DNA of 64,000 bases. Source: Gemmatimonadales bacterium. Lineage in GTDB: Bacteria > Gemmatimonadota > Gemmatimonadetes > Palauibacterales > Palauibacteraceae. Position numbers and translations under genes: made by a program. The notes below the pieces were generated by a model that did no database searches, was not told the DNA's origin, and was given only the letters and a program-made list of their open reading frames with translations. This document shows, one piece after another, positions 1 through 64,000 of this stretch. Positions within the stretch are counted from its first letter, which is position 1; each line of letters opens with the position of its first letter. Location: positions 62,001-126,000 of the forward strand of contig VXOJ01000011.1 in the NCBI GenBank assembly GCA_009840115.1. Direction: 5' to 3'.

Positions 1-117
1 TCCCCCATCGATGATGCCGGAGAGCTCCCCGTCGAAGTCCTTGGCATTGCTGGAGTCTACGCGCCCGCTGACCACCCCTACGGCGGTATCTCCCGAATAG
101 CTGGTCTCAATGTTCAT
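1..117 (-). CDS. STAS-domain anti-sigma factor antagonist, N-terminal part (truncated by window edge)
   Basis: The visible 39 residues begin MNIETSYSGDTAVGVVSGRV and continue with a DSSNAKDF segment. This matches the first beta strands and helix of a STAS domain (SpoIIAA/RsbV type). The conserved phosphorylatable Ser/Thr would lie beyond the window edge and cannot be checked. Its ATG lies inside the end of the upstream kinase gene (11-base overlap), so the two are translationally coupled, as in classic rsbV/rsbW partner-switching pairs. In such systems the dephosphorylated antagonist sequesters the kinase and frees a sigma factor or other target. The STAS fold is fairly sure; the target is unknown. 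Confidence 0.8.
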   Translation of the reverse strand, partial: MNIETSYSGDTAVGVVSGRVDSSNAKDFDGELSGIIDGG

Positions 118-550
118 CTGGCGATTCCTCGGTTCCGGCAGCCCCCAGCGGCTGCCTTAGGGTAAGGCAGTTGAAACCCTCGACCCGCTCGTACGCAAGC
201 GTGTCAATAAACGACTTCGTAAGGTGGATGCCAAGCCCCCCGATGGGACGATCCTCCGCCGCAAGGCTTATGTCGGGGGTCTCCGCGTCCTCCAGCGGGT
301 TGAAGGGTTGGCCGTTGTCCCGAATCGTGATCTCAATGTCGGCGTCTCCGAGGCGAATGTCCACCGTGATGACCGGATCATCCTTAACTCCCTCGAATCC
401 ATAGGAAACGACGTTCGTCAGGAGTTCGTCCAGCGAGAGCTGAAAACGGAAGATGATGTCGTTGGAAAGCCCGCGCTCGAGGCAGAAGCGCTCGACCTCG
501 TCCACCACGCGACGTGGCTCGCTCGGGTCCGGCTTGACGGCGATCCGCAC
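107..550 (-). CDS. RsbW-like anti-sigma factor serine kinase (HATPase_c_2)
   Basis: 147 residues from a GTG start (550-548), which has purine-rich GGAGCGGGA just upstream. The GHKL ATPase motifs are present: N-box DELLTNVVSYGFE near residues 41-53, G1 box RDNGQPFNP near 77-85, and a Gly-rich GGLGIHLTKSF lid near 104-114. This is the length and order of the SpoIIAB/RsbW/BtrW family, which phosphorylates a STAS antagonist and binds a partner such as a sigma factor. The STAS gene follows with an 11-base overlap. The divergent REC-PP2C phosphatase at 787 is its likely counter-enzyme. A longer reading frame runs upstream, but that extension is low-complexity Arg/Pro sequence typical of GC-rich shadow frames. 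No sigma factor gene is visible here. Confidence 0.85.
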   Translation of the reverse strand: MRIAVKPDPSEPRRVVDEVERFCLERGLSNDIIFRFQLSLDELLTNVVSYGFEGVKDDPVITVDIRLGDADIEITIRDNGQPFNPLEDAETPDISLAAEDRPIGGLGIHLTKSFIDTLAYERVEGFNCLTLRQPLGAAGTEESPDEH

Positions 551-680
551 TCCCGCTCCGCTCCTGTTGGCTGGCTGCACACTCGCTGTTCCGGACGCCC
601 TTGGCGCCGCAACGACGCACGCTGCCGAGGTTCGACATATTGCGCGGCCGGTCCCCGGTTGTGGAGATTCCCGCACCGCA

Positions 681-698
681 GCGCGGGGACCCCCGCGC
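681..698. repeat. Perfect GC inverted repeat between the divergent kinase and phosphatase genes
   Basis: GCGCGGGG (681-688) and CCCCGCGC (691-698) form an 8-base perfect inverted repeat with a 2-base centre. It lies in the 236-base divergent intergenic region 551-786. It could be a regulator site or a small hairpin in a 5' leader. Nothing else in this gap, including promoter boxes, is convincing. Confidence 0.4.
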
Positions 699-786
699 CA
701 AGATCGACAGGGACGATGACGACTGGACGCGGTTTCGGACAAGGGCGGGAACCCGTGACCGACGATTCACCTCAACCGAGGCCTCG

Positions 787-1944
787 ATGCCGAAGATCCT
801 GGTAGTAGACGACGAACCCGATCTGGAGCTGCTCCTCCGGCAGAAGTTCCGGCGCCGGATCCGCTCGGGCGAATTCACGCTGGTCTTCGCCCAGAACGGG
901 GTCGAGGCCCTCTCGGAACTCGAGAACCACGACGATGTCGACGTCGTGCTCTCCGACATCAACATGCCCGAGATGGACGGCCTCACACTCCTGGCGCAGC
1001 TCGGCGAGCTCGACCGCGACCTCCGCGCCGTCATGGTGACGGCCTACGGGGACATGAAGAACATCCGCACCGCCATGAACCGCGGTGCTTTCGACTTCGT
1101 CACCAAGCCGATCGACTTCGGAGATCTGGAAACCACCATCGCCAAGACCCTGGAGCACCTCGCGGTGATGCGAGCCGCGCTCCGCGACCGGGACGCGCTG
1201 GTGGCGTTGCGCCAGGAACTTGGCGTGGCGGCGAGGATGCAGGAGTCGATTCTGCCGACGAACTACCCCAACGACCCGCGCTACGAGCTCCACGCCTGGA
1301 TGACGCCGGCCCGCGAAGTGGGAGGGGATTTCTACGATTTCTTCCGCCTCGAGGAAGACCACATGGCGATCGTCATGGCCGATGTCTCGGGCAAGGGCGT
1401 GCCGGCGGCCTTCTTCATGATGGTGAGCCGCACGCTGCTCAAGGGGACGGCGATCGGAGAGGCGGATCCCTCGATCTGTCTCGACGAGGTGAACCGGCTT
1501 CTCATCAACGAGAACGAGGAGTCGATGTTCGTGACCCTCTTCTACACCAAGTTCAATCCCGTGAACGGTCAGGCCACGTTCGCGAACGCCGGGCACAATC
1601 TTCCGTTCCTCATCAAGGCGTCGGGAGAGGTCGAGCAGATCGTCTCCGATCCGGGACTCGTCCTCGGGATCATGTCCGGGGTCGACTTCCCCAAGGGGTC
1701 GATCACGCTCGAGCCGGGCGATGCCGTCTTCTTCTACACGGACGGCGTGACGGAGGCCATGAACGAGGATGGCGTCGAACTCGGCGAGAAGGAGCTGGCC
1801 GAGGTGCTGGGCGAATGCCACGGCGCGTCGGCCGAGGACATCAACCGCCACGTGATACGGGCGGTGCAGGAACACGCCGGCGAGGCGGACCAGTCCGACG
1901 ACATCACCTGCCTGACTCTCCGCTACCTGGGGGCGCCCTCCTGA
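787..1944 (+). CDS. Response regulator with PP2C (SpoIIE/RsbU-type) phosphatase output domain
   Basis: 385 residues from ATG 787 (MPKILVVDDEPD). Residues 1-125 form a receiver domain with acidic pocket D8/D9, phospho-acceptor D57 in SDINMPEMDG, T85 and K107 in the FVTKPID motif. After a helical linker (about 125-170) comes a SpoIIE/PP2C phosphatase: REVGGDFYDFF, MADVSGKGVPAAFF, FANAGHNLPF, FFYTDGVTEAMN and a final DQSDDITCLTL. The metal-binding Asp residues are all present. Phosphorylation of the receiver probably switches on dephosphorylation of the STAS antagonist encoded divergently. The stop codon overlaps the next start (TGATG at 1942-1946), so it is cotranscribed with the binding protein and the histidine kinase, its likely phosphodonor. 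Confidence 0.92.
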   Translation: MPKILVVDDEPDLELLLRQKFRRRIRSGEFTLVFAQNGVEALSELENHDDVDVVLSDINMPEMDGLTLLAQLGELDRDLRAVMVTAYGDMKNIRTAMNRGAFDFVTKPIDFGDLETTIAKTLEHLAVMRAALRDRDALVALRQELGVAARMQESILPTNYPNDPRYELHAWMTPAREVGGDFYDFFRLEEDHMAIVMADVSGKGVPAAFFMMVSRTLLKGTAIGEADPSICLDEVNRLLINENEESMFVTLFYTKFNPVNGQATFANAGHNLPFLIKASGEVEQIVSDPGLVLGIMSGVDFPKGSITLEPGDAVFFYTDGVTEAMNEDGVELGEKELAEVLGECHGASAEDINRHVIRAVQEHAGEADQSDDITCLTLRYLGAPS

Positions 1945-3122
1945 TGCGGCGCCGGTCGTTCGCGCTCGCGGCCGTCGTGGCGGCCGGCACGCTGCCGGGC
2001 GCCGCCATGTCACAGCAGGGCGAAGCCGCGACCGAGGGCGTGTACGCCGATTCCATCGTCTTCGGCCAGTCCGCGGCGCTCGAAGGGCCCGCCGGCGAGC
2101 TGGGCCGCAACATGAACCTCGGCATCCGGGCCGCGTTCGAGGAGGCCAATCGCGAGGGCGGCGTCCACGGGCGCGCCCTCCGCCTCATCGTCCGCGACGA
2201 CGGCTACGAACCCGAACCCGCCGTCGCCAACACGCAGGCGCTCATCGAGCACGGCGTGTTCGGCCTCATCGGCGCCGTCGGCACGCCGACCTCCGCCGCC
2301 GCGGAACCCGGCGCGAGCGACGCGGGCGTCCCCTACATCGGGGCGTTCACGGGCGCCGGCCTGCTGAGGGGCCCGGACCAGCGTTACGTCGTCAACCTGC
2401 GCGCGTCCTACGACCAGGAAACCGCGGAGATGGTGGAACGCCTCGTGCGGGACCTCGGCTTCCAGCGCATCGCGGTCTTCTACCAGGATGACAACTACGG
2501 GCTGGCCGGCCTGACGGGCGTCCGCAACGCGATGGACGCGCTCGGCATGGAACTCGTCAGCGAGGCCCCCTACATGCGGAACACGCGGGCCGTGAAGCGC
2601 GGGCTCCTCGACATCCAGGCCGGCAACCCGCAGGCCGTCATCATCATCGGCGCGTACATCCCCGTGGCGCATTTCATCAGGTGGGCGAGGAAGATCGGCC
2701 TCGACGCCCTGTTCGTGAACATCTCCTTCGTCGGCAGCTACGCCCTCCTCGACGAACTGGGCCGCGCCGGAGACGGCGTCGTCGTGACGCAGGTCGTGCC
2801 CTTCCCCCGCGACCCGAGCGTCCCCGTGGTGGCGCGCTATCAGGCCGCGCTGCGGGCGGTCGATCCCTCCGCCCGGCCAGGCTTCGTGTCGCTGGAGGGC
2901 TATCTGGCCGGGCGGCTGGTCGTGGAGGCGCTGGCGGCCGGCGATCCGGATGTTCGGCCCACGCGGGAGTCCTTCCTCCGCACGCTGACGGAATCCGGCC
3001 CCATCGACCTCGGCGGATTCACGGTCGAATACGGCGTGGAGGACAACCAGGGCTCGGACCTCGTGTTTCTGACCGTGATTCGGGAAGGCGAGTTCGTTCC
3101 CGTGACCCGGCTCTCCCGGTGA
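1944..3122 (+). CDS. Branched-chain-amino-acid-type (LivK-like) periplasmic substrate-binding protein
   Basis: 392 residues with a Sec signal (MRRRSFALAAVVAAG followed by an AMSQQG cleavage region). The mature protein reads as a type I periplasmic binding protein (Peripla_BP_6): YADSIVFGQSAALEGPAGEL at the start, a GLIGAVGTPTSAAAEP lobe, DNYGLAGLTGVRNAM in the hinge region and a C-terminal GFVSLEGYLAGRLVVEAL helix. LivK-family proteins normally deliver amino acids or similar ligands to an ABC permease, but none is encoded here. The gene is translationally coupled to the phosphatase before it and overlaps the region of the kinase start after it. This suggests ligand sensing for the histidine kinase rather than transport. 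Ligand unknown. Confidence 0.88.
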   Translation: MRRRSFALAAVVAAGTLPGAAMSQQGEAATEGVYADSIVFGQSAALEGPAGELGRNMNLGIRAAFEEANREGGVHGRALRLIVRDDGYEPEPAVANTQALIEHGVFGLIGAVGTPTSAAAEPGASDAGVPYIGAFTGAGLLRGPDQRYVVNLRASYDQETAEMVERLVRDLGFQRIAVFYQDDNYGLAGLTGVRNAMDALGMELVSEAPYMRNTRAVKRGLLDIQAGNPQAVIIIGAYIPVAHFIRWARKIGLDALFVNISFVGSYALLDELGRAGDGVVVTQVVPFPRDPSVPVVARYQAALRAVDPSARPGFVSLEGYLAGRLVVEALAAGDPDVRPTRESFLRTLTESGPIDLGGFTVEYGVEDNQGSDLVFLTVIREGEFVPVTRLSR

Positions 3123-3139
3123 GTACCGAGGGGCCTCCG

Positions 3140-5347
3140 GTGAAACAGAGCGACGAGCGCATCCACCGCGCCTTCGAGTGGGCGCTGGCGCGGCTCCCCG
3201 GCCGGCTCGGGGCGCGGGCGCGGGACGCGACCGGCGGGCGGTTCGGCATCGGCAGCCAGATCGTCGTCGGACTGGGCGGCGGCGTGCTCCTGACGATCAG
3301 CGCCATCCTTCTCGCGCTCCTGCTGATGACCATCGTGGAGCGGGGACAGAGCGAGGTGACGCAGGAACAGATCCCTTCGCTCCTCGCGGGCCACCGCGTG
3401 ACCCAGCACAGCGAGGCGCTCCTGCGCGCATCCCCGCAGCTCCTCTCGGCCGCCGACCCCGCTACGCTGGCGGACGTCCGGGCCGCCGTCCTGCTGGAAC
3501 AGGACAGCCTCCAGTACTGGGTCGGAGAGGTCGGCGGCGGAGCGGGCATGGATGCGGATGTCGGGGGCCTGGCCGAGGGCCTGGTGGCGAACATCAACGA
3601 AATCTACGAGTCGGTCAACAACCGGATGACCTACGCTGCCCGGCTCGCCGAGATGGCGGCGACCGTCGAGGAGACCGGACTCCGTCTCCAGTCGGTGCTC
3701 GAGGAGGCGATCGACGATCAGTATTTCTTCATGAGCACGGGGCTCCGCCAGCTGACAGACGTTCCGGCGCCGAATTCCCAGCGCCAGGCGTTCGACGAAA
3801 TCGAGCAGCTCGACGGCCTCCTGAACTTCAAGGCGTCGCAGAACCAGGCAATCACGCTCATCCAGCAGGCCTTCGCCGAGACCGATGCGGAGCAGCTCCT
3901 CGCCAACCAGGGGCGCGTGGAGACCGCCCTCCGCGATGTGCGGGCGACGCTGCCCAGGATCCGCCCGCTCCTGAGGGAGACGCTGGCCGACGCGGTGAGC
4001 GTCCCCAGCGAGCTGTACGGAGGCTCCGGCGGCATCTTCCAGACCCGGCGGCGGGAACTGGAGGAGGTCGGCCGGGCCGAGGAACTGCTCGAGCGCAACC
4101 GGCAGACGACGGCGGAACTGGACATGGGGGTCCGGACGCTCATGGAACGCGTCGAGGAGACCGCCCGGGATGCGGCCGGCCGCTCGGAGTTTCTCGTGCA
4201 GCTGGGGTTCTGGTTCCTCCTCGCCGTGATCCTGTTCACGATCGGCGCGGCCCGCGTCGCCTGGAAGACGTTCGGCCGCTCCCTCATCGTTCGGCTGAAC
4301 AGCCTGTTCGCGACCACGCGGCGCATGTCGGAGGGCGACCTCGAAGTGAAGGTGGAGGTCGAGGGCAACGACGAGGTCACCGACATGGCGCACGCGCTGG
4401 AGGTCTTCCGCAAGCACGCCCTCGAGGTGCAGCGGCTGAACCTCGTCGAGAAGCTGGCGCAGGAAGTGCAGACGAAGAACGAGGCGCTGGAGCAGACGCT
4501 CGACGACCTCCGGCGTACGCAGGAACAGGTCATCACCCAGGAAAAGCTGGCCTCGCTCGGCGCCCTCACGGCGGGGGTCGCCCACGAGATCCGCAACCCG
4601 CTCAACTTCGTGAACAACTTCGCGGTGCTCTCGAAGGAGCTGATCGAGGAACTGCAGGAGGAGATGAAGGAGGTCGCGGAGGGGAACGCGGAGCTGGACC
4701 GCGACTTCATCGATGAGGTCCTCGGCGACCTTGAGATGAACGTGACCAAGGTTCGGGAGCACGGGGGCCGGGCCGACCGCATCGTCGAGGGAATGCTGGC
4801 ACATTCGCGCGACGAAGCCGGCGCCGCGGAGACCATCGACGTCAACCAGCTGGTCGACGAGTACGCGAAGCTCGCCTACCACGGTTTGCGCGGCACGGAC
4901 TCCTCCTTCAACGTGACGCTGGACCGCGATTTCGATGACGAAGCCGGCGAGGTCACCGGCATCGCCCGCGATTTGAGCCGTGTCTTCCTGAACATCGTGA
5001 CCAACGCCTGTCACGCGACGGCCGCCCGCAAGGAGGAGGACGAGGACGCCGACTATTCGCCGACCGTCGCACTCAAGACGAGGGGCTACGAAGACCACGT
5101 CATCGTGTCGATTCGGGACAACGGCACCGGCATTCCGGACTCCATCGTGCGGAAGATCTTCGAACCGTTCTTCACGACGAAGTCGGGGACGCAGGGGACC
5201 GGACTCGGGCTGTCGATCTCCCGCGACATCGTCGTCGGCCACGGCGGCGAACTCGAAGTGGAGAGCGAGCCGGGCGAGTTCACCGAGTTCCGGGTCAAGC
5301 TGCTCCGCGAGAGCAACATTTCCGAGGTGGCGGCGGCCGTGACCTGA
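3140..5347 (+). CDS. Membrane histidine kinase with periplasmic sensor region and HAMP domain
   Basis: 735 residues from GTG 3140, chosen because GAGGGG lies about 8 bases upstream; an in-frame GTG at 3119 is the alternative. TM1 spans about residues 40-64 and TM2 about 357-375, enclosing a roughly 290-residue helical periplasmic domain. A HAMP domain and coiled coil follow, then a HisKA box LASLGALTAGVAHEIRNPLN with phosphorylatable His482. The ATPase domain has N-box NIVTNACHATA, SIRDNGTGIPD, KIFEPFFTTK and GTGLGLSIS. There is no attached receiver. It follows the binding-protein gene almost without a gap and is in one unit with the REC-PP2C protein. It probably phosphorylates that receiver in response to the periplasmic binding protein, which is inference from gene order. 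Confidence 0.9.
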   Translation: MKQSDERIHRAFEWALARLPGRLGARARDATGGRFGIGSQIVVGLGGGVLLTISAILLALLLMTIVERGQSEVTQEQIPSLLAGHRVTQHSEALLRASPQLLSAADPATLADVRAAVLLEQDSLQYWVGEVGGGAGMDADVGGLAEGLVANINEIYESVNNRMTYAARLAEMAATVEETGLRLQSVLEEAIDDQYFFMSTGLRQLTDVPAPNSQRQAFDEIEQLDGLLNFKASQNQAITLIQQAFAETDAEQLLANQGRVETALRDVRATLPRIRPLLRETLADAVSVPSELYGGSGGIFQTRRRELEEVGRAEELLERNRQTTAELDMGVRTLMERVEETARDAAGRSEFLVQLGFWFLLAVILFTIGAARVAWKTFGRSLIVRLNSLFATTRRMSEGDLEVKVEVEGNDEVTDMAHALEVFRKHALEVQRLNLVEKLAQEVQTKNEALEQTLDDLRRTQEQVITQEKLASLGALTAGVAHEIRNPLNFVNNFAVLSKELIEELQEEMKEVAEGNAELDRDFIDEVLGDLEMNVTKVREHGGRADRIVEGMLAHSRDEAGAAETIDVNQLVDEYAKLAYHGLRGTDSSFNVTLDRDFDDEAGEVTGIARDLSRVFLNIVTNACHATAARKEEDEDADYSPTVALKTRGYEDHVIVSIRDNGTGIPDSIVRKIFEPFFTTKSGTQGTGLGLSISRDIVVGHGGELEVESEPGEFTEFRVKLLRESNISEVAAAVT

Positions 5348-5376
5348 GGGTTCGCCGCATGGATCATGGAGGGATC

Positions 5377-7026
5377 ATGAGAACGAAACGGTATTGGCAG
5401 AGCGCCCTGACGATGGCCGGGTTCTTCCTGCTCGGCGCGGGATCCCTGCTCGCGCAGGTCGGACGCCCGGAAACGACTCCACGCGGCGACGACGAGGGCG
5501 ATGGCCCGTACGACCGCCTGATTCTTCGCGGCGTCACGATCATCGATGGAACCGGCGCGCCGCCGCAGGGCCCCGTGGACATCGTCATCGAGGGAGACCG
5601 CATCGTCTCCATCAACACCGTCGGCTTCCCAGGGCTCGACATCAACGAGGAGCGGCGGCCCGACGTGGAACTCGAGGACGATCCCGACGCGAACGTGCAC
5701 GAGGTCGACCTCTCCGGGCACTTCGTCATGCCCGGCTTCGTCGACATGCACGCGCACACCGGCGGCCTCCCCAAGGCGCCGCAGCCCGAGTACGTCTACA
5801 AGCTGTGGATGGCGCACGGGATCACGACCTCCCGCGGCGTGGGCCACGGGCCGATGATGTGGTCGCTCGAGGAGAAAGCGAAGGCGGCGCGCAACGAGAT
5901 CGTCGCCCCGCGCATGTACACCTACGTGCGGCCCGGCGAGGCCTGGGGCCAGGGGCTGGTGCACTCGCCCGAGACGGCGCGCGAATGGGTGCGCTGGGCG
6001 GCGGCGCAGGAAGTCGATGGACAGAAGATCGACGGGCTCAAGCTGGGCTCGTACGACCCGCCGATCATGGAGGCGCTGATCGACGAGGCGCGGCAGCACG
6101 GGCTCGGCACCGTGGCCCACCTCGGCCAGATGGGCGTGGGGCGGATGACCGCGCTCGACGCGGCCGAGATCGGGCTCGACATGATGACCCACTACTACGG
6201 CCTGTTCGAGTCGATGCTGTCCGACTACAGCGTCCAGGACTGGCCGCTCGACTACAACTACCAGAACGAGCAGCACCGCTTCGGCAACGTGGCCCGGCTC
6301 TGGGACCAGGTCGACGGCCCCGGCTCCGAGAGCTGGAACGCGCTGCAGGAGCGCTTCCTCGAACTCGGGTTCGGGATCGATCCGACGATGACGATCTACG
6401 AGGCGAGCCGGGACGTGATGGCCGCCCGCAACGCGGACTGGCACGAGGAGTACACGCTCCCCAGCCAGTGGGATTTCTACCAGGCGAGCCGCGCCGCGCA
6501 CGGCTCGTACTGGTTCTACTGGGGCACGGAGGAAGAGGTCGCGTGGCGGAACTTCTACAAGGTGTGGATGCAGTTCCTCAACGAGTTCAAGAACCGCGGC
6601 GGCCGCGTGACGACGGGCTCGGACTCGGGCTTCATCTACAAGCTGTACGGCTTCGACTACATCCGGGAGTTCGAACTGCTGCGCGAGGCCGGGTTCCACC
6701 CGGTGGAGGTCATCCGCTCGGCCACCCTGCACGGGGCGCAGGAGTTGAACGATCCCAAGGGGCTCCCGCCCGACTTCGGGATGATCCGCCCCGGACTCAA
6801 GGCCGATTTCGTCGTCATCGAGGAGAACCCGCTTCAGAACCTGAAGGTCCTGTACGGAAACGGCGCGCCGAAGCTCAACGACGAGACCGGCGAGACGGAG
6901 CGCGTCGGCGGCATCAAGTACACGATCAAGGACGGCATCATCTACGACGCGAAGCGGATGCTGGCCGACGTGCGCGAGATGGTGCGGGCGGCGAAGGCCC
7001 AACTCGCGACGGAGGATGACGGTTGA
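5377..7026 (+). CDS. Exported amidohydrolase-superfamily metalloenzyme
   Basis: 549 residues. ATG 5377 is preferred over in-frame ATG 5359 because GGAGGG sits between them and the signal peptide (RTKRYWQSALTMAGFFLLGAG, cut near LLAQ) begins more naturally there. Amidohydrolase signatures are a LILRGVTIIDGTG front strand, the metal motif HFVMPGFVDMHAHTGG (HxH), GLGTVAHLGQ, a TTGSDSG aspartate and a C-terminal KADFVVIEENPLQNL composite-sheet strand. The enzyme probably hydrolyses an amide or cyclic amide in the periplasm; the substrate cannot be read from sequence. It starts 29 bases after the histidine kinase and its stop overlaps the TTG of the DUF305 gene. Confidence 0.88.
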   Translation: MRTKRYWQSALTMAGFFLLGAGSLLAQVGRPETTPRGDDEGDGPYDRLILRGVTIIDGTGAPPQGPVDIVIEGDRIVSINTVGFPGLDINEERRPDVELEDDPDANVHEVDLSGHFVMPGFVDMHAHTGGLPKAPQPEYVYKLWMAHGITTSRGVGHGPMMWSLEEKAKAARNEIVAPRMYTYVRPGEAWGQGLVHSPETAREWVRWAAAQEVDGQKIDGLKLGSYDPPIMEALIDEARQHGLGTVAHLGQMGVGRMTALDAAEIGLDMMTHYYGLFESMLSDYSVQDWPLDYNYQNEQHRFGNVARLWDQVDGPGSESWNALQERFLELGFGIDPTMTIYEASRDVMAARNADWHEEYTLPSQWDFYQASRAAHGSYWFYWGTEEEVAWRNFYKVWMQFLNEFKNRGGRVTTGSDSGFIYKLYGFDYIREFELLREAGFHPVEVIRSATLHGAQELNDPKGLPPDFGMIRPGLKADFVVIEENPLQNLKVLYGNGAPKLNDETGETERVGGIKYTIKDGIIYDAKRMLADVREMVRAAKAQLATEDDG

Positions 7027-7667
7027 AGTTCACGCGCGGGGCAGGGCTTCTGCTCGTCGCGCTGGCGGCGTGCCGCGGCGAGGCGGGCGAGGGGGAGGCG
7101 CGGACCGTCCAGCCCGGCGCGCCCGGCGAGGCCACGCGCGTCCTGACCGTGGAGGAAGCCGCATCCCTCGAGCACATCACGCACACCGAGGCGGACGTGC
7201 GCTTCATGCAGGGGATGATCCCGCATCACGCCCAGGCGCTGGAGATGGCCGCGCTCATTTCCGAGCGGACGGAGCACGAGGGACTGCACCTGCTCGGGCG
7301 CCGGATCGAGATCTCCCAGCGGGACGAGATCGCGTGGATGACGCGCTGGCTCGAGCGCCGGGGCGAGACGGCTCCGATGATGGGGGCCGGACACGCGCAC
7401 GGACTCGGCGAGGGCGAACTCATGCCGGGGATGCTGTCGCGCGAGGAGATGGACGCCCTCGCCGCGGCGCGCGGCTCCGAGTTCGACCGGCTCTTCCTCG
7501 AAGGCATGATCAAGCACCATCAGGGCGCGCTCATGATGGTGGCGGAACTGTTCGACAGCCCTGGCGGAGGCCAGGAGACCGAGATCTTCCGGTTCGCGGC
7601 GGATGTGGACGCGGACCAGGACATGGAGATCCTGCGCATGAGCGACATGTTGAACGCGATTCCATGA
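7023..7667 (+). CDS. DUF305-domain lipoprotein
   Basis: 214 residues from a TTG start that overlaps the previous stop (TTGA). The leader GAGLLLVALAAC is a lipoprotein signal with the lipid-modified Cys near residue 17. Two ferritin-like DUF305 helix pairs are visible: DVRFMQGMIPHHAQALEMA and, later, RLFLEGMIKHHQGALMMV. The paired His and Met residues are typical of the family, which is often linked to metal, especially copper, handling; the function is not established. The gene ends with ATGAGC, so an alternative start of the LVIVD gene would overlap it. Export and family are confident, the role is not. Confidence 0.85.
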   Translation: MKFTRGAGLLLVALAACRGEAGEGEARTVQPGAPGEATRVLTVEEAASLEHITHTEADVRFMQGMIPHHAQALEMAALISERTEHEGLHLLGRRIEISQRDEIAWMTRWLERRGETAPMMGAGHAHGLGEGELMPGMLSREEMDALAAARGSEFDRLFLEGMIKHHQGALMMVAELFDSPGGGQETEIFRFAADVDADQDMEILRMSDMLNAIP

Positions 7668-7705
7668 GCGCTCATCGGCGATTCACGGAGGTAGGAGGTA
7701 GGAAG

Positions 7706-9556
7706 ATGTCACGCAGAGAGACCTTGACCGCGGGACGGCGGATCGGCCGCCCGGCGGCGTTGTTCGTGTTGGCGTTCGGCTGGCTGGCCGGCGCGGATGC
7801 CCTGGCGGCCCAGGACCCGCCGCCACCCCCGCCGGAGGCCGTCTGGGAATGGGATCCGGACGATCCGCGCATCGGGCTCGCGCCGGGCCTCCACGATGCC
7901 GGCATGGCGATCGGCAACCTCGAGCGGCTGATCAGCCTCCCGAAGCCCGATCCCTTCCTCACGGACGAGGCCGGAGGACGCGGCCCGACGAACTCGGACC
8001 TGGCCTTCCAGGGGGACCTCGTCTTCCAGGGCAGCTACTGGGGCTTCCAGGTGTTCGACGCCTCGGATCCGGCCCAGCCCGAACTCGTCGTCGCGGTCGT
8101 GTGCCCGGGCGGACAGGGTGACGTCAGCGTGCACGAGAACCTTCTCTTCATGTCGGTCCAGCAGACGTCGGCCCGGCTCGACTGCGGCACCGAGGGGGTC
8201 CAGGACAGCGTCAGCACCATGCGCCTGCAGGGGATCCGGATCTTCGACATCTCCGACATCGGGAATCCGCGCCAGGTGAAGACCGTCCAGACGTGCCGCG
8301 GCTCCCACACGCACACGCTCGTCACCGACCCCAACGACGATTCGCGCGTCTACATCTACGTGTCGGGAACGGGACGCGTCCGTTCGGGAAGCGAACTCGA
8401 AGGCTGCTCCGGCATGCCGGCCGAGGAGGACGAGAACACGGCGCTGTTCCGGATCGAGATCATCGAAGTGCCGGTGGCTGCGCCGGAGGATGCCGCGGTC
8501 GTGAACATGCCGCGCATCTTCGCCGACCCCGAGACCGGGGATATCGCGGGTCTGTGGTCGGGAGGCGACCACGGCGAAGGCACGCAGGCGTCCCGTCTCA
8601 CGAACCAGTGCCACGACATCACGGTACGCTCGGATCTCGGACTCGCCGCCGGAGCCTGCGCGGGGAACGGCATCCTGCTGGACATCTCGGACCCCGAGAA
8701 TCCGACCCGCATCGACCAGGTCGTCGATCCGAACTTCGCCTACTGGCATTCCGCGACCTTCAACAACGACGGGACGGCGATTGTGTTCACGGACGAGTGG
8801 GGCGGGGGCGGAGCGCCTCGCTGCCGCGGCTCCGATCCGGAGACCTGGGGCGCCAACGCGATCTTCACGATCCGCGACCGCAAGATGGAGCTGGCGGGCT
8901 ACTACAAGCTGCCCGTGCCGCAGACGGAGCAGGAGAACTGCGTCGCCCACAACGGCTCCATGATCCCGGTGCCGGGCCGCGACATCATGGTGCAGGGCTG
9001 GTACCAGGGCGGCCTCTCGATCTTCGACTTCACGGACCCGGAGAATCCGTTCGAGATCGCCTACTTCGACCGTGGGCCTCTCGACGCGGTGGAGATGCTG
9101 AGCGGCGGCTACTGGTCGGCGTACTGGCATAACGGTGCGATCTACGGCGCGGAAATCGCGCGCGGCGTGGACGTGTTCCAGCTCGCCGCGAGCGAGCACC
9201 TGTCGCAGGCGGAGATCGACGCGGCGATGTCCGTGATGGTCGGCGACTCCAACGTGCAGAACCAGGAGCGGTTCGATTGGCCCGCGAGCTTCGCGGTCGC
9301 GCGGTCGTACCTGATCCAGATGCAGCGCGGCAGCGGCATCCGGGCCGAGCGCGGGGAGCGGGTGGCGTCGCTGCTCGACATGGCGGAGAGCCGGTCCGGC
9401 GCCGAGCGGAATGCCACGCTCGATGAATTGGACGCGGTCGCCGCCGAACTCGACGAGGACGCGCGTCTCGCCGCCAACGCCGCGGCGCCGGGAGATGCGC
9501 GGCGCCTGGCGCTGCTGGCCGACGCGATCCGCGACCTGACGGCCTCGCTGCGCTGA
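7706..9556 (+). CDS. Secreted LVIVD-repeat beta-propeller protein
   Basis: 616 residues from ATG 7706, preceded by a strong AGGAGG; an in-frame ATG at 7664 overlaps the DUF305 stop. An N-terminal signal (RRIGRPAALFVLAFGWLAGA, cut near ALAAQ) precedes repeated blades such as FQGSYWGFQVFDASDPAQPE, IRIFDISDIGNPRQV, ILLDISDPENPTRI and LSIFDFTDPENPFEI. These are LVIVD repeats of an extracellular beta-propeller. A C-terminal helical stretch (about 530-616) is Ala/Glu-rich. LVIVD proteins are mostly structural or binding proteins and no catalytic residues are evident. It is the last gene of the run starting at 5377, and a strong hairpin follows. Confidence 0.85.
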   Translation: MSRRETLTAGRRIGRPAALFVLAFGWLAGADALAAQDPPPPPPEAVWEWDPDDPRIGLAPGLHDAGMAIGNLERLISLPKPDPFLTDEAGGRGPTNSDLAFQGDLVFQGSYWGFQVFDASDPAQPELVVAVVCPGGQGDVSVHENLLFMSVQQTSARLDCGTEGVQDSVSTMRLQGIRIFDISDIGNPRQVKTVQTCRGSHTHTLVTDPNDDSRVYIYVSGTGRVRSGSELEGCSGMPAEEDENTALFRIEIIEVPVAAPEDAAVVNMPRIFADPETGDIAGLWSGGDHGEGTQASRLTNQCHDITVRSDLGLAAGACAGNGILLDISDPENPTRIDQVVDPNFAYWHSATFNNDGTAIVFTDEWGGGGAPRCRGSDPETWGANAIFTIRDRKMELAGYYKLPVPQTEQENCVAHNGSMIPVPGRDIMVQGWYQGGLSIFDFTDPENPFEIAYFDRGPLDAVEMLSGGYWSAYWHNGAIYGAEIARGVDVFQLAASEHLSQAEIDAAMSVMVGDSNVQNQERFDWPASFAVARSYLIQMQRGSGIRAERGERVASLLDMAESRSGAERNATLDELDAVAAELDEDARLAANAAAPGDARRLALLADAIRDLTASLR

Positions 9557-9575
9557 GCCTGGCCTTTCGCAGGAA

Positions 9576-9607
9576 GCTCCGGGGGTCTTTCGGGCGGCCC
9601 CCGGAGC
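9576..9607 (+). terminator. Rho-independent-like terminator after the LVIVD gene
   Basis: A perfect 10-base stem, GCTCCGGGGG (9576-9585) and CCCCCGGAGC (9598-9607), with a 12-base loop, starts 19 bases after the stop codon and is followed by GAATTTCTG. The U-tract is weak, but stem length and position fit the end of the 5377-9556 transcript. Confidence 0.75.
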
Positions 9608-9695
9608 GAATTTCTGCCAGCGCGGAACCCGGAGCGCGCGGGACCGTATGACGGTGTGACCACGTCGAGTTGAGCAGGTCCCGCGAAGCGAGCCC

Positions 9696-10163
9696 GTGAC
9701 GAACCACGACACCTTGAGCGATCCACCCCCCGCCGGCGAGCTGACCCGGGGCATCGTCCCCGGAGGCACGTTCCTCGCCGATTTCCTCTACCCCGAGCCG
9801 GCGGAGCGCCGCGTCGGGGCAATCATCGGTTGGTGGGAGAAACGCCGCCTCCCCTACAACCTCATCGTCGGCGGGACCGGACTCGTGACGATGACGTTCG
9901 GCGCGGCGCTCACGGCCGTGGTCGCGACGCTTCAACCGGTCGACCTGGTCCGCGGGGCGATCTGGTGGGCCGTGTGGGCAAACGTGTGCTATTCGCTGGG
10001 TCCCGTCGTCGAGATCGCACTCCAGAAGCTGTTCGGCGAACGGCTCCTTCCGGCCGGCCCCCTCCTCTTCCGGGCGGGCGTGACCATCGCCGTCGGCGTC
10101 ACGCTGCTGCCCATCATCCCTCTCACGATCGGGTTCATCCTGAACTTCCTAGGAATCCTCTGA
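9696..10163 (+). CDS. Small integral membrane protein, unknown function
   Basis: 155 residues from a GTG start. After a cytoplasmic-looking N-terminus (LADFLYPEPAERR, then WWEKRRLPYN) there are about three hydrophobic segments: LIVGGTGLVTMTFGAALTAV, a GAIWWAVWANVCYSLGPVVE stretch and a C-terminal VTIAVGVTLLPIIPLTIGFI helix. I do not recognise a family. It lies between the terminator at 9576 and the next membrane gene, with 26 bases to the latter, so the two may be cotranscribed. Confidence 0.7.
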   Translation: MTNHDTLSDPPPAGELTRGIVPGGTFLADFLYPEPAERRVGAIIGWWEKRRLPYNLIVGGTGLVTMTFGAALTAVVATLQPVDLVRGAIWWAVWANVCYSLGPVVEIALQKLFGERLLPAGPLLFRAGVTIAVGVTLLPIIPLTIGFILNFLGIL

Positions 10164-10189
10164 CAGCCGCTGCGGCGACGAACGGCGCC

Positions 10190-10774
10190 ATGCCGGCGTC
10201 GCGCGTGTCGAGATGGAGCCTTTGGCTCGCGTGGGTGCTGGCGAGCGGAGTCGGCGGAGCCGTGGGCGTCGTCCCGGCGAGGATCATCGGCACGGCGATG
10301 GGCGAGGCCGTCCTCGGGGCCGTCGCCCTGGGCGGGGTCCTTGGCGCGATCGCGACCGTCCAGTGGCTCATCATGCGGCGGCGGCTGTCCTGGGCCGCCC
10401 GGTGGGCGACCGCAAAGGTCGTGGGAGGACTCGTCGGGGGAGCCGTCGCGCTCGGCCTGTTGGACGTTCTGTCCGCGAACGGGAGTGAAACCCTCGGCGC
10501 CATCCTGGGGACGCTCACGGGACTGGGCGCGTTCGGCACCGTCCAATGGCTGATTCTCCGACGGGTCGCGCGTGCCGGCTGGTGGGTGGCGGCAAGCGTC
10601 GCGGGTCTCCTCGCGGCCGGCCCCCTCGGCGTGGGCGTGCTGGGACTGCTCGTCGGAGACGGCGGTGGATTCGGGGTCGTCTACGGGGCGATAACCGGCG
10701 CACGGTTCGTCACCGCCATCTCGAAGCGCCGGGTTTCCCAATTCAGAGATCCTCCCGACGGGACGTCCCCCTAG
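10190..10774 (+). CDS. Gly/Ala-rich membrane protein with an internal tandem duplication
   Basis: 194 residues from ATG 10190. The protein is almost entirely small-residue-rich transmembrane helices. Two copies of one unit are clear: AIATVQWLIMRRRLSWAARW and, later, AFGTVQWLILRRVARAGWWV, each preceded by a Gly-rich helix (GAVALGGVLG and GAILGTLTGLG) and followed by another. This suggests a duplicated helical hairpin. It looks like a small membrane protein of unknown function, reminiscent of glycine-zipper proteins. It ends 71 bases before the convergent bat operon; I see no convincing terminator in that gap. Confidence 0.7.
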   Translation: MPASRVSRWSLWLAWVLASGVGGAVGVVPARIIGTAMGEAVLGAVALGGVLGAIATVQWLIMRRRLSWAARWATAKVVGGLVGGAVALGLLDVLSANGSETLGAILGTLTGLGAFGTVQWLILRRVARAGWWVAASVAGLLAAGPLGVGVLGLLVGDGGGFGVVYGAITGARFVTAISKRRVSQFRDPPDGTSP

Positions 10775-10845
10775 GATTCCAAGCCAGGGTCTTGCCGCTT
10801 GGCCCTCACAGCATCGGGTGAGCAGCGGGTTTTTGCCGCGGGCGG

Positions 10846-11673
10846 CTAAATCGTTTCGAGGTCTCCGGCTCGCACCCAGCCGACCTTGCCGTCTTCGAGC
10901 ACGATCTCGAGCCAGTCGCTCGATCTCCGGTCGATCCGGACGACGGCCCCCTCGTGAATCGTGAACAACTGAAGCGAAGGGTCATCGGAGGGCGCGCTCT
11001 GGACGGCGGCCTCGGTCTGCAGGATCACCCCGCGTTCCGCGCGCCCGATGCTGAATTCGCGGACCAGGAGGTTCGCGCCGACGACGAAGGTGAGCGCGGC
11101 AGCGGCGACGGCGGCGTGGCGGGTCCAGCGCGGCGGTCCGGTGGAGAGGAGCCGGTAGAGCAGGATGGACGCCAGCCCCAGGTAGCCCAGCGCCACGATC
11201 GCGATGAGCCACGCGCGCGGCACGAGTTGCACCGACCACCCGGCGACGCGGGGCACCCAGAAGCCGGGCAGCGGCGTGATCTGGTCGGCGGTCAGGGAGC
11301 GCGCCAGTGCCAGATTCGTGCGCACGCTCTCATCCCGGGGCAGCGCGACCCTGGCGCGCTCGTAGAAGAGGATCGCCCGGCCCAGTTCTCCGAGCCGGAA
11401 GTAGGCGTTGCCGATGTTGTAGTGAAGTTCGCCGCTCTCGAACCCGTCCTCGTACAGCCCGAGCCAGGCCTCGAGGGCCCCCTCATGGTCTCCGGCCTGG
11501 TAGAGGCGGTTCCCCGCCTGGAACCGGTCGGCGAGCGCCGCGGCGGGAGCGGCTTCCTGGGGAGTGGGGAACCCGGCCGCCGAAGCCGGGGCGGTCACCG
11601 AGGCGACAGCGAGCACGACCGCCGAAAGCCCGGCGGCCGCGTGTCGACGCCGGGCGGGCCGGCGGGCGGTCAT
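10846..11673 (-). CDS. batE: BatE-like TPR and SH3-domain membrane protein
   Basis: 275 residues. A Sec signal (GLSAVVLAVASVTAPASA) is followed by TPR repeats at about 45-125 (RFQAGNRLYQAGDHEGALEA, then ELHYNIGNAYFRLGELGRAI). Two TM helices follow around 140-200 (AWLIAIVALGYLGLASILLY and AVAAAALTFVVGANLLV), then a C-terminal SH3b-like domain ending GKVGWVRAGDLETI. This is the architecture of BatE in the Bacteroides aerotolerance operon. It is the last gene of the eight-gene minus-strand operon, and its ATG overlaps the batD stop by four bases (ATGA). Role in aerotolerance or envelope integrity is by family; the mechanism is unclear. Confidence 0.82.
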   Translation of the reverse strand: MTARRPARRRHAAAGLSAVVLAVASVTAPASAAGFPTPQEAAPAAALADRFQAGNRLYQAGDHEGALEAWLGLYEDGFESGELHYNIGNAYFRLGELGRAILFYERARVALPRDESVRTNLALARSLTADQITPLPGFWVPRVAGWSVQLVPRAWLIAIVALGYLGLASILLYRLLSTGPPRWTRHAAVAAAALTFVVGANLLVREFSIGRAERGVILQTEAAVQSAPSDDPSLQLFTIHEGAVVRIDRRSSDWLEIVLEDGKVGWVRAGDLETI

Positions 11674-13544
11674 CGGAGTTCTCCCGCGAGGGCGGACAGC
11701 ACGGACTCGGCGCGGGCCAGAAACGCCTTGCGCTCCTCGATCTCGGCGCCGACCGGGGCGAACCGCTGCCGGTCGCAGGCTTCGAGGACGGCGAAGTACT
11801 CTTCGACGGCGGGCTCGCGGGCGCCGCGGTGGAGCAGGGCGGCGCGCAGGTCGTCGCGGATCATCCCGGCCGCGGAGGTGTCGAGCTTGTCGGCGACGAA
11901 CCCCTCCAGCGCCTGGCCGGTCTCGGCGTAGAAGGCCCGCGCATCGTCGCCTCCCGCGAGCCCGGCCGCCCGGGCGAGGCGCTTCTTCGCCACGCGGGCG
12001 GCCCGGCGGTCGCGGGCGTAGGCCCGGTCACCGGCGAGCCGGTCGCGGCGTCGGCGCAGCCCGGCCGCGCCCGCGACCATGCCGACGGGCGCAAGCGCGA
12101 CGATCCAGAACCATGCGTGGTCGAACAGCGTCTCACCCCGGCGGCGGAAGCGCGGCGTATCGGTCCGGATGAAGCGGATGTCCGAGCGCAGCGCCTCGAC
12201 GGAGCCGCGCGCGCGTGCTCCCGGCAGCGCGTCCTCGACCGCCCGGCCCGTGACCCGCAACTCGACCGGCCCCGCCGACGCGATCTCGTAGCGGTCCGCC
12301 GCGGCGTCGTAGTACCCCATGTCGACGCCCGGTATCGTCAGCACCCCGGGCGCCCTCGGGATGAGGACGTACTCCCAGGTCCGCGTCCCCGAAACGCCCG
12401 CGTCGGCGGTCCGCAGACGATCCGAAACTTCGGGAGGAAAGGCCTCCACGGTCGGCGGGAAGGCGAGTTCCGGCGGCGCCAGCGCCTTCAGGTTGCCGGA
12501 GCCCGACACCTCCACGCGCAGCGTGACCGCCTCGTTCGCGGCCAGGCTGTCCCGGTCGACGGAACTCGCGACGGCCAGATCTCCGACGAGACCCGTGAAG
12601 TCCGCGGGCCGGCCCTCGGCGGGGAGCGGAAGCACGTCGATCTCGACCGGACGAGACGCGGCCCCCGCCGTCACGACGTCTCCGAACAGGGAGCTCCGGT
12701 TGAAGAACCCCCCGAACACATCGTCGAACGGATCGCGCGAACGCCGCTGCACGCGGACCTGCGCCTCGATCGCGAGCGGTTCGAGCGTCTTCGTGCCCGG
12801 CCCCGTCGGATACAGCGCCACCTTCCGGATCACGGCCGTCGCGTACGCGACCCCATCGCGCACGACCTGTTCGACCTGCGGCTGCTGCGGGAGTTCGAAC
12901 TCCTCGACCCAGAAGCCCGCCGTGCCGGGGAGTCGCGTGACCCCGTACGAACTCACGTTGACGCGCGTGAAGAGCCGGTATTCGACGATGACCGGCTCGT
13001 TCTCCCGCACGCGGCGCTTGTCCGGCTCGGCGACGATGAAGAGGTCGTCCGGGCCGACGGTCTCCGGATCGGAAGGCTGCCCCGCGGGCGCTCCACCCGC
13101 TCCCGGCGCCGGCTGGGGAGCGGACGACACCCGCAGGCTCAGCGGCTCCGTCGTCAGCGTCTCGCCCCCCGCCTCGACCGTCACCGGCCCGATCTCGAAC
13201 GTCCCCTCCATCGTGGCCTGGAAGCGGTACTGCACGGTGAGCGAGACGGTCGTCTGGCCATTCACGATCCGGACCGAGCTCTGGGTCCCGCTGCTCAGGA
13301 AGGCGGCGAAAGCCCCCATGTCGGGAAGGACCGGGTCCTGGTCGAAGCGCTGGACGCCGTCCAGGACGACGTTGAGGGTGAAGGTCTGCCCCACCCCAAC
13401 CTCCCCGCGGTCGAGATGCGCGGAGGCCGTGACCTCCTGCCCGGCAAGCGTTCCCGGAGCGAGAAGGCAACCGATGAGCCAGCCGAGCGCGGCAACCGTG
13501 ACCGGGCGCCCGCGGCGGGCCGGGAGTCCAGGGCGTCGCATCAC
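11670..13544 (-). CDS. batD: BatD-like protein (oxygen tolerance family)
   Basis: 624 residues with a signal peptide (VTVAALGWLIGCLLAPGTLA). The body reads as repeated beta-sandwich domains of the BatD family: VTASAHLDRGEVGVGQTFTL at the start, QPRS-like VQYRFQATMEGTFEIGPVTV, then GSGNLKALAPPEL. One TM helix near residue 475 (FWIVALAPVGMVAGAAGL) is followed by a cytoplasmic helical tail. BatD is thought to act with the VWA proteins BatA/BatB at the membrane. The GTG at 13544 overlaps the batC stop (GTGA); ATG 13541 is an equally good start. Strong family match. Confidence 0.88.
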   Translation of the reverse strand: MMRRPGLPARRGRPVTVAALGWLIGCLLAPGTLAGQEVTASAHLDRGEVGVGQTFTLNVVLDGVQRFDQDPVLPDMGAFAAFLSSGTQSSVRIVNGQTTVSLTVQYRFQATMEGTFEIGPVTVEAGGETLTTEPLSLRVSSAPQPAPGAGGAPAGQPSDPETVGPDDLFIVAEPDKRRVRENEPVIVEYRLFTRVNVSSYGVTRLPGTAGFWVEEFELPQQPQVEQVVRDGVAYATAVIRKVALYPTGPGTKTLEPLAIEAQVRVQRRSRDPFDDVFGGFFNRSSLFGDVVTAGAASRPVEIDVLPLPAEGRPADFTGLVGDLAVASSVDRDSLAANEAVTLRVEVSGSGNLKALAPPELAFPPTVEAFPPEVSDRLRTADAGVSGTRTWEYVLIPRAPGVLTIPGVDMGYYDAAADRYEIASAGPVELRVTGRAVEDALPGARARGSVEALRSDIRFIRTDTPRFRRRGETLFDHAWFWIVALAPVGMVAGAAGLRRRRDRLAGDRAYARDRRAARVAKKRLARAAGLAGGDDARAFYAETGQALEGFVADKLDTSAAGMIRDDLRAALLHRGAREPAVEEYFAVLEACDRQRFAPVGAEIEERKAFLARAESVLSALAGELR

Positions 13545-14302
13545 CAGTCCCGGCGCGGCCTCGTGCCGCGCGTCGGCGTGCGCGGCTGGCGGTTCACTTC
13601 ATCCTGATCTTCCCGGATCGCGTCCAGCAGCCGCTCGGCCTCCTCCCTCGTCATCTCGCCCGGCGGGGGTGTTCCGTCCTGCGGCTGCGGTTCCGATTCG
13701 TCGGGCTCCTGCTCCGGGTCCTGTTCGGGCTGATTCTGCGAGTCCTGTTCGGGGTCCGGGTTCGGCTCGCCGCCCTGCGGTGGTGGCTCGCCCTCGTCTT
13801 CGTTCTCCTCGTCGTTCTCGCCGTCGCCCTGCTGCTGTTGCTCCTGCTCCTGCATTTGCTCGAGCACGCGCTCCAGGTTGTGCTTGGCGTCGGCGTCCGC
13901 CGGGTCGGCCCGCAGCGCCTGCTTGAAGGCCTCCAGGCTCTCGGGGAGCGCCCCCTGCCGGTAGAGCGTGTTCCCGAGGTTGTACCAGGCGGCGGCCGCC
14001 AGCTCCGGGTCGCCGCTCTCCACCGCGGCGCGGAAGGACTCCAGCGCGGGCTCGTAGTTCTCCCCCTGGTAGAGCGCGTTCCCGTCGTTGAAGCGGATGA
14101 TGGGGGAGTCGGGGGCCTCGAGGAGCGCTTCCAGGTACTTCTCATGCGCCTCGGCGAAGCGTCCCTCTTCGTAGAGGCGGTTCCCTTCGCGCGTCTCCGC
14201 CCGTCCCGCCTGCGCGCGCACTTCGACCGGTGCCGCGGCCGCGAGGGTCGCGATGACCAGGGGCAGCCACAGCCGCCCGCTGCCGCCGCGCGTCGTGCTC
14301 AC
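13541..14302 (-). CDS. batC: BatC-like TPR protein with acidic, low-complexity C-terminus
   Basis: 253 residues from GTG 14302, chosen for the GGGAGG box 7 bases upstream and the 4-base GTGA overlap with batB. A signal peptide (LPLVIATLAAAAPVEVRAQ) is followed by TPRs at about 30-140 (REGNRLYEEGRFAEAHEKYL, AAAAWYNLGNTLYRQGALPE, SLEAFKQALRADPADADAKH). From about residue 150 the chain becomes Gln/Glu/Asp/Pro-rich (EQEQQQQGDGENDEENEDE and following), ending with a short helix (EAERLLDAIREDQDEVNR). This acidic tail and terminal helix are seen in other BatC proteins. It probably scaffolds the BatA/BatB complex in the periplasm. Confidence 0.83.
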   Translation of the reverse strand: MSTTRGGSGRLWLPLVIATLAAAAPVEVRAQAGRAETREGNRLYEEGRFAEAHEKYLEALLEAPDSPIIRFNDGNALYQGENYEPALESFRAAVESGDPELAAAAWYNLGNTLYRQGALPESLEAFKQALRADPADADAKHNLERVLEQMQEQEQQQQGDGENDEENEDEGEPPPQGGEPNPDPEQDSQNQPEQDPEQEPDESEPQPQDGTPPPGEMTREEAERLLDAIREDQDEVNRQPRTPTRGTRPRRDW

Positions 14303-15330
14303 GAGAACCTCCCTCTCCAGACCCTCACCGTCGTCTTCCGGTCCGTCCACAGGCCTTCCAGGAACAATAGGAGAATCGCCGCTCCGAGGAAGATCTGGAA
14401 CTGCTCCTCGTACTGCGTGACCTCGCGCGCGTCGATCTCCCGTCCGCCCAGCTCCGACACCTCCTCGATGAGCGCGGTCAACTCGCTCGCTTCGGGGGTG
14501 CTGCGGTAGAGCTGTCCACCCGTTCGCATCGCGATCTCCCTCAACGTCGCCTCGTCGAGCCGAGTCGTGACGACCGCCCCCGCTTCGTCGCGCTTGAACC
14601 CGGCCGGCCGGCCCGCCGCGTCGTACTCGGGAATGGGGACGCCGTCCGTCGAACCCACGCCGACCGTGTGGATCGTCACCCCGGCCTCGAGCGCGCGATC
14701 CACGGCCGGCTCGATGCCTCCCTCGTGGTCTTCGCCGTCGGTGACCACGATGATGATGCGTTCCTCCACCGGCGCGTCGGAGAAGGCGTCAAGCGCGAGT
14801 TCGAGCGCGGCGCCGAGGTCCGTCCCCTGCACAGGCACGAGATCCGTGTCCATCGCGTTGAGGAAGAGGCGTGCGGCCCCGTAGTCCGAGGTCAGCGGGC
14901 TCTGGACGAAGGCCTGGCCGGCAAAGGCGATGAGGCCGATGCGGTCCCCATCCAGCTGTTCGATGAGGCGCTGGATTTCGAGCTTCGAGCGCTGCAGGCG
15001 GTTGGGGGCGAGGTCCTCCGCCAGCATCGAGGTGGAGAGGTCGAGGGCGACGACGATGTCCATCCCCTCGCGGCGGACAGTCTCCACGCGCGAGCCGAAC
15101 TGCGGGCGGGCGACGGCGACGACGGAGAGTCCGAGCACGGCGAGGAGGCCGACGGCCTTCCAGGCTCGGGCCCGCCGGTTCACGCTCCGGCTCAACTGGC
15201 GGACGAGCGCGAGATCGCCGAAGCGGGCCAGCGCCCGGCGGCGGTGCGCCGCGCCGCGCCACATCAGTCCGGCGGCCAGCGGGATGAGCGCGAGCCCGAA
15301 GAGCGCCGTGACGAACCCGAAGCGGAACAC
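14299..15330 (-). CDS. batB: BatB-like von Willebrand factor A membrane protein
   Basis: 343 residues from GTG 15330, with GGGAGGGGGG just upstream. N-terminal hydrophobic segments (FVTALFGLALIPLAAGLMW and VGLLAVLGLSVVAVARPQF) flank a basic stretch, then a VWA domain begins with the MIDAS motif VALDLSTSMLAEDLAPNRLQ, followed by DRIGLIAFAGQAFVQSPLT and IIVVTDGEDHEGG. A C-terminal TM (FQIFLGAAILLLFLEGLW) anchors it. It is paired with batA 14 bases upstream, and the two proteins share the same layout. MIDAS residues are intact, so metal-dependent protein binding is expected. Confidence 0.88.
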   Translation of the reverse strand: MFRFGFVTALFGLALIPLAAGLMWRGAAHRRRALARFGDLALVRQLSRSVNRRARAWKAVGLLAVLGLSVVAVARPQFGSRVETVRREGMDIVVALDLSTSMLAEDLAPNRLQRSKLEIQRLIEQLDGDRIGLIAFAGQAFVQSPLTSDYGAARLFLNAMDTDLVPVQGTDLGAALELALDAFSDAPVEERIIIVVTDGEDHEGGIEPAVDRALEAGVTIHTVGVGSTDGVPIPEYDAAGRPAGFKRDEAGAVVTTRLDEATLREIAMRTGGQLYRSTPEASELTALIEEVSELGGREIDAREVTQYEEQFQIFLGAAILLLFLEGLWTDRKTTVRVWRGRFS

Positions 15331-15344
15331 GATCCCCCCTCCCG

Positions 15345-16340
15345 CTACGGCAGTCTTCTCAGGACCGTCTGCGCGAGCCCGATCTCGAGCAGCAGCAGTC
15401 CGAGTCCCGCCGCGAGCGGGAAGTGGAAGAGTTCGCCGTACCGCGTGAAGCTCTGCACGTCGATTTCGGTCGTCTCGAGGGCGTCGATTTCCTCGTAGAT
15501 GCGTTCGAGACTCTCGCGGTCCGTGGCCCGGAAGTAGCGACCTCCGGTGACCTCGGCGACTTCCGTGAGCGTCGGTTCATCGACGTCCACCGGAATCGAG
15601 ACGAGGCGCCGCCCGAAGACCGGATCATCGACGGGGACCGGGGCCGTCCCCCGCGAACCGGCCCCGATCGTATAGACCCTGACCCCCAGCGCCCGGGCCA
15701 TTTGAGCGGCCGTCGCCGGATCGATCTCGCCGCGGTTGTTCCGGCCGTCGGTGAGGAGCACGATGATCCGCGATTCGGCCTGGCTGGACTCCAGCCGCTT
15801 GAGCGCGGTCGCGAGTCCGAGTCCGATCGCGGTCCCGTCCTCGACCATCCCCACTTCAAGTTCGGCCATCACCGCGGAGACGGCCGGGTGATCGATCGTG
15901 AGCGGGGCCTGGGTGAAGGCCTGGCCCGCGAACACGACAAGTCCGATGCGGTCGTTGCGCCGGCGCTCGACGAAGTCCGCCGCCACCTCCTTGGCGGCCT
16001 CCAGCCGGTTGGGCGCCAAGTCCTGCGCGAGCATGGAACTGGAGATATCGAGGGCCATGACGATGTCGACGCCCTCGGTCGACACGTCCTCGCTCGTCGA
16101 GGCGGACTGGGGGCGCGCGAAGGCGACGGTGAGCGCGCTGAGCGCGAGAAGTCGCAACGCCAGCGGCACATGGCGCAGGCGGCCCGTGCGCTCGGCCCCC
16201 GCGCGACGCAGGAGCGCAAGGTCCGGGTAGCGCAGGGCGCCGGTCTTCCGCCCGCCCTTCGCCAGGTGCCGGTACGCGACCGCCGGGACGAGGAGAAGCA
16301 GGAGCAGGAGGAACGCGGGATCCGCGAATCGGAGGATCAT
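15345..16340 (-). CDS. batA: BatA-like von Willebrand factor A membrane protein
   Basis: 331 residues from ATG 16340, chosen because it overlaps the preceding stop (ATGA) and gives the short start MILRFADPAFLLLLLLLVP. Two N-terminal TM segments precede a VWA domain with MIDAS DISSSMLAQDLAPNRLEAAK, DRIGLVVFAGQAFTQAPLT and IVLLTDGRNNRGEIDP. The C-terminus has another TM (FPLAAGLGLLLLEIGL). BatA and BatB are thought to interact in the inner membrane, with the MoxR ATPase acting on or with them. The longer upstream frame is within the neighbouring gene and is not used. Confidence 0.9.
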   Translation of the reverse strand: MILRFADPAFLLLLLLLVPAVAYRHLAKGGRKTGALRYPDLALLRRAGAERTGRLRHVPLALRLLALSALTVAFARPQSASTSEDVSTEGVDIVMALDISSSMLAQDLAPNRLEAAKEVAADFVERRRNDRIGLVVFAGQAFTQAPLTIDHPAVSAVMAELEVGMVEDGTAIGLGLATALKRLESSQAESRIIVLLTDGRNNRGEIDPATAAQMARALGVRVYTIGAGSRGTAPVPVDDPVFGRRLVSIPVDVDEPTLTEVAEVTGGRYFRATDRESLERIYEEIDALETTEIDVQSFTRYGELFHFPLAAGLGLLLLEIGLAQTVLRRLP

Positions 16341-17316
16341 GAGACGGCCGCGGCCGCTTCGGACTCCGCCAGGGGCGGGGGCACGAACTTCGTCCGGTCC
16401 ACCAGTTTGCGCGCGTCGGCGAGAATGTTGCGGCACGCCGCGTCATCCGGTCGCCATTTCGCGAACTTCACGAGGTCGCAGGCGTCCAGAAAGCGCTCGA
16501 AGGCCGTGCGAATGCCGGGGTCCACGCCGGCATGCCCCAGGCTCGATATCACGTCCGGCGTGACCATCTCCAGCGCCCAGATCCGGTAGCGTCCCTCGAG
16601 GTACGCGCGGATGATCCGGGACACCTCGACGTGGTACGGCTTGATCTCGCCGCGCTCCAGGAGAGGGGACGCCTCGAGCCGGTCCAGCGCCTCGAGCGCG
16701 ATCTCGTGCGCCGGTCGGGCCGGCACCGGCGGCCCGGAGTCGACCCGGTCGGGGCCGCGGCGCCGACGACGCCCCCACCAGTACCCGCCGCCGGCGAGAA
16801 CCACGGCGAGCAGGAGCCACGGCCACAGGAGCAGCCAGTTGCGCGCGACCGCGCGCGGGCCCTTCACGTCGCGGATGTCCCCGCTCTCATCGAGCCCGAC
16901 CGTGGTCACGCCGATGACCACCGGATCCGTGGAGACGGTGGCCGTCCCGTCGCCCCCGTCCGTGAGTTCGAGGGTAAAGGACGGGATCTCGAGTTCCCCG
17001 AGTTCGAAGGCGGTCACGTGAAGCACCGCTGCGGTCCGGGCGCCGTCCGCCGAGGCTTCGGGCGGGCTCGCTTCGAGCGCCAGCGCCTCGAAGGGGCCCA
17101 GCGAAAGCGAATCGGGCCAGCGCACCGCGAAGTCCGCCGGGTGCTCGATGGCGAGCCGCAGCGCAAGCGGGTCGCCCACGTGGATCTCCGTCGTGTCAGG
17201 CTCGATCGTGACCCGCGGCGACTGTCCCCGAAGGTCCCCGCCCGCGCCGAGCGCCCCGCACGCGAGCAGGAGGCCCACGACCACGGCCCGCCGGTTCCCG
17301 CGCCCCGACCCGCGAC

Positions 17317-17320
<4 letters not shown>
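16337..17320 (-). CDS. Bat-operon single-pass membrane protein (DUF4381-like)
   Basis: 327 residues from ATG 17320, which overlaps the DUF58 stop (ATGA). A signal peptide (AVVVGLLLACGALGAGG) leads into a beta-rich BatD-like domain (VTIEPDTTEIHVGDPLALRL), one TM near residues 160-185 (NWLLLWPWLLLAVVLAGGGY), an Arg-rich stop-transfer and a cytoplasmic helical domain (KPYHVEVSRIIRAYLEGRYR, then AFERFLDACDLVKFAKWRPD). This resembles the DUF4381-type proteins often found between the DUF58 and batA genes. No enzymatic motif is seen. It probably belongs to the MoxR-Bat membrane complex. Confidence 0.75.
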
Positions 17321-18192
<872 letters not shown>

Positions 18193-18222
18193 CCCTCGAT
18201 CCCCTCCAATCCCCCCGGATCC

Positions 18223-19212
18223 CTAGGGGACCTCGACGCTGTCGAGGATCCGGTTCACCACGTCTTCGCTCGTGACTTCCTCGGCCTCGGCCTCGTAGGT
18301 GACGAGCACGCGGTGCCGCAGGACATCGAGGGCGACGGAGCGCACGTCCTCCGGCGTCACGTAGCCCCGGTGCCGCAGGAAGGCGTGTGCCCGCGCCGTG
18401 CGCGCGAGGCAGATGCTGGCTCTGGGCGACGCGCCGTAGGCGATGAGGTCCGCGAGGTCGTCGAGTCCGTGGTCGGCCGGCGCGCGCGAAGCGAAGACCA
18501 GTTCCACGATGTACCGTTCGACCTGCCGGTCCATGTAGATGAGGTCGACGGCGCCGCGCGCCCGGAGAATCTCGTCCGGCGTGACGACCGTCTGCGGCTC
18601 GGGCGCGGACCCGACGCCCATGCGCCGCATGATCTCCAGCTCTTCCTCCTTGTCGGGATACCCGATGGAGAGCTTGAGCATGAAGCGGTCCACCTGCGCC
18701 TCGGGGAGCGGGTACGTCCCTTCCTGCTCGATCGGGTTCTGCGTCGCGAGGACGAGGAACGGGTCGTCGAGCCGGAAGGTCTCGTCCCCGATCGTGACCG
18801 TCCGTTCCTGCATCGCCTCGAGGAGGGCGGACTGGACCTTGGCGGGGGATCGGTTGATCTCGTCGGCGAGGATGATGTTGGAGAAGATCGGACCCTTCCG
18901 GGTCTGGAACTCGCTCCGCTTGGGGTCGAAGATCAGCGTTCCAATGAGGTCGGCCGGGAGGAGATCCGGCGTGAACTGTATCCTCTGGAAGCCGGTGTCG
19001 ATCGCCTGCGCGAGCGTGCGCACGGTGAGGGTCTTCGCCAATCCCGGCACCCCTTCCATGAGCACGTGGCCATCGGCGAGCAGGCCGATGAGCAGCCGCT
19101 CGACCATGGTTCGCTGCCCCACGATGACCCGCCCCACCTCGTCGACGAGCCGCTCCACGAAAGCGCTTTGCTCGCGGATCTTCTCCTGTATCGCTTCGAT
19201 GTCGTGACTCAC
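18223..19212 (-). CDS. moxR: MoxR-family AAA+ ATPase
   Basis: 329 residues from GTG 19212. The AAA+ motifs are all present: Walker A GVPGLAKT near residue 55, Walker B NIILADEINRSPAKVQSALL, sensor 1 VLATQNPIEQEGTYPLPEAQ and the DRF arginine-finger region that follows, with a C-terminal lid domain. MoxR ATPases act as chaperones in assembling or activating VWA-containing partners. This is the first gene of the minus-strand bat operon, so the promoter should lie in 19213-19437, shared with the divergent oxidase gene; I could not place it. Confidence 0.93.
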   Translation of the reverse strand: MSHDIEAIQEKIREQSAFVERLVDEVGRVIVGQRTMVERLLIGLLADGHVLMEGVPGLAKTLTVRTLAQAIDTGFQRIQFTPDLLPADLIGTLIFDPKRSEFQTRKGPIFSNIILADEINRSPAKVQSALLEAMQERTVTIGDETFRLDDPFLVLATQNPIEQEGTYPLPEAQVDRFMLKLSIGYPDKEEELEIMRRMGVGSAPEPQTVVTPDEILRARGAVDLIYMDRQVERYIVELVFASRAPADHGLDDLADLIAYGASPRASICLARTARAHAFLRHRGYVTPEDVRSVALDVLRHRVLVTYEAEAEEVTSEDVVNRILDSVEVP

Positions 19213-19356
19213 CGCGGTGCGTTCCTCTCCTCTCGAATCGTCTCTCGAATGATCTGGCGCGAAGCTCTCGAACAGCCCCGGATACCCGGCACCGATGGGG
19301 ATCGGCGCTTGAAAGACATCTTATCGAATTTCGGCGTTGCCCGAACGGTTTTCGGT

Positions 19357-19376
19357 GCCCCCGCGTTGACGGGGGC
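19357..19376 (+). promoter_or_regulatory. Leader hairpin 1 upstream of the hydroxy-acid oxidase gene
   Basis: GCCCCCG (19357-19363) and CGGGGGC (19370-19376) form a perfect 7-base stem with the 6-base loop CGTTGA. It lies in the 225-base divergent gap between moxR and the oxidase. It could be an attenuator-type hairpin or an operator; no U-tract follows. Confidence 0.4.
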
Positions 19377-19403
19377 CGTGGCGGCGGGCACCGTGAATCC
19401 AGA

Positions 19404-19420
19404 CACTCCGTCGCGGAGTG
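19404..19420 (+). promoter_or_regulatory. Leader hairpin 2 just before the oxidase ribosome binding site
   Basis: CACTCCG (19404-19410) and CGGAGTG (19414-19420) form a perfect 7-base stem with a TCG loop, seven bases before the GGGAG ribosome binding site of the gene at 19438. Its place suggests possible control of translation, or an operator half-site pair. Confidence 0.4.
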
Positions 19421-19437
19421 CCAACCGGGAGCGCCGA

Positions 19438-20688
19438 ATGTACGACACGCCGGAGCCGGGATCGGAATCGAAGGCCGTCCACCGTCGGGACCTCCTCCGC
19501 TGGCTTGCCGCCAGCCCCCTCCTTACCGCCTTCGCCGGGTGTGACCTGGGCCTCGTCGGGCACGCAATGGCACAGGAGGCGCCCGCGCGGTCGCTCGACA
19601 ACCTCGTCGGGTCGGCGCAGGAGGCGCTCGATGTCTTCGACCTGGAGAAGGTGGCCGCGCAGACGGTTCCGACGGCTCACTGGGGGTACATCAAGACGGG
19701 CGTCGACGGGGAGGGGACGCAGGCGAACAACCGGGCCTCGCTGGAGCGGATCTACATCCGCGCGCGCCGGCTGGTCGACGTCTCGAACCTCGACATGCGC
19801 GTCTCGATGTTCGGGCGCGAGTGGCCGACGCCGCTCATGATCGCGCCGGCGGGGAGCCAGGTCGCCTTCCACCGCGATGGTGAGCTTGCGACCGCACGAG
19901 CGGCCGCGGCCCGCACCCACCTGCAGACGCTCTCATCGGTGAGTTCCACGGGGGTCGAGGCGGTGAACGAGGCGCGGGGGGAGCCGGTCTGGTACCAGCT
20001 CTACGCGCCCCGCCACTGGAACGCGACGGTCGCGCTCGTGAACCGCGTCCGCGAAGCCGGCTGCCCCGTCATCGTGCTCACGGTCGATCTCCTCGGCGGA
20101 AGCAACCGGCTCACGCTGGAGCGCTACCGGCGGATCGACGACCGCAACTGCGAGAGCTGTCACCGGAGCGGCGGCCGCGCGGACCCCGTCAAACCGATGT
20201 ACGAGGGGCTGCCCCAGGGCCCGCCGGACAGCGGCGGCCCCACCATGACGTGGGACTACGTGCACCGCCTGCGCGACATCACGGACCAGCGGATCGTCGT
20301 GAAGGGACTCGTGACCCGCGAAGATGCGGAACTCGCGCTCGAGCACGGCGTGGACGGGATCTGGGTCTCGAACCACGGCGGCCGCGCGGAAGGCAGCGGC
20401 CGCGCGACGATCGACGCGCTTCCCGAGATCGCGGAGACGGTGGCCGGCGAGGTGCCGATCATCGTCGACGGAGGCTTCCGCCGCGGCACGGACATCTTCA
20501 AGGGCCTCGCGCGCGGCGCGACGGCGGTGGCGATCGGGCGTCCCTACCTGTGGGGCCTCGGGGCCTTCGGCCAGGCGGGCGTCGAGCGGGTGCTGGAAAT
20601 CCTGATCGAGGAGCTGCGGATCACGATGGGCGCCGTCGGGACGCCGTCACTCGCCGACATCGGCCCCCACTCCATCGGCGTCGACTGA
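19438..20688 (+). CDS. Tat-exported FMN-dependent alpha-hydroxy-acid oxidase/dehydrogenase with a CxxCH motif
   Basis: 416 residues from ATG 19438, with GGGAG upstream. The N-terminus has a twin-Arg motif (HRRDLLRWLA, R16/R17) and a lipobox ending at Cys35 (LLTAFAGC). The body is the FMN TIM barrel of the glycolate/lactate oxidase family: a PLMIAPAGSQVAFHRDGE strand, QLYAPRHWNATVALV, VIVLTVDLLGG, RIVVKGLVTREDAELALEHG, then the catalytic His in WVSNHGGRAEG and VPIIVDGGFRRGTDIFKGLA. Between barrel strands sits an insertion with CESCH (C238, C241, H242), a c-type heme signature absent from ordinary family members. It may pass electrons to a heme rather than to oxygen. The substrate is unknown. 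Confidence 0.88.
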   Translation: MYDTPEPGSESKAVHRRDLLRWLAASPLLTAFAGCDLGLVGHAMAQEAPARSLDNLVGSAQEALDVFDLEKVAAQTVPTAHWGYIKTGVDGEGTQANNRASLERIYIRARRLVDVSNLDMRVSMFGREWPTPLMIAPAGSQVAFHRDGELATARAAAARTHLQTLSSVSSTGVEAVNEARGEPVWYQLYAPRHWNATVALVNRVREAGCPVIVLTVDLLGGSNRLTLERYRRIDDRNCESCHRSGGRADPVKPMYEGLPQGPPDSGGPTMTWDYVHRLRDITDQRIVVKGLVTREDAELALEHGVDGIWVSNHGGRAEGSGRATIDALPEIAETVAGEVPIIVDGGFRRGTDIFKGLARGATAVAIGRPYLWGLGAFGQAGVERVLEILIEELRITMGAVGTPSLADIGPHSIGVD

Positions 20689-20713
20689 CGAAGCGGAGCT
20701 TCCCGGCGGGCTA

Positions 20714-21358
20714 CTAGCGCGTGCCTCGCCGCTGCATTTCCGTCGTGTAGTACTCCCAGAGCAGCCGCGCCGCCACGCTCCGCCAGGGTCGCCAGCGCCG
20801 GGCGATGTCGCGGAGCGTCTTCTCGGCGGGTCGCTGCTCGAGGCCGAGCGCGTGTCCCGCCGCGTTTCGCAGTGCAAGGTCGCCCGCCGGGAAGACATCG
20901 CTGTGTCCGGCGCAGAAGAGCAGGTAGACCTCGGCCGTCCATACGCCGATGCCCTTGAGGGCCGTCATGGCCGCGATGGACGCCTCGGCCGGCATGAGGC
21001 AGAGCGCCTGCGGATCGAGACGGCCGCTTTGAACCGCCTCGGCGGCGCCCTTGAGCGTCGCCTCCTTGGACCGGGACAGCCCGATCCGGCGACATTGCGC
21101 ATCGGAGAGCCCGGCGACCTGCGCAGGCTCGCAACCCTCCGCTTCCTGGACGAGCCGCTCCCAGATCGCGGCGGCCGCCGCCTTCGAAACCATCTGCGCA
21201 ACGATGGTTCGGGCAAGGCCCTCGAAGCCCGGAGCCCTTCGCCGCAACGGCACGGGCCCTGCCTTTTCGACAACCTCCGCGAGCCGTCCGTCGATCCGCA
21301 CCAACGCCTCGAGGCCCACCGCGATATCGTCCGGCGTTTCTATCGTTCTTCCCTGCAT
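20714..21358 (-). CDS. DNA-3-methyladenine glycosylase II family protein (HhH-GPD)
   Basis: 214 residues. HhH-GPD features are present: GLARTIVAQMVSKAAAAAIW in the first helical domain, the helix-hairpin-helix LKGIGVWTAEVYLLF, and the catalytic Asp in FPAGDLALRNAAGHAL, followed by a WRPWRSVAARLLWEYY helix. This is the AlkA/MagIII-type catalytic domain without the N-terminal domain of E. coli AlkA. It excises alkylated purines as the first step of base-excision repair. It converges on the oxidase gene (25 bases between stops) and is divergent from the gene at 21439. Confidence 0.9.
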   Translation of the reverse strand: MQGRTIETPDDIAVGLEALVRIDGRLAEVVEKAGPVPLRRRAPGFEGLARTIVAQMVSKAAAAAIWERLVQEAEGCEPAQVAGLSDAQCRRIGLSRSKEATLKGAAEAVQSGRLDPQALCLMPAEASIAAMTALKGIGVWTAEVYLLFCAGHSDVFPAGDLALRNAAGHALGLEQRPAEKTLRDIARRWRPWRSVAARLLWEYYTTEMQRRGTR

Positions 21359-21438
21359 TCTCCCCCTCCGCGCGTTCCCGCGGGAACGTTTCGACGCGCT
21401 CTCTGGCCGATCCGTGTGCCTGACATCAGTCTTATTGC

Positions 21439-22713
21439 GTGAAACGTCGAACGCTGATCAAGACCGTGGGCGCCGCGGCGCTGGGCTCGAGCCTCGGCGC
21501 GTGCTCCCCCGCGTGGCGCCGTTTTCCGCCCGGCCCCACCGCCTCGAGCCTCCCCCTCCTCCGCGTCGCGCCGGACCGCGTCATCCGGACCTCCGTGGGT
21601 CTCAGGCCCTTCCGGCCCGCCGGGTTCCGCGTGGCCGCGGAGCGGCTGGACGAGAAGACCGTCATCCACAACTACGGCCACGGCGGCGCGGGGATCTCCC
21701 TTTCGTGGGGGACGGGACTGCTCGTGTCCGAACTGGCCGAACCTCATCCTTCGAGGCAAGCCGCCGTCATCGGGGCGGGCGCCGTCGGCCTCGCCACCGC
21801 GCGGCAGCTTCAGCGCCGCGGGTTCGACGTGACCATCCACGCGCGCGCCCTCCCGCCCGACACGACCTCGAACATGGCCTATGCCGGGTTCTCGCCGCTC
21901 TCCAACCTCGTGTCGGCGCCCGAACGGACCCCGGCCTTCGACACCCAGTTCGACCGGGCCGTCCGCGCCTCCTACGAGCAGATGCAACGGCTCGCGGGCG
22001 CCGGACGCGGCGTGTCGTGGATGACCACGTACACCTGGACGAACCGCCTCACGGGTCGGCGGGTGGAAGATCCCGGACTCGACGAGACCGAGAGCGGCCT
22101 CGACCCGGGCCTCGACGTGGGCCCCACCGTGCTGCAGCCGGGAGAACACCCCTTCCCCGGCACCTATGCCCTCCGCCGGCCGACCCTCCGCATCGAGCCG
22201 TCGATCTATCTGGACCGGCTGATGGAGGAGTTCCTCCTCTTCGGCGGACGCGTGCGGATCCGGGATTTCGCGACACCCCGCGACCTCATGTCGCTCGACG
22301 AACCGCTCATCGCCAACTGTACGGGTCTCGGCTCGCGGGCCCTGTTCGGCGACGAGACGATGACCCCCATCAAGGGCCAACTCACGTTTCTCGCCCCGCA
22401 GCCCGGCATCGACTACAGCCTCGAAGGCAGCGCACCGGGCGGCGGCCGCATCGGGATCCTGCCGCGTTCGGACGGGATCGCACTCGGACACGTGATGGAG
22501 CGCGGCGACTGGAGCCTCGAACCGATCGAGGAGGCGATCGCGACGCGGCTCGACCGCGCGGGCCGCCTCGTGGCGGCGATGGCGGACCACCCCTCCGGAC
22601 TCGGCGGGGTCGCCGCCGCCCCGCGGTTACCCGCGATGCGCGCCGCGCTCGAACACGACGCCGTCCCGGCGACTCCGCCCCCGGTCGAGAGCTTCTACGA
22701 CATTGAGTTCTAG
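21439..22713 (+). CDS. Tat-type lipoprotein FAD-dependent D-amino-acid oxidase homologue with permuted domain order
   Basis: 424 residues from GTG 21439. The leader KRRTLIKTVGAAALGSSLGA ends in a lipobox Cys22 and carries a twin-Arg-like motif. The signature usually found at the C-terminus of D-amino-acid oxidases, GLRPFRP (54-60) and VIHNYGHGGAGISLSWG (75-91), comes first. The FAD-binding Rossmann motif VIGAGAVGLATARQLQRRG, usually N-terminal, follows at 110-128. The middle elements (LIANCTGLGSRALFG, IKGQLTFLAPQ, GRIGILPRSDGIALGH) keep their normal order. All FAD and substrate motifs are thus present in a circularly permuted order. Expected reaction: D-amino acid to 2-oxo acid, ammonia and reduced acceptor, outside the cytoplasm. 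Its TAG stop shares CTAG with the convergent merR gene. Confidence 0.85.
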   Translation: MKRRTLIKTVGAAALGSSLGACSPAWRRFPPGPTASSLPLLRVAPDRVIRTSVGLRPFRPAGFRVAAERLDEKTVIHNYGHGGAGISLSWGTGLLVSELAEPHPSRQAAVIGAGAVGLATARQLQRRGFDVTIHARALPPDTTSNMAYAGFSPLSNLVSAPERTPAFDTQFDRAVRASYEQMQRLAGAGRGVSWMTTYTWTNRLTGRRVEDPGLDETESGLDPGLDVGPTVLQPGEHPFPGTYALRRPTLRIEPSIYLDRLMEEFLLFGGRVRIRDFATPRDLMSLDEPLIANCTGLGSRALFGDETMTPIKGQLTFLAPQPGIDYSLEGSAPGGGRIGILPRSDGIALGHVMERGDWSLEPIEEAIATRLDRAGRLVAAMADHPSGLGGVAAAPRLPAMRAALEHDAVPATPPPVESFYDIEF

Positions 22714-23381
22714 CCGTCCGACAGCCGTTCGCGAATCCTGCGCCCGATGGCCTCGAGCACTGCGGCGTCTTCATCCGCGACACCGCGGACCGAGAGCGTG
22801 ACGCCGGACGCAATCTCGATCCGCGCCCATCTTTCCACCCCACCCACGAGGTCGGCGCCGCAGTCCGCCACCTCCCGGAGCGCAATCAGCAACGCGGCCA
22901 GCTCCGGATCGTCGGCGGGAGACGCCGCCGCGCGAGGCCAGTCCGCTTCCCCCTCTCGCACCATCAGCCGGTCCTCGAGGGCCGCATGCCGCGCTTGGGG
23001 GGCGGCGAAGACGGCCGGCGCCTCCGGCCGTTCCGCCGCGTCCGCCGTTCGTAGCGGGGAACCCGTTCCGGTGGACGAGCCGGAGAGGAGGTCGGCGGTC
23101 ACGGCGATCCGTCCGTCCGCCACGCCCGCGATCAGTTCCGGCGACGATCCCTCGAACACGGCCCCGATCTCGCGGAGCGGGGTCGCGGGCACACTCCCCG
23201 CCCCCTCCGCGTCGCGGACCCGTCGAATGAAGAGGAGGCGGTCCCGCACGAGCTTCGGATAGCGGGTCTTCGGCCCCCTCCGGCCGACGCGCGGAAGCAG
23301 TCCGACCTGCACGTAGTAGGCGATCGTGCGTCGGCTGAACCCCGTCTCCTCCTCCAACTCCCGGGCCGTGTAACTGCGCAT
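22710..23381 (-). CDS. MerR-family transcriptional regulator
   Basis: 223 residues. The N-terminal winged helix is typical of MerR (RSYTARELEEETGFSRRTIAYYVQVGLLP, here described as residues 2-30), with the wing around PKTRYPKLVRDRLLFIRRVR. A variable Gly/Ala-rich linker follows, then a C-terminal domain (about 160-223: ELAALLIALREVADCGADLV, SGVTLSVRG) with no metal-binding Cys cluster. It is divergent from the ARPP-1 gene, with only 127 bases between them, packed with repeats. It therefore probably regulates itself and that gene. The signal is unknown. Confidence 0.85.
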   Translation of the reverse strand: MRSYTARELEEETGFSRRTIAYYVQVGLLPRVGRRGPKTRYPKLVRDRLLFIRRVRDAEGAGSVPATPLREIGAVFEGSSPELIAGVADGRIAVTADLLSGSSTGTGSPLRTADAAERPEAPAVFAAPQARHAALEDRLMVREGEADWPRAAASPADDPELAALLIALREVADCGADLVGGVERWARIEIASGVTLSVRGVADEDAAVLEAIGRRIRERLSDG

Positions 23382-23416
23382 GCCGTTTCCGCCGTTCCAG
23401 TTCTGAGTGACGTATA

Positions 23417-23436
23417 CTGTCGTTTACAGACGACAG
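23417..23436. promoter_or_regulatory. Candidate MerR operator: inverted repeat in the divergent merR/ARPP-1 region
   Basis: CTGTCG (23417-23422) and CGACAG (23431-23436) are inverted around TTTACAGA. Related elements nearby are ACTGTC at 23416 and again at 23464, TGTCAG at 23446 with its complement CTGACA at 23485, and CTGT-CA-ACAG at 23465-23474. This density of TGTC/GACA elements within 80 bases suggests regulator binding. Confidence 0.55.
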
Positions 23437-23439
23437 CCG

Positions 23440-23468
23440 TTGACTTGTCAGAATCTCCCCGTTACTGT
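23440..23468 (+). promoter_or_regulatory. Candidate sigma-70-like promoter for the ARPP-1 gene
   Basis: TTGACT (23440-23445) and TACTGT (23463-23468) have the standard 17-base spacing and would start transcription about 35 bases before the ATG at 23509. The -10 box lies within the CTGTCAACAG element, so a bound regulator would overlap it. Confidence 0.5.
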
Positions 23469-23508
23469 CAACAGCGTATCAACACTGACAATATCAAGGA
23501 GGGGAGAC

Positions 23509-24516
23509 ATGAACCAGATCACGACCGCCATCGCCGGCCTCGAGGTCGGCGAACCGACCTTCCGCGGCGGCCTCACGGTGTTCCCCCTGCTTTCCCGGGA
23601 GACCTCGGACCTCGACTACCTGCTGCTGGGAGACGGGCTTCGCGAGGACCGCGTCGTCGTGCGCGAGGTATCCATGGGGGGCAGCGTCCCCGACCTCGAG
23701 GTGGAAAACCGGTCCGACCGTCCCCTGCTCATCGTGGACGGCGAGGAACTCGTCGGCGCCAAGCAGAACCGGGTCGCCAACCTCACGATGCTGCTTCCCG
23801 CCGGGAAGACGACGATCATCCCGGTCTCGTGCGTGGAACAGGGCCGCTGGTCGTACGACCGCCCCGGGTTCCAGGTGACGAACCGGATGCACTTCGCGAG
23901 CGGGCGCGCGGAGCGATACGCGAGCGTGCAGGAGTCGATGCGGAGCGAGGGGACGCGGCGCTCCGACCAGAGCCGGGTGTGGAGTTCGATCGACGACAAG
24001 GCCGCGGCGATGGAAGCCCCATCGGAGACGGGCGCGATGAGCGAGATCTTCGAGCGCCACGCGGCGGCGCTGGACGACTACGTCCGGGGAGTGGAGGCGG
24101 CTCCGGATCAACTCGGCGCCATCTTCGCGGTGGCGGGCGGCAACTACGGACTGGACCTCTTCGACCGTCACGCCACCCTCGCCGCGTTCCTCCCCAGGCT
24201 CGTGCGAAGCTACGGCGTCGACGCGCTGGAACGGCGCTCGGAGGGGGGCACGGCGGCGCCGGCCTCCGCGGCGCGGGACTTCCTCGACCGCTTGCGAGCG
24301 GGCTCCTTCGATCAGCACCCGGCGGTCGGCCTCGGGCGCGATGTGGGAATCGTCGCCGAACGCGCCATCGGAGGCGCGCTCGTCGCAGACGACACCATCG
24401 TGCACCTGACGGGGTTTTCCAACCCCCGGGCCGGCCGCGCCGAGCGCGCCGGAGAGCAGGTGTATGCGAACTACCACCAGAGGCGCGACGCCCTCCGCCG
24501 ACGGCACGCGAGCTAG
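23509..24516 (+). CDS. ARPP-1 domain protein (DUF6569-like)
   Basis: 335 residues from ATG 23509, with an excellent AAGGAGGGGAGAC ribosome binding site. No signal peptide or TM. The family features are LEVGEPTFRGGLTVFPLL near the start, VENRSDRPLLIVDGEELVGA, KQNRVANLTMLLPAGKTTII and PVSCVEQGRWSY, with a C-terminal IGGALVADDTIVHLTGF. This matches the ARG-and-Rhodanese-Phosphatase-superfamily-associated domain, whose biochemical role is not established. It faces a MerR gene across a repeat-rich promoter region, so it is probably induced by that regulator. Confidence 0.8.
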   Translation: MNQITTAIAGLEVGEPTFRGGLTVFPLLSRETSDLDYLLLGDGLREDRVVVREVSMGGSVPDLEVENRSDRPLLIVDGEELVGAKQNRVANLTMLLPAGKTTIIPVSCVEQGRWSYDRPGFQVTNRMHFASGRAERYASVQESMRSEGTRRSDQSRVWSSIDDKAAAMEAPSETGAMSEIFERHAAALDDYVRGVEAAPDQLGAIFAVAGGNYGLDLFDRHATLAAFLPRLVRSYGVDALERRSEGGTAAPASAARDFLDRLRAGSFDQHPAVGLGRDVGIVAERAIGGALVADDTIVHLTGFSNPRAGRAERAGEQVYANYHQRRDALRRRHAS

Positions 24517-24529
24517 TACCTTACGCGAC

Positions 24530-24547
24530 CCGCCAGCGCGTTGGCGG
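24530..24547 (+). terminator. Short hairpin between the ARPP-1 and MFS genes
   Basis: CCGCCA (24530-24535) and TGGCGG (24542-24547) pair around a GCGCGT loop, 13 bases after the ARPP-1 stop. No T-run follows, so it may be a weak terminator or only a pause or processing site. Confidence 0.35.
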
Positions 24548-24577
24548 CGTTCCGGCTAACGATCGCGTGGAGGACGG

Positions 24578-25810
24578 TTGAAAGCTCCCGGGCGGGGCCG
24601 CGAGGCGGCGATGGTCTTCATCTTCATCACCGTCTTCATCGACGTGCTGGGGATCGGGATCATCGTCCCGATCCTTCCCGAACTCATCAAGGAGTTCACG
24701 GGCGGAAGTACGGCGCGCGCGGGACGGTGGTTCGGCGTGCTCGCAGCGACCTACGCCGTCACCCAGTTCTTCTTCGCGCCCATCCTGGGGTCGCTCTCGG
24801 ACCGGGTCGGGCGCCGGCCCGTCATTCTGATCTCGCTGTTCGGGCTCGGGATCGACTACATCATCATGGGGCTCGCGCCCTCCATCGGCTGGCTCTTCGC
24901 GGGGCGCCTCATCGCAGGCGTGATGGGCGCGAGCATCACCACGGCGAACGCATACGTCGCCGACGTGTCCGAGCCCGAGAAGCGGGCCCGGAACTTCGGA
25001 CTCATCGGCGTCGCGTTCGGCCTCGGCTTCATCTTCGGCCCCGCGGTCGGCGGGCTCCTGGGCGGGATCGACCTGCGCCTCCCCTTCTTCGCCGCGGCGG
25101 GACTCGCCCTCGTAAACGGGCTGTACGGCGTCTTCGTCCTCCCGGAATCGCTGCCGCCCGAGAAGCGCGACGCCTTCAGCTGGCTGAAGGCCAACCCGGT
25201 CGGGAGCCTCTTCGTGCTGCGCTCGTACCCGCTGGTGGCGGGCCTCGCCGTGTCGTTCGTTTTCATGATCCTCGCCCAGCGCGGGCTGGAGACGGTCTGG
25301 GTCCTCTACACGGGCCACAAGTTCGGGTGGGACGAACTCGCGAACGGCCTGTCGCTGGCGCTGGTGGGACTCATGGCGGCCCTGGTCCAAGGGGTCCTGG
25401 TTCAGCCTGTGATCAAGCGCACAGGGGAGCGCCGCGCGATCCTCGGCGGGCTCGCGCTGGCCGTGATCACGTACCTGGGCTACGGCCTCGCCACGCAGGG
25501 GTGGATGCTCATCGCCTTCATCATCTTCGGCTCCATCGGGGGCGTGGCGGGCCCCGCGCTCCAGAGCCTCGTGGCCGGAGCGGTGGAGCCGCAGGACCAG
25601 GGGAAGGTCCAGGGCGGCCTCCAGTCGCTCATGAGCCTGACGAGCATCCTGAGCCCCCTGATCTTCACCAGCCTCCTGTTCAGCTACTTCACGTCACCCG
25701 CCGCCCCGGTGGAGTTGCCGGGCGCGCCCTTCCTGCTCGGCGCCGTGATGTACGCCACGGCGTTCGTGCTCGTGTTCCGCCTCTTCCGCCGCATCCCGGC
25801 CGACGGATAG
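24578..25810 (+). CDS. MFS transporter, TetA-like drug:H+ antiporter family
   Basis: 410 residues from TTG 24578, chosen because GGAGG lies five bases upstream; ATG 24611 would begin directly at the first TM. Twelve TM segments are expected. TM1 reads FIFITVFIDVLGIGIIVPIL, and motif A GSLSDRVGRRPVILISLFG lies between TM2 and TM3. Then come MGASITTANAYVADVSEPEK and GLIGVAFGLGFIFGPAVGG (motif C), all typical of the DHA1 TetA(A/B/C)-like subfamily. Substrate unknown; efflux is likely. It lies 61 bases after the ARPP-1 gene and could be read through from its promoter. It ends 34 bases before the convergent peptidase gene. Confidence 0.9.
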   Translation: MKAPGRGREAAMVFIFITVFIDVLGIGIIVPILPELIKEFTGGSTARAGRWFGVLAATYAVTQFFFAPILGSLSDRVGRRPVILISLFGLGIDYIIMGLAPSIGWLFAGRLIAGVMGASITTANAYVADVSEPEKRARNFGLIGVAFGLGFIFGPAVGGLLGGIDLRLPFFAAAGLALVNGLYGVFVLPESLPPEKRDAFSWLKANPVGSLFVLRSYPLVAGLAVSFVFMILAQRGLETVWVLYTGHKFGWDELANGLSLALVGLMAALVQGVLVQPVIKRTGERRAILGGLALAVITYLGYGLATQGWMLIAFIIFGSIGGVAGPALQSLVAGAVEPQDQGKVQGGLQSLMSLTSILSPLIFTSLLFSYFTSPAAPVELPGAPFLLGAVMYATAFVLVFRLFRRIPADG

Positions 25811-25844
25811 GCGTCGGCGCCCAGACGTCTGCTGGCACTCGGCC

Positions 25845-27956
25845 TCAGGACACTCCGAGTTGCTGGAGGAGGAAGGCGAGTTCCATCGCGGCGTTGCGGA
25901 CGTTGCGGCTGAAGGAGCGGCCGCCGGCGTGGCCCGTGCGCTCGTCGTAGTCGAGGATCACCGGCCGGCCGGAACTCGAGGCGGCCTGGAGGCGCGCGGC
26001 CATCTTGCGGGCCTGCAGCGGCGGCACCCGGGTGTCGAGGTCGCCCTGGGTGAGCATGACCGCGGGGTAGGCCACGCCGTCGCGCACGTTCTGGTACGGG
26101 GAGAAGGTGCGGAGGACATCGAACTCCTCGGCCACCGCCGCGTTCCCGTACTCCAGGAGCGCCGGCATGTTGTTCGTGTCGGTGAACTGGTAGAAGCGGA
26201 CCATGTCGAGGTCGGGCAGGCCGCAGTAGACGGCGCGGAAGAGGTCCGGCCGCTTCGTGAAGGAGGCGGCGACGAGGAGCCCGCCGTTGCTGCCGCCGCG
26301 GATCGCGAGCCGGTCGGGGTTCGTGTAGCCGTTCTCGACCAGCCACTCCGCCGCGGCGATGAAGTCGGCGAACACGTTCGGCTTGTTCTCGAGCATGCCG
26401 GCCCGGTGCCATTCCTCGCCGAACTCGCCGCCGCCCCTCAGCGTCGCCATCGCGTACACGCCACCCTGTTCCAGCCACGCCGCGGCGCGGGCGTCGAAAC
26501 GGGGCAGCAGGTTCACGTTGAAACCGCCGTACCCGTACAGGAGGGCGGGGCTTCGCCCGTCCAGCGCGAGTCCCCGGCGGTGGGCGACGTACATCGGGGC
26601 CCGCGTCCCGTCCTCCGAGGTGTACCACACCTGCTTCAGTTCGTACTCCGAACCGTCGAAGGGGACGGATGACGGCCGCCACTCCTCCGATTCCATCGTC
26701 TCGAGGTCGAGCTTGAGGATGGTGGAGGGGGTGAGAAGCGATGTCAGCGTGAGGAGGGCCTCGTTCTCGTCATCTCCGTGCGAGCGCAGCGTCGCCACAT
26801 GGTGCGCGGGAATCGGGATCTCGCCCTTCACGGCGCCGTCCGGCCCGTAGCGCACGATCCGGCTGCTCACGTCGCGCAGGTAGTCGGCGTACAGGTCTTC
26901 GCCGATGAACCGGTAGCCGGTGAGGAGATCCTCGCCCTCGGGCAGCACCTCCCGCCACCGCGCCGGATCCGGGTCGGGGTTGTCGAGGTCCACCGCGAGG
27001 ATGCGGTTCCTGGGCGCGTCCAGGTTCGTGAGCAGGTAGAGTTCGTCCTCGACGAAGCGGGTGCTGAAGCGGGCGGGCGCGCCGACGATGAGCGGTGCGG
27101 GCGCCGTCCCGGAGCGGAGGTCGTGCAGGTAGACGTCCGTCCGCGCCCAGCCGTGCTGTACGGTGTAGACGTGCCACCGGCCGTCGCCCCCCTGCGAGAA
27201 GCCGATGAACCGCTCCGGGCCGTGCCCCTCCCCGAACAGCTCCTCGTCCTCCTCGAGGTCGGTCCCCAGCCGGTGATATCGGATCCGTGCGCCCGTCTCC
27301 CGCGACCGGCGGCTGTAGTAGAAGCCGTCCCCTTCCGGATCGAAGAAGACGTTCCCGTACAGGTAGGTCGGCAGGCGGTCGGGCAGGTCCTCGCCACTCT
27401 CCAGGTCGCGGACGCGGTACTCCCGCTCGTCCCGTCCCCCGTCCCGGACGGCGTAGATCATGAGGCGGCCGTCCGGCGAGAAGTCGATGATGCTCACGCT
27501 GGTCGTGGCGTCATCGCGGAGGTCGAGCGGGTCGATGACGACCTCGAACTCGCCTGCGGGGTCGATCGGGGTCTCCTGCGGTTCGTCCGGCGCCGGCCTG
27601 CGGTAGATCGCTCCGACCTCCCGGCCCGGCTTCCGGAACGAGAAGTACTCGTAGTCCCCCGCCCCGCGCGGGAAGATCGCCCCGGGCGCGTCCATCAGCT
27701 CGCGCAGCCTGCCCTCGAGACCCGCGCGCACCGGCGTGTCGCCGACGATGCGTTCCGCGTAGGCGTTCTGCTCGGCGATCCAGGCGCGGGTCTCGGGGCT
27801 CTCCTGGTCCTCGAGCCACCGGTAGTCGTCCGTGAACTCGACGTTGTGCAGGGAGTCGACGACGGGAATCCGGGCCGTCTCGGGCGGGGGCGGCCAGGCC
27901 TCGCACGCCGCCACGCAGACGGCGAGCGCGGCCAGCCGAAGCGGCGGGAGAGCCAT
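25845..27956 (-). CDS. Exported prolyl oligopeptidase (S9A family)
   Basis: 703 residues. A lipoprotein-like leader (LRLAALAVCVAAC) precedes the N-terminal prolyl-oligopeptidase seven-bladed propeller (DYRWLEDQESPETRAWIAEQ at the start) and a C-terminal alpha/beta hydrolase domain. The catalytic Ser556 is in RGGSNGGLLVAAS, the Asp in TQGDLDTRVPP and His676 in ERTGHAGG. The GYGGFNV oxyanion-loop motif is also present. It cleaves short Pro-containing peptides, here probably outside the cytoplasm. It is the last gene of a three-gene run from 30248. Confidence 0.93.
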   Translation of the reverse strand: MALPPLRLAALAVCVAACEAWPPPPETARIPVVDSLHNVEFTDDYRWLEDQESPETRAWIAEQNAYAERIVGDTPVRAGLEGRLRELMDAPGAIFPRGAGDYEYFSFRKPGREVGAIYRRPAPDEPQETPIDPAGEFEVVIDPLDLRDDATTSVSIIDFSPDGRLMIYAVRDGGRDEREYRVRDLESGEDLPDRLPTYLYGNVFFDPEGDGFYYSRRSRETGARIRYHRLGTDLEEDEELFGEGHGPERFIGFSQGGDGRWHVYTVQHGWARTDVYLHDLRSGTAPAPLIVGAPARFSTRFVEDELYLLTNLDAPRNRILAVDLDNPDPDPARWREVLPEGEDLLTGYRFIGEDLYADYLRDVSSRIVRYGPDGAVKGEIPIPAHHVATLRSHGDDENEALLTLTSLLTPSTILKLDLETMESEEWRPSSVPFDGSEYELKQVWYTSEDGTRAPMYVAHRRGLALDGRSPALLYGYGGFNVNLLPRFDARAAAWLEQGGVYAMATLRGGGEFGEEWHRAGMLENKPNVFADFIAAAEWLVENGYTNPDRLAIRGGSNGGLLVAASFTKRPDLFRAVYCGLPDLDMVRFYQFTDTNNMPALLEYGNAAVAEEFDVLRTFSPYQNVRDGVAYPAVMLTQGDLDTRVPPLQARKMAARLQAASSSGRPVILDYDERTGHAGGRSFSRNVRNAAMELAFLLQQLGVS

Positions 27957-27975
27957 GGCGCCTCCTGTCAGGCGG

Positions 27976-28851
27976 TCAGGGGGTGACGGTCACCCGGACG
28001 TAGGCGTTGCTCCAGCAGCACTGGTCGCCGCCGGCGCTGTCGTTCGCGTCCCAGTTGTCGACGCGCGCGCGCAGGACGTACTCGCCCGGCTCGCTGAACG
28101 TCGCCGCGGTCATCGTCTCGCCGGTCCCGCCCTCGACCGTGATCTGCCACGGCTCGAACTCCACCGGCGCGGCGGGCCCCTGGTGCTTGAACCAGCTCAC
28201 CTCCACGTCGACCGCCTGGTTCACGAGGTCCTCGGGGTCGCGGACGGAGACCTCCTCGGTCCACAGGTGCAGCGTCAGGGGTTCGCCCACCCGAGCCGTG
28301 CGCGGTTCGCCCCACACGCCCTGGACGTGCTGGCCCGCCTCCCCCTCGGGGTCGAAGCGGACGAGGGGCGGTATCGACCCCATGGCACGCGGTCCGTAGT
28401 CGAGCTGCAGCGCCGGGGCGAACACGCGGGCCGGCACGGGATACGTCACGCCGTTCGAGGTGATCGTCCACACCACACGCTGCTCGCCGTCACCGTACGA
28501 CGCGGGCACGGTGACGGAGAACACGCCGCGGTCCCGGCGCGGCCGCACGGGGAAGTGCGTCGGCTGCACGCCATCGAACTCGGCCGGCTCGATGAAGTTG
28601 TCCGGGCCGATCGGGATTTCGATGACTTCCCGGGTGTTCAGGTTGAAGTAGCCGAAGGAGAAGGTGAAGGTGCCGTCGTCGTTCCGGTACCAGCCCTCGA
28701 AGAACGGAGCCACCGGCTCGCCCTTCGGAGGGATGGGCGCGAGCGGAAGGCGCTGCACCTGCTGGGCGTGAACGGGCGCCGGCCCCCCGACGAGGGCGAC
28801 CGGCGCCACCTGGGCTGCGACCATGGCGGCCGCGATATGTAGGCTGCGCAT
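27976..28851 (-). CDS. Secreted protein of unknown function with Ig-like C-terminal region
   Basis: 291 residues from ATG 28851. A Sec signal (MRSLHIAAAMVAAQVAPVAL, cut after PVHAQ) precedes a region with FEGWYRNDDGTFTFSFGYFN, a YxxNxDG(S/T)-type motif found in many secreted proteins of this kind of bacterium. Further on are EVSWFKHQGPAAPVEFEPWQ and, near the C-terminus, an Ig/FN-like strand set (EPGEYVLRARVDNWDANDSA, then DQCCWSNAYVRVTVTP) with a CC pair. I do not recognise a named family. It sits 8 bases after the cytochrome gene and 19 bases before the peptidase gene, so it is in one operon with them. Confidence 0.7.
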   Translation of the reverse strand: MRSLHIAAAMVAAQVAPVALVGGPAPVHAQQVQRLPLAPIPPKGEPVAPFFEGWYRNDDGTFTFSFGYFNLNTREVIEIPIGPDNFIEPAEFDGVQPTHFPVRPRRDRGVFSVTVPASYGDGEQRVVWTITSNGVTYPVPARVFAPALQLDYGPRAMGSIPPLVRFDPEGEAGQHVQGVWGEPRTARVGEPLTLHLWTEEVSVRDPEDLVNQAVDVEVSWFKHQGPAAPVEFEPWQITVEGGTGETMTAATFSEPGEYVLRARVDNWDANDSAGGDQCCWSNAYVRVTVTP

Positions 28852-28859
28852 GCCTCGGC

Positions 28860-30248
28860 TCAGTTGTCGTCGTTGCTGCTGTCGCCGGCGTCGTCGTCGG
28901 TCGCGAGCTTCTTCTCCCGCTCCTCGACGAGCCGCTGGTAGCCTTCCTCCGTGAGGTGCGTCACGGCGAGCCACGCGTGCGACATCTCGTCGCCCGTGCG
29001 CGCGCCGCGCGCGTACCAGATCTCCGGATCGGGGGTCAGTTCGTTCTCCGCCGTGTTGTCGTACCACCCGGTCATGACGAGCACCGTCCCGGGCGGGAGC
29101 AGCGGCGCCACGTCATCCTCGTAGATGTAGCTGTGATGCCAGCGAGCGTCGAAGTCCGTGACCATGCTGATGAGTTCGAGCCTGCCGTCGGGGTAGAGCG
29201 CCTGGATCGACATCGCGTGCAGGTGCACATGCCCGTGCGGTTGGAAGCTGTCGAGCCTCACGGGGTGGTCCCACCGGTAGAACCCCTGTGTCATCGCGGT
29301 CCCTCCCGGCGCCAGCGCGATGTCCCCCCTGAGAGGGTAGAGTCGCAGGTCCTGCTGGAACTCGGGCTCGTAGCCCTCCTCGTGGAACCAGATCCCGAGT
29401 TCGACCTGGTCGCCGGGCACGTCGTATCCCATGGGATAGTAGTGGGCGTCCCACTCGATCCTGTCGTTCACCTTCAGGAGCCGACCCGCATCCGTGGGCA
29501 CGATCTCCCCGACCTTGCCCATCGCGTACTCGGACAGGCTCTGGATTCGCTGGTACTCCCCTTCTTCATTGAGTCTCAGGAGACGGGGGATCGCGTGGTG
29601 CACGACCTGACGCCCGGCGGGGAAGGAGGGACGCGTCTCGAACGCCATCACCCAGCGGTCCTCCTCGAGTCCCGTCGGCACCTGCGGCCGCCACCAGGTG
29701 TCTCCGCCCTCGGCCGGGACATCGAACGGCTTCGACTTGATCACGTGATCGGGCGGGCCGAGGATGTCCTCGAGCTGCCACTTCTGCTCGTTCGGCCACT
29801 CGATCGGGGGCGGCATGTCGGCCGGATCCCCTTCGGGCGCCCCGGCGTCGGCCCAGGCGACGATCGTCCCGATGTCCTCCTCGCTCAGCCGCCAGTCATC
29901 CTTGATGTCCTGGATGCCGACGCCCGTGTCGAGGTGGAACGGGGGCATGAGCCGCTTCGAGACCAGCTCCTTCATGCGAGACGCCCAGCGGCGCGTGTCC
30001 CGGTATTCGAGGAGCGGCATCGGACCCACGGAGCCCGGCCGGTGGCAGTTCTGGCAGTTCGCCTGGAGGATCGGTGCGACGTCCTTCGAGAACGTGACAT
30101 CCGCCTCGGACCCTCCGGCACCGTTCGCGGCCGGGCCCTGTCCGGCGAGATCCCGGAACGTGAGACCCAGGGCAAGGGGCACGATGAAGACGGCGAGGGC
30201 CGCTGCATGCGACCAGGCATGGCTCGAGTGACGATGCGATCCACGCAT
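28860..30248 (-). CDS. c-type cytochrome fused to a copper type II monooxygenase-like domain
   Basis: 462 residues with one N-terminal hydrophobic segment (AAALAVFIVPLALGLTF). A single c-heme motif CQNCH (C65, C68, H69) lies in VAPILQANCQNCHRPGSVGP, with a likely Met ligand in MPLL. The rest (about 160-430) resembles PHM/DBM-type copper monooxygenase folds: VVHHAIPRLL, then QPHGHVHLHAMSIQAL, WHHSYIYEDD and a TGWYDNTAEN segment. The HH and HxH pairs are where the two coppers bind in that fold. Oxidation chemistry is plausible but not shown. It faces the PQQ dehydrogenase gene across a 198-base gap in which I see no clear promoter. Confidence 0.8.
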   Translation of the reverse strand: MRGSHRHSSHAWSHAAALAVFIVPLALGLTFRDLAGQGPAANGAGGSEADVTFSKDVAPILQANCQNCHRPGSVGPMPLLEYRDTRRWASRMKELVSKRLMPPFHLDTGVGIQDIKDDWRLSEEDIGTIVAWADAGAPEGDPADMPPPIEWPNEQKWQLEDILGPPDHVIKSKPFDVPAEGGDTWWRPQVPTGLEEDRWVMAFETRPSFPAGRQVVHHAIPRLLRLNEEGEYQRIQSLSEYAMGKVGEIVPTDAGRLLKVNDRIEWDAHYYPMGYDVPGDQVELGIWFHEEGYEPEFQQDLRLYPLRGDIALAPGGTAMTQGFYRWDHPVRLDSFQPHGHVHLHAMSIQALYPDGRLELISMVTDFDARWHHSYIYEDDVAPLLPPGTVLVMTGWYDNTAENELTPDPEIWYARGARTGDEMSHAWLAVTHLTEEGYQRLVEEREKKLATDDDAGDSSNDDN

Positions 30249-30446
30249 GAGGCAACCTCCTCCAGATGGAACGGCTCCGCCGCTGCTTCCGGCGACTCCT
30301 CTTTAACGCCCTGATACAGTGCAAAGAAACATCGCCTGCGTGCAAGGAGACGTTGCGTCCCGGGAAACGCGCGTCCACGATGGAGTGTTATCCTTGCCGT
30401 ACACCGGACGGCGAACTTCGGAAGAGAGAACAGCGAGAGCGGACGG

Positions 30447-32513
30447 ATGATGAAGAACCACTGGAGCTGGCGGCCGAGCAGCGCCCTTCTTCTCCCCCTT
30501 CTCTTCGGAGCCATCGCGGGCGCCCCCGTCGCGGCGCAGGGCCCGGGCGTGGAGGGAGCCGCGTGGACCTACTACGGGGGCGACGCCTGGCACACCCGCT
30601 ACACGCCGGCGACGCAGATCGACGCCTCCAATTTCGAGAGCCTCGAGGTCGCGTGGCGCTGGGACGCTTCGAGCTTCGGGCCGAGCACGGCGCGGGCCAC
30701 GCCGTCCTACGTCGACGGGAAGCTGATGACGGTCACGGGCGAGAACCGTCACGTCATCGCCCTCGACCCCACCACGGGACGGCTCCTGTGGAGCTTCGCC
30801 GAACCCATGACCTGGCGGCACGAGTACTCGATGCGGAAGGCCTACGGGAAGGGCGTCGCCTACGCCGAGGTCGGGGGCCGCGGGGTCGTCTACATCATCA
30901 GTCCCGGGTTCTTCCTCTACGCGCTCGACGCCGAGACGGGACGGCCGCTCGAGAACTGGGGCGAGGCGGTGCCGCTGCCGGGATTCCCATCCTCGGGGAC
31001 GGTGGACCTGGTGGCGGACCTCATCGAGGGCTGGGGACCGTGGGAGGACCTCAACCAGGAATACGATCCGGATCAGGGGATGCCGCTCGAGATCGGCTAC
31101 ATCACCGCGTCGTCCCCTCCCATCGTCGTGAACGATGTGGTCGTCGTCGGCAACTCCGCGGAGCAGGGGTACAACCAGACCCGGAAGGAGATGGTCCCGG
31201 GCGATATTCTGGCCTATGACGCGCGCACCGGCGAGTTCAAGTGGAAGTTCCACATCATCCCGCGGCCGGGCGAGTTCGGGCACGAGACGTGGGAGAACGA
31301 CGCCTGGCAGTGGACGGGTGACGTGTCCCCGTGGGCGCCGCTCTCGGCGGACCCCGAACTCGGACTCGTCTATCTCGTGACGAACGGCGCCACGATCGAC
31401 TACTACGGCGGTTTCCACCCCGGCGACAACCTCTTCGGCACGAGCATCGTCGCGCTCGACGTGGAGACGGGAGAGCGCCGCTGGCACTTCCAGTTCGTGC
31501 GACACGACATCTGGAACTATGACACGCCGACCGCCCCGATTCTGATGGACGTCGTCGTGGACGGCCGACCGATCAAGGGCGTGTTCCAGGCGACGAAGCA
31601 GTCGTGGCTGTACGCGCTCGACCGCGAGACGGGCGAGCCGATCTGGCCCATCGAGGACCGACCGGTCCCGCAGTCGAAGGTGCCGGGCGAGAAGCTCGCC
31701 GAAACGCAGCCGCACCCGACGTGGCCCCTGCCCTACGACCTGCAGGGCCGCACCGAGCAGGACCTCATCGACTACACGCCCGAACTGCGCGACATGGCGC
31801 TCGAGTACGCGCGTGATAACGACCTCTTCGTGCCGCTGTTCAACCCGCCCACGCACGTCGGGAACCCGGACGGCGAGGGCGCGGCGCTCATCTGCCCCGG
31901 CGGGGGCGGGGGCGCGAACATCACCGGGCCGCCCGTCGCGGACCCCGTGAACGGGATCGTCTTCGTCACGTCGACCAGCGGGTGCTCGCCGGTCATGGTG
32001 GCGCCGGGGATCGAATCCGAACTCGACGGGCCGGACCAGACGGGCGTCACCCACTCCGAATTCTCCCGCGCGATCGGCGTCGTGACGGAGAGCACGGCGG
32101 ACCAGGCGACCATCGAGGGGCTGAGGATCTGGAAGGGGCCGGTGGGGCGGATCACGGCGATCGACGTGAACACGGGCGAACACCTGTGGATGATTCCGCA
32201 CGGCGATGCGCCCGAGCGGCAGCAGGCGGTGATCCGCGACCATCCGATGCTGCAGGGAGTGGACGTGAATCCGAACCAGGGCCGGCGCGGCCATTCCGCC
32301 ATGGTTGCAACTCCGACGCTCCTTCTTGCGTCTGGACAGACGACCGATGGCACGCCGCACCTGTTCGCGATCGACAAGCGGACCGGCGAGCGCGTGGGGC
32401 AGGTGGAGTTGCCCGGCAACACGCGCTACGGGATGTCGAGCTGGGTCCACGAGGGCAAGCAGTACGTGATCATTCAGCTGACCGATGGGCTTGCGGCGCT
32501 GGCCCTGCCCTGA
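30447..32513 (+). CDS. Periplasmic PQQ-dependent dehydrogenase (quinoprotein, GDH/alcohol-dehydrogenase-like propeller)
   Basis: 688 residues from ATG 30447. A signal peptide (SALLLPLLFGAIAGAPVAAQ) precedes an eight-bladed propeller with tryptophan-docking repeats: ALDPTTGRLLWSFAEP, ALDAETGRPLENWG, AYDARTGEFKWKF, ALDVETGERRWHF, ALDRETGEPIWPIE, AIDVNTGEHLWMIP and AIDKRTGERVG. WNYDTPTAPILMDV and the GGGGGANITGPPV loop resemble membrane-type quinoprotein glucose dehydrogenases. There is no TM anchor and no cytochrome domain, so electrons would leave to a separate carrier. The divergent cytochrome gene at 28860 is a candidate. The substrate alcohol or sugar is unknown. A sequence of 58 bases follows before the next gene. 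Confidence 0.9.
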   Translation: MMKNHWSWRPSSALLLPLLFGAIAGAPVAAQGPGVEGAAWTYYGGDAWHTRYTPATQIDASNFESLEVAWRWDASSFGPSTARATPSYVDGKLMTVTGENRHVIALDPTTGRLLWSFAEPMTWRHEYSMRKAYGKGVAYAEVGGRGVVYIISPGFFLYALDAETGRPLENWGEAVPLPGFPSSGTVDLVADLIEGWGPWEDLNQEYDPDQGMPLEIGYITASSPPIVVNDVVVVGNSAEQGYNQTRKEMVPGDILAYDARTGEFKWKFHIIPRPGEFGHETWENDAWQWTGDVSPWAPLSADPELGLVYLVTNGATIDYYGGFHPGDNLFGTSIVALDVETGERRWHFQFVRHDIWNYDTPTAPILMDVVVDGRPIKGVFQATKQSWLYALDRETGEPIWPIEDRPVPQSKVPGEKLAETQPHPTWPLPYDLQGRTEQDLIDYTPELRDMALEYARDNDLFVPLFNPPTHVGNPDGEGAALICPGGGGGANITGPPVADPVNGIVFVTSTSGCSPVMVAPGIESELDGPDQTGVTHSEFSRAIGVVTESTADQATIEGLRIWKGPVGRITAIDVNTGEHLWMIPHGDAPERQQAVIRDHPMLQGVDVNPNQGRRGHSAMVATPTLLLASGQTTDGTPHLFAIDKRTGERVGQVELPGNTRYGMSSWVHEGKQYVIIQLTDGLAALALP

Positions 32514-32571
32514 CGGCCACTCGGGCCGGACGGGCTGAACCTTTCTCAAGAGCCTAAGGAAGAAACAGAAA

Positions 32572-33243
32572 ATGCTGCGTGAACATCTGAATTCCGGACG
32601 CGCGGGCGTCTGCATCGCCGTGGCGCTGTCCGTCCTCGTCGCGGGGGCATGCATCGAGAGCGAGGACACGATGGAGCCCGTGCCCGCGAACGAAGCACCG
32701 GTCGCGGTCGGCGCCGTGCCGCCGCTGGCCGTGGCGGCCGGCGACCATGTCATGGTGGACGTGTCGGGCTTCTTCCAGGATCCGGACGGCGACCCGCTGG
32801 TGTACGGCGCGGGCACATCGAACGCGCTCGTGGCCGGCGTCTCCGTCTCGGGCAGCACGATGACCGTGGTCGGGGTCGGGACCGGCCAGGCGGCCGGGTT
32901 GATCTTCGCCCGCGATCAGGCCGGCGGCGAAGCCGTGCAGAACTTCCTGATCACGGTGCCGAACCAGCCGCCGGTCGCGGCCCAGGCGCTCCCGGCGCTG
33001 AGCCTGACCACGGGCCAGGTAAGCCAGTTGAACCTGTCGCAGTACTTCAGCGATCCGGAGGGCGACGACCTGACGTATAGCGTCACGACCGGCAACACGC
33101 TTGTCGCGGTGGGCGCGGTGTCGGGCAGCACGCTCACGGTGGTCGGCGTGACGGTGGGGAGTACGACGATCACGGTCACGGCGCGGGACTCGGACGGCGG
33201 CGAGGTCCAGCAGCAGACGCCGGTCGTCGTGAGAAGCCGCTAG
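32572..33243 (+). CDS. Lipoprotein with two Ig-like/cadherin-like repeats
   Basis: 223 residues. The leader VCIAVALSVLVAGACIES carries a lipobox (VAGAC). Two tandem beta-sandwich units follow: NEAPVAVGAVPPLAVAAGDH with FFQDPDGDPLVYGAGTS, and NQPPVAAQALPALSLTTGQV with YFSDPEGDDLTYSVTTGN. The DPDGD/DPEGD acidic motifs are typical of calcium-binding cadherin-like domains (putative Ig). It is likely a surface or periplasmic adhesion or scaffold protein. It is followed by 77 bases without a clear terminator. Confidence 0.75.
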   Translation: MLREHLNSGRAGVCIAVALSVLVAGACIESEDTMEPVPANEAPVAVGAVPPLAVAAGDHVMVDVSGFFQDPDGDPLVYGAGTSNALVAGVSVSGSTMTVVGVGTGQAAGLIFARDQAGGEAVQNFLITVPNQPPVAAQALPALSLTTGQVSQLNLSQYFSDPEGDDLTYSVTTGNTLVAVGAVSGSTLTVVGVTVGSTTITVTARDSDGGEVQQQTPVVVRSR

Positions 33244-33320
33244 CGGGATGTGACCCGTCCGGGGATTGCTTCGTGTTAGGAGTGGCAGACGGACAACCCG
33301 GTTGGCTTGAAGGAGGTAAC

Positions 33321-34067
33321 GTGAAGTACCGATTCAGACAGTCCTCGGTGGCGGCCGTCCTCGTCGTCGTCGGGGGAGCCTGGGCGGCCGAATCCCTCGC
33401 GGCGCAGGACTTTCTCTTCGGGCGTCCTGCCGCCACGCTCGGCGTCCGAATCGGGTACGCGATACCCCGCGCGGACAGCGAGGTCTTCGATTTGACGCGT
33501 AGGGAACTGACGGTCGACAAGGAGGACTTCAACGCGGTGGCGCTCGCCGCCGACCTCGGCATCCGGCTCTCCGACCGCATCGATCTTGCGGTGGGCATCG
33601 GGTTCGAGAACAGCGAAATCGACTCCGAGTCACGCGAATTCATCGGCACGGACGACCTGCCGATCCTGCAGACGACGGATTTCCGCCGCATTCCGTTCAC
33701 GGTCGGCCTGAAGGCCTACCTCACGGAGCGGGGACGGCGGATCAGCGATCTCGCCTGGATTCCGGGCAAGTTCGCTCCCTTCGTCGGAGGCGGCGTCGGC
33801 TTCATGTGGTACGAGTTCGAGCAGGAGGGCGAATTCGTCGACTACGAAACGCTGGACATCTTCCACGACTACTTCTCGTCCAGAGCCGGATCCTCGCTCG
33901 CCTACGTGACGGCCGGATTCGACTACTCGCTCGGGCTGCGGTGGATTCTGACCGCCGAAGCACGTTATTCTTGGGCCAGCGCGGATATGGGCGGACACTT
34001 CATCGGGTTCGACAGGATCGACCTGAACGGACTCCGTGCCGCGTTCGGCTTTTCGGTACGGCTGTAA
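33321..34067 (+). CDS. Outer-membrane beta-barrel protein, unknown function
   Basis: 248 residues from GTG 33321, chosen for the near-ideal AAGGAGGTAAC just upstream; the longer frame from 33273 lacks such a site. A signal peptide (SSVAAVLVVVGGAWAAESLA, cut near AAQD) is followed by alternating amphipathic strands (ATLGVRIGYAIPRADSEV, RIDLAVGIGFENSEID, FAPFVGGGVGFMWYEFEQ, LAYVTAGFDYSL) ending in LRAAFGFSVRL with a terminal aromatic/hydrophobic strand. This fits an eight-to-ten-strand OmpW/OmpA-like barrel. Function unknown. It lies 18 bases before the next gene. Confidence 0.78.
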   Translation: MKYRFRQSSVAAVLVVVGGAWAAESLAAQDFLFGRPAATLGVRIGYAIPRADSEVFDLTRRELTVDKEDFNAVALAADLGIRLSDRIDLAVGIGFENSEIDSESREFIGTDDLPILQTTDFRRIPFTVGLKAYLTERGRRISDLAWIPGKFAPFVGGGVGFMWYEFEQEGEFVDYETLDIFHDYFSSRAGSSLAYVTAGFDYSLGLRWILTAEARYSWASADMGGHFIGFDRIDLNGLRAAFGFSVRL

Positions 34068-34085
34068 ACCTCGAGGTATGGTCAC

Positions 34086-35267
34086 ATGACGAAACAGCGA
34101 ACTGCTGGAATCGGCTCCGCTCTTTTCGTGGCGGCCGGGATGATGCTCGCGGCCGGGCCGCTGGCGACCGCGGCGGCGCAGGAGATGGACGAACGCTGGC
34201 TCGCCTGGATGGGTTGCTGGCAGCCTGTTCGTACTTCCACGAGCGCGGACGCGCCCGAAACGCTGCTCTGCTTCCGGCCCAGTGCCGACGAGGCCGGCGT
34301 CGAGATGATCGCGGTCGAAGACGGCGAGATCGCGTCCCGGGAAGTCGTGCGGGCGGATGGACAGCCCCGCGAGGCGACCCTGGAGGGCTGCAGCGGATCG
34401 CGGCGCGCGGTCTTCGCCTCGCGCCCGGGCCGGGTGTTCATGGATATGGACCAGGTCTGCGAGGGCGGCGTCGACCGATCGTCGAGCGGGATGTTCGCGA
34501 TGATCTCGTCCGACTCTTGGATCGACGCACGGGTCGTCACCGTCGGCGGCGAGAAGATGACGTGGGTGACGCGATACCGGCTGGCCACGCAGAGCCAGGC
34601 CGAGGCCGTCGGCCTGGGTGAGATCGCGGCCGACCGGAGCATGGCCGTGCGCTCGTTGCGACTCGCGGCATCCGGACGGTATTCGGTCGGCGACATCATC
34701 GAGGCGCAGTCTCACGTGGATCCCGAGGCCGTGGAGGCCTGGATCGTCGAACACGAGACGCCTCTCGCGGTCGACGCCGACCGGCTCGTCCAACTCGCCG
34801 ACGCCGGCGTGTCCGAAGGGGTCATCGACATGATGATCGCACGGAGCTACCCGGAGCGCTTCGCGGTGTCCACGGGCGGCGACGGCGGCGAACGGCCCTG
34901 GCTTGGCACGGCCGGTTACTACGACCCGTTCTACGGGGGTTACGGCTGGGGTTATCCCTACTACGGCCGCTTCGGCTACCGTTACGGTTACGGCTACTCG
35001 CCCTTCGGTTTTGGCGGCTACTCGCCCTTCGGGTACGGCTACGGCTACGGTTATGGGTACGGACCGACGATCATCCGTACGCAGCCCGCGAACAGCGGCG
35101 GCCGGGTGATCAGCGGACGCGGCTACAGCAGCGGAACCTCCAGAATCGGAACGCGTCCGACCGGGTCTTCGCGGGGGACGGCGTCGATCGGCACCTCGGG
35201 AGGCCGGTCGAGCGGGGGGAGCTCGACGGGACGGACGGCGCGGCGGCGCGGCGGCGGAGGTCTCTGA
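34086..35267 (+). CDS. Secreted protein with Gly/Tyr-rich and Ser/Gly-rich C-terminus
   Basis: 393 residues. A signal peptide (GSALFVAAGMMLAAGPLATA) precedes a folded-looking domain of about 240 residues with paired Cys (WMGCWQPV, LLCFRP, LEGCSGS, DQVCEGG), then a helical stretch (QLADAGVSEGVIDMMIARSY). From about residue 275 the chain is Gly/Tyr-rich (GYYDPFYGGYGWGYPYYGRF and a run of GYG repeats near 34970-35060), then Ser/Thr/Gly/Arg-rich to the end. I recognise no family. The C-terminal half is probably disordered or surface-associated. A terminator hairpin follows. Confidence 0.72.
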   Translation: MTKQRTAGIGSALFVAAGMMLAAGPLATAAAQEMDERWLAWMGCWQPVRTSTSADAPETLLCFRPSADEAGVEMIAVEDGEIASREVVRADGQPREATLEGCSGSRRAVFASRPGRVFMDMDQVCEGGVDRSSSGMFAMISSDSWIDARVVTVGGEKMTWVTRYRLATQSQAEAVGLGEIAADRSMAVRSLRLAASGRYSVGDIIEAQSHVDPEAVEAWIVEHETPLAVDADRLVQLADAGVSEGVIDMMIARSYPERFAVSTGGDGGERPWLGTAGYYDPFYGGYGWGYPYYGRFGYRYGYGYSPFGFGGYSPFGYGYGYGYGYGPTIIRTQPANSGGRVISGRGYSSGTSRIGTRPTGSSRGTASIGTSGGRSSGGSSTGRTARRRGGGGL

Positions 35268-35300
35268 GTCCCGCTCTTCAACCCAGGCAACAGCTCTTCG

Positions 35301-35326
35301 AAGGGGCCCGGTCTTCCGGGCCCTTT
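35301..35326 (+). terminator. Rho-independent terminator after the Gly/Tyr-rich protein gene
   Basis: AAGGGGCCCGG (35301-35311) and CCGGGCCCTTT (35316-35326) pair fully (one G-T) around a TCTT loop, 34 bases after the stop codon. The stem ends in three T residues. This closes the transcript that holds the genes from 33321. Confidence 0.8.
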
Positions 35327-35409
35327 CGCGTTCCACGTCTCGCGCCCGAAGCTCGCGAAGCGCAGATTGCCGATGCGGTCGATTCCGATGCCGGCACCGA
35401 GGAGGAACG

Positions 35410-36498
35410 ATGAACGTGGACCGACCCGCCGCGCGCCCCTTCACCTACGTCGCGATCGGCGTCCTCGGACTCGCTGCTGCCGCCGCGGTACTCCTTCAGC
35501 CCGACGCGGCCCGCACGCAGACCACGGCCGGCGACTGGGAGCCCCCCCTTACGGCGCACGGCCATCCCGATCTCCAGGGAAACTGGACCAACCAGACGCT
35601 GACCCCATTCGAACGTCCGGAAGGCCAGGGATCCGTGCTGAGCCCGGACGAAGTCGCCGCCGTAGAGGGTGGCCAGGCGCAGACCGTCGCCGAACGGACG
35701 GCTCCCGTCGACCCGGACCGACCCCTGCCGCCGGGCGGTGAGCACCGGGTCTGCATCGACGGGGCCACGACCTGCTACGACGAGTTCTACCGCGAGCCGG
35801 GCGAACGCGTGGCGATCGTGAACGGCGAGCCGCGCAGTTCTCTCGTCACCGACCCGCCGGATGGACGGGTCCCGGACCTGACGCCGGAGGCGCGTCGGCG
35901 GCTGGAGGCGGCGGCGGAGTTCCGCGGCCGATTCGGCCAGTACGACCACCCCGAGCTTCGGCCGCTCGCGGAACGGTGCATCGTATCGTTCGGATCGAGC
36001 GCCGGGCCGCCGATGCTCCCCAACTACTGGTACAACAACAGCTACACGATCGCGCAGAACGAAGACTTCATCGTGATCATGGCCGAGATGGTGCACGACG
36101 CGCGGATCATCCCCATCCGCGACCCGCGGGAGCAGCTCGAGAGCCGGCCCGAGCCGGAGCACGTCACGCCGTGGTTCGGAAGCTCGGTCGGCTGGTGGGA
36201 GGACGGAACGCTCGTCGTCGAGACGACGAACCTGAACCCCGAGCACGCGTTTCGGGGGGTGCCGCCCTCGAAGGATCGGAAGGTCGTCGAGCGCTTCACG
36301 CGCGTGGACGAGGAGACGGTCCTCTACGAGTTCACGATCGACGATCCCGCGGTGTACACGAGCCCCTGGGGCGGACAGGTCCCCTTCAAGCGCTTCGACC
36401 ATCTGCTCTACGAGTACGCGTGCCACGAGGGGAACTACGCCATGTTCAACGTGTTGAGCGGCGCGCGCTACCAGGAGCGGATGGGGGGGAATCCGTAG
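35410..36498 (+). CDS. Secreted protein of unknown function, acidobacterial/gemmatimonad-type family
   Basis: 362 residues with an N-terminal membrane or signal segment (FTYVAIGVLGLAAAAAVLLQ). Recurrent family landmarks are HGHPDLQGNWTNQT near residue 50, a Cys pair (RVCIDGATTCYDE), AGPPMLPNYWYNNSYTIAQN, a WWEDGTLVVETTNLN strand and, at the C-terminus, YEYACHEGNYAMFNVLSGAR. Similar proteins are frequent in Acidobacteria and Gemmatimonadota, without known function. The spacing to the following dehydrogenase is 17 bases or 170 bases, depending on that gene's start. Confidence 0.72.
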   Translation: MNVDRPAARPFTYVAIGVLGLAAAAAVLLQPDAARTQTTAGDWEPPLTAHGHPDLQGNWTNQTLTPFERPEGQGSVLSPDEVAAVEGGQAQTVAERTAPVDPDRPLPPGGEHRVCIDGATTCYDEFYREPGERVAIVNGEPRSSLVTDPPDGRVPDLTPEARRRLEAAAEFRGRFGQYDHPELRPLAERCIVSFGSSAGPPMLPNYWYNNSYTIAQNEDFIVIMAEMVHDARIIPIRDPREQLESRPEPEHVTPWFGSSVGWWEDGTLVVETTNLNPEHAFRGVPPSKDRKVVERFTRVDEETVLYEFTIDDPAVYTSPWGGQVPFKRFDHLLYEYACHEGNYAMFNVLSGARYQERMGGNP

Positions 36499-36515
36499 CC
36501 CGCTCGCCGGGTTGC

Positions 36516-37649
36516 CTGCGTTCGCTCGTCGCCGCGCTGGCGGTGGCGGGCTGCGCTGCCGATCGTCCGCCGGAGAGCGCGGCCGAAGCGGAGCGCGCCC
36601 CGGCCGGGGTGTTCGGCCTGCGTCCGGGCCCCTCGCCCGATCGATCCTCGCCTGACTGGGAGCCGCCCGTGAAAGTCGTCGTCGCCGATCTGTGGCCCGG
36701 CCGCACGGCCGAACTCGCGGAGGTCGCCCCGGGCGTGGACCTCGTCGTCGTCGGAGACGGGCAGGCCGCGGCGGCCGAGGCGCACGACGCCGACGCGATC
36801 CTCGGCGTGCTGAACGCGGACATCCTCGCCGCCGGCGACCGGCTCCGCTGGGTGCAGCTCGCCTCGGCGGGGGTCGAACGCTACCTCGCGCTTTCCGGGC
36901 TCTCCGACGCCGAGGACCTCGTCATCACGAACGCGCAGCGGATCTTCGCCCCCGGCGGCGCGGAGCACGCGCTCGGCATGGCGCTCATGCTGGCGCGACG
37001 GTTCCACACGGCGCTCGACCTGCAGCGCGAGCGGCGCTGGGACATCCGGCCGCTGACCGGGCCCTCTCCCTACCGAGGCGAAGGGAGCGAACTGCTCGAG
37101 CTCCGGGGCCGCACGATGCTCGTCATCGGCCTCGGCGGGATCGGGACGGAAACCGCCCGCATCGCGCACGGAATCGGCATGCGGGTCATCGCCACGCGGA
37201 ACAGCAGCCGGGAGGGGCCCGACTTCGTGGAGAAGGTCGGGCTGGCGTCGGAACTGCCGGATCTCGTTCCCGAGGCGGACGTCATCGTGAACGCCCTGCC
37301 GCTCACTCCGGAAACGGAAGGCCTCGTCGACGACGCTTTCTTCGAACTGACGCGGCCGACCGCGCTCTACATCACGCTGGGACGCGGACGGACGACGAAC
37401 ACGGGGGCGCTCGTCCGCGCGCTGCGGGAGGGCCGGATCGCGGGCGCGGGTCTGGACGTGGTGGACCCCGAGCCGCTCCCGCCGGACCACGTCCTCTGGT
37501 CGATGCCGAACGTGATCATCACGCCGCACCTCGGCGGCGACTCCGATGAACACATGGAGCGGATGTGGATCCTCTTCCGCGAGAATCTGCGCCGTTTCGC
37601 GGCCGGCGAGCCGCTTCTGGCCGTCGTCAACCGGGAGCGCGGCTACTAG
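36516..37649 (+). CDS. D-2-hydroxyacid dehydrogenase, possibly with an exported lipoprotein N-terminus
   Basis: The NAD-binding motif GLGGIGTETARIAHGIGMRV and the family's catalytic Arg (LGRGRTT), Glu (VVDPEPLP) and His (TPHLGGDS) are all present. D-2-hydroxyacid dehydrogenases reduce 2-oxo acids with NAD(P)H or the reverse. The start is uncertain. GTG 36669, with GGGAG seven bases before it, gives 326 residues, the family's usual length. Reading further upstream, the same frame encodes a convincing lipoprotein leader (RSLVAALAVAGCAAD) and a Pro/Glu/Ala linker, best opened by a rare CTG at 36516 or a GTG at 36543. I give the longer limit. If the leader is used, an NAD enzyme would be exported, which is odd. 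Confidence 0.75.
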   Translation: MRSLVAALAVAGCAADRPPESAAEAERAPAGVFGLRPGPSPDRSSPDWEPPVKVVVADLWPGRTAELAEVAPGVDLVVVGDGQAAAAEAHDADAILGVLNADILAAGDRLRWVQLASAGVERYLALSGLSDAEDLVITNAQRIFAPGGAEHALGMALMLARRFHTALDLQRERRWDIRPLTGPSPYRGEGSELLELRGRTMLVIGLGGIGTETARIAHGIGMRVIATRNSSREGPDFVEKVGLASELPDLVPEADVIVNALPLTPETEGLVDDAFFELTRPTALYITLGRGRTTNTGALVRALREGRIAGAGLDVVDPEPLPPDHVLWSMPNVIITPHLGGDSDEHMERMWILFRENLRRFAAGEPLLAVVNRERGY

Positions 37650-37662
37650 CTACTAGCGCCGG

Positions 37663-38535
37663 CTAGCCGCCGCGGATCTGGAACGTGAGCGTGGCCCAGT
37701 TGGACTCGTAGTCGAGGTCAGGCTCCGACGGCGTCTCCACCATGTGAATCGTCCGGATGTACCAGCGTCCTCCGCCGACGAGCGGGATCGTCGCGACGCC
37801 GTCCCCGTCCGTGCGAACCTCGACCGCCTCGTTGTGTGCACCGGTATCGTCGTGCGAGTGGGGGTTGAATTCGTAGTTCGCGTAGAGGAGTGCGTTCTCG
37901 ACCGGCTCGCCTGCGCGGAGGAACCGCACCTGGAGCTCATCACCCACGACGAGATCGTACGGGTTCTGCAGCGGGATGATCTCGACCGGATAGCCGAGCT
38001 CCTCCGCCCATTCGCCGCTCCGCTCGTCGCCCACCTGGACGATCGCCTTCACGTGTTTGCTGTAGCGCTCGGCCGCGTCGTCGTTCGTCTTGCCGGCCGC
38101 CTCGCGCTGCGCGATCTCGTCGACGAGGCCCTCGTGAACCAGGTAGTCGTTGAACTCCGGCCCCGTTAGCGGGATCACGCGGGCCGCCGTCGACACGCCG
38201 ATCGTGTAGGTCCCGGCCGAGCCCGTCTCGAAGGTCAGCAGCGCCGTGTCGACGCTGTCCGCGTGCCAGTGGAACATCGCCGTGTCCCGCCACGCCTCGG
38301 TCGGCGGGTGCACGACCCCGTCCGGTCCCACGATGCTCACGTCGAGCATGCGATCGCGCGTGATGTGATTCTCGCTCTCGTCGAAGTCTCCGTTGAAGAG
38401 CGCAACGACGTTCGTCGAGTTCGGCTCCAGGAAGAAACTCTCGAGCTTCAGGTACATCGTGTGCGCCCGCGCCGTCGCGACGATGGCAACAGTAAGGGCG
38501 GCGGTCGTCAACAGGACACGGCGTCCGATCTTCAT
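37663..38535 (-). CDS. DUF4198 periplasmic protein
   Basis: 290 residues from ATG 38535, chosen for GGAGG eight bases upstream and the clean signal peptide (RRVLLTTAALTVAIVATARA). The mature start AHTMYLKLESFFLEPNSTNV is the DUF4198 hallmark. Later come GDELQVRFLRAGEPVENALL, NPHSHDDTGAHNEAVEVRTD and a closing GGGRWYIRTIHMVE. DUF4198 proteins are small secreted beta-rich proteins, some of which occur with nickel/cobalt uptake (NikM-like). A metal role here is speculation. It converges on the dehydrogenase gene. Confidence 0.82.
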   Translation of the reverse strand: MKIGRRVLLTTAALTVAIVATARAHTMYLKLESFFLEPNSTNVVALFNGDFDESENHITRDRMLDVSIVGPDGVVHPPTEAWRDTAMFHWHADSVDTALLTFETGSAGTYTIGVSTAARVIPLTGPEFNDYLVHEGLVDEIAQREAAGKTNDDAAERYSKHVKAIVQVGDERSGEWAEELGYPVEIIPLQNPYDLVVGDELQVRFLRAGEPVENALLYANYEFNPHSHDDTGAHNEAVEVRTDGDGVATIPLVGGGRWYIRTIHMVETPSEPDLDYESNWATLTFQIRGG

Positions 38536-38722
38536 CAGGGATCCTCCGGAGTCTCCGGCTTCTCGGGTTCGGTAGCGCATCGCCGAGCAACATGCGCCGA
38601 TCCGGGCGAGTTCGGCCATAGTCGGCGACAGGCCGACGTGGTTACCATGGCGGGAAGGGCCGATCATGGGCTTCGTCGCCAGCAGCGACTATCCGGCGAC
38701 CACCTCGAAACAGGGAGCAGTC

Positions 38723-39388
38723 ATGACGCTTCGCATCAACGACACGGCGCCGGATTTCACGGCGGATACGACGCAGGGCCGAATCCGCTTCCACGACTGG
38801 ATCGGGGACGGGTGGGCCCTCCTCTTCTCCCATCCGAAGGACTTCACGCCCGTGTGTACGACGGAACTCGGCGCGGTGGCCGCGCTGCAGGACGCATTCG
38901 CGGCGCGCAACTGCAAGATTATCGGGATCAGCGTCGACGGAGTGAGCGACCACGAGGCCTGGTCGAAGGACATCGAAGCCTCGCAGGGGTACGCCGTCGG
39001 CTACCCGCTGATCGGCGACCCGAGGCTCGAGATCGTCAAGGCATACGACATGCTGCCGGCCGACGCGGGAGACTCTTCCGAGGGCCGCACGCCGATGGAC
39101 AACGCGACCGCGCGTTCGGTGTTCGTCATCGGCCCCGACAAGAAGATCAAGGCCACCCTCACGTACCCGATGAGCACGGGCCGCAACTTCGCCGAGATCC
39201 TCCGGCTCCTCGATTCGTGCCAGCTCACGGCCGAAAAGCAGCTCGCCACGCCGGCCAACTGGGAGCAGGGCGACGACGTGATCATCGCGCCGGCGGTCAC
39301 CGACGAGGAAGCGAGGAAGCGGTTCCCGGAGGGCTGGGAGCAGCCCCTTCCCTACATCCGCGTCGTCCCGCAGCCGCAAGACCGCTAG
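38723..39388 (+). CDS. 1-Cys peroxiredoxin (Prx6/AhpC-TSA family)
   Basis: 221 residues from ATG 38723, chosen because AGGGAG lies six bases upstream; ATG 38666 is an in-frame alternative with a poorer site. The peroxidatic Cys45 is in FSHPKDFTPVCTTELG. The Prx6 landmarks RSVFVIGPDKKIKATLTYP, STGRNFAEILRLLDS and the C-terminal arm (WEQGDDVIIAP, then RFPEGWEQPLPYIRVV) are complete. No resolving Cys in the usual position. It reduces peroxides. No export signal, so it is cytoplasmic, three bases before the exported deaminase gene. Confidence 0.92.
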   Translation: MTLRINDTAPDFTADTTQGRIRFHDWIGDGWALLFSHPKDFTPVCTTELGAVAALQDAFAARNCKIIGISVDGVSDHEAWSKDIEASQGYAVGYPLIGDPRLEIVKAYDMLPADAGDSSEGRTPMDNATARSVFVIGPDKKIKATLTYPMSTGRNFAEILRLLDSCQLTAEKQLATPANWEQGDDVIIAPAVTDEEARKRFPEGWEQPLPYIRVVPQPQDR

Positions 39389-39391
39389 CCG

Positions 39392-40840
39392 TTGCGGTTC
39401 GCGCCGACACGAAGCATCGCCGGAACCGGCGGGGGGCTGCTCCTCGCCGGCGTTCTCCTCTCTGCGTGCACGGCCGGTTCCGATGCGGGCGACACAGCCT
39501 CGGGGGGCGGCCGGCTCCTGATCGATGGCGGTACGGTCGTCGTGATGGACGACGCGGGCGCCGTCCTCGAGGGGGGCGCGGTGCTCGTGGAGGGGGACCG
39601 GATCTCCGCCGTTCTCGACGGTGAAGCGCCCCGCCCCGCCGGCGTGCCGGTGCTCGACGCGACGGGGCACCTCGTGATCCCCGGACTCGTGAACACTCAT
39701 GGCCACGCCGCCATGTCGCTCCTGCGGGGACTCGCCGACGACATGCCGCTGATGACCTGGCTGAACGAGCACATCTTCCCCGCCGAGGCCGAACTGGTCG
39801 ACCCCGAGTTCGTCTATTGGGGCACGCTGCTCTCCTCCATCGAGATGCTGAAGAGCGGGACGACGACGTTCGCGGACATGTACTACTTCCGCGATGACGC
39901 GGCGCGTGCGGCCATCGATGCGGGCATCCGCGCCGTCATGGGCCCGCACGTCATCGGCTTCCCCGCCCCCGACTTCGCCTCGCCGGCGGCGACGATGGCC
40001 GACGCCGCCGAGTTCATGGAAACGTATCGCGACCACCCCACCCTGGTTCCCGGAACGGCGGCGCACTCGCTGTACACGACGTCCCTCGACGATGCGCGCG
40101 CCGCGCTGCGGCTGGCCATCGACCACGGCGCGCCGTTTCAGATCCACACGGCCGAAGATGCAAGCGAGTTCGCGACGGCGACGGAACGGACCGGGATGGG
40201 CGTGGTGGAGGCGCTCGAGTCCATCGGCGCCCTCCGCCCGGGGACGGTGCTCGCCCACTCCATCTACCTCTCGGACGAGGACATCGAACGCATTGCAGCC
40301 GGGGGCGCCGGGGTCTCGCACAACCCGCAGAGCAACCTAAAACTCGGGATCCCGCGGGCGGCGCCTGTCGTGGAACTGCTCGCCGCCGGGGTCCCCGTCG
40401 GGCTGGGCACCGACGGACCGGCAAGCAACAACGACCTCGACCTGTTCGACGAGATGGACGCCGCCGCCAAGCTCCACAAGTTCACGAACGCCGACCCGAC
40501 GGCGCTCCCCGCCGAGACCGTCTTCCGCATGGCCACGATGGGGGGCGCCCGCGTACTGAACCTCCACGACCGCATCGGCTCGCTCGAACCGGGGAAGCGC
40601 GCCGACATCGTGCTGCTCGATACGCGGCGCGCCGGGCTCACGCCCCTGTACAACGTCTATTCGCACCTCGTGTACGCGGCTCGAGGGAGCGATGTCGCTA
40701 CCGTCCTCGTGAACGGCCGCGTCGTCGTCAGGGAGGGCCGGGTGCTCAGCGTCGACGAAGCGGAGGTAATGGAGCGGGCGTACACCTTCCGCGACCGGGT
40801 ACGGGAGGTCATCGCCCGGGTCGCCGAGGAGACGCGCTAG
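39392..40840 (+). CDS. Exported MtaD-like 5-methylthioadenosine/S-adenosylhomocysteine deaminase-family lipoprotein
   Basis: 482 residues from TTG 39392, three bases after the peroxiredoxin stop. The leader GTGGGLLLAGVLLSACTAG is a lipoprotein signal. The catalytic domain is a complete MtaD/SAH-deaminase-like amidohydrolase: the HxH motif GLVNTHGHAAMSLLRGLADD, then PFQIHTAEDASEF, the VLAHSIYLSDED His, SHNPQSNLKLGI and the metal Asp in GLGTDGPASNNDLDLFDEM. Members usually deaminate 5'-modified adenosines, guanine or related compounds in the cytoplasm. The lipoprotein signal argues for a periplasmic role and possibly a different substrate. Confidence 0.87.
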   Translation: MRFAPTRSIAGTGGGLLLAGVLLSACTAGSDAGDTASGGGRLLIDGGTVVVMDDAGAVLEGGAVLVEGDRISAVLDGEAPRPAGVPVLDATGHLVIPGLVNTHGHAAMSLLRGLADDMPLMTWLNEHIFPAEAELVDPEFVYWGTLLSSIEMLKSGTTTFADMYYFRDDAARAAIDAGIRAVMGPHVIGFPAPDFASPAATMADAAEFMETYRDHPTLVPGTAAHSLYTTSLDDARAALRLAIDHGAPFQIHTAEDASEFATATERTGMGVVEALESIGALRPGTVLAHSIYLSDEDIERIAAGGAGVSHNPQSNLKLGIPRAAPVVELLAAGVPVGLGTDGPASNNDLDLFDEMDAAAKLHKFTNADPTALPAETVFRMATMGGARVLNLHDRIGSLEPGKRADIVLLDTRRAGLTPLYNVYSHLVYAARGSDVATVLVNGRVVVREGRVLSVDEAEVMERAYTFRDRVREVIARVAEETR

Positions 40841-40876
40841 CCCCGCCCGGCAGAATACGGTTGGCAGGTGTGAACG

Positions 40877-41497
40877 CTACGCGCCGCTTGCGTGTCCCGG
40901 CTGCGGGGGCGGCTCCCAGCCCGTCGCGGCGCGGCGCTCCTGCACGCAGCGCCTGAAGCGGAAGGCGTTCTCGGGCAGGGCGAAGTCCATCCCGTAGTTG
41001 TCGGGACCCACGGCGTCGACCCGGGCAACGATCACGCCGAGGTCGTCCCGCTCCATCGCCTCGACGAACGCTTCCCCGAACGCCATCGGCGAATCCACGG
41101 CCACCGCGTGCTCGATCCCCGCCCCGCGCGCGATCGCCGCGAGATCCGTGACGCCCGAGGTGGTGTGCGACTCGAATCCGCCCGTCGAGAGGAGGCTCCC
41201 GTTGTCGAAGATGATGTGGAGGAGGTTCCGGGGCCGGTAGCGCGCGAGTGTCGTGAAGGTGCCGAGGTTCATCAGCGCCGATCCGTCCCCGTCCAGCACG
41301 ATCACCCTCTCGTGCGGCAGATGGTTCGCGAGGCCGAGACCGATCGACGAGGCGAGCCCCATCGCGTGCTGCAGGTAGAAGAAGTTCTCGCGGTGGCCGA
41401 GGTCGTACAGCTCCTGGGCGCACGCCCCCATGATCGTGACGACCAGCTTGTCCTCGATCTCGGGGTAGATCAGTTCGAGGCAGTGCACCCGTTCCAT
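40877..41497 (-). CDS. TPP-dependent 2-oxo acid decarboxylase, beta subunit (sulfopyruvate/phosphonopyruvate decarboxylase-like)
   Basis: 206 residues. It is the TPP-pyrophosphate-binding half of a split decarboxylase: the GDGSALMNLGTFTTLARYR motif with the final DN of HIIFDNGSLL, preceded by FFYLQHAMGLASSIGLGLAN, as in ComE-type sulfopyruvate decarboxylase beta subunits. Its partner alpha gene lies 15 bases upstream. The reaction is presumably decarboxylation of a 2-oxo acid to an aldehyde. No neighbouring sulfolactate or phosphonate genes support a specific substrate. It converges on the MtaD gene. Confidence 0.83.
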   Translation of the reverse strand: MERVHCLELIYPEIEDKLVVTIMGACAQELYDLGHRENFFYLQHAMGLASSIGLGLANHLPHERVIVLDGDGSALMNLGTFTTLARYRPRNLLHIIFDNGSLLSTGGFESHTTSGVTDLAAIARGAGIEHAVAVDSPMAFGEAFVEAMERDDLGVIVARVDAVGPDNYGMDFALPENAFRFRRCVQERRAATGWEPPPQPGHASGA

Positions 41498-41512
41498 CGG
41501 TCTACATCCCCC

Positions 41513-42022
41513 TCAGACTTCCATGAGGTCGCGCGTCAGCAGCAGCGCGACCGGCGAGAGCGAACTCTGCGACAGCGTGTACGCCTCGGCGATCTCTTTC
41601 GCGACGAGCGCCGGATCTCTCGCGTGGTGGTAGGGGATGTTGAGCGCCTGGAGCAAACCCTCGGTCACGATCCCGCCACGAGTGTGCCACGGGTACGGCT
41701 CGCCCCAGTGGCCCCGGACCGCGATGAGCATGCAGAGCGGGACGGAATAGAGCTGAGCGAGGGAGATGATCCCGTTCATCGCCGCGAAGAAGCCGTGGTT
41801 CTGCATGAGCAGGATGTGCGGCTCGCCGGCGAAGTACGCCCCGGCCGCGACTCCGACGGCCTCCTCCTCCTTGGCGACCTGGATGAGATCGACCTCGGGG
41901 TCGTCCTCGGCGCGCTGCAGGAGGAGACCGAGCCAGGTCTCCGGCAGGGCGGAGATGCTCCGGATGCCGGCGGCCTTGATCCCGTCGAAGACGGCCTTCG
42001 AGTTCTCGTAGGAGACGGTCAT
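41513..42022 (-). CDS. TPP-dependent 2-oxo acid decarboxylase, alpha subunit (ComD-like)
   Basis: 169 residues from ATG 42022. It is the pyrimidine-binding half of the enzyme: VDLIQVAKEEEAVGVAAGAY has the activating Glu, followed by FAGEPHILLMQNHGFFAAMN. GHWGEPYPWHTRG and HARDPALVAKEIAEAYTL complete the fold. Length and motifs match ComD or the N-terminal half of phosphonopyruvate decarboxylase. It is the first gene of a two-gene minus-strand unit divergent from the nitrile hydratase operon, with 129 bases between the starts. Confidence 0.82.
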   Translation of the reverse strand: MTVSYENSKAVFDGIKAAGIRSISALPETWLGLLLQRAEDDPEVDLIQVAKEEEAVGVAAGAYFAGEPHILLMQNHGFFAAMNGIISLAQLYSVPLCMLIAVRGHWGEPYPWHTRGGIVTEGLLQALNIPYHHARDPALVAKEIAEAYTLSQSSLSPVALLLTRDLMEV

Positions 42023-42151
42023 GCGCCGAACGGTGCGCGGACGGCTCGGGCCGCGCAATCCCGCTCGCCCGGCGGCTCGTCGCGTCAAAACGGCGCACAG
42101 GTTGCGCCACGCGGCGGCCCGTGAACACCATGAACGCAGCAAGGAGTGCGT

Positions 42152-42916
42152 ATGGACGAATCTGAAGGGCGGCCGGTCGACCGGCGCGGATTCATCAGGG
42201 ACGCGGCGGTGGGTGCGGCCGCGTTCGCCACCCCGGGAAAGCTGATGGCAGAGCAGCCGGAGTCCTCTCACGCCCACGAGACCGGGCACGGACACGGGCA
42301 CGACCACGATCACGACCACCAGGACGTGCCGCCGGACATCGCGCTCCGGGTGCGGGCGCTTGAGTCCGTCCTCGTGGAGAAGGGGATGGTGGGCTCGGCG
42401 GCGCTGGACCAGATCGTGGACACGTACGAGAACCGGATCGGCCCGCGGAACGGAGCCGAGGTGGTCGCGCGCGCGTGGGTCGATCCCGCGTACCGCGAAC
42501 GCCTCCTCGCGGATGGGACCGCGGCGATCGGCGAACTCGGCTATCTCGGCGGCCAGGGCGAGCACATGAAGGTGGTGGCGAACACGCCGGAGGTGCACAA
42601 CCTCGTCGTCTGCACCCTGTGCTCGTGCTACCCGTGGCCGACGCTGGGCCTGCCGCCCGTGTGGTACAAGTCCGCCCCCTTCCGGGCGCGGGCGGTGATC
42701 GAGCCGCGCGCCGTGCTGAGCGAGTTCGGCCTCGACGTGCCCGAGGATGTCGAGGTCCGCGTCTGGGACAGCACCGCGGAGATCCGCTATCTCGTGCTCC
42801 CGGAGCGGCCCGCCGGCACCGAGGACATGACCGAGGAGGAGTTGGCGGGGATCGTCAGCCGCGATTCGATGATCGGCGTGGCCCGGGTCGAGGCGCCGTC
42901 GGGAGGCGACCGGTGA
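42152..42916 (+). CDS. nthA: Nitrile hydratase alpha subunit, cobalt type, with Tat-like leader
   Basis: 254 residues from ATG 42152, five bases after AAGGAG. Residues 154-159 are CTLCSC, within [17 protein letters not shown], the metal centre whose Thr marks the cobalt type rather than the iron type (Ser). The Cys residues are normally oxidised to sulfinic and sulfenic acid in the mature enzyme. Uniquely, the N-terminus carries [18 protein letters not shown], a Tat-type leader, followed by a His-rich stretch (eight His between residues 40 and 56) that might hold metal. The enzyme hydrates nitriles to amides. Its stop overlaps the beta start (GTGA). Confidence 0.92.
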
Positions 42917-43569
42917 ACACCATCCACGACATGGGCGGCATGGACGGCTTCGGCCCGATCGAGCCCGAGGAGAACGAACCCGTCTTCCACCACCGCTGGG
43001 AAGGGCGTGTGTACGCGCTCACCCGCGCGGTCGGGCCGTGGGGCCGGGGGCGCGAATGGCCCTCCTTCCGCTACACGCTCGAGAGCATCCCCCCCGTCGA
43101 ATACCTCAGCATGTCCTACTACGAGCGCTGGTTCCGGATGATGACGACCCGGCTGCTCGTGAGCGGTCTGATCTCCGAGACCGAACTGGAGACGGGCTAC
43201 CCGGATCCGGGCACGCCGCGGCCGGAGCTGCTCCCGGCTTCGAACACCGGGGGGCCGGGCGCCGGGCTCCTCGACATGGATGTACCCGCCCGCTTCGCGC
43301 CGAACGACCAGGTGCGCGCGCGGAACCTTCACCCGCGCGGCCACACGCGGCAGCCGCGCTACGTCCGCGGGCGGCAGGGTACCGTGGTCGAGGACTACGG
43401 CGTCTACGCGCTGCAGGACACGGACGAGGAGGGACGGCGTCCCCTCGACCGCCGGCCGCAGCACGTCTACTCGGTGCGCTTCGAGGCGCGGGAACTGTGG
43501 GGCGAGCGGGCCGCCGCGGGCGACGCGATCTACGTCGACCTGTGGGAAGACTACATGGAGCCGGCGTGA
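42913..43569 (+). CDS. nthB: Nitrile hydratase beta subunit
   Basis: 218 residues from GTG 42913, overlapping the alpha stop. The opening [20 protein letters not shown] and the helical [20 protein letters not shown] are hallmarks of the subunit, as is the C-terminal SH3-like barrel: [39 protein letters not shown] and [13 protein letters not shown]. It pairs with alpha around the metal site and supplies the Arg residues that stabilise the oxidised cysteines. No signal peptide, so export would depend on hitch-hiking with alpha. The stop overlaps the accessory start (TGATG). Confidence 0.93.
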
Positions 43570-43961
43570 TGACGAGCGCCGGACGGGGCGGAGCCGAGCG
43601 TGTCGACGCCGAACGTCTCGCCGTCCTCCCTCCGCTGCCCGCGGACGAGGAGGGCCCGGTGTTCGAGGCGCCGTGGCAGGCGCAGGCCTTCGCGCTCGCG
43701 GTGAAGCTCTCCGAGGAAGGTCACTTCACCTGGAAGGAATGGGCCGGGACGCTCGCCGACGAACTCGCCGAGGCGGAGGCCCGCGGTGAACCGGATGACG
43801 GCTCCCGGTACTACCACCACTGGGTCGCCGCGCTCGAACGGCTCGTCGTCGACCGCCGGCTCAGCACCTCCGCGGCTCTCGACGATTGCAAGGAGGCGTG
43901 GGCGGACGCCTACCGCCACACCCCGCACGGCCAGCCCGTGGAACTGCGCCGCACTCCCTAG
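43569..43961 (+). CDS. Nitrile hydratase accessory protein (P14K-like cobalt-insertion chaperone)
   Basis: 130 residues from ATG 43569. It resembles the N-terminal helical part of the beta subunit: FEAPWQAQAFALAVKLSEEG, then HFTWKEWAGTLADELAEAEA and YYHHWVAALERLVVDRRLST. This is the small activator that swaps the alpha subunit and delivers cobalt in other nitrile hydratase systems. The operon alpha-beta-accessory is complete. The TAG stop shares the palindrome CTAG (43958-43961) with the stop of the convergent capA-like gene. Confidence 0.88.
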   Translation: MTSAGRGGAERVDAERLAVLPPLPADEEGPVFEAPWQAQAFALAVKLSEEGHFTWKEWAGTLADELAEAEARGEPDDGSRYYHHWVAALERLVVDRRLSTSAALDDCKEAWADAYRHTPHGQPVELRRTP

Positions 43962-45367
43962 CGCCGCCAGACGCCGACGCCGTTCTCGTACGTGATCTCC
44001 GTCCCGTAGGGGCGCGACAGTTCGGCCAGGTGCTCGATGATCTGGCGGCCGAGTTCCTCGGGCGCGATCCGCGGCGTCCCGCGCCGGCCGCGCGGCGCCT
44101 TCCAACTGAGTTCGATCGGGTGGAAGATGATTTCGACCACCTCTTCTCCCTCGAAGGTCGCGACCGGAACGACGCTCTCGTACCACTCGGACCCGATGGG
44201 GAAACCCGTCGTGGGGTTGCCGTCCTCGTCCACCTGGAAGCGCGTGTCGTAGATCTCCGACGCGAGCCGGTCGAGCGGGATCCCGTAGCGGTCGCGCTGG
44301 TCGGAGGGCATGGGGTCGATCGTCTCGTTCTGGAAGATGAAGTTCGCCAGCGAGTAGAAGATCGGCCGGCCTCTGTAGATCTCCACGCCGCGGAGCTGGT
44401 GCGGCCCGTGGATGATGAACGCGTCCGCCCCCGCGTCGATCGTCTGCCGCGCGAACTCCTCCATCCACGCCGGCGCCGTCACGAAGGCGTTGCCGGGCTC
44501 GTGCGAGTGGCTGTTCGCGACGACGTAGTCGGCCTGGTCCGTGGCGTTCCGCACCTCGTGCAGCACCCGTTCGCGGTCCTCGTCGTTCAGCGACACGGTC
44601 GCGCGGTCCTCGTCTCCGGGGAACACGGTGGAACCGAATACGCGGACGGGCGCGTCCGCGTCGTCCGACACGTTCGTGCCCTGCCGCCGGGCGACGTCCC
44701 GCAGCGCGGCCATGGTCTCCGGCGAGCCCTCGTAGCGCGTGCTCAGCCGGAGCGGGTTCAGCCCCGGGCGACCCTGCACCGTGGGTCCGGCCTTCCCGGC
44801 GCGCGACATCGGAGTGAAGGTCGACGCCATTCCGATGAGCGCGATCCGGCCCTTCGGCGTCTCCAGATACCCGGGGCGGCTCGCCCAGCCCAGATTCTCG
44901 CCGGTCCCGGAGTGGATGAGGCCCCACTCGTCCATCAGCCGGTTCGTGAGGCGCATGCCCTCGACCCCGTAGTCCGTCGAGTGATTGTTCGCCCGGTTGT
45001 AGAGGTTGAACCCCATGTCCACGAGGTCCTTCAGCGTCTCGGGCGAGCCCACCTCGTAGTTGCCGCCGTTCTCCGCCGCCGGCCAGCCCGTGAACTCCTG
45101 CAGCCGGAACACCGACTGCTCGAGGTTCAGGAAGGCCGCATCCGTCGCGCGGATAATGTTGGCGAGGTCGTGGAAGCCCGGATCGCCGGGGTGATCGAAC
45201 GGCGCCGTGCGGCGGTTCATGATCACGTCCCCCACCGCGGACAGCGTCCAGCGCGTCTCGGCGTCGATCGGCGAACGGCTCTGCGCTCGGATTTTCGACC
45301 CGATGGCCGGGGCCAGGGCGGCAAGAGATAGAACGAAGCAGAGAGCGAGAAGAGCGGGGCGGCGCAT
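43958..45367 (-). CDS. CapA-family (PgsA/YwtB-like) metallophosphoesterase-fold protein
   Basis: 469 residues from ATG 45367, with AAGGAGG upstream. A signal peptide (RRPALLALCFVLSLAALAPA) precedes the CapA fold: RWTLSAVGDVIMNRR, then DAAFLNLEQSVF, NLYNRANNHSTDYGVEGM, YVVANSHSHEPGN, DAFIIHGPHQLRGVEIYRG and IFYSLANFIFQ. These are the motifs of the poly-gamma-glutamate synthesis family. Many such proteins, away from cap genes, are exported phosphoesterase-like enzymes of unknown substrate. No capBC genes are nearby. It is the last gene of the four-gene hydrolase unit from 50962. Confidence 0.88.
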   Translation of the reverse strand: MRRPALLALCFVLSLAALAPAIGSKIRAQSRSPIDAETRWTLSAVGDVIMNRRTAPFDHPGDPGFHDLANIIRATDAAFLNLEQSVFRLQEFTGWPAAENGGNYEVGSPETLKDLVDMGFNLYNRANNHSTDYGVEGMRLTNRLMDEWGLIHSGTGENLGWASRPGYLETPKGRIALIGMASTFTPMSRAGKAGPTVQGRPGLNPLRLSTRYEGSPETMAALRDVARRQGTNVSDDADAPVRVFGSTVFPGDEDRATVSLNDEDRERVLHEVRNATDQADYVVANSHSHEPGNAFVTAPAWMEEFARQTIDAGADAFIIHGPHQLRGVEIYRGRPIFYSLANFIFQNETIDPMPSDQRDRYGIPLDRLASEIYDTRFQVDEDGNPTTGFPIGSEWYESVVPVATFEGEEVVEIIFHPIELSWKAPRGRRGTPRIAPEELGRQIIEHLAELSRPYGTEITYENGVGVWRR

Positions 45368-45393
45368 AGGGTCCTCCTTGTGACGGGATCCTG

Positions 45394-47535
45394 TCATTCG
45401 GGAAAAGCGGCGCCCGCGGCGCGGGCGCGGTCGAGGAGGGCCTGGTAGCGGGCTTCGGCTTCCTGCACGCGCGGTTCGAGGCGGAGGCGCTGCTGTTCCC
45501 ATTCCTCCTCCAGGAGGCGGGTCGTCTCCCAGTATTCGAGATCGCCCGCGGGCCGGATGGGCTCCGTGAGCAGTTCCTGGAGCTTGGCGCGGTGGCGGGC
45601 GACGAGTTCGGGCACGGCTTCCAGCTTCCACCACGGTTCGTCCTCCACGACGACGAACACCGGGGCGCTGTGGGCGACCGTCATGTCCCGCTCCCCGTCG
45701 CGGTCGCCGAAAGCTCGGACGGCGACCCACAGGCTTTCGTCCGCCTCGATCTCCGTTTCGAGCCGCAGCCGGTCGCCGTCCCCGAACGCCTGGGTCGCGG
45801 CGGCGACAACCTCTCCGTGGACGACCAGTTCCAGCCGGTTCAGGCGGTCGATGTCGGGGTTGAGTGACGCCTCCGCCACGATCTCGAGGCGCTCCCCGCG
45901 CTCGGCGCGAAGCTCGGAGCCCATCTCCCGCCCGTTCACGCGGAACTCGAGGAAGGGCCCGTTGCTCACATAGGTGTGGCCCGAACGGTAGGCGTTATAC
46001 CACTCGTTCGGGGCGAACGGCCCGTCCAGCTTCACGTACGTGCGCTCGACGCCCGGCAGCGTGGGCCCGAAGTACGGGTAGTCCGCGCCCGCGATGGGGC
46101 GGACGTTGAAGCCGAGGTTCAGGAAGCTGTACCAGATGTCGTCGTACAGGCGCCCGCCCTGCAGGACCTCGATGAAGTCGACGAGGTCGAACGGCACGTC
46201 GAGCGCGAGCCCCCGCTCGCCGTTGAAGAGTTGGCCCATGTGCGCGTAGCCGGAGATCCCGCCCTGAGCGCGCGATTCCTCGAACACCCGGTGATAGAGG
46301 AAGTAGGACTCCGGATCCGGGCGGATGGGACGCTGCAGGTTGTGGTGGATCGTGTGCCCCCGCTGGACGGTGCGCGGGTCCTCCTGCCCGGACACGAGCG
46401 CGTGGCCCTCGCGCACGTACTGTCCCGCTTCCCCCCACGCCGGCTGCTTGAAGTGGGTGACGGCGATGTTCCCCATCTCGAGCAGGTTCGCGACGTGGAT
46501 GTCCTCGGCCGCGATCTGGGCCCATACGGCGTCGTCCTCCGTATGCTCGCGCGCGATGTGGACGTGGGAGTCGCCGGAGTACCAGCCCTCGGCGGGGAGG
46601 TTTGCGTAGCGCTCCAGGGAGACGGTGAGATCGGTCGTCTCATCGGCGCGCACCTCGACGGTCCGCTGATACCCTCGGTATTCGGGGCCCCGCGTCGCGA
46701 CGAGTTCGTAGCTCCCGACGGGGATGCGGGCCTCGTACTCCCCATCGACGTAGAAGGCGAGGCGGTGTTCGGACGGCCACCACGTGCGCGGGTTCACCCA
46801 CAGGAGCCGGACCTCGTCGACGAAGCGGTGCACGAGGACGGAGCGCTCGGAGGGGAGCGGGGCGCGGCCCGTCTCGTCGTAGAGGCCGAACCGTGCGGGG
46901 ACCGGACGCCCGCTCGCCGCATCCTCGACCGCCAGGCGCAGCGTGCCGTAGCCGTCCGGGACGGGCGTGGCGTGGCTGCGCACGACCTCGATGTCGCACA
47001 GGGCGATCCCCTCCGGGCCGCCGATGGCGAGGTCCGTGTCGCGGATGCCGTGCGCGGCGAAGCGGGCGCGCTCGAGCGTCACGCGTGCGGTGGCGAAGGT
47101 CGAGCCGGACGCGGGGCCGGACTCGGGTTCGATGGTCGCGGACTCGCCGATCCCGTCGCCGCCGTTGTCGTTGAACCCCACGCTGAATGGGCCCGTGATT
47201 TCCGGCGCGTAGGTGACCACGAGGTCGACGGGCTCATCGATGTCGAACGCGAACTCGTCGTCGATGTCGAGCGCGAAGAGGGGGCCGACGACGCACGTGA
47301 GATCGCCGATGTCGCGCGTCTGGAACGGGTTGCCTCGGCCGTACATGCCGAGTTCCGAGCGGGCGACGCCGAGCGTGCGGGCGATGTTCTCGCGCGGCCA
47401 CTCGAGTTCGACCACGAAGCGGGCATCGCTGTCGTGCGGCGGGGAAGGCGCGCCCTCCCCCGCCGGGCCCGCGGCTCCCGACACCAGGAGGCCGGCCCCG
47501 GCCAGAAGGCAGACCCGGCGGACGCGGGCGATCAC
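45394..47535 (-). CDS. CehA/McbA-family metallohydrolase
   Basis: 713 residues from GTG 47535, which overlaps the preceding stop (GTGA). A short signal (VCLLAGAGLLVSGAAG) leads to beta-rich N-terminal regions and a carboxypeptidase-regulatory-like domain ending TVEVRADETTDLTVSLERYA. The PHP-type catalytic domain opens with EGWYSGDSHVHIAREHTEDD. Later come GGISGYAHMGQLF, DLVDFIEVLQGG, NVRPIAGADYPYFGP and RSGHTYVSNGPFLEFRVNG. Named members include carbaryl hydrolase CehA and McbA, which cleave carbamate or ester bonds; others are uncharacterised. A second family member is encoded at 51090. Predicted exported. Confidence 0.87.
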   Translation of the reverse strand: MIARVRRVCLLAGAGLLVSGAAGPAGEGAPSPPHDSDARFVVELEWPRENIARTLGVARSELGMYGRGNPFQTRDIGDLTCVVGPLFALDIDDEFAFDIDEPVDLVVTYAPEITGPFSVGFNDNGGDGIGESATIEPESGPASGSTFATARVTLERARFAAHGIRDTDLAIGGPEGIALCDIEVVRSHATPVPDGYGTLRLAVEDAASGRPVPARFGLYDETGRAPLPSERSVLVHRFVDEVRLLWVNPRTWWPSEHRLAFYVDGEYEARIPVGSYELVATRGPEYRGYQRTVEVRADETTDLTVSLERYANLPAEGWYSGDSHVHIAREHTEDDAVWAQIAAEDIHVANLLEMGNIAVTHFKQPAWGEAGQYVREGHALVSGQEDPRTVQRGHTIHHNLQRPIRPDPESYFLYHRVFEESRAQGGISGYAHMGQLFNGERGLALDVPFDLVDFIEVLQGGRLYDDIWYSFLNLGFNVRPIAGADYPYFGPTLPGVERTYVKLDGPFAPNEWYNAYRSGHTYVSNGPFLEFRVNGREMGSELRAERGERLEIVAEASLNPDIDRLNRLELVVHGEVVAAATQAFGDGDRLRLETEIEADESLWVAVRAFGDRDGERDMTVAHSAPVFVVVEDEPWWKLEAVPELVARHRAKLQELLTEPIRPAGDLEYWETTRLLEEEWEQQRLRLEPRVQEAEARYQALLDRARAAGAAFPE

Positions 47536-49223
47536 CGCTCGTACACGACCCGGCCGCCCACCACGGTCAGATCGACCTCCATCGATTCCAGGCATGGGTC
47601 CTCGCACTCCAGCACATGGTCCGCCGTCACGACGAGGTCGGCGGCCATCCCGACCTCGAGCGTCCCCTTCTCGTTCTCTTCGAAGGTGAGGTGCGCGTAC
47701 GCGCTTGTCGCCGCGCGAAGCGCCTCCTCGCGGGTGATCGCCTGGGACGGATCGAGCACGCCGGCGCTGATCGTGCCGCGCGTGGTGAAGTGGTGCAGCA
47801 TCCACCACGGGTCCCACGGGACGACGGGGGAATCCGTCCCCAGCGACACCGGGATCCCGGCGTCGAGGTAGGCGCGCACGGGCGTGGTCCAGGCGGCGCG
47901 CCACGCGCCCCAGTACTTCACGAGGCTCGGCGCCGCGACGTAGAGGTGGTTCTGCGCGGTCACGGAGAGTCCGAGCGCCCGCATGCGCGGAAAGTGGTCG
48001 TCGCGCGGGATGAATCCGTGCTCGATGACCCAGCGCAGGCCGTCGATCGGCGCATCGGCGTGCGCGGCCTCGTAGCCGTCGAGGACGAGGTCGATGGCCG
48101 CGTCGCCCACCGCGTGCGTCGCCACCCGCCAACCCTGCCGGTGAAGCTCGCGGACGGTCTCCATGAAGCGCTCGGTCGGCACGGTCTGCAGGCCGTGGAA
48201 GGTGCCGCCCTCGCCCCACGGTTCCTCGTACGGCTCGCGCATGAGGCCGCCCTCGAAACCGCCGTCCACGCCGACCTTCACGCCGCCGACGCGGAGCCAG
48301 TCGTCGCCCTCGCCCATGGCCGGCCATGTGGCAAGCGCGTCGGCGAGCGGCGGCGCCCCGGCGCCGCGGGGGGCGCGGAGGACGTAGTTCACGCGCAGGG
48401 TGAGCCGGCCCTCGTCCCGGAGGCGCTCGATGGCCCGGTACTGATCGGGGGGGCCGCCCGGGTAGCGGATGCTGGTCAGGCCGCGGGAGTTGAGCGCGGC
48501 GTACTCCTCGGCCAGCGCGTCGAGGACGGCCGCCGGGTCGGGCGGCGCGGCAGCCGGCAACGTCACGAGATCCTTGGCGCGGTCGACGAGTTCGCCGTTC
48601 AGCCGCCCGCCCGGATAGCGGCCGATGCGGCCGCCCGGCACCTCCGGCGTCGATTCGTCGATGCCCCAGCGGGAGAGCGCCGCGCTGTTCAGCACGTACT
48701 CGTGCCCGCCGCGGACGACGACGACCGGCTGCCCGGGCGCCGCGCCGTCGAGATCGTCACGGTAGGGGAGGCGGTGCTCGGCGAGCTGCCCCTCGTGCCA
48801 GTCGCGATTCGTGACGATGAGTTCGCCGGGGGCGGTCTCCAGCGCGAAAGCGGCGATCGCGTCCTCTACGTCCTGCAGGGAGCGCGCGGCCGTCAGGTCG
48901 ACCCCCGGACCGCCCCCGATGCCATGGTAGTGGTTGTCGGCGAGCCCCGGGATCACGGTGCGGCCGCCCAGTTCGACGACCCGTGTGTCCGACCCCGCGA
49001 GCGCCCGAACTTCTTCCGACGTTCCCACCGCCGCCACACGGCCGTCGGCGACCGCGAGCGCCTCCACCATCCCCGGCTCCCCCATCGTGAGGATCTCCCC
49101 GTCGACGAGGACGAGATCCGCCGCCTCCGCCGGGGCCTCCGAGCAGGCCGCGAGTCCAAGCGCCGCGAACCCACGCGCCGCCAGCGCGACTCCGGGTCGT
49201 GGAGGCAGGATCTTCGCCATCAC
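47532..49223 (-). CDS. Exported YtcJ-like amidohydrolase (lipoprotein)
   Basis: 563 residues, GTG 49223 or ATG 49220; the GTG overlaps the previous stop. The leader ALAARGFAALGLAACSEAP is a lipoprotein signal. The YtcJ/amidohydrolase_3 motifs are present: DLVLVDGEILTMGEPGMVEA, VIPGLADNHYHGIGGGPGVD (HxH), GWRVATHAVGDAAIDLVLDG, GLRWVIEHGFIPRDD and GIPVSLGTDSPVVPWDPWWM. Two metal His and the Asp of the usual site are conserved. The family hydrolyses N-formyl or amide substrates; no substrate can be assigned. Overlaps both neighbours, so cotranslated. Confidence 0.9.
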   Translation of the reverse strand: MMAKILPPRPGVALAARGFAALGLAACSEAPAEAADLVLVDGEILTMGEPGMVEALAVADGRVAAVGTSEEVRALAGSDTRVVELGGRTVIPGLADNHYHGIGGGPGVDLTAARSLQDVEDAIAAFALETAPGELIVTNRDWHEGQLAEHRLPYRDDLDGAAPGQPVVVVRGGHEYVLNSAALSRWGIDESTPEVPGGRIGRYPGGRLNGELVDRAKDLVTLPAAAPPDPAAVLDALAEEYAALNSRGLTSIRYPGGPPDQYRAIERLRDEGRLTLRVNYVLRAPRGAGAPPLADALATWPAMGEGDDWLRVGGVKVGVDGGFEGGLMREPYEEPWGEGGTFHGLQTVPTERFMETVRELHRQGWRVATHAVGDAAIDLVLDGYEAAHADAPIDGLRWVIEHGFIPRDDHFPRMRALGLSVTAQNHLYVAAPSLVKYWGAWRAAWTTPVRAYLDAGIPVSLGTDSPVVPWDPWWMLHHFTTRGTISAGVLDPSQAITREEALRAATSAYAHLTFEENEKGTLEVGMAADLVVTADHVLECEDPCLESMEVDLTVVGGRVVYER

Positions 49224-50962
49224 GGCCCCCCTCCCGTCTCCCGGCGCAGGAGCCTGCCGGACTGCGCCTCAGTTAGCGCGCCGTCGTCGATCACGGGCAC
49301 GCCGTTCACGAACACGTAGTCCATCCCCTCGGCATAGCGCATCGCGTCCCCGAACCGGGCCAGGTCCCGCACCGCGTCCGGATCGAAGATGACGAGATCC
49401 GCCGCCATCCCCGGCGCGATCAGGCCCCGGTCCGCCAGCCCCAGCCGGCGGGCGGCGAGCGACGTCATGCGGCGCACGGCGTCCTCCAGACTCAGGATCC
49501 CGTCCTCTCGCACGTATTTTGCGATCACGCGCGGGAAGGCCCCGAACGCCCGCGGATGGGAACTCGCCGTGGTCGCCGGATTCACCGGGGAGGCGTCCGT
49601 GTCGATCATCACGAACTCGGCCCGGAGCGCCTGCCACTTCTGCTCCTCGTTCATGCTCTCAGGGTTCACGCTCACGCCGCCGGCCTGCACGAGATCGAAG
49701 AACGCGTCCCACGGATCCGTCCCCAAAACTTCCGCCGCCTCGGCGACCGAGAGGTTGATCACCCGCTCGTCCACCTCGTCGGGAGCGGAGACGATGAGGA
49801 CCTTGTCCCAGTCCATCCCGACGTGGCGGTACCAGTTCTCCCAGTCCGACGTGGTCTCCACCTCGCGGCGGAGTTCGGCCCGCACCGCGGGGTCGGACAG
49901 GGTCTCCAGGAAGGGAGCCCTGCCCCCCGCGTAGTGTCGCGGGTGGAGGAAGGACCCGAGGCCGATCCCGTTCCTGATGTAGGGATAGATGTCCGCCGTC
50001 ACGTCGATCCCGGCCACGCGCGCCGAATCGATGAGGGCGAGGGCCTCGGCCATCAGCGGCCAGTTTTCCTGCCCCGCCGCCTTGAGGTGGTAGATGTGGA
50101 CGGGGGTGCCGGCGCGGACGCCGATCTCGATCGCTTCCCGGATCGCCTCCAGCACCGAGTGCGATTCGTTCCGCATGTGCGTGAAGTAGGTCCCGCCGTA
50201 CTCGCCGGCGACGCGCGTGAGTTCGACGAGTTCCTCCGTCGTCGCGTACACGGCGGGCGGATAGATGAGGGAGGTCGAGGTCCCGACGGCGCCGTCCTCC
50301 ATCGCCTGCCGGACGAGCGCCTTCATCTCCTCGAGTTGCTCGGGCGTCGGCTGCACGTCCTCCTCGCCGAGGACCACGCGCCGCACCTGCGTGAGTCCGA
50401 CATCGTGCACGACGTTGATCGGGATCCCGATGCGCTCGACGTGCGCGAAGTACTCGGCGTAGGTCCGCCAGCGCAGTTCCTCGCCGTTCACGACCAGCCC
50501 CCAGGGCTGGGTGGCGTCGCTCTGGGGCGCGGCGGACCCGCCTTCGCCGGAGAGGTAGGTCGTGATCCCCTGCCGGAGCTTGCTCTCGGCGCTCGGGGGA
50601 TCCGTGATGAGGACGACGCTCGACTGACCCATCATGTCGATGAAGCCGGGGCTGACCACGCGGTCCGCCGCATCGATCGTGCGCACCGCCGGGTGGCCCG
50701 CGAGGTTCCCGACGGCCGCGATCCGGTCGCCGCGCAGGCCGACGTCGCCCCGCACCCAGGGATTCCCCGCCCCGTCCACGATCCGCGCCCCCGTGATGAG
50801 CACGTCGAACGGACCCGCCGACGTCGATCCCGCCTCCATCCCGCATCCGGAAAGACCGGCTGCGAGGAGACAGACTCCCAGCACAGCGGGCAGCGGAGCC
50901 GTTCTCGGAGCCCTCCTCGGAGTTCCCCGCGGCCCGTCGTGTCTCGCGTTCACCGATTTCAT
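49220..50962 (-). CDS. N-acyl-D-amino-acid deacylase-like amidohydrolase lipoprotein lacking the HxH motif
   Basis: 580 residues. The leader AVLGVCLLAAGLSGCGMEAG carries a lipobox. D-aminoacylase landmarks are GPFDVLITGARIVDGAGNPW, then EYGGTYFTHMRNESHSVLEA, GTPVHIYHLKAAGQENW, GIDVTADIYPYIRNGIGLGS and a C-terminal SSHPRAFGAFPRVIAKYVRE. Where related enzymes read PGFIDxHxH, this one reads SPGFIDMMGQSSVV, so both His are missing, while the later TH, HLK and SSHP residues remain. It may bind a single metal, as reported for D-aminoacylases, or be altered. It is first in the minus-strand hydrolase unit and is divergent from the fusion gene at 51090. Confidence 0.87.
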   Translation of the reverse strand: MKSVNARHDGPRGTPRRAPRTAPLPAVLGVCLLAAGLSGCGMEAGSTSAGPFDVLITGARIVDGAGNPWVRGDVGLRGDRIAAVGNLAGHPAVRTIDAADRVVSPGFIDMMGQSSVVLITDPPSAESKLRQGITTYLSGEGGSAAPQSDATQPWGLVVNGEELRWRTYAEYFAHVERIGIPINVVHDVGLTQVRRVVLGEEDVQPTPEQLEEMKALVRQAMEDGAVGTSTSLIYPPAVYATTEELVELTRVAGEYGGTYFTHMRNESHSVLEAIREAIEIGVRAGTPVHIYHLKAAGQENWPLMAEALALIDSARVAGIDVTADIYPYIRNGIGLGSFLHPRHYAGGRAPFLETLSDPAVRAELRREVETTSDWENWYRHVGMDWDKVLIVSAPDEVDERVINLSVAEAAEVLGTDPWDAFFDLVQAGGVSVNPESMNEEQKWQALRAEFVMIDTDASPVNPATTASSHPRAFGAFPRVIAKYVREDGILSLEDAVRRMTSLAARRLGLADRGLIAPGMAADLVIFDPDAVRDLARFGDAMRYAEGMDYVFVNGVPVIDDGALTEAQSGRLLRRETGGGP

Positions 50963-51089
50963 TGGCCAGTCCCGGGAATGGGCAACTTGGGTGTCCCATC
51001 AAGGATCGACCGGGCGTCGTCTGGCGGCAACCGCACACGCCAGCCAGTGTTGGGGACCGATTCCTGGCTCCACCGTTCCGGAGGCTGAC

Positions 51090-53675
51090 ATGACGCCGAC
51101 GCCGCGCGCCCTTCGACTGTTCGGATTCCTCCTGATCGCCGGCGGCGGGTTCGCTGCGCTGCCGCTCGCGGGGCAGGACGACGTGGCCAAGTATCCGGGG
51201 CCGTTCCCCGGCGGGTATCCGGCCATGAGCGGGATCGGCGGGTCGGGGAAGATGTACATGGAGAGCTACTTTCCACCCCCGGTCACGGCGTCTCCCACCT
51301 ATCCCGCGTTCTCGCCCGATGGCGCGTCGATCGCCTTCGCCTACCAGGGGCGGATCTGGGCGGTGCCGGCCGAAGGGGGCGTGGCCCGGCAGCTCACGTC
51401 CGGGGCCGGATACCACTCGCAGCCGAGCTGGTCTTCAGACGGGCGATACATCGCCTACGCCGCGGACATCGGCCTCAATCTCGACATCTTCCTGCTCGAC
51501 CTGGAGAGCGGGGCTTCCCGCCGGCTGACGGAAGATCCCGCGATCGACATGCGGCCGCGGTTCTCCCCGGACGGCTCCCGGATCCTGTTTACGACCGGAC
51601 GGGACGGGACGTTCGATCTCTGGGCCTACGACCTCGGGGCGGACGCGTTGGAGTCCGTCATCGCCCACCCGGGGGCGAACGACATGGCCGGCGACTGGAT
51701 CGGCGACACGGGCGATATCGTCTTCGTCTCCAAGCGCGGCGAGGCGGCGCTCGGCTCGGGCTCCCTGTGGCGGTGGAGCGCGGACACCGGCGAGGCGGAA
51801 CTCCTCATCCGCATCGAGACGAACTACCAGGCCTCGCCCGTCGTGGCCCCGCATGGCGGCTCGGTGGCCTACGTCACCGACGCCTCCGGGAACAACGACA
51901 TCTACCAGGTACCGACCTACCGGGCATCCGCGGCGCAGGATCGCTCCAGCCCGGGAATCCAGCAGGTCCGGCTCACGCACACCCGCACGGACGAGTACTT
52001 CCCCTCCTGGTCTCCGGACGGGGAGCGCCTCGTCTACGCGCGGAACGGGGGCCTCCACGGCGAGGAACGGACGATCGACGGCGGCATGGGATTCGGGCTC
52101 TACACGACGGGGCGCGGGGGCGGCGAGCCGGTCCCGGTGCGAATCGAGGATTACGCGTGGTCCGAGCCCACGGGCCGGGTGCAGATCCGCGTCACCGACC
52201 CGAGGGGGCGGCGGGTCCCCTCCCGCATCTACCTGGAGGGGTCGGACGGGCGGAGCTACTTCCCGGACGGGAGCTTCCCGCGCGTCCTGAGCGGGCCCGA
52301 GGACTACTACTTCCACACGGACGGGAGCTTCTCCGTCACCCTCCCGGTCGGGGCGGCCGAACTGGAGGTGTGGCGAGGCTTCGAGTACGAGCCCGTCGCG
52401 CAAACGGTCGACGTGCGGGCTGGCGAGTGGACCAACGTGGACGTCCGGCTCGAGCGCTGGATCGACATGGCGGCGGACGGCTGGTATTCCGGGGACAATC
52501 ACATTCACCCGAACTATGGCGGCCATTACTTCGTCACCCCGCTCGACCTCGGGAACAAGGCGCTGGCGGAAGACCTCAATGTGGCGAACGGGATGATCGC
52601 CAACTATTGGGCGAACAGTCGCGTGGAGGACCTGGAACACTTCCTCGGCCACCCGCATCCGCACCCGGACCCGCGCACGATCGTCTACTACAACGAGGAG
52701 TACCGGCCGAACTTCTTCGCCCACATGTCGCTGCTGAACCTCGTGGAGCTCATCACGCCGTTCTACATCGGTTACGAAGGGACGGCATTCCGGGAACTCT
52801 ATCCCGACAACGCGGCGGTGCTCCGGCGCGTGCACGAACAGGGCGGCATCGGCGGCTACGTGCACCCGTTCGGGCTCAGTCACCGCGGGCCGGACCCGGC
52901 GCCCGGCGGGGCGCGCGAACTGCCCGTCGACGCGATCCTCGGGCTGGCCGACTTCGTGGACGTCTCCTGCATCTGGAGCGATGAACTGGGGACGGCCGCC
53001 ATCTGGTACCGCCTCCTCAACACCGGCTCCCGGATCCCGGCCACCGCGGGGACGGACGCGATGACCGACATGTGGCGGCATCCGGCCGTGGGAACGACGC
53101 GCTCGTACGTCTACACGGGCGAGGAGGACCTCGACTACGACGAGTGGGCGGACGCGATGGCCGCGGGTCACGCCTTCGTGACGAGCGGACCCATCCTCAC
53201 GCTCGACGTGGACGGCAGGGGGATGGGCGAGGAACTCGCGGCGTCACGCGGCGAGAGCGTGAGGGTCGCGGTCACCGCGCGCTCGCTGTTCGAGATGGAG
53301 CGGCTCGACATCATCCGGAACGGCGAGATCATCCACACCGTCGAGGCGACGGGCGACGGCCGGACGCTGGAGGCGGAGATCGACGTCGCCATCGACGGAA
53401 GCGGCTGGATCGCCGCGCGGGTCCTCGGGCCGACGCAGCACGGCGCCATGGACAGCTACCTGTTCGCCCACACGAACCCGGTGTTCGTCATCGCCGATGG
53501 CGAGCCGATCCGGTCGCCGGAAGACGCCGCGTTCTTCGTGCGCTGGATCGAACGGACGCTCGACGACATCCACTCGATGGACCGCTGGGACGACCCGGCC
53601 CACAAGGCGGAAGTCGTCGCGACGTTCGAGGAGGGCCTCCGCCTGTACCAGGCCCAGGCGAACGATGGTCGCTGA
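51090..53675 (+). CDS. PD40 propeller fused to CehA/McbA-type metallohydrolase
   Basis: 861 residues from ATG 51090, with GGAGG eight bases upstream. A signal (RLFGFLLIAGGGFAALPLAG) leads to about seven TolB-like PD40 blades at about 65-360 (YPAFSPDGASIAFAYQGRIW, QPSWSSDGRYIAYAADIGLN, RPRFSPDGSRILFTTGRDGT, FPSWSPDGERLVYARNGGLH). A regulatory-like beta domain (RVQIRVTDPRGRRVPSRIYL) and then the PHP domain DGWYSGDNHIHPNYGGHY, IGGYVHPFGLSH and ATAGTDAMTDMWRHP follow. The C-terminus resembles that of the gene at 45394, so the two hydrolase domains are paralogous. It is divergent from the D-aminoacylase-like gene. Secreted hydrolase; substrate unknown. Confidence 0.87.
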   Translation: MTPTPRALRLFGFLLIAGGGFAALPLAGQDDVAKYPGPFPGGYPAMSGIGGSGKMYMESYFPPPVTASPTYPAFSPDGASIAFAYQGRIWAVPAEGGVARQLTSGAGYHSQPSWSSDGRYIAYAADIGLNLDIFLLDLESGASRRLTEDPAIDMRPRFSPDGSRILFTTGRDGTFDLWAYDLGADALESVIAHPGANDMAGDWIGDTGDIVFVSKRGEAALGSGSLWRWSADTGEAELLIRIETNYQASPVVAPHGGSVAYVTDASGNNDIYQVPTYRASAAQDRSSPGIQQVRLTHTRTDEYFPSWSPDGERLVYARNGGLHGEERTIDGGMGFGLYTTGRGGGEPVPVRIEDYAWSEPTGRVQIRVTDPRGRRVPSRIYLEGSDGRSYFPDGSFPRVLSGPEDYYFHTDGSFSVTLPVGAAELEVWRGFEYEPVAQTVDVRAGEWTNVDVRLERWIDMAADGWYSGDNHIHPNYGGHYFVTPLDLGNKALAEDLNVANGMIANYWANSRVEDLEHFLGHPHPHPDPRTIVYYNEEYRPNFFAHMSLLNLVELITPFYIGYEGTAFRELYPDNAAVLRRVHEQGGIGGYVHPFGLSHRGPDPAPGGARELPVDAILGLADFVDVSCIWSDELGTAAIWYRLLNTGSRIPATAGTDAMTDMWRHPAVGTTRSYVYTGEEDLDYDEWADAMAAGHAFVTSGPILTLDVDGRGMGEELAASRGESVRVAVTARSLFEMERLDIIRNGEIIHTVEATGDGRTLEAEIDVAIDGSGWIAARVLGPTQHGAMDSYLFAHTNPVFVIADGEPIRSPEDAAFFVRWIERTLDDIHSMDRWDDPAHKAEVVATFEEGLRLYQAQANDGR

Positions 53676-53691
53676 GGGCCGCGGGGCGGCC

Positions 53692-54309
53692 ATGTCGGCG
53701 ACCCCGGAACTCGAAGTACCCGGCGACTTCTTCAACCCCGAAGTACCGCTCGACGCACTGCCCGGCGCCGAGAACGTCGACTGGACGCCGCTTCACCCCC
53801 GTTTCGCGAGGCGCCTCCAGGTCGGGGCGACGATCCGGGCCGTCGTCTACGTCCTGGGGGCCGGGGCGTTCCAGATGGCGGTATCCCCTCGCAACCGGGC
53901 CGCTATCGCGGAGTCCGTGCCGTGGCTGCCGGCCCTCCTGTGGACGGCACTGGGGGTCTTCTGCATGTGCTCCATCGTATGGCCGCTGATCGCCGTCCCG
54001 CGTCGGGGGTATGTCGTCCGCGAGAAAGACCTCCTGTACAAGTCGGGCGTCCTTTGGCGCTCCGTGAAGGCGTTCCCCTTCAATCGCGTGCAGCACACCA
54101 AGCTCCACAGCACGCCGCTGGACCGCCGGTTCGGGTTGGCCAGCCTGTCGGTCTTTCCGGCGGGAGGCGGCCTCGGCAACCACGTCCGCGGTTTGGGACG
54201 GGAGACGGCAGAGCGGCTGCGCGTGTACGTCTCGGAACGAATCGAATCCGGGGCGCTCGCCGCCGATTCCGACGAACGCTTCGAAGCCACGGGGGACGCC
54301 GGCCGGTGA
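53692..54309 (+). CDS. bPH2 (YdbS-like) PH-domain membrane protein
   Basis: 205 residues from ATG 53692; ATG 53665, nine codons earlier, is also possible and neither has a strong ribosome binding site. Two TM helices (VGATIRAVVYVLGAGAF and LPALLWTALGVFCMCSIVWP) precede a bPH2 domain: RGYVVREKDLLYKSGVLWRS, then VKAFPFNRVQHTKLHSTPLD and RRFGLASLSVFPAGG. This is the smaller partner of the YdbS/YdbT pair; its function is not established. The stop overlaps the next GTG (GTGA). Confidence 0.83.
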   Translation: MSATPELEVPGDFFNPEVPLDALPGAENVDWTPLHPRFARRLQVGATIRAVVYVLGAGAFQMAVSPRNRAAIAESVPWLPALLWTALGVFCMCSIVWPLIAVPRRGYVVREKDLLYKSGVLWRSVKAFPFNRVQHTKLHSTPLDRRFGLASLSVFPAGGGLGNHVRGLGRETAERLRVYVSERIESGALAADSDERFEATGDAGR

Positions 54310-55934
54310 ATCCGCCGAACCCCGGCGATTGGCAGCGCTCCTCCCCCTTCGCCCTTCTCTTCTTCGCCGGAAACGTCGTCAGGATCCTGGCGCGAGCGAT
54401 GCTGGGTGCCCTGATCCCGCTGATCGCGATCATACCCCTGGTGCGGGACGATCCCGGCGCTCTCGGGATTCTGCTCCTCGTGCTCGGGGCGGTTCTCCTG
54501 CTGCCCTTCGTCGTGGGCGCGGTTCAGTGGGCTTGCTTCAAATTCCGGATCGCCGGCGACCGACTCCTCATCCGCAAAGGCGTCCTCAAGAAGACCGCGC
54601 TGGACCTCCCTTACGAGCGCGTGCAGGGCATCAACGTCAGGCGGTCCCCGGTCGACCGCCTGTTCGGGCTGGTCACAGTCACACTCGATACGTCGGGCTC
54701 GGTCCAGGCCGAGGGCAAACTGCCGTCGATCAAGACGGAGGTCGCCCACCGGCTGCAGCGCAGCGTGACGGCGCTTCGACCCGTCCTCGGAGGCCCCGCC
54801 GCGGGCGAGGGGGACTCGGCGGCCGCGGGCGCCAGCGGGTCGGCCGCTCCGGTGGAAGCGCGGTCCGGCGTCGGACGGGACTCCGTCCTTCTCCGGCTCG
54901 GCTCGGCCGATATGGTGCGCATCGGGCTCGCCAGCCGGAACTTCATCTTCGTGGCGGCGCTGGTCGGCGTGCTGACCGACCTGCTCCAGCCTGGGGATTC
55001 CCTCGATCCGATCCTGGAGGCGATCGAGGCCGGCGTCGACAGTGCCGCGAGCGCGTTCACCAGTCTCGGGGCGCTCGCCCAGGTGGGGCTCGCGGCCGCC
55101 GTGATCGCCTCCATCGCGGGCGTGGCGCTCCTCCTCACGGTGACCGCCGCGTTCCTGCGACACCACAACTTCACGCTGCAACACGACGGCGGCCGGTTCC
55201 GTTCGCGCGCGGGTCTCCTCACGCAGCGCGAGGTCGTGGTCGAGGCGCCGAAGATCCAGCAATTGACCGTGAGCCAGGGCCTCGTGCTGCGGTGGCTGCG
55301 GCGGTACCGGCTCTACGCCCTCCCGGCCGCGGCCGTCTCCCCGGACGCGGGCCGGGTCTCCGCCGTCGAAGTGCCGGATGTGCTCGAGGTGCCGCTCCTG
55401 GGTGACCGGCTCGCCGAGGAGTTGCGGTCGCTGATGTTCGAGCGGGAAGCGACGGCGGTTCCCGTTCTGCCCGGAAGCCTGGGTCTCAAGCGGGTGTCGC
55501 CCCACTACATTCGCGCGCTTGCCCTGCGTTACGCGCTCGTCCTCGTCGCCGTCTTCGGAACCCTCCTGTTGCTGGCGGGCGCCGGAGTGTTCGCCCGCAC
55601 CTCCACGATCCTCTTCTGGTGGGCCGCATCCATCCCGGCCGCGGCGCTCGCCGCCTGGCAGCGGTGGCGCCGGCAGGGATACGCGTACGACCGCGACGGA
55701 CTGGCGAGCCGCAGCGGATTCCTGGGAAGCGAGGTGAAGGCGTTCCCCCTGCGGAAAGTTCAGTCCGCGACCGTCCGGCAGTCCCCGCTGCAGCGCCGGA
55801 AGGGACTGGCCACGCTGCGGGTACAACTGGCGTGCGGGAGGATCACGGTCCCGTACATCGACCGCCGTGTGGCTCGTGCGCTACGGGACTACATCCTGTA
55901 CCGGGTGGAGTCCTCACGCCGACGCTGGCATTGA
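54306..55934 (+). CDS. Multi-bPH2 (YdbT-like) PH-domain membrane protein
   Basis: 542 residues from GTG 54306, overlapping the previous stop. Three membrane/bPH2 units are visible: FRIAGDRLLIRKGVLKKTAL with DLPYERVQGINVRRSPVDRL (about 80-140), then FTLQHDGGRFRSRAGLLTQR with EVVVEAPKIQQLTVSQGLVL (about 290-340), then YAYDRDGLASRSGFLGSEVK with AFPLRKVQSATVRQSPLQRR (about 455-510), each preceded by hydrophobic helices. This is the architecture of Bacillus YdbT. Pairs like this are proposed to act at the membrane, but the role is unknown. No further genes in the unit. Confidence 0.83.
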   Translation: MNPPNPGDWQRSSPFALLFFAGNVVRILARAMLGALIPLIAIIPLVRDDPGALGILLLVLGAVLLLPFVVGAVQWACFKFRIAGDRLLIRKGVLKKTALDLPYERVQGINVRRSPVDRLFGLVTVTLDTSGSVQAEGKLPSIKTEVAHRLQRSVTALRPVLGGPAAGEGDSAAAGASGSAAPVEARSGVGRDSVLLRLGSADMVRIGLASRNFIFVAALVGVLTDLLQPGDSLDPILEAIEAGVDSAASAFTSLGALAQVGLAAAVIASIAGVALLLTVTAAFLRHHNFTLQHDGGRFRSRAGLLTQREVVVEAPKIQQLTVSQGLVLRWLRRYRLYALPAAAVSPDAGRVSAVEVPDVLEVPLLGDRLAEELRSLMFEREATAVPVLPGSLGLKRVSPHYIRALALRYALVLVAVFGTLLLLAGAGVFARTSTILFWWAASIPAAALAAWQRWRRQGYAYDRDGLASRSGFLGSEVKAFPLRKVQSATVRQSPLQRRKGLATLRVQLACGRITVPYIDRRVARALRDYILYRVESSRRRWH

Positions 55935-55980
55935 CCGAGCAGTCCGTGGGAAGCGACGCCCGCCACTTGCCCGAGCCCGG

Positions 55981-56766
55981 CTACCGGCCCTTGAAGTTCG
56001 GTTCGCGCTTTTCCGTGAAGGCGCGGGGGCCTTCGGCGTGGTCCTCGGAGACGAGCATGCGCTCGTAGGCGGGGAACCGGCCCTCCTGGACGGCCTCGAA
56101 GGCGTCCCGCACCGACAGACCCTCGATCTCGCGCACGATCTCCTTGATCGCCCGCATCGAGAGCGGGGCGTTTCGGGCCAGGCCCTCGGCAACCTCCCGC
56201 GCCTTCGCGAGCACCTGCTCCGAAGGGACAACCCAGTTCACGAGGCCCCATTCGTGCGCCTCCGCCGCCCTCATCCGGCGGCCGGTGAGCAGCATCTCCA
56301 TCGCGACGTTCCGCGGCAGCCGCCTCGGAAGCCGCTGGACACCGCCCGCGTCGGGCACGTTCCCCAGGCGGCCCTCGGGAAACCAGAACTCGGCGCCCTC
56401 GCTCGCGACGATGAGGTCGGCGGCGAGCATGATCTCGCACCCTCCCCCCACCGCCAGGCCGTTCACGGCGGCGATCACGGGCTTCGTCAGGTCCCACAGT
56501 TCCGTGATCCCGCCGAAGCCGCCCGCCCCGTAGTCCATCCGCTCGTGCTCCCCTCCGGCCGCGGCCTTCAGGTCCCAGCCGGCCGAGAAGATGCGGTCGC
56601 CCGCCGAGGCGAGGATCGCCACGCGGAGGTCATCGTCGTCGCGGAAGCCGCAGAAGACCTCTCCCATGCGGATGCTCGTCGCCGCGTCGATCGCGTTCGC
56701 CGGCGGCCGGTCCAGCGTGACTTCGAGGACGTGCCCGCGGCGCCGGGTGCTCACCGGATCGGACAT
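55981..56766 (-). CDS. Enoyl-CoA hydratase/isomerase, CaiD (carnitinyl-CoA dehydratase)-like
   Basis: 261 residues. The crotonase fold reads AILASAGDRIFSAGWDLKAA (first oxyanion-hole strand), then a GFGGITELWDLTKPVIAAVN segment and GLAVGGGCEIMLAADLIVAS, with the acid/base region FPEGRLGNVPDAGGVQRLPR and the closing SEDHAEGPRAFTEKR. The GGITELWDLTKP and LGNVPDAGGVQRLP segments are close to CaiD. It lies two bases after the endonuclease IV gene and ends the five-gene operon from 62204. Whether the substrate is carnitinyl-CoA is uncertain, as no cai genes are nearby. Confidence 0.87.
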   Translation of the reverse strand: MSDPVSTRRRGHVLEVTLDRPPANAIDAATSIRMGEVFCGFRDDDDLRVAILASAGDRIFSAGWDLKAAAGGEHERMDYGAGGFGGITELWDLTKPVIAAVNGLAVGGGCEIMLAADLIVASEGAEFWFPEGRLGNVPDAGGVQRLPRRLPRNVAMEMLLTGRRMRAAEAHEWGLVNWVVPSEQVLAKAREVAEGLARNAPLSMRAIKEIVREIEGLSVRDAFEAVQEGRFPAYERMLVSEDHAEGPRAFTEKREPNFKGR

Positions 56767-56768
56767 GA

Positions 56769-57662
56769 TCAGCGACTCCTTTCGCGGTAGCTCCGCAGGC
56801 GGGCGAGGTTCCGGATGTCGGCGTCCGCGCCGTCCTCCCCCTTCGGGGTCTCCAGGATCTTGGGGACGTGGCGCAGGCGGGCGTCCCGCATCAAGCGTCG
56901 GAACGGGCCCTCGCCGAGGCTGCCTGCTCCGATTTCCTCATGGCGGTCCTTTCGCGAGTCGAAGGGGTGCTGCGAGTCGTTCACGTGGATGAGCCCCAGG
57001 CGTTCGAGTCCCAGCGCGCGGTCGAACGCCTCCCAGACGCCATCGTAGTCGCCGACCAGGTCGTATCCGGCCGAGTAGGCGTGGCACGTATCGAAGCAGA
57101 TGCCCACGCGCCCCCGCTGCGACTCCGGGATCCGATCGAGGATGGCGCGCAGGTTCTCGAAGCTCGCCCCGACGGTCGTCCCGGCGCCGGCCGTGAGTTC
57201 GAGGAGGACGCGGGTCGGACCCCCCACGGCCTCCAGCGATTCGGTCACGCCCCGCGCGTTGCGCGCGAGCCCCTCGTCGATGTCCCCATCCGTCGCGTTC
57301 CCGGGATGGGTCACCAGAAAATCGAGATCGAGGCGCGCGCAGCGCCGCAGCTCGCTCTCGAAGCTGCGTTGCGACATCCGCCACAGCCGCCGGTCGGGGG
57401 ATGAGAGGTTGATGAGATAGGAGTCGTGGGCCCCCGCGACGGCGATCCCGTGCTCGGCGCGCGCCGCCTTGAACGCCGCGGCCGTCTCGTCGTCGATGCG
57501 CGGCTCGGCCCACCGGTTGGGCTGCTTGGTGAAGATCTGGAAGTTCGCCGCCCCGATCTCCGCCGCGCGCCGCGGCGCGGCCGGCACGCCGCCCGCCACA
57601 GAGACGTGGGCGCCGAGTTCGTCGCGGGCGCCTGCTCCCGCACTCTCCGGCGGCGCGGTCAC
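56769..57662 (-). CDS. nfo: Deoxyribonuclease IV (AP endonuclease)
   Basis: 297 residues from GTG 57662, which overlaps the SDR stop by four bases. The AP endonuclease TIM barrel with three zinc ions is well preserved: LGAHVSVAGGVPAAPRRAAE, then ANFQIFTKQPNRW, GAHDSYLINLSSPDRR, DFLVTHPGNATDGD, RVLLELTAGAGTTVGASFEN, GICFDTCHAYSAGYDL, LGLIHVNDSQHPFDSRKDRH and EIGAGSLGEGPF. It cleaves at abasic sites in base-excision repair. It sits in an operon with metabolic genes. Confidence 0.95.
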   Translation of the reverse strand: MTAPPESAGAGARDELGAHVSVAGGVPAAPRRAAEIGAANFQIFTKQPNRWAEPRIDDETAAAFKAARAEHGIAVAGAHDSYLINLSSPDRRLWRMSQRSFESELRRCARLDLDFLVTHPGNATDGDIDEGLARNARGVTESLEAVGGPTRVLLELTAGAGTTVGASFENLRAILDRIPESQRGRVGICFDTCHAYSAGYDLVGDYDGVWEAFDRALGLERLGLIHVNDSQHPFDSRKDRHEEIGAGSLGEGPFRRLMRDARLRHVPKILETPKGEDGADADIRNLARLRSYRERSR

Positions 57663-58375
57663 GCCTTCCGCGGTGGCTGCGAGGGACGCAGTTCGACGCG
57701 GCTCACGTGGGCTTCCTTCGGATAGGAGAGCAACTGCATGACCGCCACCGCGCAGTCATCCACGTGGAGGCGCCAGGTCCGCTCCGGCACCTGCTCCCGG
57801 CCGTTGAAGTACGTGTCCACGCTCCCGGGCATCACGATGCTCACCCGCACGTCGTCGTAGCGCACGTCGAGCAGCATCGCCTCGGTGAGTCCGAGCAGGC
57901 CGTACTTGCTCGCGTTGTACCCGGTGCCGCCGTGGAAGGGATGGCGGCTGGCGAGCGACGCGATGTTCACGATGAATCCGTCGCCGCTCGCGCTCAGGTG
58001 GGGGAGCGCGGCCCTGGAGCAGTAGAAAACGCCGCCGAGGTTCACGTCGATCTGGAGTTGCCACTCCTCGACGCTCATCTCCCGCAGCGGTTTGAAAATC
58101 CCGAGTCCGGCGTTGTTCACGAGGATGTCGAGCCGGCCGAAGCGGGCCACGGTGTCCTCGACCATGCGGTCGCAGGCACCCGCGTCTGCCACGTCGCACA
58201 CGATGCCCAGCGCCCGGTCGCCGAGTTCGGCCTCGGCCGCGCGCACATCCGCCCCGGTCCTCGCGCAGACCGCAACGGACGCTCCCGCCTCCAGCAGGTG
58301 CTCCGCGATCGCGCGCCCGATCCCCTTCGTCCCGCCCGTCACGAGCGCGACCCTGCCCATCATGTCCGGTTCCAT
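57659..58375 (-). CDS. Short-chain dehydrogenase/reductase (SDR)
   Basis: 238 residues. The cofactor motif is GRVALVTGGTKGIGRAIAEH, the NNAG motif is ILVNNAGLGIFKPL, and the catalytic Ser and Tyr/Lys are in IVNIASLASRHPFHGGTGYN and ASKYGLLGLTEA, although the usual YxxxK reads YNASK here. NAD(P) preference and substrate cannot be read. It overlaps nfo by four bases and follows the DUF5916 gene after 36 bases. Confidence 0.9.
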   Translation of the reverse strand: MEPDMMGRVALVTGGTKGIGRAIAEHLLEAGASVAVCARTGADVRAAEAELGDRALGIVCDVADAGACDRMVEDTVARFGRLDILVNNAGLGIFKPLREMSVEEWQLQIDVNLGGVFYCSRAALPHLSASGDGFIVNIASLASRHPFHGGTGYNASKYGLLGLTEAMLLDVRYDDVRVSIVMPGSVDTYFNGREQVPERTWRLHVDDCAVAVMQLLSYPKEAHVSRVELRPSQPPRKA

Positions 58376-58411
58376 GCCACTCCTCTCACGGCTGCGACCC
58401 TTCCGGGCTCC

Positions 58412-61066
58412 TCAGATCGGGAGCCAGTAGGCGACCTTGAGCAGGAAGACGTGTTGCCCTCGCGCGCGCAGGCTGTCGACGAGACGGCCGGGATCCACGA
58501 GTTCGCCCGAAGTCCGCATGTCGGAGCGGTCCTGCTGCCAGACGAGGAAGAGCGTGCTGCCCGGCTGCCACTCCCAGCGGAGGACGACGTTGCTGCGCAG
58601 CGAGAGGATGTTGAAGTCCCCGTCGGGGAGCGTAAACGATCGGCCACCCTCGGTCACGTCCCACGACCCGTCACGGCGGCGATCGATCCTCGATCCCATT
58701 TCGCCGTACAGGAGCAGGTGTCGCTGGCCCGGTTCGAGGAGTTCGCCCAGTCCGTGGCGCCGTCCGCTTGCCGCGAACGGCTCGAAGTAGGCCTCGAGCG
58801 TGAGGTCCGGGCCGAAGGCGTAGGCGCCGCGGAGGCGGAGGGCGAGGGTGCTGCGGTCGATGGCGGAGAAGATGTAGCGCCGGTCGAAGGTGGCCCGCCG
58901 GCCACCGGCCCGCGTCGTGAGGTACTGGCGCGATTCCGTTTCGCGCCGGTAGCTGGGTTCGACTTCGAGTTGCAGGGCGGCCCCCGGGCGGAGCGTGAGC
59001 GCGCCGGCCACGTCGTACGACCACCCGCCGATCTCGTCCCGCCCGTAGGCCCCCCTGAGCCGGAAGCCGGTCCGGAAGGAGCGGTCGGTGGCGAGCGCGA
59101 GGCCGGCCTGCCAGCGCGCGAGCGTCTCCATGAGGGGGCCGCCGCGCGTGAGGTGGTCGCTGAGCGCGCGCGGGTGGTATCCGCCCTCGAGCGTCGTGCG
59201 CAGGTAGTTGTGCCAGGTGGCGGTCGCCCGGGCCCCGATCGTCGTCTCCGTGCGCACGCCGTCGAAGTTCCACGAACTCGCCGAGGTGAGGCCGACCTGC
59301 CATGCGCGGGCAAACGCGGTCGGAATCGTCTCGCGGATCGCGATGTCGGCTGCGGCCGTGAGCCGGTCCGCGTTGAACATCTGTCCCACGTCGTTGATCT
59401 CGAAGCCCGGCGAGACGGCTTCGCCCCGCACGCGCCACAGCCAGCGCCGCCCGCCCACCTTCCGCATCCCGAGGGCCGCGGTGTACCCGGAGAGCGCGGA
59501 ACGCGATGGGTCCAGCAGGGCGGTCTCGCGGTCCGGCCGCTGGAAGAAACGCGCGCTCGAGCGCTGCACCCGCAGGATCGCATCCGGGTTCCCGCTGAGG
59601 TGCGAGAACCCCGCGTGTCCCGTGAGTTCGTACTCGCCCCCTGCGAAGCGCAGGTTCCAGTCCGTGCCGCCCGCGTAGGCGCGCCACGGGAGGAGCGCGG
59701 CGAGTTCCGGACGGCCCTCGCGGCTGAGCGTGGTCCCCGTGAAGCCGAGCGTGGAACCCTCCTCCCCGAACTCCTGCTCGAGTCTCGCCACCGCGAAGGC
59801 GCTCAGGGGGGCGATGGGGACGGCGCTCTCGATCGTGTCCGTCGCGGCCGGGCGCCGGGTGAAGTGGAACGCCCGGGCATCCTCGCGACCGGTGACGGCG
59901 AAGAGCGCGCCCACCGAGGTCCCGCCGGGGAGTCGGCCCGTGACCTTCCCCGCCCCGAGAATCGTCGTTTGATCCGGCGCGACGACGCTGTCGGCGTCCG
60001 CCCGTCCCGCAGGCGGAGCCCCGATGCGCCGCGAGTAGAAGTAGCGCGGGCCCAGCCCCTCCATGAGTTGGCGACCTTCCGTGAAGAAGGGGCGGCGCTC
60101 CTCGAAGACTTCCTCGAACGCGGTCAGGTTCACCACCGCGGGGTCCGCCTCGACCTGTCCGAAGTCCGGGTTGACGGTGGCGTCGAGCGTCAGGCTCGAA
60201 CCGAGACCGACCTTGAAGTCCGCCCCCACGCGGGACTCGCTCCGCGTCACCACGCCCGCCATGGGACCGCCCGTGGGCGTGCGCAGATCGCCCGCCACGT
60301 AGGGCAGAAACTCGATCCCCCGGCTCCCCCGCACGCCCTCGAGTCCGGTGAGGTCGCCGAGGCGCGACGACCACCCCGGCTCGCTCCGCACCACGAGTTC
60401 CCACAGGAGGTTCTCCTGGATGTCGGGCATGTAGCGGTTGATGTTCACGCCCCACGCCGACTCGTCGCCGTTGAAGCGCAGTTGCGAGAACGGCATGCGC
60501 ATCTCGGCCGTCCACCCGAGCGAGTCGCGCTGCACGCGCGCCGACCACACGGGATCCCACGTGTAGTCGCGGTTCGACACGTTGTCCTCGGGGTGGTACC
60601 AGTCCGTGCGGCTGCCCGCCGCGTTCACCCCGAAGGAGACCGCCGTGCGCCGGTTCAGGTAGGGGTCGAGCGAGACGAGCAGGCGCTCGGAACCGGTGTT
60701 CTGGTCGCGGCGCGTGCGGTAGGCCTGGATGCCGGCGGGGTCGTCCGTGTACATGCGCCCGGCGATCCACAGCGCGTCGTCGTCGAACGCGAACGCGACT
60801 TCGGTCCGCCGCGTGGCCGGCTCGCCCTCGTCCGGCTCGCGCTGCCAGAACGTCGTCGCGAATTCCGCCCGCGACCACACCGCGTCGTCCAGATGGCCAT
60901 CCAGCAGGAGAGTCCCATTCGCGTCGCGCGTGGCCCTGAGTTGCTGCCGGTCCTCCGGGCCCAGGCCCTGCGCGCCGAGCGCCGGGGCCGCGGGGAACAG
61001 GATCAGGATGACGGCGGCGACGGCCGGCGGAATGCGGCGCGAGCTGTCAGCGCTCAAGGAAGACAT
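58412..61066 (-). CDS. DUF5916 outer-membrane protein with CBM9-like N-terminal domain
   Basis: 884 residues. A signal (VAAVILILFPAAPALGAQGL) leads to an N-terminal carbohydrate-binding-like module (about 45-200: GTLLLDGHLDDAVWSRAEF, FAFDDDALWIAGRMY, WTAEMRMPFSQLRF). The rest (DUF5916, about 210-880) has many amphipathic strands such as FRTGFRLRGAYGRDEIGGWS, AAFGPDL-type hairpins and a closing LFLVWQQDRSD, followed by VFLLKVAYWLPI. It looks like an outer-membrane barrel with a periplasmic binding module, possibly linked to glycan or peptide handling. Function unproven. Its start overlaps the acetamidase stop by 20 bases. Confidence 0.85.
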   Translation of the reverse strand: MSSLSADSSRRIPPAVAAVILILFPAAPALGAQGLGPEDRQQLRATRDANGTLLLDGHLDDAVWSRAEFATTFWQREPDEGEPATRRTEVAFAFDDDALWIAGRMYTDDPAGIQAYRTRRDQNTGSERLLVSLDPYLNRRTAVSFGVNAAGSRTDWYHPEDNVSNRDYTWDPVWSARVQRDSLGWTAEMRMPFSQLRFNGDESAWGVNINRYMPDIQENLLWELVVRSEPGWSSRLGDLTGLEGVRGSRGIEFLPYVAGDLRTPTGGPMAGVVTRSESRVGADFKVGLGSSLTLDATVNPDFGQVEADPAVVNLTAFEEVFEERRPFFTEGRQLMEGLGPRYFYSRRIGAPPAGRADADSVVAPDQTTILGAGKVTGRLPGGTSVGALFAVTGREDARAFHFTRRPAATDTIESAVPIAPLSAFAVARLEQEFGEEGSTLGFTGTTLSREGRPELAALLPWRAYAGGTDWNLRFAGGEYELTGHAGFSHLSGNPDAILRVQRSSARFFQRPDRETALLDPSRSALSGYTAALGMRKVGGRRWLWRVRGEAVSPGFEINDVGQMFNADRLTAAADIAIRETIPTAFARAWQVGLTSASSWNFDGVRTETTIGARATATWHNYLRTTLEGGYHPRALSDHLTRGGPLMETLARWQAGLALATDRSFRTGFRLRGAYGRDEIGGWSYDVAGALTLRPGAALQLEVEPSYRRETESRQYLTTRAGGRRATFDRRYIFSAIDRSTLALRLRGAYAFGPDLTLEAYFEPFAASGRRHGLGELLEPGQRHLLLYGEMGSRIDRRRDGSWDVTEGGRSFTLPDGDFNILSLRSNVVLRWEWQPGSTLFLVWQQDRSDMRTSGELVDPGRLVDSLRARGQHVFLLKVAYWLPI

Positions 61067-62204
61067 CCTTCGGGATGAAGCCGGTCACGACCTGGGTCAG
61101 GTCGACGACCTCGCTCACCCGGAAATCGACGGCGATGCTGGCGAGGGAAAGCGCCCTGTCGGGCGCCAGTCCCTTCTCCTCGACGAGGAACTCCACCACG
61201 AGCCGGGTCGCCTCGCGCGCGGCGCGGTCGAGGTCGAGATCGATGCCCATGATCAGGTAGTGCGTCGGAGTCTCCGCGCGCGGGGCCGGGATCGTCACGC
61301 CCTTGTGCACCACGAACTGGAACACACCCGTGAGCGACTGCTCGATCGCGGTACCGCTCACCTCCCCGTCGCCCTGCGCGCCGTGCCCATCGCCCGCGTA
61401 GAAGAGCGCCCCCGGATGGAAGACGGGGAGGTACAGCATCGTCCCGGCCGTGAGGTCCTTCACGTCGAGGTTGCCGCCGAAGGCGCCCGGCGGGCGGGAT
61501 CCCTGGACGCCGGGCACCGTCACGCCCGGCTCGCCCACGACCGGATCGGGGGCGACGGCGAGGATGCCCATGAACGGCGCCAGCGGCACCTGGATGTCGG
61601 ACGAGAAGAAGGCGACTTCCCGTCCGTCCGCGTCACCCGTCCGGATCAGGTGCCGGCCGGCCGGAATGTCGAGCGGTTCGTCCCCTTCGCGGGCGCCGGG
61701 ATAGCTCGGGGAGAAGACCCCGCCCCGGCCGCTGGTGGAGTTCACGCCCCACGGTACGCGCGTCTCAATGTCCAGGATCCGGACCTCAAGCATGTCGCCC
61801 GGCTCGGCCCCCTCGATGTGGACCGGACCCGTGATGACGTGCCCGCTCCGCCCCTCGCGTGGACGGGCTTCGCGCGAGGCCCAGAAGTCGATGACGTCGT
61901 CGAGGATCTCCTCCCGCGGCACACCGAGTCCTGTCAGGAACTCGACCGGGTGCTCGTCCTGCGTGGCCCCCACGTGGGTCAACGTCTCGATCCGCACGGT
62001 CTCGCCGGACGCGATCCGCAGCACCGGCTCCTTGTCGATCGGGAACCAGCCCCAGTTGAGCGTTTCCGGCCGCGACGGGAGGAAGTGGTCGGCTTCGACC
62101 TCCCCGGCTTCAGCGACATTCATCTCTTCGCTCACGGGCGGGGCACACCCCAGCGCGAGCGCACAGCCCATGGTCACCAGCCCCGGCCTCATTTGACGCG
62201 ACAT
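61047..62204 (-). CDS. Exported acetamidase/formamidase-family lipoprotein
   Basis: 385 residues from ATG 62204, with GGGAG nine bases upstream; a GTG at 62219 is also in frame. The leader GLVTMGCALALGCAPPVSEE has a lipobox (LALGC). Acetamidase/formamidase (FmdA_AmdA) motifs are complete: VRIETLTHVGATQDEHPVEF, SGHVITGPVHIEGAEPGDML, PGVQGSRPPGAFGGNLDVKD, FHPGALFYAGDGHGAQGDGE and PTHYLIMGIDLDLDRA. The reaction is hydrolysis of short amides to ammonia and acid. An exported version is unusual. It is first in the minus-strand operon down to 55981. Confidence 0.9.
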   Translation of the reverse strand: MSRQMRPGLVTMGCALALGCAPPVSEEMNVAEAGEVEADHFLPSRPETLNWGWFPIDKEPVLRIASGETVRIETLTHVGATQDEHPVEFLTGLGVPREEILDDVIDFWASREARPREGRSGHVITGPVHIEGAEPGDMLEVRILDIETRVPWGVNSTSGRGGVFSPSYPGAREGDEPLDIPAGRHLIRTGDADGREVAFFSSDIQVPLAPFMGILAVAPDPVVGEPGVTVPGVQGSRPPGAFGGNLDVKDLTAGTMLYLPVFHPGALFYAGDGHGAQGDGEVSGTAIEQSLTGVFQFVVHKGVTIPAPRAETPTHYLIMGIDLDLDRAAREATRLVVEFLVEEKGLAPDRALSLASIAVDFRVSEVVDLTQVVTGFIPKDVFLER

Positions 62205-62294
62205 GGAACGCTCTCCCACGCTGAGGGTCAGCGTTTACAGTGGATCTTCCCGTTCCGGGAGGCAACGATCCCGGACATGACGCAGAGGGCGGCC

Positions 62295-63422
62295 ATGAAA
62301 GACGGCATCCGGCGCGTGATCTTCCTCCTTCCGATCGTTCTTTCGGCGTGTTCGAACCCGGGGGCGGGCGCCCCCGCCGAGGGTGGCCCCGCCGAGGGTG
62401 GCGTGCCGACGTTCGCGGTGGACCCGAGCTGGCCGCGCGAGATGCCCAACCTCTGGATCATGGGATCCATCACGGGCGTGTTCGTCGACGCGCGCGATCA
62501 CGTCTGGGTCACGCACATCCCGGAGTCGCTGACGCCGGAGGAGACGTCCGCCGTGCAGGACCCGCCGCTCGGCACCTGCTGTGTTCCGGCCCCGGTCGTG
62601 ACCGAGTTCGACCCCGAGGGGAATCTCGTCCAGGGGTGGGGCGACCCGGCCACGCAGGACGTCTCGGAGTTCCCGCGCAACGCGCACGGCATCTTCGTCG
62701 ACCATAACGACTACGTGTGGGTGGGCACCTACCGGCACCACCGGGTGATGAAGTTCACGCGCTCCGGCGACCTCGTGATGACGATCGGCCGCTACGACGA
62801 GAACGCGGGCAGCCACGACACGGAGCTTCTCGGCGGCCCCGCCGGCATCTGGGTGGACCCGGAGGACAACGAGGTCTTCATCGCCGACGGCTACCAGAAC
62901 CGCCGCGTCGTCGTGTTCGACGGCGAGACCGGAGCCTACCTCCGCCACTGGGGCGCCTACGGGGAGCCGCCGGACGACGCCTACGAGTACGACTACGCCG
63001 GGCGGACGCCGGACTCGGAACCGCCGCGCCAGTTCTCCACCGTGCACGACCTCACCGGATCGAACGACGGCCTCATCTACGTCGCCGACCGCCGCGGGAA
63101 CCGGATCCAGGTGTTCGATCAGGAGGGCGCGTTCCAGGCCGAGAAGATCGTGGCCCCGGCCACGCGCGCCTCGGGCTCGGCCTTCGTCGTCGCCTTCTCA
63201 CCCGACGAGGAGCAACGCTGGCTCTACCTGGCGGACGGCACCAACCACAAGGTGTGGATCATGCGCCGAAGCGACCTCGAGATCGTGGGCGAGTTCGGCC
63301 GCGGAGGGCGCCAACTCGGCCAGTTCCTGCGCCCGCACGGGATGAGCGTGGACTCCCGCGGCAACATCTACGTTGGCGAGGCCTCCACCGGCCGCCGAAT
63401 GCAGCGCTTCACGCCGCATTGA
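62295..63422 (+). CDS. NHL-repeat beta-propeller lipoprotein
   Basis: 375 residues from ATG 62295, with GAGGGC seven bases upstream; ATG 62277 is an alternative. The leader IRRVIFLLPIVLSACSNPG is a lipoprotein signal. NHL blades follow: SITGVFVDARDHVWVTHIPE, APVVTEFDPEGNLVQGWGDP, NAHGIFVDHNDYVWVGTYRH, GPAGIWVDPEDNEVFIADGY, DGLIYVADRRGNRIQVFDQE and RPHGMSVDSRGNIYVGEAST. It may be a peptidyl-amidating lyase-like or pure binding propeller; no active site is certain. It is divergent from the acetamidase gene and ends in TTGA, overlapping the DUF1499 start. Confidence 0.85.
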   Translation: MKDGIRRVIFLLPIVLSACSNPGAGAPAEGGPAEGGVPTFAVDPSWPREMPNLWIMGSITGVFVDARDHVWVTHIPESLTPEETSAVQDPPLGTCCVPAPVVTEFDPEGNLVQGWGDPATQDVSEFPRNAHGIFVDHNDYVWVGTYRHHRVMKFTRSGDLVMTIGRYDENAGSHDTELLGGPAGIWVDPEDNEVFIADGYQNRRVVVFDGETGAYLRHWGAYGEPPDDAYEYDYAGRTPDSEPPRQFSTVHDLTGSNDGLIYVADRRGNRIQVFDQEGAFQAEKIVAPATRASGSAFVVAFSPDEEQRWLYLADGTNHKVWIMRRSDLEIVGEFGRGGRQLGQFLRPHGMSVDSRGNIYVGEASTGRRMQRFTPH

Positions 63423-63820
63423 TACGGGACAAGATTGCGACACGCCGGTTCCGGAGGCTCAGGCACGACCACGTGAGCAGCGAACCCGGCGCGTGGTGGA
63501 TTCACCGGGTGGCACCGTTCCCCGCGTCGGGAGACCCGGTCAACCTCTTTCGTCGCCTCCAGGCAGTCGTCGCCGCCATGCCGCGTACCCGCATCGTCAC
63601 GGCGACGGACGATTACCTGCACGCCGTCTGCCGAACCCGGCTCGGGTTCCGCGACGATCTCGAGTTCCGCTGGTGCCCGTCGGAGAACGTCGCCCATGTA
63701 GCGTCGGCGTCTCGCATCGGCCTGTTCGATTTTGGGGTAAACCGGCGGAGGGTGGAGCGGGTGCGCAGGAAGCTTGAAGCCGAAGTCAGCCGCGGTTGCC
63801 CTCGCCCCAGGCGGATGTGA
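63419..63820 (+). CDS. DUF1499 domain protein
   Basis: 133 residues from TTG 63419, which overlaps the previous stop; no ribosome binding site is obvious, so the start is uncertain and GTG 63473 is possible. The DUF1499 signatures are HVSSEPGAWWIHRVAPFPAS at the start, then RTRIVTATDDYLHAVCRTR and DLEFRWCPSENVAHVASASR, ending IGLFDFGVNRRRVERVRRKL. The family is widespread and its function unknown. The last 35 bases overlap, on opposite strands, the end of the oxidoreductase gene. Confidence 0.82.
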   Translation: MIRDKIATRRFRRLRHDHVSSEPGAWWIHRVAPFPASGDPVNLFRRLQAVVAAMPRTRIVTATDDYLHAVCRTRLGFRDDLEFRWCPSENVAHVASASRIGLFDFGVNRRRVERVRRKLEAEVSRGCPRPRRM

Positions 63821-64000
63821 GCGGCTCGCCGTCGATGAAGCGGCCCGGGCGGAAGGGTGAGATGTCTATGTCCGCTGCCTCGCCGCAGATGACGTCGGCG
63901 AGGGCCTCGCCGATCGGGGGGCCGAGCTTGAACCCGTGGCCGCTGCCGCCGAAGAAGGCGTAGTAGCCCTCGAGGCCGGGCTCCGGGCCGACAATCGGGT
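63786..64000 (-). CDS. FAD-dependent oxidoreductase of the DAO family, C-terminal part (truncated by window edge)
   Basis: The visible 71 residues begin PIVGPEPGLEGYYAFFGGSG and continue HGFKLGPPIGEALADVICGE, then DIDISPFRPGRFIDGEPL. This is the C-terminal FAD-binding strand and helix of sarcosine/glycine oxidase or D-amino-acid dehydrogenase-type (DAO) proteins: GYYAFFGGSGHGFKLGP matches their FAD-pyrophosphate and substrate-site region. The rest lies outside the window, so the substrate is unknown. Unlike the permuted protein at 21439, this one has the usual C-terminal order. Confidence 0.82.
   Translation of the reverse strand, partial: PIVGPEPGLEGYYAFFGGSGHGFKLGPPIGEALADVICGEAADIDISPFRPGRFIDGEPLTSAWGEGNRG

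Follow-up and report, generated by a model that had tools for sequence, protein, structure and literature searches.

A DAAO-family protein with rotated segment order: evidence for a natural circular permutation in a bacterial flavoenzyme with a predicted Tat-lipoprotein signal

The locus and its product

The window analysed here is a 64,000-nucleotide stretch of DNA from a Gemmatimonadales bacterium. It encodes a protein of the D-amino-acid oxidase (DAAO) family, the gene for which is present once in the source genome and is flanked by an HhH-GPD glycosylase gene and a regulator-like gene, both on the minus strand. The gene and the parts of its product are as follows.

21439 to 22713, + strand: permuted DAAO-family gene, stop included, starting with GTG and encoding 424 aa in one open frame
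21439 to 21504, + strand: predicted Tat/lipoprotein signal, aa 1-22, with (K)RRTLIK, a hydrophobic stretch and the lipobox LGAC with Cys22
21571 to 21738, + strand: relocated C-terminal DAAO module, aa 45-100, matching profile positions 266-320, pLDDT 96-99
21739 to 21756, + strand: new join, aa 101-106 (EPHPSR), linking what was the C-terminal helix to what was the N-terminal beta1
21757 to 22593, + strand: FAD-binding Rossmann core and substrate domain, aa 107-385, normal internal order, canonical profile positions 6-264, Pfam DAO
22594 to 22710, + strand: C-terminal tail, aa 386-424, ending PPPVESFYDIEF, of low confidence (pLDDT below 50 at 412-424)

In the canonical segment order the Rossmann portion is N-terminal and the GxRPxR and YGHGG motifs are C-terminal. 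The window protein does not follow this order, being rotated by about 55 residues, and is therefore named here a permuted DAAO-family protein rather than a canonical DAAO. Its relocated module (residues 45-100) comprises the GLRPFRP strand, in which R56 corresponds to DAAO R283, two strands, the HNYGHGG FAD loop and the SWG helix. GLRPFRP (54-60) and VIHNYGHGG (75-83) are followed by the Rossmann motif VIGAGAVGLATARQL at 110-124. No second, C-terminal copy of NYGHGG was found in the 424-residue protein, the sole copy being at 78-83. The new join was placed between a predicted helix at 82-100 and a strand at 107-111, and this spacing is similar among relatives.

Pfam DAO (PF01266) covers only the body of the protein (residues 108-398; E 5.1e-25), and its score of 89.2 bits against a gathering cut-off of 27.9 satisfies membership of the DAO superfamily. 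The tail of about 39 residues (386-424) is absent from most relatives. It ends in a (V/A)P.(V/L)E(S/T/A)FF-like motif seen only in the clade of the window protein (window 22594-22710; loci L021, L022, L024, L026, L027, L030, L036, L039 and L044).

Swapped alignments and the rotation test

In a phmmer comparison with the PDB, human DASPO (6rkf) is matched out of order (E 3.1e-23), query residues 248-373 corresponding to chain residues 146-266 and query residues 49-100 to chain residues 280-334. When the PDB was searched with a family profile, the two blocks were swapped in every DAAO/DASPO chain displayed residue by residue, and the matched stretches jointly span the whole enzyme. As a control, a canonical-order DAAO from Gemmatimonadota matches the same PDB chains collinearly, in one stretch.

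The rotation test used a canonical profile of 323 positions made from 13 DAAO/DASPO sequences. The window protein aligns to this profile as two blocks, one at positions 6-264 (residues from about 107) and one at positions 266-320 (the N-terminal module). Once the extra tail is removed by a cut at residue 388 and the module is moved to the end, the two matches (112.6 and 57.3 bits) become a single match of 178.4 bits covering positions 10-320. Rotation likewise merges the two matches into one full-length match in 76 of 83 permuted proteins, the other 7 remaining unmerged under the same rule. The matches also stayed separate when the full core of the window protein was rotated with its C-terminal tail kept, most likely owing to the tail residues that this rotation leaves between the blocks. 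The swapped segments are complementary, without loss or duplication, and meet at profile positions 264/266. The break point corresponds to approximately residues 265-272 of pig DAAO, directly before the strand bearing Arg283.

Predicted structure

An AlphaFold2 model of the window protein, built with 70 relatives, reached a mean pLDDT of 86 and a pTM of 0.83. Values exceed 90 in nearly every ten-residue block of residues 41-200 and 231-380, and the relocated module lies at 96-99. The predicted elements run E48-58, E64-70, E73-79 and H82-100, then E107-111 and H115-126, which is the rotated DAAO order. A model of the homologue from Sphingopyxis panaciterrae shows an identical order of elements (pLDDT 90, pTM 0.87). 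The best Foldseek matches in the PDB for both models are DASPO and DAAO, mostly over some 270-300 aligned columns with TM (target) values of 0.6-0.7. Such a length would be expected of a sequential aligner that omits the permuted module.

Distribution and origin

A genome scan yielded at least 577 relatives, from which 80 loci were kept. According to their record titles these belong to Gemmatimonadota, Acidobacteriota, Gammaproteobacteria, Alphaproteobacteria, Bacteroidota and others. NYGHG precedes GxGxxG, with a gap of about 32-37 residues, in all 78 relatives whose motifs were extracted, two of which required a looser motif pattern. Among 298 sampled Gemmatimonadota genomes, the permuted form was found in 61 and a canonical-order DAAO in 6. 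These counts are rough, having been obtained with different queries and cut-offs (E up to 1e-40 for the permuted form, up to 1e-20 for the canonical one).

A tree computed from 88 re-rotated sequences has a single branch that sets all permuted proteins apart from the rest (SH-aLRT 99). The same split was recovered from the body columns only (SH-aLRT 100), a tree that is independent of the rotation because body columns cannot reflect it. As the branches between the permuted and canonical sets are long, a single origin is consistent with the data and the root remains unproven; that the permutation arose once is thus compatible with both trees without being established. A truncated permuted gene occurs at L017 (G046:C1:1966427-1969720), where the signal and relocated module are intact and unrelated sequence takes the place of the Rossmann body.

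Taken together, the swapped PDB alignments, the rotation test, the confident folds and the conservation in at least 577 loci support a natural circular permutation in the DAAO/DASPO branch of the DAO superfamily, albeit without a permutation-aware superposition. A sequence-only reading of this gene had placed GLRPFRP and VIHNYGHGG before the Rossmann motif, with the remaining motifs in order, and had proposed a circular permutation. The motif order held at the positions it gave, and the permutation is supported by the swapped alignments, the rotation, two folds and wide conservation. A second NYGHGG copy, a frameshift or an assembly join would have refuted it; each was looked for and none was met. 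The structure prediction it had suggested as a check gave confident folds in rotated order with DASPO and DAAO as top matches. The placement of the module in the FAD site is inferred. How widely the order occurs had also been raised, and with the relatives from the genome scan the finding is larger than first described.

The export signal

Two adjacent arginines occur near the N-terminus in all 78 extracted relatives, and in 65 of them a simple pattern also picks up a lipobox-like Cys. An alignment of 70 sequences shows R3 and R4 without exception and C22 in at least 90% of members. TatC is encoded in the source genome. The features of a Tat lipoprotein, namely twin Arg, a hydrophobic stretch, a lipobox Cys and Tat machinery, are thus all present, with export itself being predicted. 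Tat export suits a cofactor enzyme that needs to fold around FAD first.

Some members lack part or all of this signal. The permuted proteins encoded on rhizobial plasmids (L120 4926-5978; L122 4923-5984) have no export signal, and the plasmid-encoded protein of Kozakia baliensis has the RR pair and no lipobox. These divergent members indicate that permutation and export are associated and not strictly coupled. The rhizobial genes of L120 and L122 each lie in a three-gene set, between genes for an FAD-binding (BBE-type) oxidoreductase and a TPP enzyme.

Active site and known relatives

The DAAO hallmarks GxGxxG, GxRPxR with its carboxylate-binding Arg, and YGHGGxG are all found in the window protein. 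All 83 permuted proteins retain R56 (the equivalent of DAAO Arg283), the YGHGG loop and the three glycines of GxGxxG. The active-site Tyr (Y228 of mammalian DAAO) is missing from the window protein, which has Gly at this position. Across the 83 permuted proteins the equivalent residue is Tyr in 49, His in 23 and Gly in 5, the window protein included. According to a survey of bacterial DAAOs, strict conservation extends only to the FAD fingerprint and the ArgPro pair, and the Tyr varies (PMC9844085). With R56 and the FAD motifs invariant and the Tyr variable, the family assignment is firm and the substrate is inferred. Since the window protein has Gly at the Tyr228 position, its D-amino-acid oxidation, O2 use and H2O2 production are only inferred. 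The variation at this position within the permuted family (Tyr, His, Gly, Ser) suggests a change of substrate within the family.

The sequence-only reading had called the protein a D-amino-acid oxidase exported by Tat as a lipoprotein. The first part held as a family assignment, resting on the invariant R56, with enzymatic activity inferred only. The second is well supported by R3, R4, C22 and TatC, although export is still a prediction.

DAAO (PDB 1kif, 2du8, 1c0p, 7ct4) shares with the window protein its two domains, the GxGxxG FAD site, the GxRPxR substrate Arg and the YGHGGxG FAD loop, at about 20-25% identity in an alignment of the body. It differs from the window protein, which is rotated by about 55 residues, is a predicted Tat lipoprotein and carries Gly at the Tyr228 equivalent. 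DASPO (PDB 6rkf) is the best sequence and fold match, differing in that the order is permuted in the window protein. At DAAO positions 215 and 242, where human DASPO has Arg, the permuted family shows no conservation of this residue. Canonical bacterial DAAOs (from Actinomycetota, and L102-L107 in Gemmatimonadota) have GxRPxR, YGHGGxG and the same FAD and Arg residues, but their order is normal and no Tat signal or lipobox was seen in those examined.

Three other assignments were rejected. Glycine oxidase ThiO (TIGR02352) scored 53 bits against a curated cut-off of 250.8, and D-amino acid dehydrogenase DadA (NCBIfam) 29.8 against 383, both far below the threshold; what they have in common with the window protein is the DAO superfamily (PF01266). 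DASPO in the strict sense was rejected on its side-chain-carboxylate Arg residues, which in the window protein are Leu (DAAO position 215) and Met (242).

Gene neighbourhood

Inspection of the loci by eye, without clustering, revealed no conserved neighbourhood; only clade-level associations appeared, and no pathway could be named. In the window, an FMN-dependent dehydrogenase of the lactate/2-hydroxyacid type (PF01070) is encoded about 750 bp upstream of the permuted gene (19438-20688, + strand). Its N-terminus also has RR and a lipobox-like Cys (HRRDLLRWLAASPLLTAFAGC), making it a second apparently exported flavoenzyme. Downstream (23407-24516, + strand) lies a gene for an ARPP-1 domain protein (PF20208, a family of unknown function), the position of which is apparently conserved in the congeneric locus L021. 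On the Kozakia baliensis plasmid (L121 4920-6580), a cytochrome c gene begins 5 bp downstream of the permuted gene, and the surroundings encode beta-lactamase-family hydrolases, a second DAO enzyme and a TonB receptor.

Alternative explanations

The alternative that survives best keeps the permuted fold and changes the substrate, which would be something other than a free D-amino acid; candidates include imino acids, N-substituted amino acids, opines and D-residues of peptides. In its favour, the Tyr228 equivalent is Gly in the genus of the window protein and His in sister groups, other pocket positions also differ, and the Kozakia locus encodes beta-lactamase-family hydrolases and a second DAO-family enzyme. 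However, the carboxylate-binding Arg is invariant in the permuted family, the solved structures closest to the family are those of DAAO and DASPO, glycine oxidase and others matching far less well, and accepted bacterial DAAOs also lack a conserved Tyr (PMC9844085). On balance this alternative is less likely than not.

It is also possible that the same fold acts as a respiratory dehydrogenase, passing electrons to a periplasmic cytochrome c or to the quinone pool without producing H2O2. The cytochrome c gene adjoining the permuted gene in Kozakia baliensis fits this view, as do a cytochrome-c-domain protein encoded by the next gene at L054 and a protein with one CxxCH encoded two genes downstream in four gammaproteobacterial loci (L056, L067, L068 and L079). 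Periplasmic flavoenzymes are often dehydrogenases. Against this, no cytochrome gene adjoins the window gene and most relatives have none nearby. DAAO-branch enzymes of known function are O2-using oxidases. In the four gammaproteobacterial loci, moreover, a peroxiredoxin-like gene adjoins the permuted DAAO gene, an arrangement equally compatible with H2O2 production.

Several independent permutations or domain shuffles, in place of one event, are very unlikely. The long branches and the divergence of the deepest permuted lineages (the rhizobial plasmid group; Kozakia, Niveispirillum and Cyclobacterium) would allow them, but two trees, with support of 99 and 100, separate all permuted proteins from the others at a single branch, and the break point is common to them.

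That the permutation is an artefact of an assembly join, a frameshift or an unrelated N-terminal resemblance to the motifs is all but ruled out: the source is a draft assembly of 71 contigs, but 11 congeners at 91-95% identity have the same order and no internal stop, more distant relatives at 42-55% identity also carry the gene, the order recurs in isolate genomes, one complete chromosome (Sphingomonas sp. 7/4-4) and complete plasmids, and the two blocks are exactly complementary, meeting at profile positions 264/266.

A proposed explanation and its meaning

The explanation that best accounts for these observations is a DAAO/DASPO-branch flavoenzyme that was permuted once and is exported by Tat as a lipid-anchored periplasmic protein. 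This is likely as a whole, with FAD binding, export and catalysis being inferred. Sequence and structure prediction show the order, the break point, the complementarity of the segments, the confident fold, the position on one side of the tree and the wide distribution.

Under this explanation, the ancestral chain would have opened in the loop before the substrate-Arg strand (about residues 265-272 of pig DAAO), and the old C-terminal helix would have been joined through a linker of about six residues to the old first Rossmann strand. The chain is presumed to fold and bind FAD in the cytoplasm before Tat exports the folded protein, which would then be held by a lipid anchor at Cys22 and face the periplasm. 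There, R56 may bind the carboxylate group of the substrate, a small amino or imino acid and most probably a D-amino acid, as its alpha-hydride passes to the flavin. The reduced flavin would be re-oxidised by O2, yielding H2O2, or by a respiratory carrier. Through the permutation the new N-terminus would lie in a loop at the surface and not next to the FAD-binding beta1, an arrangement suited to an N-terminal anchor.

A bolder reading is that these proteins form a large, unrecognised permuted DAAO family of single origin that spread across phyla, in which permutation enabled Tat export and lipoprotein anchoring, and which oxidises D-amino acids in the periplasm, possibly feeding respiration instead of forming H2O2. 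On the present evidence this reading is about as likely as not.

DAAO is a textbook flavoenzyme with industrial use and is studied as a drug target. To our knowledge, no natural circular permutation of DAAO is known, and the survey of bacterial DAAOs does not mention one (PMC9844085). No permuted DAAO, permuted FAD oxidoreductase or Tat-lipoprotein DAAO was found described in the open-access literature searched, though a prior report in a subscription journal cannot be excluded. What is new is the permuted order within the DAAO family; the enzyme family itself is known, the distribution is wide and the function is inferred.

The permutation may explain why such genes are annotated merely as 'FAD-dependent oxidoreductase'. 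The permuted family would constitute a natural experiment on the tolerance of a Rossmann-fold flavoenzyme for a new terminus within the substrate domain, and it suggests that permutation is one way in which an enzyme can come to be anchored at the surface. A further question raised by the family is whether Acidobacteriota, Gemmatimonadota and sphingomonads oxidise D-amino acids outside the cytoplasm.
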